DNA from: a virus
IMG/VR virus record: IMGVR_UViG_3300032093_000578
Coordinates: 1 to 30,755 of that record
Strand: one strand, 5' to 3'
Length of the DNA stretch: 30,755 nucleotides
Under the pieces are notes generated by a model. The model did no database searches. It saw only the letters and a program-made list of their open reading frames with translations, and had not been told where the DNA came from. Shown in pieces: positions 1-30,755 of this stretch; within the stretch, counting starts at the first letter, position 1, and every line of letters begins with the position of its first letter. Position numbers and translations under genes: made by a program.

Positions 1-1078
1 CGTCCATTGCTTGACGCTCGTTGTAGAGGTGACGACCATTCCATCGGGGATAGAGACCAGTATCAGGGTGTCTATCACTTTCTTCCTGTCCGTCGAATGG
101 GGCGTCAGAGTAGGGCCAGAGGGTGACCCACTTGTCGGGGTCCTCGTCAGATTCGAGAAGGGCTGGCATTGCTAGGTAGGTCCAAGGGACCAAGCCACCT
201 GGGTACCTATCAGGGTTACGTAATTCTTTGTAGAGGTCTACCGCTGAGACGCGGGTGCCGATGACGACCAACTTACCTGTCGGGTTGAGACGGGAGCGTA
301 CGTCCTGGGTCAGCCACTTGATCTGTCGCTCAAAGTCGTTAGCGTTCGACAAGGTAACGGCGTCATCTATCAGAATCATATCGGCACGCTTGCCGTAGAT
401 CTGACCGCCAATACCGACCGCTTCTAGGTTCGGGTCCTTTTCAGAAGACTCACGGAGTTCTTCTCCGAAGGTGACGCGGGTAGCCTGCCAGGAGGCAGTC
501 TTGGTATTGAAGCCGACGCCTGCGGCGTAGGCCTGCTGGAGTTCCTCATACATCGGATGGGTCAAGCGCTGCTTGATAGCGTAGAGGAAGTCAGCCGCTA
601 GGCGCTGAGTCTGGGAAACTATCAGGACCCTGAAGTTCGGGTTGTTGACGATCTTGTAGGTTACGTAGTCAACGGTGATGGTGATGGACTTAGCGTGGTT
701 GGGCGGGATATTCAGGAGGATGCGGTTATTAGCGGTACCCCGCTCAAAGCGCATACTAGGATGAAGCCAGCCTGGGTCTCGTCCTTCTATGACGTCGACC
801 AAGTTCTTCTGGTGGTCAAAGGTCTCAGTCTTGAGAAACCTCTTACGCCAGGTTACGAAGTCGAGGTCTGCGACCTCTGCCTCTGAGAAGTTCTTAGAGA
901 TCGCGCCAAGGCGCGTCCTATCTGATAGGGATTTGAACTTAGGGTCAGAACGGCGGTAGTACTCGTAGGTCTTGATGGACTTGCCTGCGACTGCGCAGGC
1001 CTGCTCTACCGTCATCCCCTCGGTAATACATTCGAGGATGACTTTCTTTGCTAGTTCTGCTGATTGTTTATCGCCCAT
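1..1078 (-). CDS. Terminase large subunit (C-terminus beyond window)
   Basis: This is the ATPase that drives DNA into the prohead; its C-terminal nuclease domain should lie left of the window. About 359 codons are present from an ATG at 1078, preceded by AGGAAG five bases upstream. The N-terminus looks like a small helix-turn-helix. It is followed by a Walker A variant (NIPPNHAKS, the PPxHxKS form usual in phage terminases), a Walker B (MILIDDAV) and a downstream GTR motif (VVIGTRVSAVDLY). The reading frame is open to base 1, so the gene is cut by the window edge and is not a pseudogene. It is the first gene leftward of the 1079-1857 control region, so it probably opens the late operon, which would continue at the right edge on a circular map. 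Family assignment rests on motifs and is firm. Confidence 0.93.
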   Translation of the reverse strand, partial: MGDKQSAELAKKVILECITEGMTVEQACAVAGKSIKTYEYYRRSDPKFKSLSDRTRLGAISKNFSEAEVADLDFVTWRKRFLKTETFDHQKNLVDVIEGRDPGWLHPSMRFERGTANNRILLNIPPNHAKSITITVDYVTYKIVNNPNFRVLIVSQTQRLAADFLYAIKQRLTHPMYEELQQAYAAGVGFNTKTASWQATRVTFGEELRESSEKDPNLEAVGIGGQIYGKRADMILIDDAVTLSNANDFERQIKWLTQDVRSRLNPTGKLVVIGTRVSAVDLYKELRNPDRYPGGLVPWTYLAMPALLESDEDPDKWVTLWPYSDAPFDGQEESDRHPDTGLYPRWNGRHLYNERQAMD

Positions 1079-1170
1079 AAGATCTTCCTAGTAGGTAGTA
1101 GGCTAGTGATAGTCCTCTCCCTACTAAAAGCGGTGCGAAGCAACGCACTGCGCCCTGGCGGGCTTGTGCT

Positions 1171-1325
1171 CCCTCGCCGTCGTTGCGACGAGCGAGGGGT
1201 AAATCCACTTCTTTCCTAGGGCCGCGTAGTTCCACGCAGCGGCCCCTGTACGGGGAGTGAACCTAGTGCGGTCCGTTTCACTCCCCTACTATATATAAGG
1301 CGGGAAAAATGGTCGATTTCCCGCC
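1171..1325. repeat. Run of tandem inverted repeats
   Basis: Four perfect or near-perfect inverted repeats lie end to end. They are 1171-1198 (7 + 5 bp with one bulged A), 1219-1245 (GGGCCGC / GCGGCCC), 1252-1286 (GGGGAGTGAA / TTCACTCCCC, 15-base loop) and 1299-1325 (GGCGGGAAA / TTTCCCGCC, 9-base loop). Smaller ones flank them (1096-1126, 1133-1148, 1405-1418). None is followed by a T tract in either direction, so they are not obvious intrinsic terminators. They may be protein-binding sites or single-strand structures linked to replication, late transcription or packaging. Confidence 0.7.
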
Positions 1326-1485
1326 GATGTGATGTATTTCACTAAAAGTTTACCGATCAATGTGTATGAATCGGACATATTGGGGCGACCCACAATAACA
1401 TAGATGCGCTTTAGCGCAGATATTTATTTGGGGAGTTACAGGTCAGGCGTCGCACCCTTTAGCAACGGGGGGTACTTCCGCGAGG

Positions 1486-1530
1486 TTGTCCACAGGTTTT
1501 TCCACAGCCTGTGGATATTGCTGTGGATAA
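1486..1530. promoter_or_regulatory. DnaA-box cluster, four boxes in a 12-bp dyad
   Basis: Four nine-base DnaA boxes start at 1486 (TTGTCCACA), 1498 (TTTTCCACA), 1510 (TGTGGATAT) and 1522 (TGTGGATAA). The first two read forward and the last two reverse. Spacing is exactly 12 bases throughout, and both pairs share one dyad centre at 1508. TTATCCACA and TTGTCCACA are the classical bacterial and high-GC actinobacterial consensus forms, so two boxes are perfect and two carry differences in the first three bases. AT-rich DNA lies just to the left. The boxes are directly seen; binding by host DnaA is inferred. Confidence 0.85.
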
Positions 1531-1597
1531 CTTGGGTTATTGATTCAGTTGGGGCTGTCTGTCCCTTCGGCATCCCTGGGCCATCCATCCCCAAACC

Positions 1598-1767
1598 GAT
1601 CTCATCTAATAACTGTCCCGCTGTGCTGTGCTGATCTCTTCCCTGGCCCGCTGATCTCTTTGGCGCTGTCGATCTCGCGGGCCTTGCTGATCCGCTGGCC
1701 TACGATCCGCCGCGCTATCCCTGGCCCGTCGATTCATCCAGGGCCGACACGCTGGCCCGCTGGCCCG
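1598..1767. repeat. GATC/GGCCC-rich degenerate array
   Basis: GATC occurs at 1598, 1633, 1653, 1671, 1689 and 1704, the last five separated by 15-20 bases. CTGATCTCTT is repeated exactly at 1631 and 1651, and CTGGCCCG occurs four times (1643, 1721, 1752, 1760). The units are too degenerate for true iterons but are not random-looking. GATC is also common in the adjacent early genes, so part of the signal may be general composition. Confidence 0.4.
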
Positions 1768-1776
1768 TCTTTGCTG

Positions 1777-1806
1777 TTGACGATATAGGGGATAAGGCCC
1801 TAGACT
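1777..1806 (+). promoter_or_regulatory. Sigma70-like promoter of the rightward early operon
   Basis: A -35 box TTGACG (1777-1782, 5/6 to consensus) and a -10 box TAGACT (1801-1806, 4/6) are separated by 18 bases. They lie 51 bases before the first early gene, giving a short leader. It is the best -35/-10 pair I found in this intergenic region. There is no experimental support. Confidence 0.55.
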
Positions 1807-1857
1807 CTTTCACTAGATGGATCTAATAGGGATCCACGTAACGGGAAGGGACAAGTA

Positions 1858-2217
1858 ATGCGTACCAAAGAGGAGAAAGCCACTTTCATCAAAGATCTAC
1901 GGGCCGCCGCTGACGCTATGGCTGCTAGTGGCGTAGTGCCGCCTAGTACACTGACAGATTACTATTCACTAAGAAACTGTTTCACGATCCTTTCACAGCG
2001 ATTAGACGCCACGCATTGCGCTGGCTTTCACGCGTGGCGAGACGCTGGCCGCATAGTGCGGAAAGGGTCTAAGGGAATCGCTATCCTGGTCCCGATAGGC
2101 GCTAAGGATGATGAAGGCCCTATGCGCTGGTCCTGGCGCTACGTGTTCGACATATCCGACACTGATCCGATTACGTCAGACAGCCCGACACTCCTAAGGG
2201 ATCTAGTCAGCGCGTAG
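1858..2217 (+). CDS. Stand-alone ArdC N-terminal (ssDNA-binding) domain protein
   Basis: The 119-residue product matches the N-terminal domain of ArdC antirestriction proteins. The diagnostic stretch is residues 57-74 (GFHAWRDAGRIVRKGSKG), followed by ILVP and a YVFDISDTDP segment. In ArdC this domain binds single-stranded DNA and is fused to a metallopeptidase domain, which is absent here. It is the first gene after the early promoter, with GGAAGG upstream of its ATG in a leader also found at two later genes. A role in protecting incoming or replicating DNA is plausible, but the protease-linked antirestriction function cannot be assumed. Confidence 0.8.
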   Translation: MRTKEEKATFIKDLRAAADAMAASGVVPPSTLTDYYSLRNCFTILSQRLDATHCAGFHAWRDAGRIVRKGSKGIAILVPIGAKDDEGPMRWSWRYVFDISDTDPITSDSPTLLRDLVSA

Positions 2218-2224
2218 CCTTTGC

Positions 2225-2260
2225 CTATCCTTCTAGGGTAGTAGTACTCTAGGAGGGTAG
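2225..2260 (+). promoter_or_regulatory. Conserved long hairpin, copy 1
   Basis: A 16-base-pair stem with three G-U pairs and a GTAG tetraloop fills the gap after the ArdC-N gene. A second copy at 2954-2991 keeps the same stem through compensatory changes. No T tract follows on either strand, so a simple intrinsic terminator is unlikely. An RNA processing site, mRNA-stabilising element or protein-binding site is more likely. Confidence 0.8.
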
Positions 2261-2305
2261 AGAGGGGCTAACCGGCCACTCTTACCTAATCGGAAGGGAT
2301 AAGTA

Positions 2306-2947
2306 ATGACTACAGCAACAGAAACACGCACAGACATAACAGCAACAGTGAGAGGGGACGCGCTACGGGACGCGCTGGCCGCGTCTTTGGCCTTTGCTGA
2401 TAATAGTACGCTGGCAACTGCTGGCGTAATGTTTCAGATCAAAGGCCCTAGCGTGATCCTGGCGGCTACAGATCGCTACCGGCTTATAGAGATCTCAGTG
2501 CCTATCGTGGCCGCTGTAGGTGACGCAATGGAGGAGATGGCCCGCATATCTTACGACGATGCTAAGACCCTGCTGGCCACGCTGAAGGCGGCAAAGTTGA
2601 GAGGGTACAGCGTGAATCTAACAGTGGAGGGCCACTCTCTCAGCGTGAGCGTATTAGGCGCGTCTCAGATCATCAGCCTAGATCCATCAGTGGCAGGGAG
2701 GGCGATTCCTTACGTCCATCTCTTCCCTATGTTTCTAGCAGACGTAGAGGATGGCGTCCCTTCGCCTTATGTGAATCTGAATCCGGCCTACCTCTCAGAC
2801 TTTGCCAAAGTAGCGGGCAAGGGTAATCCGATTACGCTGAGATTCAGCGGGGACGGCAAAGTAATCTCAGTGGAATCGGTAGCGTCTAAGTGTAATGATC
2901 TCTACACGTGGCGCGGCCTACTTATGCCGGTACGTGTCGCGTCTTGA
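2306..2947 (+). CDS. dnaN: DnaN-like DNA polymerase sliding clamp, two-domain form
   Basis: The 213-residue protein resembles the bacterial DNA polymerase III beta clamp. Residues 54-60 (ATDRYRL) match the strongly conserved beta-clamp motif. Near the end VNLNPAYL and LLMPVR (205-210) match the last domain and its C-terminus. Bacterial beta clamps have about 370 residues and three domains; this one has room for two. It would tether the polymerase, presumably host Pol III since no phage polymerase is seen. The start follows GGAAGGGATAAGTA and lies downstream of hairpin copy 1. Homology is confident; the oligomeric state is inference. Confidence 0.85.
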   Translation: MTTATETRTDITATVRGDALRDALAASLAFADNSTLATAGVMFQIKGPSVILAATDRYRLIEISVPIVAAVGDAMEEMARISYDDAKTLLATLKAAKLRGYSVNLTVEGHSLSVSVLGASQIISLDPSVAGRAIPYVHLFPMFLADVEDGVPSPYVNLNPAYLSDFAKVAGKGNPITLRFSGDGKVISVESVASKCNDLYTWRGLLMPVRVAS

Positions 2948-2953
2948 TCCTTG

Positions 2954-2991
2954 CCCGTCCTTCTAGGGTAGTGATACCCTAGAGGGGCGGG
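2954..2991 (+). promoter_or_regulatory. Conserved long hairpin, copy 2
   Basis: A 17-base-pair stem closed by a GTGA (GNRA-type) loop, in the gap after the clamp gene. Compared with copy 1, two base pairs have changed on both sides (A-T to G-C at 2957/2988, T-A to C-G at 2956/2989). Other differences toggle between Watson-Crick and G-U pairs. GAGGGGCYAA follows both copies. There is no T tract. Confidence 0.8.
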
Positions 2992-3037
2992 GAGGGGCCA
3001 AAGGATGGCCTTCTCTACTAGATGGAAGGGATACGTA

Positions 3038-3259
3038 ATGAGCAAAGAGATAACAGTGGCGCGATTCTTTGAGGGGATCACGCTACCCGATGGGAGCGCT
3101 CTCTATGGGCCTAATGCTGAGCGTCTAGGCTATGCGGAAGATGGCGCTAGGCTGATCGACAGCCTGGGCCGCTTTGGATATTGGCCACACTTTGGCGGCG
3201 GCTGGATCTGTTACACGTGTGGCGCTCTATGTTGCTGTAACGATGGGGAGGAGGGCTAG
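3038..3259 (+). CDS. Small conserved-leader early protein, cysteine-rich tail
   Basis: I do not recognise this 73-residue protein. An in-frame ATG at 3005 exists. I chose 3038 because it is preceded by GGAAGGGATACGTA, the same leader seen before the clamp and ArdC-N genes. The C-terminus has a cysteine cluster (CYTCGALCCCNDGEEG) that could bind a metal. It ends two bases before the LPD29 gene. Confidence 0.7.
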   Translation: MSKEITVARFFEGITLPDGSALYGPNAERLGYAEDGARLIDSLGRFGYWPHFGGGWICYTCGALCCCNDGEEG

Positions 3260-3261
3260 AG

Positions 3262-3798
3262 ATGGAAAGGAATTATCTAACCTGCGCCGACACTGCTAAA
3301 TTACTACGTGCGGCCCTAAAAAATGCTTTCCCTGGCGTAAAATTCAGCGTCAGATCCGACACCTACAGCGGCGGCGCGTCGATTCGCGTGAGATGGACAG
3401 ACGGGCCTTATGAGAAAGACGTGGACGCTATCGCACAGCGTTACGCTGGCGCTACCTTCGACGGGTCTATAGATCTAAAGGAATACCATACGGACCTAGT
3501 TCACTTTGAGGGAGAGGAAATGCCGCGCCTAGTGCGCTTTGGATCCGATTTCGTTTTCACAGATCGGGACCTATCGCCAGACTATGAGGCACTCCTATCG
3601 GTAGAGGCCCAGAAGATCATCGACAGCAACAGGACCACAGCGGGCCGCGTCTTTGATCCTAAGGGAAATAACACCGACAGCGGTAACGATTACTTAGCGA
3701 GTCAATGGGGAGTAATTATGTCCCCCTGGGGCTACGGCCCTAGCGTGATCCGCTTTCTCTCTCACCATATCCCCGCGCCTAGTAAGGTCAGATCGTGA
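3262..3798 (+). CDS. LPD29-domain protein (polyvalent-protein associated)
   Basis: The 178-residue product matches the large polyvalent protein-associated domain 29. The N-terminal half carries the characteristic order TAKLLRAALKNAFPGVKFSV, then SGGASIRVRWTDGP, then AGATFDGSIDLKEY. Such domains are usually parts of very large multi-domain proteins of phages and conjugative elements that travel with the DNA. Here it is free-standing and sits near a free-standing ArdC-N domain, another common polyvalent component. Its biochemical activity is unknown. It overlaps the next gene by four bases (GTGA). Confidence 0.75.
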   Translation: MERNYLTCADTAKLLRAALKNAFPGVKFSVRSDTYSGGASIRVRWTDGPYEKDVDAIAQRYAGATFDGSIDLKEYHTDLVHFEGEEMPRLVRFGSDFVFTDRDLSPDYEALLSVEAQKIIDSNRTTAGRVFDPKGNNTDSGNDYLASQWGVIMSPWGYGPSVIRFLSHHIPAPSKVRS

Positions 3799-3962
3799 GA
3801 CTTACAAAGAGGGGCGAGAGAGTCTTTCTGCTGGGGCTGGCTGTAATGCTGGCCCTGGCACTGCTGGGGATCTACAAGGCCGCGATCTCTGTCCATTGGA
3901 CGGGAGGGGGCTACTGTGTCGGATCTTTTACTCAATGCTACGAGGAGGAGGGCGAGAAGTGA
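3795..3962 (+). CDS. Small single-span membrane protein
   Basis: A 55-residue product starting at the GTG that overlaps the LPD29 stop codon. The N-terminus is basic (MRLTKRGERV). A hydrophobic segment of about 20 residues follows (FLLGLAVMLALALLGIY), then a short tail with two cysteines and an acidic end. The type is common in actinophage early regions; function unknown. It overlaps the next gene by four bases, so translation is probably coupled. Confidence 0.7.
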   Translation: MRLTKRGERVFLLGLAVMLALALLGIYKAAISVHWTGGGYCVGSFTQCYEEEGEK

Positions 3963-4084
3963 AGAAATATCTCATCACATTAGAGGTGGAAAGCAACACC
4001 GATCCGAGAGGGTGGATGTTTGCCGACACTCTAGTAATTGAGGAAGAATATAAGGTCATCAAGATAGAGGAGGGCAAGAAATGA
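3959..4084 (+). CDS. 41-residue hypothetical protein
   Basis: The product starts MKKYLITLEVES and is charged and beta-rich in appearance. I chose the GTG at 3959 because AGGAGG lies upstream and the start overlaps the previous stop. An upstream in-frame ATG at 3896 would run through the membrane-protein gene. Its opening resembles the 4176 gene (MKKYHLKMVF), so the two may be short paralogues. Function unknown. Confidence 0.6.
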   Translation: MKKYLITLEVESNTDPRGWMFADTLVIEEEYKVIKIEEGKK

Positions 4085-4179
4085 AGGAGTGGCTTCTAGA
4101 TAGGCAAGAATCAGACGATGGGGCAGGATTCTGTGACTTCTGTTCCGGATGTTCTCTATGTGCGGAGGTGGGAGAGTGA
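4081..4179 (+). CDS. 32-residue cysteine-rich mini-protein
   Basis: Starts at an ATG overlapping the previous stop (ATGA) and ends by overlapping the next GTG. It contains four evenly spaced cysteines (CDFCSGCSLC, a CxxCxxCxxC run), a pattern that usually binds zinc or an iron-sulfur cluster. Too short for a family call. Support is the gapless overlap pattern and similar neighbours. Confidence 0.5.
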   Translation: MKEWLLDRQESDDGAGFCDFCSGCSLCAEVGE

Positions 4180-4340
4180 AGAAGTATCATCTAAAAATGG
4201 TCTTTCACTATGAGATAGTGACGGACGATATAGAAAGAACGCTAAACGAAATGGAGTTCCCGACCTTTCCCGACTTGATAGAAGATTATCAAGTTGAGTT
4301 TCTCGATAACCTCAACCACTACGGGGAGGTGGGAGAGTGA
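4176..4340 (+). CDS. 54-residue hypothetical protein
   Basis: Begins MKKYHLKMVFHYEIVTDD; acidic and amphipathic, no cysteine in the chosen form. The GTG at 4176 is preferred over an in-frame upstream ATG at 4149, since GGAGGTGGGAGA precedes it and it overlaps the previous stop. Function unknown. Confidence 0.6.
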   Translation: MKKYHLKMVFHYEIVTDDIERTLNEMEFPTFPDLIEDYQVEFLDNLNHYGEVGE

Positions 4341-4441
4341 GCGAGTGCTTTATCTGTGGCGATCCTGCCACCTTTATCAAGGAGGAAGGCGTTCACTTTA
4401 TGTGCCGTCAATGTATCCACGACGGAAAGGATCTAGAGTGA
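4337..4441 (+). CDS. 34-residue zinc-ribbon mini-protein
   Basis: Starts at a GTG overlapping the previous stop. The product has CFIC near the start and CRQC near the end (two CxxC knuckles about 18 residues apart), which fits one zinc ribbon. GGAGGTGGGAGA precedes the start. No family recognised. Confidence 0.6.
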   Translation: MSECFICGDPATFIKEEGVHFMCRQCIHDGKDLE

Positions 4442-4506
4442 GCGTCATATGCGGAGACTGTCTCTATCCTTTGAGCGTGTGCGGATGTAGAAAGGGATCG
4501 AGATGA
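4438..4506 (+). CDS. 22-residue cysteine mini-ORF
   Basis: Starts at a GTG overlapping the previous stop and ends overlapping the next ATG. It encodes CGDC and CGC motifs with a basic end. Very short; it could be a translation-coupling leader or a real metal-binding peptide. Kept because it continues the strict stop/start overlap chain. Confidence 0.35.
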   Translation: MSVICGDCLYPLSVCGCRKGSR

Positions 4507-4589
4507 GTAGTGATTTACTTAGTCAAGTCTTGTCGGATGTCGGGCGTGTCGCCGTTCAGAGTGGATCACTTTATGATATGGGGGATTAG
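4503..4589 (+). CDS. 28-residue mini-ORF
   Basis: Begins MSSDLLSQVLSDVGRVAV, starting within the previous stop context (ATGA). No cysteines and no recognisable motif. A 45-base gap follows before the next gene. Low confidence that it is a functional protein. Confidence 0.35.
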   Translation: MSSDLLSQVLSDVGRVAVQSGSLYDMGD

Positions 4590-4634
4590 CCCGTTTGATA
4601 TACTGATCCCAATGAACCCAAGAAAGGGGGCTAT

Positions 4635-4907
4635 ATGAAGCGCACCATAAAGATACCGCCACGCTTCTATCAAGACCACAAGGCTAGAGACTGTGGTCAG
4701 AGTGGGGTCGTAGTCAAGAGGACTAAGACCTATGTAATAGTGGAACTCGATCAGGAGGCGTGGGACGATCTCTATTCCGATGCCGACTATTACGGGGCAG
4801 ACAATAGCGACGGGTGGTTTGACGATAGTGGGATGAGAGGGATCATCTCTAGTGCTAGGGCTACCCTTAGAGTGATGAGAGAACATCTAGAGAAGGAGGG
4901 AAAGTGA
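4635..4907 (+). CDS. 90-residue hypothetical protein
   Basis: Begins MKRTIKIPPRFYQDHKARDC, with an acidic middle rich in Asp and Tyr (about residues 40-66) and a helical charged C-terminus. AAAGGGGG precedes the ATG. Frame and codon use match the operon. No family recognised. Confidence 0.7.
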   Translation: MKRTIKIPPRFYQDHKARDCGQSGVVVKRTKTYVIVELDQEAWDDLYSDADYYGADNSDGWFDDSGMRGIISSARATLRVMREHLEKEGK

Positions 4908-5143
4908 TGAGCGTGTGCGCCTGTGTCTGTGGTTGTAACTATGATTTGGAAGGCTACGCACCTAATGAAGAAGTGTGCGGTGCGTGTCTGAGCGTGTGTC
5001 GTGAGGAAGTGAAGGAGGGAGAGAAGGTGAAGAACTATAAATGTACAGACTGCCACAAGTTTTACAATATAGATAAAGGGACTTACGATGAGGAGTGGGG
5101 TTTTCATTGTATTTACTGTGGAGGATTAGAGGAACTGTTGTGA
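4904..5143 (+). CDS. Cysteine-rich double zinc-ribbon protein
   Basis: The 79-residue product has two cysteine blocks. Residues 5-32 hold CACVCGC and CGACLSVC; residues 47-72 hold CTDC and CIYC. That fits two small zinc ribbons. Translation may start at GTG 4904 or ATG 4907, both just after AAGGAGG. An internal GTG (5029), preceded by GGAGGGAGAGAAG, could give the second ribbon alone. Function unknown. Confidence 0.65.
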   Translation: MMSVCACVCGCNYDLEGYAPNEEVCGACLSVCREEVKEGEKVKNYKCTDCHKFYNIDKGTYDEEWGFHCIYCGGLEELL

Positions 5144-5310
5144 GGTGTAGCCATATCGACGATTTCGAGGAGGACACCGACTACATCTGCGTTGAGTGGT
5201 GGGGTGAGGAAGGGTGCGACTTTCGAGGTGAGGTCGTAGCAAAAGGATGTAGCGGGTCGTGGTATATCACCTGCCCGAAGTGTAAGAAGGAGACGATCAA
5301 TGAGATGTAG
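5140..5310 (+). CDS. 56-residue zinc-ribbon mini-protein
   Basis: Begins MRCSHIDDFEEDTDYIC and ends with a CPKC knuckle; five cysteines in all and two adjacent tryptophans. I chose the GTG at 5140, which overlaps the previous stop, over an upstream in-frame ATG at 5095. It overlaps the next gene by 11 bases. Function unknown. Confidence 0.6.
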   Translation: MRCSHIDDFEEDTDYICVEWWGEEGCDFRGEVVAKGCSGSWYITCPKCKKETINEM

Positions 5311-5410
5311 CGTCTGTTATGGGAAAGGTTACTACCTCACCACCAACGGGGAGGAGTGGGAGTGGTCGAGGTGCGATTGCTTCTTAGAGAAGGAGGGAGA
5401 AGGCAAGTGA
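5300..5410 (+). CDS. 36-residue cysteine mini-protein
   Basis: Begins MRCSVCYGKGYYL and contains CSVC then CDC near the end, with a charged tail. CSVCYGKG resembles one half of a DnaJ-type zinc knuckle (CxxCxGxG). The same MRCS opening occurs in the preceding gene. The start overlaps the previous coding end. Confidence 0.55.
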   Translation: MRCSVCYGKGYYLTTNGEEWEWSRCDCFLEKEGEGK

Positions 5411-5613
5411 GTTACAAGTGCGGTGCGTGTGGTGGGTCATACTCTCACCGAACGCTAACGCCTCACGCGTATATCTGTGAGGAGGAGGGAGGGGGAACTA
5501 TCGTCCCTCACTCTACGATCAAGCCGAAGATCAAACTGAAATGGATAATGACTCCTTACGGAGGGACATTCGTGAGGGACTTAGAGGCAGAGATGGAGGA
5601 AGAAGATGCGTAA
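5407..5613 (+). CDS. 68-residue protein with N-terminal CxxC
   Basis: Begins MSYKCGACGGSYSHRTL, a CxxC knuckle followed by a His and a later Cys, then a Pro/Lys-rich middle and an acidic end. GTG 5407 overlaps the previous stop, and AAGGAGGGAGAAGG lies upstream. Function unknown. Confidence 0.6.
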   Translation: MSYKCGACGGSYSHRTLTPHAYICEEEGGGTIVPHSTIKPKIKLKWIMTPYGGTFVRDLEAEMEEEDA

Positions 5614-5722
5614 GGTAGTAATCGAAGTGAGGGGAGGGGTGGCTTGGGTAACTGAGCGACCCGATGATGTAGTGGTGGAGGTTATCGACCACGACTTAGA
5701 CAGAAGGGAAGTCAATGTCTAG
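5606..5722 (+). CDS. 38-residue hypothetical protein
   Basis: Begins MRKVVIEVRGGVAWVTERP, beta-strand-like and rich in valine. GGAGGAAGAAG precedes the ATG, which lies within the end of the previous gene; its own end overlaps the next start. A size and composition common in actinophage early regions; function unknown. Confidence 0.6.
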   Translation: MRKVVIEVRGGVAWVTERPDDVVVEVIDHDLDRREVNV

Positions 5723-5963
5723 TCATATCTTCTATGAGATCAGGGATTTCTCTGGCTCTATATGGGGAGGGGAGAGTGCGAAGGAGTGTTACGACTTCTT
5801 CACGCATAGCGAACCGCCTGTGAGTATCTGGGTCAGTGAGTGGGAAGGAGAGGGAGAGAATATGTGGCAGGTCAAAGAGGCTATCAACATCACCCCATTC
5901 TTTCGAGGTGTAAGGTCGAGTGCTATGGATGAGGTGAAGAAATGGGTCTTACAGTCGGTGTGA
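5715..5963 (+). CDS. 82-residue hypothetical protein
   Basis: Begins MSSHIFYEIRDFSGSIWGG; rich in aromatic residues, with a serine/glutamate-rich middle and an amphipathic C-terminus. The ATG lies eight bases inside the previous gene. No family recognised. Confidence 0.65.
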   Translation: MSSHIFYEIRDFSGSIWGGESAKECYDFFTHSEPPVSIWVSEWEGEGENMWQVKEAINITPFFRGVRSSAMDEVKKWVLQSV

Positions 5964-6025
5964 TAATTGCTATGGTGCTGTTCTACTTACTACTAGAGAT
6001 GGAGGAGTTGGTCAATGGGAGATAG
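5942..6025 (+). CDS. 27-residue membrane mini-protein
   Basis: Begins MGLTVGVIIAMVLFYLLL, almost entirely a single hydrophobic segment, followed by an acidic end. It overlaps both neighbours. Single-span micro-proteins of this kind are often regulators or lysis helpers, but nothing here shows a role. Confidence 0.5.
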   Translation: MGLTVGVIIAMVLFYLLLEMEELVNGR

Positions 6026-6281
6026 AGAGAGAAGGCTTCAGGTGGCAGAGAACATCGCCACCTCGCAACGCAACTACCGGAGGGCGAGGGATCGCGCTCT
6101 TGCTAGACTTGGACAGATGTACCCCGATGATTACAAGGAGTTGTACGACGAGGAAAGGAAGAAGGATGAGAAAGAGGGCAAGGTATGGAGTAGTCTTGCT
6201 GGTCGCGGTTCTCCTGTCCGTAGTCGGCGTAAGGGAACTCGCAAGCCCACCCGTCCCCGTCGCGGTAGAGGTAGATCGTGA
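6015..6281 (+). CDS. Basic helical hypothetical protein
   Basis: The 88-residue product starts MGDRERRLQVAENIATSQ. Through residue 58 it is a charged, helical protein of a type I associate with actinophages (YRRARDRALARLGQMYPDDY). From about residue 52 on, the frame overlaps the next gene by 116 bases and the translation becomes an Arg/Pro/Gly-rich tail. The conserved part may end where the overlap starts. Function unknown. Confidence 0.6.
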   Translation: MGDRERRLQVAENIATSQRNYRRARDRALARLGQMYPDDYKELYDEERKKDEKEGKVWSSLAGRGSPVRSRRKGTRKPTRPRRGRGRS

Positions 6282-6585
6282 ACCTACCAAGACAACGATG
6301 GCAGAGAAGAGGGAGAACCGGAGGATCGCCCGTCTTTACGCTCATTCAGGGTGGGGATGGAAGGGGAGGGAGTGGGAGTGTCTCAACGCCCTTTGGTCCA
6401 GTGAGAGCAGGTTTGATCACCGCGCCGACAACCCCGAATCAAGTGCGTTTGGTATTGCTCAACGCCTTGGTGAGAGGTCAGAGAATCCTCGCGTCCAAAT
6501 CCTCAAGGGACTTAGGTATGTGTCCCACCGCTACGAGACGCCTTGTCGGGCGTGGGCGTTCTGGCTCAAGAAGTACCACTACTAG
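6166..6585 (+). CDS. Membrane-anchored or secreted lysozyme-like (SLT-type) protein
   Basis: The 139-residue product has a basic N-terminus and hydrophobic stretch (residues 8-23), a signal peptide or anchor. Residues 68-139 resemble the actinobacterial transglycosylase-like domain annotated as aggregation-promoting-factor C-terminal-like. They hold WECLNALWSSESRFDHRADN with the likely catalytic Glu at 80, SAFGIAQ, then GLRYVSHRYETPCRAWAFW. It probably cleaves or binds peptidoglycan outside the membrane. I chose ATG 6166 (after GGAAGAAGG), which gives a clean signal; an upstream ATG at 6100 would not. Its placement in the early operon, far from endolysin and holin, is odd and suggests envelope modification rather than final lysis. 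Confidence 0.7.
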   Translation: MRKRARYGVVLLVAVLLSVVGVRELASPPVPVAVEVDREPTKTTMAEKRENRRIARLYAHSGWGWKGREWECLNALWSSESRFDHRADNPESSAFGIAQRLGERSENPRVQILKGLRYVSHRYETPCRAWAFWLKKYHY

Positions 6586-6599
6586 AGGAGGGAGAGGGA

Positions 6600-6725
6600 A
6601 TGGATAGGGATATGTACTGTTGTGGAGGGTGTGGCGATCAGTTCTGGGAGGACGAGGGAGAGGTCGTCAAGCGCGACACTCTCATCGAGTTTACCTGCCA
6701 CAGGTGTAAGCCTGTGCTAGACTAG
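6600..6725 (+). CDS. 41-residue zinc-ribbon mini-protein
   Basis: Begins MDRDMYCCGGCGDQFW and ends with a CHRC knuckle, so one zinc ribbon is likely. ATG 6600 follows GAGGAGGGAGAGGGA. An in-frame ATG at 6543 would lie inside the lysozyme-like gene. It is the last gene of the rightward operon and is followed by a hairpin terminator. Confidence 0.6.
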   Translation: MDRDMYCCGGCGDQFWEDEGEVVKRDTLIEFTCHRCKPVLD

Positions 6726-6763
6726 AGGTGCGCTGGTAACCCCTTCCGTACTAGCCCCTCCGC

Positions 6764-6819
6764 AAGTAGCCTCTCTGGGTTTCTCGATTACCAGAGGGGC
6801 TTACTTGTTTCTATTTATC
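6764..6819 (+). terminator. Terminator of the early operon, between converging operons
   Basis: The arms 6764-6778 and 6791-6806 form a 15-base-pair stem with one bulge and one G-T pair around a 12-base loop. A T-rich stretch follows (GTTTCTATTTAT). Its position between the end of the rightward operon (6725) and the end of the leftward one (6811) suits a shared terminator. The T tract favours rightward function; it is not a perfect run. Confidence 0.55.
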
Positions 6820-6984
6820 AGTGGAGTAGAAGCCTGTACCTCTGAAGGTGATGGAGGGAGAGGACCAGATACGCACCATCTCTACCTTACATTCAGGACA
6901 GGTAGGTGCGCTGGACTCAGCGTGAATGGATCGCTCAACCTCAAACTCTATGGAGCAAGAAGAACACTTATACGGATACAGCAT
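6811..6984 (-). CDS. FmdB-family zinc-ribbon protein
   Basis: The 57-residue product begins MLYPYKCSSCSIEFEVERS. It carries CSSC (7-10) and CPEC (29-32), then the serine-rich SSPSITFRGTGFYSTD end, the pattern of the FmdB / CxxC_CxxC_SSSS regulatory zinc ribbon. Family members are small and mostly of unknown role, sometimes linked to transcription. It starts directly after the stop of the upstream gene, so translation is probably coupled, and it is the last gene of the leftward DNA-metabolism operon. Confidence 0.8.
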   Translation of the reverse strand: MLYPYKCSSCSIEFEVERSIHAESSAPTCPECKVEMVRIWSSPSITFRGTGFYSTDK

Positions 6985-7377
6985 CTAATCTACTGCTAAC
7001 GCATAGTCAAGGTGGAGGAAGCCCACGACCTTGATAATCTTTCTATTGCTGGCAAACTCTGTTGTCTCTGGCATCCAGCGTGAAGTCCAGTCGGGTTCAG
7101 GGACGCGAGTAAGGTCGAAGGCGTAGATACCTTCTGGCGTGGAGTTGATATACCAAGGATCAAGGCTGAGTTCCTGCGCTTCACAGACAAGACGCACATA
7201 CTTGGAGCGCTCAATCAGTAGGTCTGGGTAGTGGGTATGACGACACTTGAGTTCTATATACTGCTTATTCTGCTCAGAGATACAGTCAAAGGAATCAAAC
7301 TGTCCCTCACTCTTGACGAGATCGGGATACCAGCCACCTTTGAGGTGATCGAATAACTCTTGCTCGTTCATACCCAA
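6985..7377 (-). CDS. Possible PD-(D/E)XK nuclease-like protein
   Basis: The 130-residue protein has a segment with an acidic patch (FDSFD) about 13 residues before IELKCR, the D...ExK spacing of the restriction-endonuclease-like fold. VRLVCEAQELSLDPWYI follows, resembling the later strands of that fold. No close family is recognised. It overlaps the sigma-like gene by 10 bases. A resolvase or end-processing role would fit the operon; the call is tentative. Confidence 0.5.
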   Translation of the reverse strand: MGMNEQELFDHLKGGWYPDLVKSEGQFDSFDCISEQNKQYIELKCRHTHYPDLLIERSKYVRLVCEAQELSLDPWYINSTPEGIYAFDLTRVPEPDWTSRWMPETTEFASNRKIIKVVGFLHLDYALAVD

Positions 7378-8000
7378 GGACTCTGCCCTCCGAGGTTGTT
7401 CTGTAACTTACGAAGGGCGCTATTCGAGCGCCTCTCAGCGGTTGATATGGAACACTCGAAGTACTGAGCGAGCATCTGAAGCGTGTGGTTTTCGTGGTAG
7501 CGAAGCCGAAGGATGTCCTTCTCGTCCTGCTCTAGCATCTCGTATGCCTTCTTGATGTCTACCAAGATAGCAAGGAGTGTGCCACCCTCAGCAGGGGCGG
7601 CTGGCTTGCGTGGCTGACCATCATTGATAAGGTTCTGTGCCTGCTCTAGCGCAGTCTCATTGACGACGGAGGCGATCACATAGGGCAGAAGTTGTGCGAT
7701 GGTGACAGTCTCATAGAAGGCTTCATCCTGTGTGGTGTAGCCAGACTTATGCGCCTTCTCCTTGCGACAGTAGCGCTCTAAGTGGCGCTTGATCTGATAC
7801 CCGATCCTCTTCTCGTTCGCCTTACGCAACTCTTCATTCGGCTCATCTAACTGCTCAGCAAACTTAGCGCCACGTTGGGCGGCGAAAGCGTATGCTTCTT
7901 GGCTGAGATCTTTGCGCTCGACGAAGTTCTTGTACCTACGAAAGACGACAGTCACCACCGAAGGGATGATGTCGTTGAAGGATGGGTGAAGATCAGTCAT
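7368..8000 (-). CDS. Sigma70-like / RinA-ArpU-like transcription regulator
   Basis: The 210-residue product ends with a helix-turn-helix typical of sigma70 region 4 (about residues 160-205: LEQDEKDILRLRYHENHTL, then CSISTAERRSNSALRKL). An N-terminal helical segment (VERKDLSQEAYAFA, then KRIGYQIKRHLERYCRKEKA) could stand for region 2. Phage late activators of the RinA/ArpU type share the same C-terminal helix-turn-helix, so a late-gene activator is as likely as a true sigma factor. The ATG at 8000 follows AAGGGTAACA; an upstream TTG is less likely. Confidence 0.65.
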   Translation of the reverse strand: MTDLHPSFNDIIPSVVTVVFRRYKNFVERKDLSQEAYAFAAQRGAKFAEQLDEPNEELRKANEKRIGYQIKRHLERYCRKEKAHKSGYTTQDEAFYETVTIAQLLPYVIASVVNETALEQAQNLINDGQPRKPAAPAEGGTLLAILVDIKKAYEMLEQDEKDILRLRYHENHTLQMLAQYFECSISTAERRSNSALRKLQNNLGGQSPWV

Positions 8001-8139
8001 TGTTACCCTTGACAACCTTTATCGCTTGAAATGCTGGGATGTAGGCATTGTGACCTACATAGGTATCAGAGTTAGAACCTAGTCGGTGCAACTCTTCTGC
8101 AATCTTGTCTCGTAACTTTTGCTCTTCTTCTCTAGTCAT
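7993..8139 (-). CDS. 48-residue hypothetical protein
   Basis: Begins MTREEEQKLRDKIAEELHRL, a charged helix, followed by a short tail. It overlaps both neighbours by eight bases, filling the gap between the Nmad1-like and sigma-like genes. Function unknown. Confidence 0.65.
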   Translation of the reverse strand: MTREEEQKLRDKIAEELHRLGSNSDTYVGHNAYIPAFQAIKVVKGNND

Positions 8140-8548
8140 TGGGTAGTTCGGGCCACTTCTTATCAAGGACCATAATCGCTATGGCACTGTAGTTGAGGAG
8201 GTCTATGAAGGAATCTCGTAGTGATTCATTAGATGGTGTAACGCCTGAATCGAGGAGGTTGTTGATGCGAGCAACCTTGTCCCACATCCTAACTCGCAAT
8301 CCGTTGAGTGCGCCACCTGGAGAGTGAGCGATGTTCTTTGGACCGTAATCGTGATGCTTGCGGATGAGCAGATTTCCGGCAGCGTCAAGGATGTTCCATA
8401 CGTCAGTAACAAACTCGTCGCCTACCTTTTCACGGGGATTGGTTTGACCGTCAATGTCCCAGCCTTGTAGTCGATCGAGACTACGATCATCCCCGTAGCC
8501 GTCAACAATTCTGCCACTTCCAATAACTCCTTCTTGGTTGTCATACAT
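8132..8548 (-). CDS. Nucleotide modification associated domain 1 (DUF1599-like) protein
   Basis: Residues 55-135 resemble Nmad1/DUF1599: LLIRKHHDYGPKNI, then GLRVRMWDKVARINNLL at 83-99, then SLRDSFIDLLNYSAIAIMVL. The family occurs in phages and is thought to act near nucleotide or base modification; the exact reaction is not established. It lies directly after primase. Together with the operon's glycosyltransferase it hints at modified phage DNA, but no base-modifying enzyme is recognised. Confidence 0.7.
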   Translation of the reverse strand: MYDNQEGVIGSGRIVDGYGDDRSLDRLQGWDIDGQTNPREKVGDEFVTDVWNILDAAGNLLIRKHHDYGPKNIAHSPGGALNGLRVRMWDKVARINNLLDSGVTPSNESLRDSFIDLLNYSAIAIMVLDKKWPELPND

Positions 8549-9188
8549 ACGCTCCCCCTAATAGGCTCTCAGTTGCTTCTTTTCCGTGAACTAAATAGAA
8601 CTCGTTGATGTCCATACCAGCCGGTAGTGTAACGATAACCCCGTTACCTAGGTCGGATTGGACACGCTTACTAAACTCTTGTCCTGGATTCGTACCATCC
8701 TCTTTGGAGTCGTTGTCCCCGACGATATAGACGGTATCGTAACCCGTGAATAACTTAGGGAAGTGGGGCTTCCAAGCCGTGACTCCTGGGACTCCCACTG
8801 CTGGGATCCCGATAACTCCAGAGACCACAACTGCATCCAACTCCCCTTCACATACAACGATACGCGGAGACATAGTGAGTATGTCAGCGACGTTATAGAG
8901 GTGCTGCTTCTGTCCAGTCGGTTGCCCATACTTCGGCTTGCCGTCGTCCAAGCGACGGAACTTGACTGAGACACACGCACCCAGCGCCGTAAGATAGGGA
9001 ATGGATAGCCAACCTTCGTACTCCTCGTGACCGTTGATCGGATCGACGACTGTTCCCAACTCGAATCTTCTGGCAACATCTCTAGAGATCCCACGTCCTG
9101 CGAGATATGCCTCTGCCTCTTCGCTTAGACCCTGACTGTAATGTGTGACCGCCTCTAGTAGCGATCTCGATTGCTCGCTCTGCTGCAT
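8541..9188 (-). CDS. DNA primase, catalytic core with TOPRIM domain
   Basis: The 215-residue product carries the N-terminal part of the DnaG core (about 10-45: LLEAVTHYSQGLSEEAEAYL and RGIS). A TOPRIM domain follows, with VVCEGELDAV (Glu114, Asp118) and VYIVGDND (Asp158, Asp160), the metal-binding acidic residues. It would synthesise RNA primers. The zinc-binding part is encoded upstream in another frame that overlaps by 107 bases. The ATG follows GGTGGAG seven bases upstream, so independent translation is possible. Confidence 0.87.
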   Translation of the reverse strand: MQQSEQSRSLLEAVTHYSQGLSEEAEAYLAGRGISRDVARRFELGTVVDPINGHEEYEGWLSIPYLTALGACVSVKFRRLDDGKPKYGQPTGQKQHLYNVADILTMSPRIVVCEGELDAVVVSGVIGIPAVGVPGVTAWKPHFPKLFTGYDTVYIVGDNDSKEDGTNPGQEFSKRVQSDLGNGVIVTLPAGMDINEFYLVHGKEATESLLGGAYV

Positions 9189-9459
9189 CTTTGTACTCCA
9201 CCTGCTCCATCTCCATTATGATATTGACTCCTGTTCCACCCTTACCGCAGGTGTGGCAGAAGTACAGGTTGTCATAGGTGTTCATCACCGCTGACCTTCT
9301 ACTGTCGTCGTGCATACAGCACTTGACATTGGCGTTGCGACCCTGCTTCACCTCGCCACCATAGAACTCGACGACGAGTGTTATGGGGACTGAGTTCGCA
9401 TCGGCGGAACGGCCTCGCCTTTTCGTGCGAACCACCCTACTCCAGTCTTGTGCTGACAC
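9082..9459 (-). CDS. DNA primase, CHC2 zinc-binding domain
   Basis: The protein carries the DnaG zinc-binding domain: CCMHDD (Cys and His two residues apart) and, about 20 residues on, FCHTCGKGGTG, the CHC2 pattern, followed by the usual IMEMEQVEYKDA helix. It would recognise template trigger sites together with the catalytic core next door. The start is uncertain: GTG 9459 has GGGG five bases upstream, while GTG 9465 and GTG 9435 are alternatives. Its last 107 bases overlap the TOPRIM gene in a different frame and encode a basic tail. Confidence 0.8.
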   Translation of the reverse strand: MSAQDWSRVVRTKRRGRSADANSVPITLVVEFYGGEVKQGRNANVKCCMHDDSRRSAVMNTYDNLYFCHTCGKGGTGVNIIMEMEQVEYKDAAERAIEIATRGGHTLQSGSKRRGRGISRRTWDL

Positions 9460-9554
9460 TCGCACCCCTTACAGTTGTTGTGAAAGTCTTGGGCATCCTT
9501 GGTCTTGTGCTGACTATTGAAGTATGCACCCGTCTTACAGGAATCACAGATCAT
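9381..9554 (-). CDS. 57-residue zinc-ribbon protein
   Basis: Begins MICDSCKTGAYFNSQHKTKD and later carries CKGCECQHKTG, so CDSC plus CKGC form a likely zinc ribbon. The ATG overlaps the end of the upstream gene, and the 3' end overlaps the primase zinc-domain gene in another frame. QHKT follows each knuckle, suggesting an internal duplication. Function unknown. Confidence 0.65.
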   Translation of the reverse strand: MICDSCKTGAYFNSQHKTKDAQDFHNNCKGCECQHKTGVGWFARKGEAVPPMRTQSP

Positions 9555-9726
9555 CTTCGTCGTCCCACTTGCCTACATAAAAATTGAAATCAAATCCCAG
9601 GACACGGATGGTCAGCCCGTATGGGTGGCTATCCCACTCATAGACGGAGACCCAAAAAATCTGCTTCCAGAGTGGCTCGTATTCACATACCCCAACTCTA
9701 GAAAACTCAAGATGAAACTTCTTCAT
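9544..9726 (-). CDS. 60-residue tryptophan-rich hypothetical protein
   Basis: Begins MKKFHLEFSRVGVCEYEPLW and ends LGFDFNFYVGKWDDEDDL; beta-rich with many aromatics. It overlaps both neighbours in the chained fashion of this operon. Its general look (short, aromatic, FDF/FFNV stretch near the end, charged tail) recalls the 13315-13521 product, so they may be distant relatives. Function unknown. Confidence 0.6.
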   Translation of the reverse strand: MKKFHLEFSRVGVCEYEPLWKQIFWVSVYEWDSHPYGLTIRVLGFDFNFYVGKWDDEDDL

Positions 9727-9820
9727 TGTCTTCTTCCTCCTTAGTTTCTTCTACCACCGGCTCTTCGACCGGCTGGTTGTAGATGTCTGTGCTTGTAATC
9801 TCACCGTTAGGAACTGGCAT
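9707..9820 (-). CDS. 37-residue acidic hypothetical protein
   Basis: Begins MPVPNGEITSTDIYNQPVEE and ends in a Glu/Asp-rich tail. The ATG lies 14 bases inside the resolvase-like gene and the stop 20 bases inside the next gene. Composition suggests a disordered acidic peptide. Function unknown. Confidence 0.5.
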   Translation of the reverse strand: MPVPNGEITSTDIYNQPVEEPVVEETKEEEDNEEVSS

Positions 9821-10166
9821 TGCGTAACCAACTTTCTAGGTCTTGAACCACCCAGGCTTTGTTGACTGGATGGTTGCGTCTCTTGACTATGACGAAGGCT
9901 GGTGGACTCTGCTCTAAGCCACGAGCCTTCGCATAGTTTTCTGCTTCTACCTGCGCTTCGCTCCAGAAGGCAGGGAGATCTATCTTCTTACGGTTCTTCA
10001 GTTCAAGAATGTAGGTCTGACCTGCGACGATGGCAACCAAGTCACCCTCATCTTTGGCCCCAGCCTTGGCTAGTCGCTCAACGAAGTGACCGACAGAGCG
10101 CAAGAACTTCGCCACATCTACCTCAAACTTGGATCCCTTGACCTTATTGTACTTGGGACTGGACAC
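9807..10166 (-). CDS. Holliday-junction-resolvase-like PD-(D/E)XK nuclease
   Basis: The 119-residue protein has the Hjc/VRR-NUC-like layout: KGSKFEVDVAKFLRSVG, GAKDEGDLVAI (catalytic Asp) and TYILELKNRK (ExK). A later helix (EAQVEAENYAKARG) and FVIVKRR follow. It probably resolves branched DNA before packaging. GTG 10166 is chosen since AAGGAGG lies at good spacing; an ATG at 10202 would extend further into the upstream gene. Confidence 0.75.
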   Translation of the reverse strand: MSSPKYNKVKGSKFEVDVAKFLRSVGHFVERLAKAGAKDEGDLVAIVAGQTYILELKNRKKIDLPAFWSEAQVEAENYAKARGLEQSPPAFVIVKRRNHPVNKAWVVQDLESWLRNASS

Positions 10167-10827
10167 CGAGGACCTCCTTGACACGCTTGACGTCATCGAC
10201 ATACTGCTCGCTCATATATGTAGCGAAGGCATCTCGATCCTCCTTGTACCTACTATCAGCATTGGCTTCCTCATAGATGGCATCCTTTTCAGCCTTGCCA
10301 TTGAGGTAATGCAGGTGTTCCCAGTGAACGGACGGGAAGTAGTAGAGCGCACCCAGTCCCTTACCTAGCGCCTGCCAGAAGTTATCTGCGTAGAGATGCT
10401 TCTGTGTTGGTGGCGCCATAAAGCCCAGCGCCCTGACGATGTTGCTAGTAATCATTATCGAGGTGGGTAACTTCTCTTCTTGGAGATGGTCGTTGCCGTA
10501 GGCAATCCCGTATCCATTCTTTGCCAGCGTCACGCTCATAGCCAAGTCCCAGCCCTCAGTCGTGACGATGTTGTCGTCACCTAAGAATGTTAGGAACAAG
10601 TACTTGTCGACATACTTCATAGCAATCTCATTGAGGGTAGCGATCATCAACTTGCGCTCGCCCACCTCATACATCACACCATCAAGGCGCGGATAGTTCT
10701 GCTCATCGTCGATGTCCAGACCTACTACGAAGTCAGAGACCACGCTATAGGTCTTGAGGTGGTCGATGCAACGGGCCAGATTCTCTGGCCTACCCCGTGA
10801 CGGGATGATGACAAGATTAGAAATCAT
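10144..10827 (-). CDS. GT-A-type glycosyltransferase
   Basis: The 227-residue product starts MISNLVIIPSRGRPENLARC, the nucleotide-sugar-binding strand and helix of GT-A enzymes. It carries a metal-binding GDDN at 83-86. It should transfer a sugar from an activated donor; acceptor unknown. ATG 10827 overlaps the helicase gene end; upstream starts lack glycosyltransferase similarity. Being inside the DNA-metabolism operon, DNA glucosylation is one option, virion or envelope glycosylation another. No base hydroxylase is visible, which weakens the DNA option. Confidence 0.75.
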   Translation of the reverse strand: MISNLVIIPSRGRPENLARCIDHLKTYSVVSDFVVGLDIDDEQNYPRLDGVMYEVGERKLMIATLNEIAMKYVDKYLFLTFLGDDNIVTTEGWDLAMSVTLAKNGYGIAYGNDHLQEEKLPTSIMITSNIVRALGFMAPPTQKHLYADNFWQALGKGLGALYYFPSVHWEHLHYLNGKAEKDAIYEEANADSRYKEDRDAFATYMSEQYVDDVKRVKEVLGVQSQVQ

Positions 10828-11683
10828 CAGGATCCTTCGTGTAGTTACTTTGAGCGTAGGCAAAGGCGGCATCACGCCTGATAGACCTACCCTGTGCATC
10901 GGCATCGTGAATCTGGCAGGTAGCAAAGTTCACGAAGAGCGTACCCATATCGCTTCCGTCTGCGCTGTGCTGACCAAACCTATTCTTCACAGCCGCTACC
11001 CTGAGTAACCCCTGCACTGGGTCGTAGCCCAGAGTCAGGATGGTCGAAGGCAACTGACTGATCTTGCCGTGAATAGACCGGCGTGGTGGCGGCAGTGTCG
11101 GTGACCCGTACTCACTCGCCTCTGAGACGTGGTGCAGGACCAGCACACAGGCTTCTGTCTTGCGAGCCATATCGTGCAGTTCTGCCATAATCGCACGAAG
11201 TGCGGCCCACTCATTCTCTGAGTCGGTGACGACGTTCATCAGGTTATCTATCACGATCAACTCTGGCATCACGCCATAGAGTTCGACGTATGCCTTGATC
11301 TCCAACTCCATATCATCCAGCGTCGGTGATGAGTCAAAGACCCATTCAATGTTGGTGACTCTGGCTAACTCTTCGTCGTAGTAGTGGGGATTCTTTTGCA
11401 GTGATTGCTCTACTACATTCTGAGCGTGTTGGCTCATCGCTGCTGCGACTCGCATCGTGATAGTTGAAGCGTCAGTATCGGCTGAGAAGAAGAGCGTCCT
11501 CACTCCTGCTTTGATGGCATAGATGAGAGCCAGCATTGACTTGCCAGCGTTCGGCGCAGCAGCAACCATACATACCTGACCGCGACGGAACTTGATCTCC
11601 TTAGCAGTCAAGGTCTTCCACACTTCAGGCAGTGGTGTTGCCTTGGTAGTAGTACTACTCCAGGCTCTTGCGAGGTTGAGCAT
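10817..11683 (-). CDS. DnaB-like replicative helicase / RecA-fold ATPase
   Basis: The 288-residue protein has a Walker A (APNAGKS, 43-49), a Walker B (LIVID, 142-146) followed by NLMN, and LVLHHVSE later, as in DnaB C-terminal domains and RepA/KaiC-like ATPases. It lacks the N-terminal primase-binding domain of full DnaB (about 450 residues). It likely unwinds DNA at the fork with the split primase. It overlaps the WhiB gene by 29 bases. RepA-like helicase is the alternative name. Confidence 0.82.
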   Translation of the reverse strand: MLNLARAWSSTTTKATPLPEVWKTLTAKEIKFRRGQVCMVAAAPNAGKSMLALIYAIKAGVRTLFFSADTDASTITMRVAAAMSQHAQNVVEQSLQKNPHYYDEELARVTNIEWVFDSSPTLDDMELEIKAYVELYGVMPELIVIDNLMNVVTDSENEWAALRAIMAELHDMARKTEACVLVLHHVSEASEYGSPTLPPPRRSIHGKISQLPSTILTLGYDPVQGLLRVAAVKNRFGQHSADGSDMGTLFVNFATCQIHDADAQGRSIRRDAAFAYAQSNYTKDPDDF

Positions 11684-11942
11684 TACCTAGCCACTCCTCA
11701 ATGCTTGGTACTTCCAGAATGATATTCTTTTTACGGCGAATGAGACGCCTATCATTTGCCGACAGGCCACCCCATATCCCGTGTACTTCGTGCTTTATAC
11801 CCCATTCCGCACATTCAGTGCGATGAGGACACTTGTGGCAGATACTCTGAGCGCCAATGATGTTGGCACCCTTCTCTGGAAACCAAGCGTCCCCATCCAC
11901 CTGAGCGCACAGAGGGTTCTCGAACTCCCTCGGTGAGCGCAT
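11655..11942 (-). CDS. WhiB-family iron-sulfur transcription regulator
   Basis: The 95-residue protein carries the four Wbl cysteines (12, 35, 38, 44; CHKCPHRTEC), the WFPEKG segment and the GIWGG turn (55-59), followed by a basic RRLIRRKK tail. WhiB-like proteins bind a 4Fe-4S cluster and act with the primary sigma factor in actinobacteria. A phage copy, as in mycobacteriophage TM4, can interfere with host regulation and division. ATG 11942 comes just after the upstream stop; in-frame starts further upstream add no Wbl sequence. Strong evidence for an actinobacterial host. Confidence 0.92.
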   Translation of the reverse strand: MRSPREFENPLCAQVDGDAWFPEKGANIIGAQSICHKCPHRTECAEWGIKHEVHGIWGGLSANDRRLIRRKKNIILEVPSIEEWLGNAQPRKSLE

Positions 11943-11946
11943 AGGT

Positions 11947-12381
11947 CTAGATCCAAATAGTCTTGGCTCGGAACTCCTGTGCGATCTTAGGACCTTGCCA
12001 TCTTGGACCAGCGGCTGGGTCATACCAACCCTTGTAAGGCTTACCAGTCTTCTCAGAGATGCCCTCTTTCAAGACCATCTTTCCATTAGCGCAGTCTGGT
12101 GCTTGTGCGATGCCGTAGACCCACGTGTTGCCGTACTTGTCTGGGACTCTTTCGCCTTCACCGGCTGGCGCTGGTGCGGCTGACGGTCCAGAATTGTAAA
12201 CGGGTGCAGTCCTAACAGTGCTTCCCAAAGATTGACTCACACTTTGGATCAGTGTCGCCGTATCTTGGATAGTAGTAAGCAGGCTCTCCAGTTCTCCTGC
12301 GTTATCTGCGTAGACGTTGATGAGTGTTCCATCATTCAACTTGAAGTTGACCTGAAGTTTTGTTGAATCAGGTGCAGCCAT
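11947..12381 (-). CDS. Conserved phage protein of unknown function
   Basis: The 144-residue product has an N-terminal helix-rich part (LNDGTLINVYADNAGELESL and a coiled segment to about residue 55), an Ala/Pro linker, and a C-terminal domain with CANGKMVLKEG then GKPYKGWYDP. The KxGKPYKGW pattern resembles a small domain in phage single-strand-binding or recombination-linked proteins, usually with more cysteines. Position between a RecB-like nuclease and WhiB/helicase would suit a DNA-binding accessory factor. That is a guess. Confidence 0.65.
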   Translation of the reverse strand: MAAPDSTKLQVNFKLNDGTLINVYADNAGELESLLTTIQDTATLIQSVSQSLGSTVRTAPVYNSGPSAAPAPAGEGERVPDKYGNTWVYGIAQAPDCANGKMVLKEGISEKTGKPYKGWYDPAAGPRWQGPKIAQEFRAKTIWI

Positions 12382-12382
12382 T

Positions 12383-13324
12383 TTAGTTATCTCCTATATG
12401 TTTCACTTGGAGTCGCACGGACTCCTTACCTTCTTTCGTGGGAAGGTAGCCTAGTAGTCGTTCTACCTCGGCTTTGTCCACAGTCTTTGCTCCAGGAAGC
12501 GTCGTCCACGTGACGCGTACGCCCGTCTCAGTCACTCCTGTAAAGCCAGTCAAGGCTTCCTTCAGCGAATCCTTCTTCGCTTCCAGTTCCTTGATTCTCT
12601 GATCTAGTTGCAGGTATTCAAGCGCGTTGCTCTGTGCAGTGGGGTCAGCGATTTCTATATCACTCTGCACGATAAGTTCTTTTTTTAGACCAACGCATCC
12701 AACCTCACCCGACGCGTCAAAGTACTTGCAATAGAACTTGCAGTAACTTTCATCTCGCTCAGGTGCTGGCGCTTCTTCCGAAGCCTTGATTGCCTCTAGC
12801 CAGTTCAGTGCTTCGAGTGCAATGTTCTCATCGTAGGGTTCCGAGTGGACCTTGATGTCACGCTCGTCACCATCACGGGGTATGGCTACCAGATTGACTC
12901 GTTGGGGCTTCCCCTTCCCCGACTTATCAAGCAGATAGCCATACACCTGAACTTGCCAGCGCTGTTGCTTGCTTGGAAAATACGCAAGATTTTTAGCCTT
13001 GGTAGTTTTCCAATCCACCACATCGCCTGTCTCTGGAATGAAGAGATCGATATGAGCCTTCATTCCATTGAACTCTACTGTTTCTTCGATTATGAAGTTG
13101 TCGTGTTTGGCAATGGCTTTCTCGATTGCAGAGTGTATGGCTGTTCCCATAATCGCTGCAAGTTTGAGTTCGCCACCGTTGGTCGCAGGCTGGCTATTGA
13201 GTTTGTACCAGACCTTACGACGGCACCCACCAAGTTCTGATGGGCCAATCTGAGTTTGCTTACTGCGCCCACGATTGTTCTCCTTATCGTAGAGCGCCTC
13301 CATTAGAACATCTTTTATATCCAC
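12383..13324 (-). CDS. Cas4/RecB-like PD-(D/E)XK exonuclease with iron-sulfur cysteines
   Basis: The 313-residue protein shows the RecB-nuclease motifs: His64 (MGTAIHSAIEKA), AHIDLF (Asp93), DWKTTK (Asp104, Lys106) and QVQVYGYLL (Gln125, Tyr128). Cys34 (GGCRRKVW) plus Cys195, Cys199 and Cys210 give the one-plus-three cysteine arrangement of Cas4/AddB-type 4Fe-4S nucleases. A coiled C-terminal part follows. It probably degrades or resects DNA ends for recombination. GTG 13324 is preferred: GGGAGG is seven bases upstream and it overlaps the preceding gene's end. ATG 13303 is an alternative. Confidence 0.87.
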   Translation of the reverse strand: MDIKDVLMEALYDKENNRGRSKQTQIGPSELGGCRRKVWYKLNSQPATNGGELKLAAIMGTAIHSAIEKAIAKHDNFIIEETVEFNGMKAHIDLFIPETGDVVDWKTTKAKNLAYFPSKQQRWQVQVYGYLLDKSGKGKPQRVNLVAIPRDGDERDIKVHSEPYDENIALEALNWLEAIKASEEAPAPERDESYCKFYCKYFDASGEVGCVGLKKELIVQSDIEIADPTAQSNALEYLQLDQRIKELEAKKDSLKEALTGFTGVTETGVRVTWTTLPGAKTVDKAEVERLLGYLPTKEGKESVRLQVKHIGDN

Positions 13325-13521
13325 CGCTTTTCCTCCCGATTCCAATTCCCATCCCAAAGGGTAATGGTCACGTTGAAGAAAATCAAACTTAGTTGCAAGA
13401 CTCGAACCATCTCTAGTGGCTCGTGCCAATACTCTTCGTGATAGTAGTCAAAGCCAATACCAAAATTAGTCAGGCTGTAACGGTTGACGTGAATCGTCAA
13501 TCTTCCAAAATCCTTGTACAT
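13315..13521 (-). CDS. 68-residue aromatic-rich hypothetical protein
   Basis: Begins MYKDFGRLTIHVNRYSL and ends FFNVTITLWDGNWNREEKRW. Its ATG directly follows the stop of the Ntn-hydrolase gene and its end overlaps the nuclease start, so coupling is likely. It may be a distant relative of the 9544-9726 product. Function unknown. Confidence 0.65.
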   Translation of the reverse strand: MYKDFGRLTIHVNRYSLTNFGIGFDYYHEEYWHEPLEMVRVLQLSLIFFNVTITLWDGNWNREEKRWI

Positions 13522-14100
13522 CTACTCGCCCTTCCTTTGTACTGCCAACTGTATGGGTGGACAGGTATTGACGTCAAGCACCGACGCGATCTCAACGGCG
13601 CGTCGTGCGTAGTGTTCTGCTCGTGAGAGTTGCGTGATGGGTTTCTTCAAAGAATATAGATATCCGAGGGCAAACTGTCCACCCGTCCCGATACCGTAGA
13701 CACCGAACTCAGACTGGAAGAATGATAGGTCGCAGGCGATATGGAAGATCTCGCCGTCAAAGGCGAGCAGGTAGTCGAAGCCTGAGTCCTTGTCCTTCTC
13801 TGCCCCTGAGTAGTCGTAGCCCTGCTCACGGAAAGCCGTGATGATAGATGGGATCACTGACCTACCCATAAACCTAACAGGGTCGCCGCCCCGATAGGCA
13901 GGCGGCTTCCAGTTGTAGGTGAGTATGTCACCTGGTCTGGTGTCTCCTGTGATTCCTAATAGGTACTTGCCGACTGAGACAATCTTCGGCGTAGTAATGC
14001 TGATAGTGCGTAGGTTGTCTTCTGTGATCTGGCTATCAGCAGCCAGCACAGCGTAGTCTGGTGTCTGGACGGCGCAGAGGGTAGTCATAGTGCTAATCAT
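13522..14100 (-). CDS. Proteasome-beta / HslV-like Ntn-hydrolase
   Basis: The 192-residue protein aligns with proteasome beta-type subunits. Thr6 of MISTMTTLCAVQ would be the N-terminal nucleophile. The conserved LAADS puts Asp22 exactly 16 residues after it (Asp17 of the proteasome), and TPKIVSVG supplies Lys39 (Lys33, one residue later). GIGTGGQFALGYLYS and a closing helix (ARRAVEIASVLD) also match. Starting at Met5 would expose the Thr after Met removal; starting at 14100 leaves a five-residue propeptide. The 14100 start has GGAGG five bases upstream. Target unknown: a phage or host protein could be processed, or it may act as an amidohydrolase. First gene of the leftward operon. Confidence 0.82.
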   Translation of the reverse strand: MISTMTTLCAVQTPDYAVLAADSQITEDNLRTISITTPKIVSVGKYLLGITGDTRPGDILTYNWKPPAYRGGDPVRFMGRSVIPSIITAFREQGYDYSGAEKDKDSGFDYLLAFDGEIFHIACDLSFFQSEFGVYGIGTGGQFALGYLYSLKKPITQLSRAEHYARRAVEIASVLDVNTCPPIQLAVQRKGE

Positions 14101-14134
14101 ACACGCCTCCGGCGTGTCGTTGCGGAGCAACACG
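14101..14134 (-). promoter_or_regulatory. Leader with two mutually exclusive hairpins over the ribosome binding site
   Basis: On the minus strand ACACGCC-GGA-GGCGTGT (14117 to 14101) forms a 7-bp hairpin ending at the base before the ATG and containing the GGAGG ribosome binding site. Just upstream CGTGTTGC-TCC-GCAACgACACG (14134 to 14113) forms another hairpin with one bulged G. The ACACG segment (14117-14113) is shared, so only one can form. One state hides the site and the other frees it, as in attenuators and thermosensors. The structure is seen; regulation is inferred. Confidence 0.6.
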
Positions 14135-14141
14135 GTAACAG

Positions 14142-14170
14142 TGAGTAAACTACGAGCGTGAGCGAGTCAA
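14142..14170 (-). promoter_or_regulatory. Weak candidate promoter of the leftward DNA-metabolism operon
   Basis: On the minus strand TTGACT (14170-14165, 5/6 to the -35 consensus) is followed by TTTACT (15-base spacing, 4/6) or TACTCA (17-base spacing). Some promoter is needed here because a terminator at 14506-14542 isolates this operon from the late genes. The -10 is poor. Confidence 0.3.
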
Positions 14171-14499
14171 AACATAGACGGGCGCGTAAGCGCCGAAGCG
14201 CCCGTCCTGGACTGCGAGGCGCTGGTGCGCCAGCCGAGCAGTCTGTGTGGCTCCGTCTACTCCGCCTGCTGAAAAACGAGCAGAGCATACCAAAGCCTTT
14301 CGGCTCAGACCTGCGCGATCTTGGCCCTATCCACATCTGTCCGTGTGGCTGTGAGGTCTTCAATGTGATGGTCTGCTTCGAGGACTACGAGATTGTCTGG
14401 TGGTTCTTGGACGCTACCTGCGTCTCCTGCGGTAACCTGGTACGAGTTCCTTGCCCAGTGGATAATCCCGCCCAAAACGGGGGGTTAGCGGATATCTAA
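14158..14499 (+). CDS. Zinc-ribbon phage protein on the opposite strand
   Basis: The convincing part is residues 45-108: PKPFGSDLRDLGPIHICPCG, VCFEDYEIVWWFLDATCVSC and a PCPVDNP end, with CPCGC and CVSC as a zinc ribbon. The type is familiar from actinophages, with no known function. Translation is open from GTG 14158, but residues 1-30 are Arg/Ala/Gly-rich and their DNA holds two hairpins (14177-14206 and 14211-14242). The true start may therefore be GTG 14248; neither start has a good ribosome binding site. It is the only plus-strand gene between two minus-strand operons. Confidence 0.65.
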   Translation: MSESKHRRARKRRSARPGLRGAGAPAEQSVWLRLLRLLKNEQSIPKPFGSDLRDLGPIHICPCGCEVFNVMVCFEDYEIVWWFLDATCVSCGNLVRVPCPVDNPAQNGGLADI

Positions 14500-14505
14500 G
14501 GGCAT

Positions 14506-14542
14506 AAAAAAAGAGGCCCCCACCCCGTTAGGGATGAGGGCC
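14506..14542 (-). terminator. Intrinsic terminator of the late operon
   Basis: On the minus strand a 12-bp stem with two G-U pairs (14542-14531 with 14526-14515) and a TAAC loop is followed by TCTTTTTTT. On the plus strand the two wobble positions become C-A mismatches, so the element is built for leftward transcripts. It lies just after the holin gene. Confidence 0.88.
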
Positions 14543-14564
14543 ATTGCCTCGCAGTTATCTTGAG

Positions 14565-14759
14565 TTACTTCTTCTTCTTACCAAACTCCACCGCAGACGG
14601 ATCGAGCCACTTGAGAACAGGTCCAAGAAAACCCGCTAATGCGGCAGTACCTAACACTTTCGGATCAGTCTCCCCTGCTATGTAGAGCGCTACTGCAGCC
14701 GATGCCGCAGCACGAAACCACGTCAAAGACATCTGCTTGAATTGCTCGTTGATTTTCAT
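14565..14759 (-). CDS. Holin-like small membrane protein
   Basis: The 64-residue product has hydrophobic segments (SLTWFRAAASAAVALYIAG and VLGTAALAGFLGPVLKWL) and a lysine tail. This matches small actinophage proteins annotated as holins, including the WLDPSAVEFG ending. It lies directly after the endolysin with a one-base overlap. It would permeabilise the membrane and release the endolysin. The family call rests on pattern memory and position. Confidence 0.78.
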   Translation of the reverse strand: MKINEQFKQMSLTWFRAAASAAVALYIAGETDPKVLGTAALAGFLGPVLKWLDPSAVEFGKKKK

Positions 14760-15229
14760 TAGTCCTCCTTCGGACTGGTTGGGTCTTTCTTCTTGCGTTT
14801 TACCCTAATGAACTTGCTCTTGACCTTGTTCCACTTCTTAGGACCTCCGGTCCAAGGGAACCAGTCTGAGGTGTCATTCTCAAACTCTGGGTAGATGGAG
14901 ACGTGTAGGTGCTTGTTGTGTGGATTCGCACCGCCATAGGTATTCTCACCCCTACTACGGGACCAGATGCGGTTCCTGAAGATGAGGTACTTGACCCTCT
15001 TGTCCTTCTGTAGTTCAGAGTAGATGACCCTGCAGTCGATCCCACCGAGTGGGTCGTGGGTCAGGTCTACTGCGTGTCCTGAGTTATGATCCGAGTTCGG
15101 GTTCTGATGGACGTGAGCAGCAGAAGGAAGCAGTCCATCGCTCGCCTTCTTCCTTTTCGGAGCAAGAGCAGTCGCCTGTCGCAACAGAGCGACGGCAGCA
15201 TTGCTGGGTCTCTTCGCTAATGGGATCAT
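14759..15229 (-). CDS. Endolysin, M15-type peptidase
   Basis: The 156-residue protein carries the M15 zinc-peptidase motifs: SDHNSGHAVD (46-55, the SxHxxGxAxD motif) and HLH (107-109). They give the His, Asp and His zinc ligands. M15 enzymes cut peptidoglycan stem peptides (D-Ala-D-Ala carboxypeptidase or L-Ala-D-Glu endopeptidase). The C-terminus is strongly basic (about 135-150), possibly a cell-wall-binding tail. There is no signal peptide, so a holin is needed; holin-like genes lie on both sides. Confidence 0.88.
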   Translation of the reverse strand: MIPLAKRPSNAAVALLRQATALAPKRKKASDGLLPSAAHVHQNPNSDHNSGHAVDLTHDPLGGIDCRVIYSELQKDKRVKYLIFRNRIWSRSRGENTYGGANPHNKHLHVSIYPEFENDTSDWFPWTGGPKKWNKVKSKFIRVKRKKKDPTSPKED

Positions 15230-15433
15230 TCATTTCCTCAGTGCTTCCTTGACGAGATCGGTTAGTAGGTCCACCTTCTCTTCGAGGTGGTTCACTTTGT
15301 CTTTGATACTTGACCCCCCATTCGGCTTGAGTTCGTTGAGATAGTGCTTGACTAACCAGCGAACAAGGGCTGCGAAGCCCGATACAAGGGTGAATACGGC
15401 AACGGCAAGGCCTGCCCATTCAGTAGGGGTCAT
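15230..15433 (-). CDS. Second membrane protein of the lysis cassette (holin / DUF2746-like)
   Basis: The 67-residue product has one transmembrane helix (about 8-28), the LKPNGGSS linker and a coiled-coil C-terminus (VNHLEEKVDLLTDLVKEAL). Proteins with this layout sit beside actinophage endolysins and are called holins or DUF2746. It may be the holin, or an antiholin or spanin-like partner of the 14565 product. Confidence 0.7.
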   Translation of the reverse strand: MTPTEWAGLAVAVFTLVSGFAALVRWLVKHYLNELKPNGGSSIKDKVNHLEEKVDLLTDLVKEALRK

Positions 15434-15442
15434 TGATGGCTC

Positions 15443-17680
15443 CTAGATTGTTCTGACAGTGACGACGAGTTTTCCTCCGAAACCGGAGAATCGCTTGTCG
15501 GATGGGGTCTGATTGATAAAGTCCAACTCCTCTATGATGCACAGGAACTCTTCGCCAGAGCGGAAGTCTTGGACTCTGATGGTGTCGCCATTGTTCTCAA
15601 CCGACTCTAGTTGAATCAAGCGGTCATAGGCGCTACCTTCGTAGCCGATCTCCACGCCGAGGCTGTCGCTCTCGTGGTCATAGCAGAAGACTGGAAGTTG
15701 AATCAGGCGCTGTCTAGGAACAGCAGGCAGGGACTTGAGTTGGTAGCCCGTAAAGAGTGGACCCTTGGTTGAATCGTTTGGGTCTCTCGTAAAGATGAAC
15801 TTGAAGCCGAGGTACTCTTGTGGATCCTGCGGATAGGCAATAGATACTTCTGGCACCGGAGTTCCCTTATCAAAGGAGCCAATGTTGAAGGTCTGCTCAT
15901 CTGCTGTGTAGGACTCGATGTCAATCGAGCCGTTGGTTGAATCAAAGCGAGCCTGCAGGAACTTGAAGATCTTAGATTCTAGGGTGTTATAGCGAACATA
16001 ACCAGTCCGTAGATAACCTGTCTCTATCTTATTAGTTGCTGATTCAATGTAGACTGATCCATCACTAGCACCAACCGCGTTGGTGGTAAATGCTAGGCGA
16101 TCGGTGCCATTGATAAAGGCACACGCTGTTGTCTCACGCGTTGTGTTGCCGGTTGGTTTGTATAAATCATAAGCATACGGAAAGACCAGTGGAGATAACT
16201 GCGTTCCAAGATCAATGCGGATAACACCTGGCTCATCCTCAACCGAAGTTGCAGCCCAAGCGAACTTGTCACGGAAAGCAAAGTCATAGACAGGTTGGGT
16301 GTTTTCCCAGATGAGCGGGCCATACGCAATAGACCCATCATCAGAGACTGCGGCAACCCTGATTCCTTTAGTGGTTCCTATCAACATATAGCCTAGGTAA
16401 TAGGCAATCTTGTAGATGCGCTCACCTGATGGCATCTCAGCCGCAGTGATGGCGCTGGCCAAGGTAGGCATAGAACCAGTCGATGTGCTAAGTGTAAACT
16501 TCTGGATATTGGACTGCGTTCCAGAAAACCCCGTAACGTAGATGGCGACACCTGACGATGCGATGCTGGTATAGGTGAAGTCATCTACTGGGTGGGTATA
16601 GGCTAGTGTTCCTCCGCCAGCGCCTGTCAAGGCGGTTGCATTTGTAGGAATCTCGTAGACCTTGTTATTGATGCAGGCTACGATACGTTCCTTGGTGAAC
16701 TCCATCACCACGTTGGTAGCAACCAAGCCTGTTGTTTGGAACATTTGGGTATTTGCTATCCCAGAATGGTCAGCAATCAACTTCTTGTACATCGTCAACT
16801 TGGTAGAGCCACCGGAGGTGACGTTGGTAATCCAATAGCAGTAGACACCATCGTCACACATCGCGTATACCTTGTCATCAGTACCAGCGTTATAGTCGAC
16901 AAAGTGCTGGACGTTGCTCGTGATAGTACCTGTTGACGGTGTAGAGGTTACGTTGGTAGCGGTCTTGGCATATGTAAAGGTGGTCGTGGTAGGAACCGTA
17001 GAGATGGTGTAGGTACCATTGAAAGTAGCATCGACACCCGTTACTTCAATCTCCATACCAACAGCCAGACCGTGAGCAGCGCTTGTTGTCAGCGTAGCCA
17101 CGTTACTTGTTAGAGCCTTGTTGGTGACAGTTGCGGTGATGGTAGGGAAGATCTTGTCAATATCAAACCCATCAAGCATCAAGCAACCAAGGAAGGTATT
17201 GTAAGTAGTAGCGCCAGTGTTCTTGAGTTGTTCCCACTCGATTGACCGCAGGAACTGCTGTGGTCTTAGGTTGGTGTTGAGGTCAGCAGTGGTATGGTGC
17301 GTAGCGTCTACATCGTTGAGAAGGGTTACCTGACCCTTTTCCCATACGTTGCATCCTTTAGATTCGGTGTACTGGAACCGCAAAGACTCGTCTTGGGCAG
17401 GCTCGAAATACTTGATGCCTTGACCAAAGTGAAACGATGACTGGCTACGGAACCACCATCCTGTTAGGGATTGCTCTCCAGCCTCACGGGTCTGATCGTA
17501 CTGTTGCTTACGGTACTGCGCCGTGACACGGCGATATGGACTGTCATCACTAGCGCCAAGGAAGAACGGCAAACCAGCGATTGCCACGTCATACTGAACC
17601 GTTGAGAGTTGGTATGTGTTGGCAGATGCTGGGTTTGAGAGGGCATACGGAATACCCTCTGTGATGTCAAAAGATGCCAC
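15443..17680 (-). CDS. Large tail protein with beta-propeller-like body
   Basis: The 745-residue protein is the largest in the window. Near the start it has VTAQYRKQQYDQTREAG and GWWFRSQSSFHFGQG. A recurrent inserted domain follows at about 195-260 (SNVATLTTSAAHGLAVGMEI, then FNGTYTISTVPTTTTFTYA). The rest is long beta-rich sequence with WD/kelch-like strands (VYAMCDDGVYCYW; GVAIYVTGFSG). I read it as a tail tip, tubular or stopper protein of a short tail; no enzymatic motif is visible. It is the last structural gene before the lysis cassette. Confidence 0.65.
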   Translation of the reverse strand: MASFDITEGIPYALSNPASANTYQLSTVQYDVAIAGLPFFLGASDDSPYRRVTAQYRKQQYDQTREAGEQSLTGWWFRSQSSFHFGQGIKYFEPAQDESLRFQYTESKGCNVWEKGQVTLLNDVDATHHTTADLNTNLRPQQFLRSIEWEQLKNTGATTYNTFLGCLMLDGFDIDKIFPTITATVTNKALTSNVATLTTSAAHGLAVGMEIEVTGVDATFNGTYTISTVPTTTTFTYAKTATNVTSTPSTGTITSNVQHFVDYNAGTDDKVYAMCDDGVYCYWITNVTSGGSTKLTMYKKLIADHSGIANTQMFQTTGLVATNVVMEFTKERIVACINNKVYEIPTNATALTGAGGGTLAYTHPVDDFTYTSIASSGVAIYVTGFSGTQSNIQKFTLSTSTGSMPTLASAITAAEMPSGERIYKIAYYLGYMLIGTTKGIRVAAVSDDGSIAYGPLIWENTQPVYDFAFRDKFAWAATSVEDEPGVIRIDLGTQLSPLVFPYAYDLYKPTGNTTRETTACAFINGTDRLAFTTNAVGASDGSVYIESATNKIETGYLRTGYVRYNTLESKIFKFLQARFDSTNGSIDIESYTADEQTFNIGSFDKGTPVPEVSIAYPQDPQEYLGFKFIFTRDPNDSTKGPLFTGYQLKSLPAVPRQRLIQLPVFCYDHESDSLGVEIGYEGSAYDRLIQLESVENNGDTIRVQDFRSGEEFLCIIEELDFINQTPSDKRFSGFGGKLVVTVRTI

Positions 17681-17698
17681 TATAAGGCCCTTCGGGTA

Positions 17699-17953
17699 CT
17701 AGGAGAGTAGTGCTTTGATATCGTCTGGAGTCAGACCAAGTGCTGCGAGTTTGGCTTCGGCAGCAGCCTTTGCCGCTCGCTTTGCCTCTTCTTGTTCAGC
17801 CTTCCATACATCGTATTGGGCAAAGCCCGCATCAAAATCAGCGCGTGATACTGGCGCACATTCCAACCACTGAATCTTGTCGTAGTCGTTGTCGTGCATA
17901 ATCCACCCACCCTCTGGGCGGAGCATCTGGAGTACCTCTGTTGCTGTTGCCAT
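17699..17953 (-). CDS. Fibre-associated small protein with LGLT tail (1 of 3)
   Basis: The 84-residue product begins MATATEVLQMLRPEGGW, has a coiled-coil Ala/Lys/Glu segment and ends AKLAALGLTPDDIKALLS. That ending recurs at 20861-21088 and in weaker form at 25009-25224. Each copy lies within the fibre region. A role as fibre attachment piece or assembly chaperone is inferred from position. ATG 17953 shares one base with the stop of the upstream fibre gene. Confidence 0.65.
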   Translation of the reverse strand: MATATEVLQMLRPEGGWIMHDNDYDKIQWLECAPVSRADFDAGFAQYDVWKAEQEEAKRAAKAAAEAKLAALGLTPDDIKALLS

Positions 17954-18882
17954 TATCCTGCTACCTCCATAAGAATTATTGTGCTTCGCTCGCCAAGATA
18001 CTGCGCTCCAACAGTAGTGCCTGTTGCGCCAGCAGGCGCCATTCTTGTTTTGTATATAGTCGCTGATGTTGTTGCTGGGGTGTCTAACTTTGATAATGAT
18101 AGGCACTGACCTAGTTGAACATTTCCACCAAAGTTGGTAAGACCATATGCTGTTCCAGATATACCAGTTCCAGCCCTGTCAATAATCAAGTTGACTGCAC
18201 CCGCTGCTGCTCCAGGCGATAGGTAGATACCATTCTGGTTTACTAGAACTAGCACCTTGCTTGAGGCGGAAGATGGAGTAATAGTCGCAGTAAGGTTTGT
18301 ATCAAAGAAGGTTCCGAACGAGGAACCACTGGCAGATGACGTGGTTGTTCCTTCTACCACCTGCAGGATCTTGCCAAAGTCTGTACCCCAGGTAAGTCCA
18401 GTAGCAGTTGTTGAGTCCACTTTGAGAACCTGCCCGTTGGTACCTACTGCTAGACGCGCTGGCGTATCAGCAGCCGTTGCTACAATAAGGTCACCCTTAG
18501 CATCTACGATGCTCTTGGCAATAGCAGCATCGGCTGTGGCTACGCCGTTACGGAAGAAGTCTAGGTCGGATGAGGTTAGCGAGTGGCGAATCGTAGCGCC
18601 AGCGGAGTGAGCGATACCAGATACACCAGGTGTTCCTGTGCCAGCCTGACCACGAGAGATAGTCAAGGTATTACCGCTAACATTGGTAACGAAAACAACC
18701 TCTTCGTCAGCAGTATCGGGATCAATAACCACAGTAAAGATATCAACATTACCGGCTGCTAATGTTTCTCCACCGAGGAGCGGAGTAGCAGTGCCTGCCG
18801 GAACAGTCATCGTTGTCTCGGTTGCATTGATCCCATTAGCAAGCGTTGTCTGGACGCTGATAGATGAGTACTTGCGGGTCAT
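17953..18882 (-). CDS. Tail fibre protein
   Basis: The 309-residue protein begins with a beta-rich domain (SISVQTTLANGINATETT; VVFVTNVSGNTLTISRGQAG). It then has the fibre linker VDAKGDLIVATAADTPARLA and TNGQVLKVDSTTATGLTWG, also found at 25224-25877 (TTKGDIYAASAAYTPTRLA). The C-terminal half is a distinct receptor-binding-like beta domain. It is probably a host-recognition fibre. Confidence 0.75.
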   Translation of the reverse strand: MTRKYSSISVQTTLANGINATETTMTVPAGTATPLLGGETLAAGNVDIFTVVIDPDTADEEVVFVTNVSGNTLTISRGQAGTGTPGVSGIAHSAGATIRHSLTSSDLDFFRNGVATADAAIAKSIVDAKGDLIVATAADTPARLAVGTNGQVLKVDSTTATGLTWGTDFGKILQVVEGTTTSSASGSSFGTFFDTNLTATITPSSASSKVLVLVNQNGIYLSPGAAAGAVNLIIDRAGTGISGTAYGLTNFGGNVQLGQCLSLSKLDTPATTSATIYKTRMAPAGATGTTVGAQYLGERSTIILMEVAG

Positions 18883-18891
18883 TTGCCTTCC

Positions 18892-19812
18892 TTACTTCGT
18901 GTAGTGGAGCCTGATTGGGAACTTATCGGACAACTTGAGTGCTTCGTCATTGAGCCTTTGCTGGAACAGGGCGAAGACGTAGCGGGATGCGCCAGCACCA
19001 GCGGTGCTTGGTATCTTGGAATCTGCAAAGTCTGCCTCTGCACTGGTGAGATTGATGCGACCAGCATCAAGGTATGAGAGCAACTTGTAGGCAGCGCCTA
19101 GAGTCACCACATCGTAAGAAGACTCTGGCAGTCCTGTTACATCGGCAAAATCATCCGTGCTGTTATCGAGGGTATTTGCCTCGGTTGCGTAGTAGACCTG
19201 CACGGTACGTCCTGGCTGGATGTTGTCATAGATATTGACAGTGTTGGTTGAGTTGAATGTAGCGATGTTAGCCATACCATCTGCTCGCCACTTGTTGATA
19301 GGCAACCACTCTTGGCTAGAACCTGTCGTCTGCCACGACATATAGAGGATGTTCTCTACATCGTCAGGCAACGCATAGGTAGTCTGGCTGGCATTGAAGG
19401 TAAAGGTGTAGTAGGAAGTAGCCCACAACTTTGGGTAGAGACCGTTGATGGTGTCGTTGATAGCCTTCTTGATATTGATACGTGGGAAGGAAGGAGCCAA
19501 GGTGACCTGAGCAAATGGAGCGTGAGGGGACTCGGTAGTTCCTTGGAATCCTCTGCCGATTGGATATAGAACTCCATCTTTTATTCCGCCCATCACGTTG
19601 AGCGTGTTGTTAGTCTTGTTGAAAGAGTCAATCCAAATAAGTTCGTCGTCAATCTCTATAAGACCTTTAGCAAGGTTGTCGGCTGACCCAACCTGAAGTG
19701 TCAGGTCGTCAGTGTCGATTCCGTCGGTAAGATAGGTGATGCGGTCCTGACGCAAGGAGTAACCTTGCAGGTTACCTTTTACCTCGTCGATCATTTCGCT
19801 TAGTGTGGGCAT
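18892..19812 (-). CDS. Phage structural protein, tail or head-tail adaptor
   Basis: The 306-residue protein begins MPTLSEMIDEVKGNLQGYSL, with a domain rich in DDLTLQVG and IDDELIWIDSF strands. INIKKAINDTINGLYPKLWA and a C-terminal helical part (SYDVVTLGAAYKLLSYLDAG) follow. Helix-strand proteins of this kind occur as adaptor or tail-tube-completion proteins. AAGGAGAAAC precedes the ATG, which lies 41 bases inside the glycosyltransferase gene. Exact role not determined. Confidence 0.6.
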   Translation of the reverse strand: MPTLSEMIDEVKGNLQGYSLRQDRITYLTDGIDTDDLTLQVGSADNLAKGLIEIDDELIWIDSFNKTNNTLNVMGGIKDGVLYPIGRGFQGTTESPHAPFAQVTLAPSFPRINIKKAINDTINGLYPKLWATSYYTFTFNASQTTYALPDDVENILYMSWQTTGSSQEWLPINKWRADGMANIATFNSTNTVNIYDNIQPGRTVQVYYATEANTLDNSTDDFADVTGLPESSYDVVTLGAAYKLLSYLDAGRINLTSAEADFADSKIPSTAGAGASRYVFALFQQRLNDEALKLSDKFPIRLHYTK

Positions 19813-20851
19813 TGAGTTTCTCCTTGTAAAACGCCAGGTTGCTCACCAGTCGTTCTTCGTCTGGACTTATTTCTACCGCTTTCTTGCCGTGCTTATAGGC
19901 TTCTTTCCAGTTGCCTAACTGCCACGCTGAGACCGCAACAAGATCATCTGCCATATGGCCCCAGGCCCATTCTTCTGATAGGAACCCAGTGACCTTCTCT
20001 GTCTTCGTCAGTGCCAACTTTGCGGTGTAGTTGCACTCTTTCCACTGCTTCTGTGTGTAGTAGTGGTTAGCCAAAGCCAAGACCGCCTCGCGGGTCTGGC
20101 AGGCTTCAGTTGCCTGCAGTAGCCATTCCTCTGCCCTGTCAGGCTCGCACTTAGCGAGCATCCGTAGCGCAAAAGATTTCTCTGCCGGAAAGTTAGACTT
20201 AGTGATGTACTCCTTGATGACCTTAGCGCAGTCATCGTAGGCTTTACGGAAAAACAACTCTCTGCCTAGGTAGTAGAGGTTCCTTGCATCCGGCTCTTCA
20301 TCAACCGCCCTGCGTAGCAGGTCTAGGTATTGACCTCTGGACTTCTTGACATCGGGCCTGTGATGAACTTCAAAGTTGTAGAGTTTGCGAACGTCCCCAC
20401 CTTCGTAGGTCATAGGGACTTCGTGTATCGGATACTTCCACCTGACGCCTTGGCGCCTGTGGATACGGAATCCATCAAACTCTATGGCAGGCTCTCCTGC
20501 CGCTGTCCAGTCCGTGATGAATCTGTACTGCGGTCTGTCGGTGCCTTCTTCAAAGGCCCGCTCTAACTCCTGCCTCCACCCTGGCTGGAGAACTTCATCC
20601 ATATCCAAAGCGATGCAGTAGTCTGCGTCAGCAGGGACTAACGCTAAGGAAGCGTTCCGTGCATCATCAAACCTAAAAGGCAGAACGCTGATGCGATACG
20701 TACTGATACCGAGTTCCTCGGCGAGTTCAACTGTTCTATCTGTCGATCCAGTATCTGCAATGACGTGATAGTCTGCTTCGGTACTGCACTCGTACCAGCG
20801 CTTGACGAACTGTTCTTCATTCTTGGCTATTGTGTAGACAGCAACTTTCAT
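19772..20851 (-). CDS. Family-2 glycosyltransferase fused to TPR-like repeats
   Basis: The 359-residue protein starts MKVAVYTIAKNEEQFVKRWY. It has DTGSTD at 33-38 and the metal-binding DMDE at 83-86, a classical GT2 catalytic domain to about residue 170. From about 175 on it has helical repeats (YLDLLRRAVDEEPDARNLYY, ALRMLAKCEPDRAEEWLLQA, ANHYYTQKQWKECNYTAKLA) that look like tetratricopeptides. Embedded among fibre genes, it probably glycosylates a virion protein or the host surface. Confidence 0.83.
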   Translation of the reverse strand: MKVAVYTIAKNEEQFVKRWYECSTEADYHVIADTGSTDRTVELAEELGISTYRISVLPFRFDDARNASLALVPADADYCIALDMDEVLQPGWRQELERAFEEGTDRPQYRFITDWTAAGEPAIEFDGFRIHRRQGVRWKYPIHEVPMTYEGGDVRKLYNFEVHHRPDVKKSRGQYLDLLRRAVDEEPDARNLYYLGRELFFRKAYDDCAKVIKEYITKSNFPAEKSFALRMLAKCEPDRAEEWLLQATEACQTREAVLALANHYYTQKQWKECNYTAKLALTKTEKVTGFLSEEWAWGHMADDLVAVSAWQLGNWKEAYKHGKKAVEISPDEERLVSNLAFYKEKLNAHTKRNDRRGKR

Positions 20852-20860
20852 ACCCTGATT

Positions 20861-21088
20861 CTACAGTGCTTCGATCTCATCTTCTGTTAGACCGAGTGCT
20901 GCGAGTTTAGCCTTAGCCGATTCTGCAGCGGCTGCTTTAGCGGCCTCCTCTGCCTCTCGCAGAGCCTGCGCCTCAGCAGCGGCTGCTGCATCTTGGTCGC
21001 GCTGTGCAATCTCGGCAGGGGTCAAAGGCAGAATCGTCTGCTTACCAGTGGCGCAATCCACCACAATCTTTGTCAGTTGCTCACTCAT
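20861..21088 (-). CDS. Fibre-associated small protein with LGLT tail (2 of 3)
   Basis: The 75-residue product begins MSEQLTKIVVDCATGKQTIL, has an Ala/Glu-rich coiled coil and ends AKLAALGLTEDEIEAL, nearly the same ending as 17699-17953. It overlaps the upstream gene by eight bases. The N-terminal segment recalls fibre-assembly proteins of aquatic phages. Function inferred. Confidence 0.65.
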   Translation of the reverse strand: MSEQLTKIVVDCATGKQTILPLTPAEIAQRDQDAAAAAEAQALREAEEAAKAAAAESAKAKLAALGLTEDEIEAL

Positions 21089-21422
21089 AAACTACTGCCT
21101 CCCAATCTTGAGTCTCTTCATTCCAGAAATACATCAGCCCGTCCTCTGGACGTGGCTTCGGTGGTTGCCAGTCGTGGTTCTCATCGAGCGTCCACGAGGC
21201 AAAAGGCTGAGGTGCTACGAAGACATCGGCTTCTTCATCATAGGTATAACCGATCCCTGCATACTGCTTGCGGATGCGGTTGTTGTAGGAGGTCTGAATC
21301 CAGCGACCGCCTAATCCGAGGTCGTTAGCGAGATAGTCTTGGATTCTATGTTCCTGCTCATCAGGTACAACAAGAACTTGTGTGACGATGTTGTTCTCGT
21401 CAATCTGTGCTGCGTGTGCCAT
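21081..21422 (-). CDS. Conserved aquatic-phage fibre-region protein
   Basis: The 113-residue protein starts MAHAAQIDENNIVTQVLVVP and contains ANDLGLGGRWIQTSYN, then YAGIGYTYD, PQPFASWTLDENHDWQPPKP and a WNEETQDWE end. This pattern is familiar from freshwater and marine phages, next to fibre genes. Trp/Pro-rich repeats suggest a virion or fibre-associated role. No biochemical function is known to me. Confidence 0.65.
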   Translation of the reverse strand: MAHAAQIDENNIVTQVLVVPDEQEHRIQDYLANDLGLGGRWIQTSYNNRIRKQYAGIGYTYDEEADVFVAPQPFASWTLDENHDWQPPKPRPEDGLMYFWNEETQDWEAVVYE

Positions 21423-21431
21423 TTCTATCCT

Positions 21432-22469
21432 TTACTTTGCGTATCTTACGATTACAACACCAGAACCACCGGCTGAAGCGTTTGAACCAGCACCGTTCTG
21501 ACCTGCACCACCACCGCCACCTCCGGTGTTAGCAAGGCCAGGGGTAGCGTTGTTAGCAGTAGCAGAAAGGCGTTGCCCTCCTGTGCCTCCACCTCCGTTG
21601 CCCCCAGTACCTGCAGTCCTTGCCCCTACTACATCGTAAACACCACCACCACCGCCTCCGGCAAACCAAAATGTTCCCGATATGTTTTGACCGAGTGATG
21701 TTGCGCTGCCCCAAGAACTGTAAGAAGATGTACCTGCACCGCCGTCACCTGCTTTTACATTGGAGTTGGAATTTTGTCCTGCTGCAGTTTTTCCACCGCC
21801 ACCGCCACCAACGCCAACGTTGGACTGCGTTGATCCAGTACCGCCGTTATTACCTTGACCAGATGTGGCTGTTCCTCCACCTGTATTTGGCGACCAGTTT
21901 CCTCCACCGCCAGAGCCTTGTGAACCAGCAGCCCCGTTATCATCAGCACCGCGTCCACCACCCTTGACGAGAGTAAGCGCTCCAAACTGGCTATCTCCAC
22001 CGTTTGCATTTATAGCACCGCCACCACCAACGGTGACTGTGTAATTTTGCGCAGTCACTGATTGGTTGAGGAAATCCAAAAGACCACCAGCACCACCGCC
22101 TCCGGTTCCAAGTCCAGAGAGACCAGAACCGCCTCCGCCGCCAACAACAAGCACATCACAAGACAATGACTGGCTTGGTGTAAATGTCCCAGATGATGTA
22201 AATGCGTGATACCAATATGTCGCATCGTCATAGATCACACCGCCAGTAGCCTTGGCTCCGGCAGGGACACGGGTGATGCCATAGAGCGTGGCTGTGGAGT
22301 GTTGGGCGAGGTTGCCAGTACTAAGTTTTAGGGTAATGGAAGTAATTGCATTAGTACTAGCAAACAGAAAAGCAACTAATCTTGCAAATGCTTGTGTGCC
22401 GTTGTTCTCGCCGACCGTATCGCCCGATACTGATTTGTTGTTTGAACTTCTGTAGTTAGGGAAATACAA
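21432..22469 (-). CDS. Glycine-rich tail fibre, 3' part of a frameshifted gene
   Basis: The 345 residues from the first ATG hold the end of a fibre beta domain (STNAITSITLKLS, then TATLYGI), YDDATYWYHAFTSSGTF, and a long glycine-rich adhesin-like domain (LVVGGGGGSG, many GGGG/GGNG runs) closing with GGSGVVIVRYAK. It is organised like 22738-24099. The frame stays open upstream of 22469, and residues matching the missing middle of the fibre (STFGNAELYFPNYR) read in this frame. So ATG 22469 is probably not a real start and this is the rest of the gene beginning at 22741. Confidence 0.7.
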   Translation of the reverse strand: MYFPNYRSSNNKSVSGDTVGENNGTQAFARLVAFLFASTNAITSITLKLSTGNLAQHSTATLYGITRVPAGAKATGGVIYDDATYWYHAFTSSGTFTPSQSLSCDVLVVGGGGGSGLSGLGTGGGGAGGLLDFLNQSVTAQNYTVTVGGGGAINANGGDSQFGALTLVKGGGRGADDNGAAGSQGSGGGGNWSPNTGGGTATSGQGNNGGTGSTQSNVGVGGGGGGKTAAGQNSNSNVKAGDGGAGTSSYSSWGSATSLGQNISGTFWFAGGGGGGVYDVVGARTAGTGGNGGGGTGGQRLSATANNATPGLANTGGGGGGAGQNGAGSNASAGGSGVVIVRYAK

Positions 22470-22741
22470 TTCTGCGTTGCCGAAGGTGCTTGCTGTGCTG
22501 TTGATCTGTTGTCGCTTATTGCAGATGAGCCGTTTCCTTGCAGGAACCGCCAGTTGTAAATAGCAGACGACGAACCATTGATTTCTACTGCAAACTCAAA
22601 ATTGTTCGTAGTTGCTTCTCTACCAGAGAATACAATCTTCAAATCGTCATAGGTAGCAGGGATGTTAGTAAAGTCAATAGATGCAGCACCACCAGAGCCG
22701 ACAGTAACGGTCTGGATCTTCTCCATTGTTCCGTAGGTCAT
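22376..22741 (-). CDS. Tail fibre N-terminal part, frameshifted
   Basis: The 121-residue frame begins MTYGTMEKIQTVTVGSGGAA, then IDFTNIPATYDDLKIVFSG, the same opening as the intact fibre at 22738-24099 and the one at 24099-24704. Similarity holds to about residue 83 (SSAISDNRST), then fails. The continuing fibre sequence is in the -1 frame, from about 22485-22515. The remaining residues to the stop are out-of-frame readthrough. A single-base deletion in or near the repeat AACAGCACAGCAAGCACC would explain it. Programmed frameshifting or a sequence error are alternatives. Confidence 0.6.
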   Translation of the reverse strand: MTYGTMEKIQTVTVGSGGAASIDFTNIPATYDDLKIVFSGREATTNNFEFAVEINGSSSAIYNWRFLQGNGSSAISDNRSTAQQAPSATQNCISLTTEVQTTNQYRAIRSARTTAHKHLQD

Positions 22742-24099
22742 ACTGCATACCTCACAATTACGATACCTGATCCGCCTGATCGACCAGAAACAGCAGCGGC
22801 TCCGTTACCACCACCACCGCCACCTGTATTTGCCACACCATCTGCTGGATTGTCACCGCCAGCGATATTGGCCCCGCCACGACCGCCACCACCAACACCA
22901 CCAGATGACCAAGTGGAAGAACCTAACCACGAACCACCACCACCGCCGCCTGCATAGTAGTAATTACCACCAGAGAGGACTCCTGTAGAAGTTGCAGCAC
23001 CAAAAGCATTGAGTGCTGCCAGGGTATTTCCACCTAGACCTGCTCCACCATTACCGCCTTGAAGTGCTGCAGTTCCATTCCCACCTACTGCCCCTGCTCC
23101 TCCACCGCCACCAGATGGGTAATGATTGCTTCCGGCTCCGACAGTGTTAGAGCCACCGGCGTTTCCGTATCCAGTTCCACCACCGTTATTTGTTTGAGTT
23201 GATGTTCCTGGCGTATTGAAACTAGATGCCCAAGTAGAGCCACCACCAGAGCCACCACTGCCACCAACAGTGGCTTCATCGCCACCTCGACCACCACCAA
23301 AAGCCGTGATGTTGTCAATAGTTGTGCTTACTCCAGAAGCGTCAGGACCACCACCAGCACCAACAGTTACAACGAAGTTAGTGTTGCCAGCAAAAGACTT
23401 TGATGTTGCATAAAGCAATCCACCAGCACCGCCACCGCCACCAACATTGGTTCCATTACCAGAACCACCGCCGCCACCGATTGCAAGCACATCACAGGAA
23501 AGGTTTGTAACAGGCTCAAACCTACCAGACGAAGTAAAGACGTGGTACCAGTATGTGCCATCAGTAACAACGCGGTCCCCACCAAATGCCTTCGGTGATC
23601 CTGAGCCGATGCCGTAGAGCGTGAAGGTGGAGCCAGACTCAAATACCTGTGGAGATGCGTTTGTTTCTAAACGAATACAGTTGATTGCAGATGTGCTACG
23701 CCATAAACCCACTCTTGCATTGGCAGACTGTGACGCTGATACATCTGTGCTGTACCTAATCAAAACTGTTTTATTAGTTGTGGTATTAGCATAGTTCATA
23801 AAGTGCATTTGCCATATAGAGCGACCAGCGGCATTGATATATCCAGATGCAATAAAGTTAGCGTTAGATGACCTTGTGCTTTCCGTAACGCTTCCGGTTC
23901 CCGCCATTTGAGTCATTGAATAATTTGCTGCTGTGTCAATAGTATTGTTGCCAACAAGTAATCTAAATGGAGCAGATTGATTTGTTGTAAAATTACCTAC
24001 AAGAACAAAGTCAGTAAATGTTTGCGGTATTCCAGTAAAATCAACTGTCGCGCTATTAGAGCCTAGCGTGATGGTTTGAATAGGTACATATGTCGACAT
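22738..24099 (-). CDS. Glycine-rich tail fibre protein
   Basis: The 453-residue protein has an N-terminal fibre domain (TVDFTGIPQTFTDFVLVGNF to VGLWRSTSAINCIRLE and TLYGIGSG, about 1-165) and a bridging DGTYWYHVFTSSGRF segment. From about residue 205 it is a glycine-rich domain built from GGGGG, GGAGG and GGSG runs ending GGSGIVIVRYAV. Such polyglycine-rich domains form receptor-binding tips in some phage adhesins. It is the intact counterpart of the broken downstream gene and overlaps it by four bases. Confidence 0.8.
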   Translation of the reverse strand: MSTYVPIQTITLGSNSATVDFTGIPQTFTDFVLVGNFTTNQSAPFRLLVGNNTIDTAANYSMTQMAGTGSVTESTRSSNANFIASGYINAAGRSIWQMHFMNYANTTTNKTVLIRYSTDVSASQSANARVGLWRSTSAINCIRLETNASPQVFESGSTFTLYGIGSGSPKAFGGDRVVTDGTYWYHVFTSSGRFEPVTNLSCDVLAIGGGGGSGNGTNVGGGGGAGGLLYATSKSFAGNTNFVVTVGAGGGPDASGVSTTIDNITAFGGGRGGDEATVGGSGGSGGGSTWASSFNTPGTSTQTNNGGGTGYGNAGGSNTVGAGSNHYPSGGGGGAGAVGGNGTAALQGGNGGAGLGGNTLAALNAFGAATSTGVLSGGNYYYAGGGGGGSWLGSSTWSSGGVGGGGRGGANIAGGDNPADGVANTGGGGGGNGAAAVSGRSGGSGIVIVRYAV

Positions 24100-24704
24100 T
24101 AGGCTTGTACTCCGTAAAGAGCGAAGGATGAGTTAGTAGCAAGGTTATCTGAATTTGGAGTAATTGTTATTGATGTAATGGCATTAGCGCTTCGCCATAA
24201 ACCGCTTGATAAAAATATTACTCCTGAACCGTTGCTGTCTTGTCCACCTAAAGCGCGAACGGTCTTGAACTTGTTGGTGTTACGGTAGTCCAGAATGTCA
24301 ATAACGTGAGAAGCAAAAGTGTTAGCCTGTGACGAAGTTACGCTTGATCCGTAAAGATTGATCCTCGCTTGGTTGATGTCTGCTCCAGCAAGGAGTGGAT
24401 TTGATCCTTGCCCATAGAGATAATGATTTGCATACAAACTTGATGTGTCTCCATTGAAGTTTATCCAGTTATACGAACCAGTGTTTGTGCTTTTGCTAAT
24501 CCATCGAATCTGAAGATGTGTGTAGGTCTGCGGTATATTGCTAAAGGTAACGGTTGCCTGTGCTGACGACAGCGTAAACACCCCAAGCGGGAACATTGAC
24601 CCAAAATCAAGATTGACAGGCGTTGTTGGGTTGCCAGCGAGGAAGTCGTTGTAGCGCTGATAGGTACCAAATCCGCCTGCGTTGGAAAACCTAAAGATTG
24701 ACAC
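24099..24704 (-). CDS. Tail fibre protein lacking the glycine-rich domain
   Basis: The 201-residue protein has a short N-terminus (MSIFRFSNAGGFGTYQRYN) and the shared fibre domain ATVTFSNIPQTYTHLQIRWI to SGLWRSANAITSITI and ALYGVQA. It stops where the two longer paralogues go on into glycine-rich sequence. It shares one base with both neighbours' start and stop codons. A structural role in the fibre complex is likely. Confidence 0.75.
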   Translation of the reverse strand: MSIFRFSNAGGFGTYQRYNDFLAGNPTTPVNLDFGSMFPLGVFTLSSAQATVTFSNIPQTYTHLQIRWISKSTNTGSYNWINFNGDTSSLYANHYLYGQGSNPLLAGADINQARINLYGSSVTSSQANTFASHVIDILDYRNTNKFKTVRALGGQDSNGSGVIFLSSGLWRSANAITSITITPNSDNLATNSSFALYGVQA

Positions 24705-25009
24705 TAGGAAATCTCCACTCCTGAGATGTGGAAGTTGACGGTGGTCGCTGACGCACCACCTGTGATGGTCTGTGTCGCTGACAGCACCTGCTTGATCTGG
24801 ATAACGGTGGAGTCATTGGCTGCGACGGTCACGCTCTCGGCGATGCGGGTTCCGTTGAGCGACATCGTGAACGTACCAGCAGACCCTGCGGTGTTGGTCA
24901 CAACAATATCAGTCACCACCGTCGTCGTCGCAGACGGTACGGTATAAAGCGTAGTCGTCGTTGTCGTAGATGCGGCCCCTCGAAAGAGTGCTTTGCTAGT
25001 TGTTGCCAT
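24704..25009 (-). CDS. Small beta-rich fibre-associated protein
   Basis: The 101-residue product begins MATTSKALFRGAASTTTTTT and continues TDIVVTNTAGSAGTFTMSLN and VTVAANDSTVIQIKQVL, an immunoglobulin-like or jelly-roll small beta domain of a type often seen in phage tails. GGAGG precedes the ATG. Its position between two fibre genes suggests a connector or decoration role; no specific family known to me. Confidence 0.65.
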   Translation of the reverse strand: MATTSKALFRGAASTTTTTTLYTVPSATTTVVTDIVVTNTAGSAGTFTMSLNGTRIAESVTVAANDSTVIQIKQVLSATQTITGGASATTVNFHISGVEIS

Positions 25010-25224
25010 TATTTACCTCCGAGGAGTAGTTGTGCTTCTTCTTCGGTTATACCTAAACGACCTAGAAGTTCTTGTCTTTGGACAGACTTTTCTGCTATTT
25101 CCTTTTTTTGAATCTCAATTCTTTCTAAGTCAAGTAGGTAATCTTGATACTCTTGGTCAGTCATCTCTCGATCAATGACTTCATCGTTATCCGTATTATG
25201 GATTCTAATTATAGGCTTGGTCAT
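25009..25224 (-). CDS. Fibre-associated small protein with LGLT-like tail (3 of 3)
   Basis: The 71-residue product begins MTKPIIRIHNTDNDEVIDRE, has a coiled-coil middle, and ends LLGRLGITEEEAQLLLGG, a diverged form of the ending shared by 17699-17953 and 20861-21088. It follows directly on the fibre gene at 25224 with a one-base overlap. Probably a fibre assembly or attachment partner; inferred. Confidence 0.65.
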   Translation of the reverse strand: MTKPIIRIHNTDNDEVIDREMTDQEYQDYLLDLERIEIQKKEIAEKSVQRQELLGRLGITEEEAQLLLGGK

Positions 25225-25877
25225 TACTTTACTCCGTAACTAAGAACGGTTCCACCAGTCCAGTTTCCATTTCCATTTGTATCAAACACTAATGAGGTTA
25301 TGGCACTAGTGTTACGCCAAGCCCCAAATGAAAACAACATTCTTCTTTGTGCAACATTGCTTTGGAAACCTTCATACATTCCAGAGTAAACCTTATAGGC
25401 AGTCTCATTGGGATTAGCAATCCACATATATCCAGCGTTGTTTGTGTTATTAGCATCAAAACCCGACGCACCACTTTGGCTCAAGAACCATCCAGAGGTT
25501 GCATTATTTCCGCTAGACCCATCATATCCGGTATAAGCCCAAGTAAAATCATTACCAGAATGGGCGTTTGGTCTAATTCGAATTTCGTAATCAGCAGCAC
25601 AGTTGGTCCCAGATATAACTAAATACAAACTTACATAACCAGTAAGGGTGTAATTTATTGTTGTTGATGCTCCAGACAAAGTTGTGGTACTGAGCAGGGT
25701 CATACCGCTGCCAGCGGCCCATTTCAATCCCGTTGCAGTACTGGAGTCAGCAGTAAGGACTTGATTATTAGACCCAACCGCTAGGCGAGTTGGCGTGTAG
25801 GCTGCAGAAGCAGCGTAGATATCGCCCTTAGTGGTAAGGAGTGTGTCAATGTTGGCAACGTCGCGTGATCGTGTCAT
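25224..25877 (-). CDS. Tail fibre protein
   Basis: The 217-residue protein begins MTRSRDVANIDTLLTTKGD with the fibre linker TPTRLAVGSNNQVLTADS, also seen in 17953-18882. It then has a beta domain ending SFGAWRNTSAITSLVFDTNG and VLSYGVK. This is the same C-terminal motif as the fibres at 24099, 22738 and 21432. It thus links the two fibre types of the cassette. GGAGATATAG precedes the ATG. Confidence 0.75.
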   Translation of the reverse strand: MTRSRDVANIDTLLTTKGDIYAASAAYTPTRLAVGSNNQVLTADSSTATGLKWAAGSGMTLLSTTTLSGASTTINYTLTGYVSLYLVISGTNCAADYEIRIRPNAHSGNDFTWAYTGYDGSSGNNATSGWFLSQSGASGFDANNTNNAGYMWIANPNETAYKVYSGMYEGFQSNVAQRRMLFSFGAWRNTSAITSLVFDTNGNGNWTGGTVLSYGVK

Positions 25878-25886
25878 CTATATCTC

Positions 25887-27237
<1,351 letters not shown>

Positions 27238-27238
<1 letters not shown>

Positions 27239-27519
27239 CAGGACTCCAGTCCTCTGAGAGCAGCCGCTGGCTCCAGCCCAGTAGTAGAAGCGATAAGGTT
27301 GCATACACCAGCGAGATCAAGATAGTTCCTTTTATCAGTAATCCCAGCAATCTCATTGAGTACTCCTACGAGGTCTGTGTTAGACAGTGTTACTGCACGG
27401 GCTGCGGCCCACGCACGAGCCGCCCCCGCTGCATCAAGAGTGTTGACAGCCGGATAGGTACCACCGTTTGCTAGGCGGTTCAACTCCGAGACGAACGTGC
27501 TTCCATATACGCCTGCCAT
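27238..27519 (-). CDS. Conserved small structural-region protein
   Basis: The 93-residue product begins MAGVYGSTFVSELNRLANGG, with helices rich in Ala and Leu (AGAARAWAAARA; LVGVLNEIAG) and a GLEPAAALRGL end. I recall similar proteins near tail genes of phages with this gene order but know no function. It overlaps the next gene at the stop. Confidence 0.6.
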
Positions 27520-27527
27520 TTACGCTC

Positions 27528-27683
27528 CTACTTCTTCTTTGCTACTGCTGCGTTGTCAACGAGATTCGGGTACTTGCGTCCCGCTGCCTTGGCTCGTGCC
27601 TTGGCTGCTGACTTCTGCTTCGGTGTCAGTTTCTTAGACTTTGACTTTGGATTGGGTTTATCCCAAAATGCTTTCTTCTTCAT
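27528..27683 (-). CDS. Lysine-rich basic small protein
   Basis: The 51-residue product begins MKKKAFWDKPNPKSKSKKLT and ends VDNAAVAKKK; about a third of its residues are Lys or Arg. It overlaps the upstream gene by four bases (ATGA). Such small basic proteins between capsid and tail genes may bind DNA or act as minor virion components; no function is established. Confidence 0.65.
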   Translation of the reverse strand: MKKKAFWDKPNPKSKSKKLTPKQKSAAKARAKAAGRKYPNLVDNAAVAKKK

Positions 27684-27958
27684 TTGCAACTACAATCCCA
27701 AGCCCGAAGGGACTTGTTGATTCTGGAGTTCGGATCCTTAGCGGTCTTAGCGGAAGTCAACTTCGACTTCATTCCACACATTCTGGAACAGAACGACTTG
27801 CGTCGTCCGGCAGCCTTCTTCGATTTCGCTGCCTCAGTCTTCTTGACGGGTGCCTTGAGGTTCATCCCCTGCGCTTTAGCAGAGGCACGACCTTTGGCGT
27901 TGAGACCACCCTTGGGGTTCTTGCCTGCTTTGCGTTGCCACGCAGGGGACTTTGCCAT
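27680..27958 (-). CDS. DUF6321-like basic protein
   Basis: The 92-residue product begins MAKSPAWQRKAGKNPKGGLN, then GRASAKAQGMNLKAPVKK, SFCSRMCGMKSKL and KDPNSRINKSLRAWDC. This order of motifs matches what I know as DUF6321, found in many aquatic phages. Highly basic with two Cys pairs. Possibly packaged with the genome; function unknown. Confidence 0.65.
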   Translation of the reverse strand: MAKSPAWQRKAGKNPKGGLNAKGRASAKAQGMNLKAPVKKTEAAKSKKAAGRRKSFCSRMCGMKSKLTSAKTAKDPNSRINKSLRAWDCSCK

Positions 27959-28128
27959 TACTTCTTCTTCTTCGCCATCTTCTTAGCCATACCAGCCTCG
28001 CTCATAGCGATAGCGACGGCTTGCTTCTTGGACTTGACGACTGGACCCTTCTTGCCTGAGTGCAGGGTTCCACGCTTGTACTCGCCCATAACCTTGGCGA
28101 CCTTCTTGACTGCTGCCTTCTTCTTCAT
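27958..28128 (-). CDS. DUF6496-like basic protein
   Basis: The 56-residue product begins MKKKAAVKKVAKVMGEYKRG, then TLHSGKKGPVVKSKKQAVAI, AMSEAG and a lysine tail, the DUF6496 pattern. Occurs in phages and bacteria; function unknown. It shares one base with the next gene and belongs to a run of three or four lysine-rich proteins. Confidence 0.7.
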   Translation of the reverse strand: MKKKAAVKKVAKVMGEYKRGTLHSGKKGPVVKSKKQAVAIAMSEAGMAKKMAKKKK

Positions 28129-28134
28129 AGTGAC

Positions 28135-28278
28135 CTACTTCTTCTTGTTAGTCTTTTTGCGTTGGGCTTCCATCTGCTTCATAAAACCCTTGGGATACTT
28201 GTGACCAGGCATAATGATATCGGTATCGGTAGGGAGTTTCTTGATCTTGCCTTTGATCTTTGGCTTGTTACCTGGCAC
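28135..28278 (-). CDS. Lysine-rich 47-residue protein
   Basis: Begins at GTG 28278 (AAGGAGA upstream) with MPGNKPKIKGKIKKLPTDTD and ends in a KKTNKKK tail; contains MPGHKYPKGFMKQM. Basic and probably disordered. No family recognised; it belongs with the neighbouring basic proteins. Confidence 0.6.
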   Translation of the reverse strand: MPGNKPKIKGKIKKLPTDTDIIMPGHKYPKGFMKQMEAQRKKTNKKK

Positions 28279-28287
28279 GATGTCTCC

Positions 28288-28440
28288 TTATTGCTTCGGT
28301 GCTGGCTTGCCTGGAGCGCCAGTCATCAACTTGTCGTAGGTCATAAATGGCTTGTCATTGGTGTCGGAAGGCCAAGGCATAAACTCGTCTTCTTCTGGTA
28401 CGAACTTGCCGTCGTACTGTGCTGGATCATTTGCTGGCAT
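28288..28440 (-). CDS. 50-residue acidic protein
   Basis: Begins MPANDPAQYDGKFVPEEDEF, then MPWPSDTNDKPFMTYDKLM and a Pro/Lys end. ATG 28440 follows AAGGAGTAACA. Unlike its downstream neighbours it is acidic at the N-terminus. Function unknown. Confidence 0.6.
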   Translation of the reverse strand: MPANDPAQYDGKFVPEEDEFMPWPSDTNDKPFMTYDKLMTGAPGKPAPKQ

Positions 28441-28442
28441 TG

Positions 28443-28742
28443 TTACTCCTTGAAGGTAAGGTTGATTCCATCGAACGCTTGCCCACCCTCGTTTGAGAGT
28501 TTGACTGCTGCGTCGATATCTTTTTGTCTGGTACTACGTGGCTCTATACCTTGCCTTACGGCGGAGTAGTATGAGTCCAACTCTTTCTCGTCCTTTTTGA
28601 TCTGCGCCCTATCCCAGCCTGAGCGGGATGGTGTTGATGATGGCGAGATCATTGGCATATTCTGTTGTAAGCACTCAGCGTAGGTTGCGTGATCTTTGGT
28701 CTTGCAACCGCTGGTGCAGTTATTTATATCGGTGTTACCCAT
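28443..28742 (-). CDS. Conserved structural-region protein with CTSGC/CLQQN motif
   Basis: The 99-residue product begins MGNTDINNCTSGCKTKDHAT, then YAECLQQN, a serine/proline linker, and a helical C-terminus (DEKELDSYYSAVRQGIEPRS). I recall the opening Cys-rich motif followed by YxxAxxQGIxP in phage proteins near capsid genes. No function is known to me. Confidence 0.65.
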   Translation of the reverse strand: MGNTDINNCTSGCKTKDHATYAECLQQNMPMISPSSTPSRSGWDRAQIKKDEKELDSYYSAVRQGIEPRSTRQKDIDAAVKLSNEGGQAFDGINLTFKE

Positions 28743-29032
28743 TCTGAATATCCTGCCGCTATGAGTACTGCTGCCTGGGCGTCTGTTATTTCGTAGTAGT
28801 GACCACCGAGGAAGTAGTAGTCTGCCGCAGCCAAATCATCCTGACTCGGTGTGCGGTTCTCGGTTACCGTTGTTCCGGTTACCAAAAGTGTGTAGCCACG
28901 TGGGATATCGGTGAGTCTGGTAGGGACACCAGCACCACTGATAGGCTTGCCAGCAAGACGTGAGTACGCATAGTTCTGCGGATGCGCAAGCCAGGTCTCG
29001 TTCCTGGTAGGTGGTATCAGTTTATATGTCAT
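28724..29032 (-). CDS. Conserved hypothetical protein after the capsid gene
   Basis: The 102-residue product begins MTYKLIPPTRNETWLAHPQN and has ADYYFLGGHYYEITDAQAAV near the end, which looks like a small mixed alpha/beta fold. ATG 29032 has TAGGAGTG upstream and is preferred to an in-frame start at 29092. The YEITDAQAAxLxAAGY end resembles small head-completion or tail-connector proteins, but I cannot assign it. Confidence 0.65.
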   Translation of the reverse strand: MTYKLIPPTRNETWLAHPQNYAYSRLAGKPISGAGVPTRLTDIPRGYTLLVTGTTVTENRTPSQDDLAAADYYFLGGHYYEITDAQAAVLIAAGYSEWVTPI

Positions 29033-29056
29033 ATCACTCCTAACGGGCTTACCACA

Positions 29057-29079
29057 GAGTACCTGGCGACCAGGTACTC
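29057..29079 (-). promoter_or_regulatory. Perfect hairpin after the major capsid gene
   Basis: GAGTACCTGG and CCAGGTACTC form a perfect 10-bp stem with a three-base loop, 18 bases after the capsid stop codon. No T tract follows on the minus strand. It may protect the capsid mRNA 3' end or reduce downstream transcription. Confidence 0.65.
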
Positions 29080-29096
29080 CGCAGTCAACCAATTAT

Positions 29097-30026
29097 TTAG
29101 TTGATCGAGGTTGCCGACTCGATGCGGTAGATTGCTGCCTGACGGAGCAATGACCAGCCACCGAAGAAGTACCAACCGATGGTGCGGAAGCGACGGAGAG
29201 CGTCGATCTCTGGTCCGATAACGGTAGAGATGTCTTGTCCCTTTGCCTCTGCAAGAGCCTCACGACCAGCAATGACCGCCTTGTAGACGTTGATGCTGTT
29301 GCTGTTGGCTGCGAATGGAACGCGTGGGGTCTCCACGACGAACGCACCTTCGAGGACGCCGACTGCACCAGCCACGAATGGTGTGCGGTCAACGTACTTG
29401 CTGAGTTCCTGGAATCCACCAGTACCGGTCTCTGCACGGAGGTCAGCAGACTGACGTGGGTGGAGGTACGCAGCATAGAGTTCCCCGATACGAGGAACAG
29501 CCTTGTTGGTACGGAGTTGTACAACAGCCTCACGGATGTCTGCAGTGGTGATGGTCATTCCTGCAGCGATTGAGTTGGTGCTGGTTGCGCTTGATGCGTA
29601 GATGACGTTGGAGCCGCCGGTGAGGACGGAAGCAACGATCTGGTCGAGCGAATCAGCAGCGTTGTACGCGATGATGTCAGCGAGTGCTGCATCAACATCG
29701 TTGAACGAAGTGAGGTTCAACTTCTTGGTTGTGGTAACCGCTGAACCGTACTCTTGGAGAGTTACAGTTACGTTTGTTGGGTTACCGAGAGCAATGTTGG
29801 TGACGTCAGCAGTCTCAACCAAAGTCGCTGTAACAGCGCTGAGGTCTGAGTAGATGGAGAAAACAACTGACGATCCTGGCATTGCTTGCTGTACTGGCTT
29901 CACATCTGCAATCGAACGCATCAATGGGATGGAACGAAGTGCCATACGGACGTACTGATCGTACGCGGTCTGGACGAGCGTTGTGATAGTCGCAGTAGTT
30001 GTGGATGTACCATTAGGTACGGCCAT
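29097..30026 (-). CDS. Major capsid protein, N4-gp56 family
   Basis: The 309-residue protein shows features of the N4-gp56-family capsid. It has an N-terminal segment with YDQYVRMALRSIPLMRSIAD, a beta-rich middle (VTVTLQEYGSAVTTTKKLNL), then AYLHPRQSADLRAETG with GGFQELSKYVDRTPF. An FVVETPRVPF segment and a C-terminal GWYFFGGWSLLRQAAIYRIE follow. It forms the icosahedral shell. The scaffold lies directly upstream and the gene is followed by a strong hairpin, both usual for capsid genes. This HK97-fold family is frequent in short-tailed phages. Confidence 0.88.
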   Translation of the reverse strand: MAVPNGTSTTTATITTLVQTAYDQYVRMALRSIPLMRSIADVKPVQQAMPGSSVVFSIYSDLSAVTATLVETADVTNIALGNPTNVTVTLQEYGSAVTTTKKLNLTSFNDVDAALADIIAYNAADSLDQIVASVLTGGSNVIYASSATSTNSIAAGMTITTADIREAVVQLRTNKAVPRIGELYAAYLHPRQSADLRAETGTGGFQELSKYVDRTPFVAGAVGVLEGAFVVETPRVPFAANSNSINVYKAVIAGREALAEAKGQDISTVIGPEIDALRRFRTIGWYFFGGWSLLRQAAIYRIESATSIN

Positions 30027-30052
30027 TTTATGCGCCTTTCGTTAGGATCGGG

Positions 30053-30520
30053 TTAGAGTCCAGATTGCTGAATGATTTGGTCCAACTCTTCACGGCTGTT
30101 GGCGTTCATCAACTTTGACATAATGTCTTCGCCTCGCTCTGGCGTAAAGCCAGCATCGGCGGCACCTGTCAATCGCTGATAAGCCTGGGCCTGTGCTGGG
30201 TCCACATTCGGCTTCTGGGTTTCGGCTGCGGTTTCAAAGCCGAACACGTCGGCGTATTCACCTAGCCATTTAGATACAGACTCTTCAGTTGGGTCTATAT
30301 CCTGTGGGATAAATGCAGCAATTTTCTGATTTACCCCGCGACTTGCGAGGGCATCCTTGATTGCTCTTTCACGTTGCGCCTTGTTCAAAGACTCAAACTG
30401 GGAACGTAGTTCCTGCAGTTCCTTATCCTTTTGCTTGGCTGCCTTACGTAGTTGCTTTACAAGATCGTTCCCTGAGTCATTGGACTCAAAGTCATCGTCC
30501 TCGTAGTCGTAGTTGGACAT
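30053..30520 (-). CDS. Scaffolding protein
   Basis: The 155-residue protein has an acidic N-terminus (MSNYDYEDDDFESND), a long coiled coil (residues 18-60: KQLRKAAKQKDKELQELRSQ), a hinge and a helical C-terminus (GEDIMSKLMNANSREELDQI). Acidic, coiled-coil and directly upstream of the capsid gene is the classic scaffold layout. AGAAGGACCT precedes the ATG. Sequence families of scaffolds are very diverse, so the call rests on shape and position. Confidence 0.78.
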   Translation of the reverse strand: MSNYDYEDDDFESNDSGNDLVKQLRKAAKQKDKELQELRSQFESLNKAQRERAIKDALASRGVNQKIAAFIPQDIDPTEESVSKWLGEYADVFGFETAAETQKPNVDPAQAQAYQRLTGAADAGFTPERGEDIMSKLMNANSREELDQIIQQSGL

Positions 30521-30557
30521 AGGTCCTTCTCCCTTTTTTGTTGGTTGTCGCAGGCCT

Positions 30558-30632
30558 CATACGGTTTGGGGAACGCCGTATGGCTCCTACTGCTGGTTTT
30601 ATATCTCTCTAACGGACCAGTCGTCCCGTTAG
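30558..30632. promoter_or_regulatory. Two adjacent inverted repeats before the scaffold gene
   Basis: CATACGG / CCGTATG (30558-30582) and CTAACGG / CCGTTAG (30609-30632) lie in the 118-base gap between the scaffold gene and the gene at the right edge. Between them, leftward, is AGAGATATAAAACC, which could serve as a -10 region. GCAGGCCT flanks both sides (30550-30557 and 30632-30639). Possibly a capsid-operon promoter or RNA processing element; not resolved. Confidence 0.45.
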
Positions 30633-30638
30633 CAGGCC

Positions 30639-30755
30639 TTAGAATGAACCCGCTCGGTCTCGCGCTAGCGCTCCGCTAGCCATACCAGAGGTTCCTGAGA
30701 ATCTTGATGCTTCTCTAGCAACAAGACCCTCTCTCTTTTTGCGAGCCTCGGCTGC
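30639..30755 (-). CDS. C-terminal end of an upstream phage protein, partial
   Basis: Thirty-eight codons enter from the right edge and stop at 30639. The translation is basic and helical (AEARKKREGLVAREASRFSG) with a short tail ending ARDRAGSF. It lies before the scaffold, where a portal or a small head protein normally sits, but the fragment is too short to identify. Confidence 0.6.
   Translation of the reverse strand, partial: AAEARKKREGLVAREASRFSGTSGMASGALARDRAGSF

Follow-up and report, generated by a model that had tools for sequence, protein, structure and literature searches.

Facing double DnaA boxes between the late and early genes of an actinobacterial phage: a recurrent, labile element that may dock host DnaA

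Why should a phage genome carry four DnaA boxes in a strict register between its late and early genes, and does this array serve as its replication origin? We addressed this question for a viral DNA of 30,755 nucleotides (IMG/VR record IMGVR_UViG_3300032093_000578), whose whole length was analysed and is called the window below. The array, TTGTCCACA-ggt-TTTTCCACA-gcc-TGTGGATAT-tgc-TGTGGATAA (positions 1486-1530), resides in a 780-bp noncoding gap from which the late arm (TerL) extends to the left and the early arm (ArdC-domain protein, clamp) to the right. An earlier note, made from the letters alone, had described boxes starting at 1486, 1498, 1510 and 1522 in the orientation +,+,-,- with a 12-bp register and a common centre at 1508, two of them matching the classical consensus exactly. 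Both statements were confirmed from the sequence, the exact matches being boxes 2 and 4 (Table 1). Using TTATCCACA as the scoring reference, the boxes reached 8, 8, 8 and 9 matches, giving a total of 33/36; box 1 has what we take to be the DnaA-box form of high-GC actinobacteria. Since both same-strand pairs are separated by 3-bp gaps, each corresponds to the sequence definition of a double DnaA box. The two tight pairs (>> <<) are inverted and face each other across a 3-bp centre.

Table 1. Position, strand and properties of the features in and around the noncoding gap of the window
Feature	Position	Strand	Remarks
Terminase large subunit, first late-arm gene	1..1078	-	cut by window end; phrog_38, E 1e-41
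Late (TerL) promoter-like element	1289..1300	-	CCTTATATATAG; conserved
Crp/GlxR-like palindrome	1328..1343	.	TGTGATGTATTTCACT; upstream of late promoter; conserved in relatives
AT-rich element	1418..1433	-	CCCCAAATAAATATCT; conserved in carriers and non-carriers
Conserved flank	1458..1473	-	ACCCCCCGTTGCTAAA (TerL sense); alignment; adjoins array; shared by many box-bearing and box-free relatives
DnaA box 1	1486..1494	+	TTGTCCACA; 8/9 vs TTATCCACA
DnaA box 2	1498..1506	+	TTTTCCACA; 8/9 vs TTATCCACA; fits TTWTNCACA exactly
DnaA box 3	1510..1518	-	ATATCCACA; 8/9 vs TTATCCACA; one mismatch to TTWTNCACA
DnaA box 4	1522..1530	-	TTATCCACA; 9/9; fits TTWTNCACA exactly
ArdC N-terminal-domain protein, first early-arm gene	1858..2217	+	PF08401
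Clamp-like protein (processivity factor), second early gene	2306..2947	+	phrog_947, E 3e-9; phrog_12598 also matches

The regularity of the array had been thought unlikely by chance. When 20 Mb of sequence were simulated by a first-order Markov model with the dinucleotide make-up of the window, the best four-box array in a 12-bp register reached 25/36, far from the value of the real one. At the other constant spacings from 9 to 30 bp, the window did not contain any four-box array exceeding 24/36. A scan of the whole window disclosed six further boxes with at least 8/9 matches, all of them single, while about 5.8 were expected by chance. Thus, the array is the sole cluster in the window and, as at origins, its box density exceeds the background. 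Judged by its sequence, the array is an element of the DnaA-binding type, chance being excluded.

The layout was also looked for in other phages, as the earlier note had recommended, and there it recurs. By the pattern TCCACA-N3-TNNTCCACA-N3-TGTGGA-N6-TGTGGA, the >> << arrangement in 12-bp register was detected in 36 IMG/VR contigs, one of which represents the virus of the window itself. When the central gap was kept, a 13-bp tandem register was found in none of the IMG/VR contigs and an 11-bp register in nine. Same-strand neighbours in two samples of loci collected without regard to boxes (see below) were spaced almost only by 11, 12 or 20-22 bp, and never by 13-19 bp. In vivo, the DnaA protein of E. 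coli prefers box pairs 2 or 3 bp apart, which are bound as a dimer and of which both boxes are needed; one extra bp between the paired boxes strongly lowers binding (PMC11317965). We ascribe the 12-bp register of the array to this spacing rule, and in all likelihood host DnaA binds the array. Stereotyped layouts of three boxes occur in other viral contigs, with gaps of 4 and 13 (L062, L073, L079 and others), 3 and 6 (L067, L077, L090) or 23 and 17 bp (L055, L068, L087). The 4-bp tandem gap in some viral contigs departs from the 2-3 bp rule. From sequence comparison, clusters of DnaA boxes seem to be widespread in environmental phages.

On bacterial and archaeal chromosomes (85,000 species), the layout was present at only six loci. 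The best two belong to Rubrobacter and have near-perfect boxes, with dnaA near one and dnaN near the other, which indicates that this geometry occurs also at a bacterial origin locus. In the remaining four the outer boxes are weaker, and these loci resemble fortuitous palindromes. The notion that the array differs from the loosely spaced boxes of bacterial oriC could therefore be upheld in part only, as two Rubrobacter chromosomes carry the same dyad near dnaA or dnaN. These data also bear on the possibility that the array is a product of chance, a compositional artefact, a packaging site or a DnaA-box look-alike bound by some phage protein. Its distance of 408 bp to the terminase gene and the putative nature of DnaA binding would fit such explanations. 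Chance, however, is excluded by the simulation, and another protein would hardly explain why unrelated phages and the Rubrobacter dnaA/dnaN loci show the DnaA consensus combined with the DnaA spacing rule. We regard this group of explanations as very unlikely. A packaging site is not supported, since close relatives with the same terminase are devoid of the array.

The carriers comprise two phage groups having almost no proteins in common. Group A consists of the window and TerL relatives that are 68-78% identical, phages of about 40 kb to which the Planktophila phages E7 and F5 are related. Group B phages have genomes of about 100 kb (97-108 kb in three records examined in full) and encode their own DnaE-type polymerase and DnaB; the gene used as bait for this group had no relative in the named-phage collection. 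Within group B the boxes are retained while the flanks have diverged, and the carrier proteins share roughly 45-60% identity. Further DnaA-box pairs reside at fixed places of group B loci (L262: 3813 and 5703; L292: 3523 and 5682; L252: 3260 and 5615). Their boxes form direct repeats at a spacing of 21 bp or inverted ones at 23-24 bp; CTTACGG stands between the boxes and a GC-rich hairpin in front, and many of these pairs recur across 80 loci. The GC skew of group B changes at the array in the sense of a terminus, a change that is explained by gene direction; the skew was rejected as evidence for an origin because it is confounded by gene strand.

The window itself is a freshwater-type actinobacterial phage. 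Besides the genes listed in Table 1, it encodes WhiB, the major capsid protein, a DnaB-like helicase, an exonuclease, a sigma-like factor and a primase, the zinc-finger and TOPRIM parts of which are split between two ORFs. Terminase and capsid are closest to OX376640 and OX376641 (45-50% identity). These records of 39.1 and 38.9 kb fit E7 and F5, cultured phages of Ca. Planktophila isolated on strain LanE-43 (PMC10202952); the boxes are absent from E7, the nearest cultured phage. A search for relatives by means of the clamp yielded the same virus only (100% identical over 7.9 kb), and the PF03237 profile did not match even the window's own terminase. Clamp, primase and helicase, which the earlier note had listed as present without a polymerase, were all recovered, and neither a PolA nor a PolIII-alpha (DnaE-type) match was obtained in the window or in group A, many contigs of which are partial. 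A Rep initiator was not found among the window proteins scanned, which represent a subset of the ORFs on part of a genome. DnaA domain IV, the DNA-binding domain, was missing in 22 phage records of both groups, many of them partial contigs, and a phage-encoded DnaA as the binder was rejected on this basis. Three other properties of the window may be mentioned. The small ArdC-type protein contains only the ArdC N-terminal (anti-restriction) domain and has several relatives at 55-60% identity. Two intergenic copies of about 90 bp (2221-2309 and 2951-3041), which are 72% identical and each precede early genes, are perhaps repeated early regulatory elements. In the tail region (25887-26897) a protein with collagen-like Gly-X-Y repeats is encoded.

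By alignment, the array of group A carriers fills one slot of a conserved scaffold composed of AAGCCC, the array, ACCCCCCGTTGNTAAA, AAATAAATATCT, TGTGAN6TCACA and CCTTATATATAG, while non-carriers hold unrelated sequence in this slot. A motif search for a replacement of the array in non-carriers gave mainly elements that are also present in the window, the split into carriers and non-carriers being poorly anchored. A strong AT-rich unwinding element abutting the array was not detected, the AT content within the gap attaining a maximum of 0.60 per 50 bp. The conserved AT-rich AAATAAATATCT is situated about 55 bp from the array and is kept by non-carriers, too; the AT-rich element of Table 1 is the only candidate for unwinding, a role that it may have. 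No iteron family was found in 1080-2310, and in this respect the region does not resemble an origin of the RK2/P1 type. In the leader of TerL (1252-1286), a perfect 10-bp inverted repeat (GGGGAGTGAA/TTCACTCCCC) is present, and relatives contain a similar hairpin. TGTGA-N6-TCACA palindromes recur in the TerL-upstream regions of relatives, in L163 between 2300 and 2600 and at gene starts of group B, where Crp/GlxR-like palindromes also accompany DnaA-box pairs in spite of the lack of relatedness. Their recurrence suggests, at the sequence level, a Crp-type control of these phages by the host.

This neighbourhood raises the possibility that the array controls transcription, in that host DnaA bound to it, together with a regulator of the Crp/GlxR type, sets early against late transcription from the divergent promoters. 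The location between late and early arms close to the conserved palindrome and the late promoter would be suitable for this function, and the other box pairs of group B likewise lie beside hairpins and Crp-like palindromes. The distance to the late promoter-like element, however, amounts to about 190 bp in the window (183-199 bp in six four-box carriers measured). Furthermore, while in group A the array is positioned between late (TerL) and early genes, in group B many loci show a gene whose end lies 17-28 bp ahead of box 1, the genes on the opposite side pointing toward the array, so that the double box occupies a gap between convergent genes. A promoter operator is thus not the common denominator of the two groups, and we consider transcriptional control unlikely.

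To study the distribution of the array independently of its boxes, two box-blind samples were evaluated. For group A, 80 loci were collected via the TerL of the window; 65 of these were usable and, together with four known carriers, made up a sample of 69. For group B, 80 loci were obtained via a gene some kilobases away, 70 of them with enough sequence. A double box with 17-18 of 18 matches was present in 13/69 loci of group A, the others scoring 11-15, and in 38/70 loci of group B, nearly always in the corresponding gap, the others scoring 12-15. Presence is hence bimodal in both groups, a locus having either the full double box or none. Upstream of TerL, the box density of the TerL-sampled loci was about six times that of the remaining locus sequence. 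Mapping the box label onto the TerL tree required 12 changes, nine or more of them forced by supported branches; within its supported subclade of eight members, the window alone is a carrier. The relatives closest to it by TerL (84-91% identity) lack boxes at the locus, and five non-carrier contigs do not contain a tandem pair anywhere, yet possess the same replication genes as the carriers. With 13 carriers out of 69 and none among the nearest sisters, the array is not conserved along with the replication genes. For a conserved origin of the group, absence from close relatives had been named beforehand as the result that would speak against it, and this idea was given up. The DnaA boxes are evidently dispensable for replication in group A. 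We concluded from the sequence comparisons that the array is real, recurrent and under selection, and that it is an accessory and labile element rather than a fixed origin.

Such patchy presence and a gene position that depends on the group would be expected where binding alone suffices, e.g., if the array acts as a sink. Phage copies with four strong sites each would soak up host DnaA and thereby block new rounds of host chromosome replication or derepress DnaA-controlled genes, the benefit being nucleotides and replisomes freed for the phage. The sites are near consensus and, from their spacing, predicted to be cooperative, group B records hold extra box clusters beyond the main array, and plasmid-borne DnaA boxes do titrate DnaA in E. 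coli (PMC5835720). Against this, a sink needs neither a fixed dyad nor a slot, yet conservation extends to the spacing of the centre and of the pairs and to the distance from the late promoter; moreover, one four-box array per genome is small until late infection. A sink is therefore conceivable, though rather unlikely.

Very probably, as far as its sequence tells, the array is a device for using or disarming the replication initiator of the host. We favour a docking site for host DnaA, formed by two facing double boxes in the noncoding region that separates the late from the early arm. Each pair would take up a dimer of host DnaA in a cooperative manner, so that two dimers face each other, and the bound protein might help to open or mark the start of phage replication and to load the replication machinery, so that the array starts or boosts phage replication. 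We propose docking for replication because a primase, a helicase and a clamp are supplied by the phage, in which neither an initiator nor a polymerase was recognised. The strict register, the 36 contigs opposed to none and nine in the control registers, the fixed slot in group A and the Rubrobacter matches speak for docking, as does the convergent gap at many group B loci, an unsuitable place for a promoter operator. Box-free relatives including E7 and the lack of an abutting AT-rich element and of iterons count against it. The weakest step is the last one: that the array serves the initiation of phage replication through recruited host DnaA is possible, and we would give it slightly less than an even chance. 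Although the array has double DnaA boxes, it should not be classed as a replication origin, since it is not conserved among relatives; it may nevertheless work like one. More tentatively, the dyad might have evolved repeatedly in unrelated phages of aquatic actinobacteria (putative for group B) as a plug-in for reading or commandeering the host initiator, being swapped in and out of one slot as hosts change. If this is true, a phage without DnaA could, for instance, make the start of its replication dependent on available DnaA-ATP, or shut off host initiation. Known binding geometry and stereotyped recurrence make the element directly testable, and E7 and F5 on Ca. Planktophila provide cultured related phages for a comparison without boxes. 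The array also represents a searchable signature of how abundant freshwater actinobacteria phages couple to the replication cycle of their hosts.

The use of host DnaA by plasmids is textbook knowledge. A literature search revealed nothing systematic on its use by tailed phages; as far as the literature was searched, the ingredients are known, while no description was encountered of the stereotyped inverted double pair in phages, of its occurrence in both groups or of its repeated gain and loss. Like the double DnaA box of E. coli (Stringer et al. 2024, PMC11317965), the array has tandem boxes 2 or 3 bp apart, but on a phage genome and as two pairs arranged head-to-head around a 3-bp centre. 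The plasmid origins RK2 oriV (four boxes, the orientation of which matters), P1 oriR, pSC101 and F dock host DnaA on a foreign replicon (review PMC4980987), as the phage putatively does; they have iterons and Rep, whereas the phage region has no iteron family and no recognised Rep was found. The oriC-type locus of two Rubrobacter chromosomes shares the >> << 12-bp dyad. Compared to a chromosomal oriC, the phage has no neighbouring dnaA, no clear AT-rich unwinding element and only four boxes. With datA and plasmid-borne titration sites (PMC5835720) it has in common a cluster of strong boxes that is predicted to be able to sequester DnaA, but the strict dyad geometry and the fixed slot distinguish it from datA. 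Finally, Ori-Finder predicted DnaA-box origins in phages such as PseuGes_254 (PMC11512268); there it is a software prediction for a single genome, whereas the array described here is stereotyped, occurs in two phage groups and is accompanied by spacing controls and a phylogeny.
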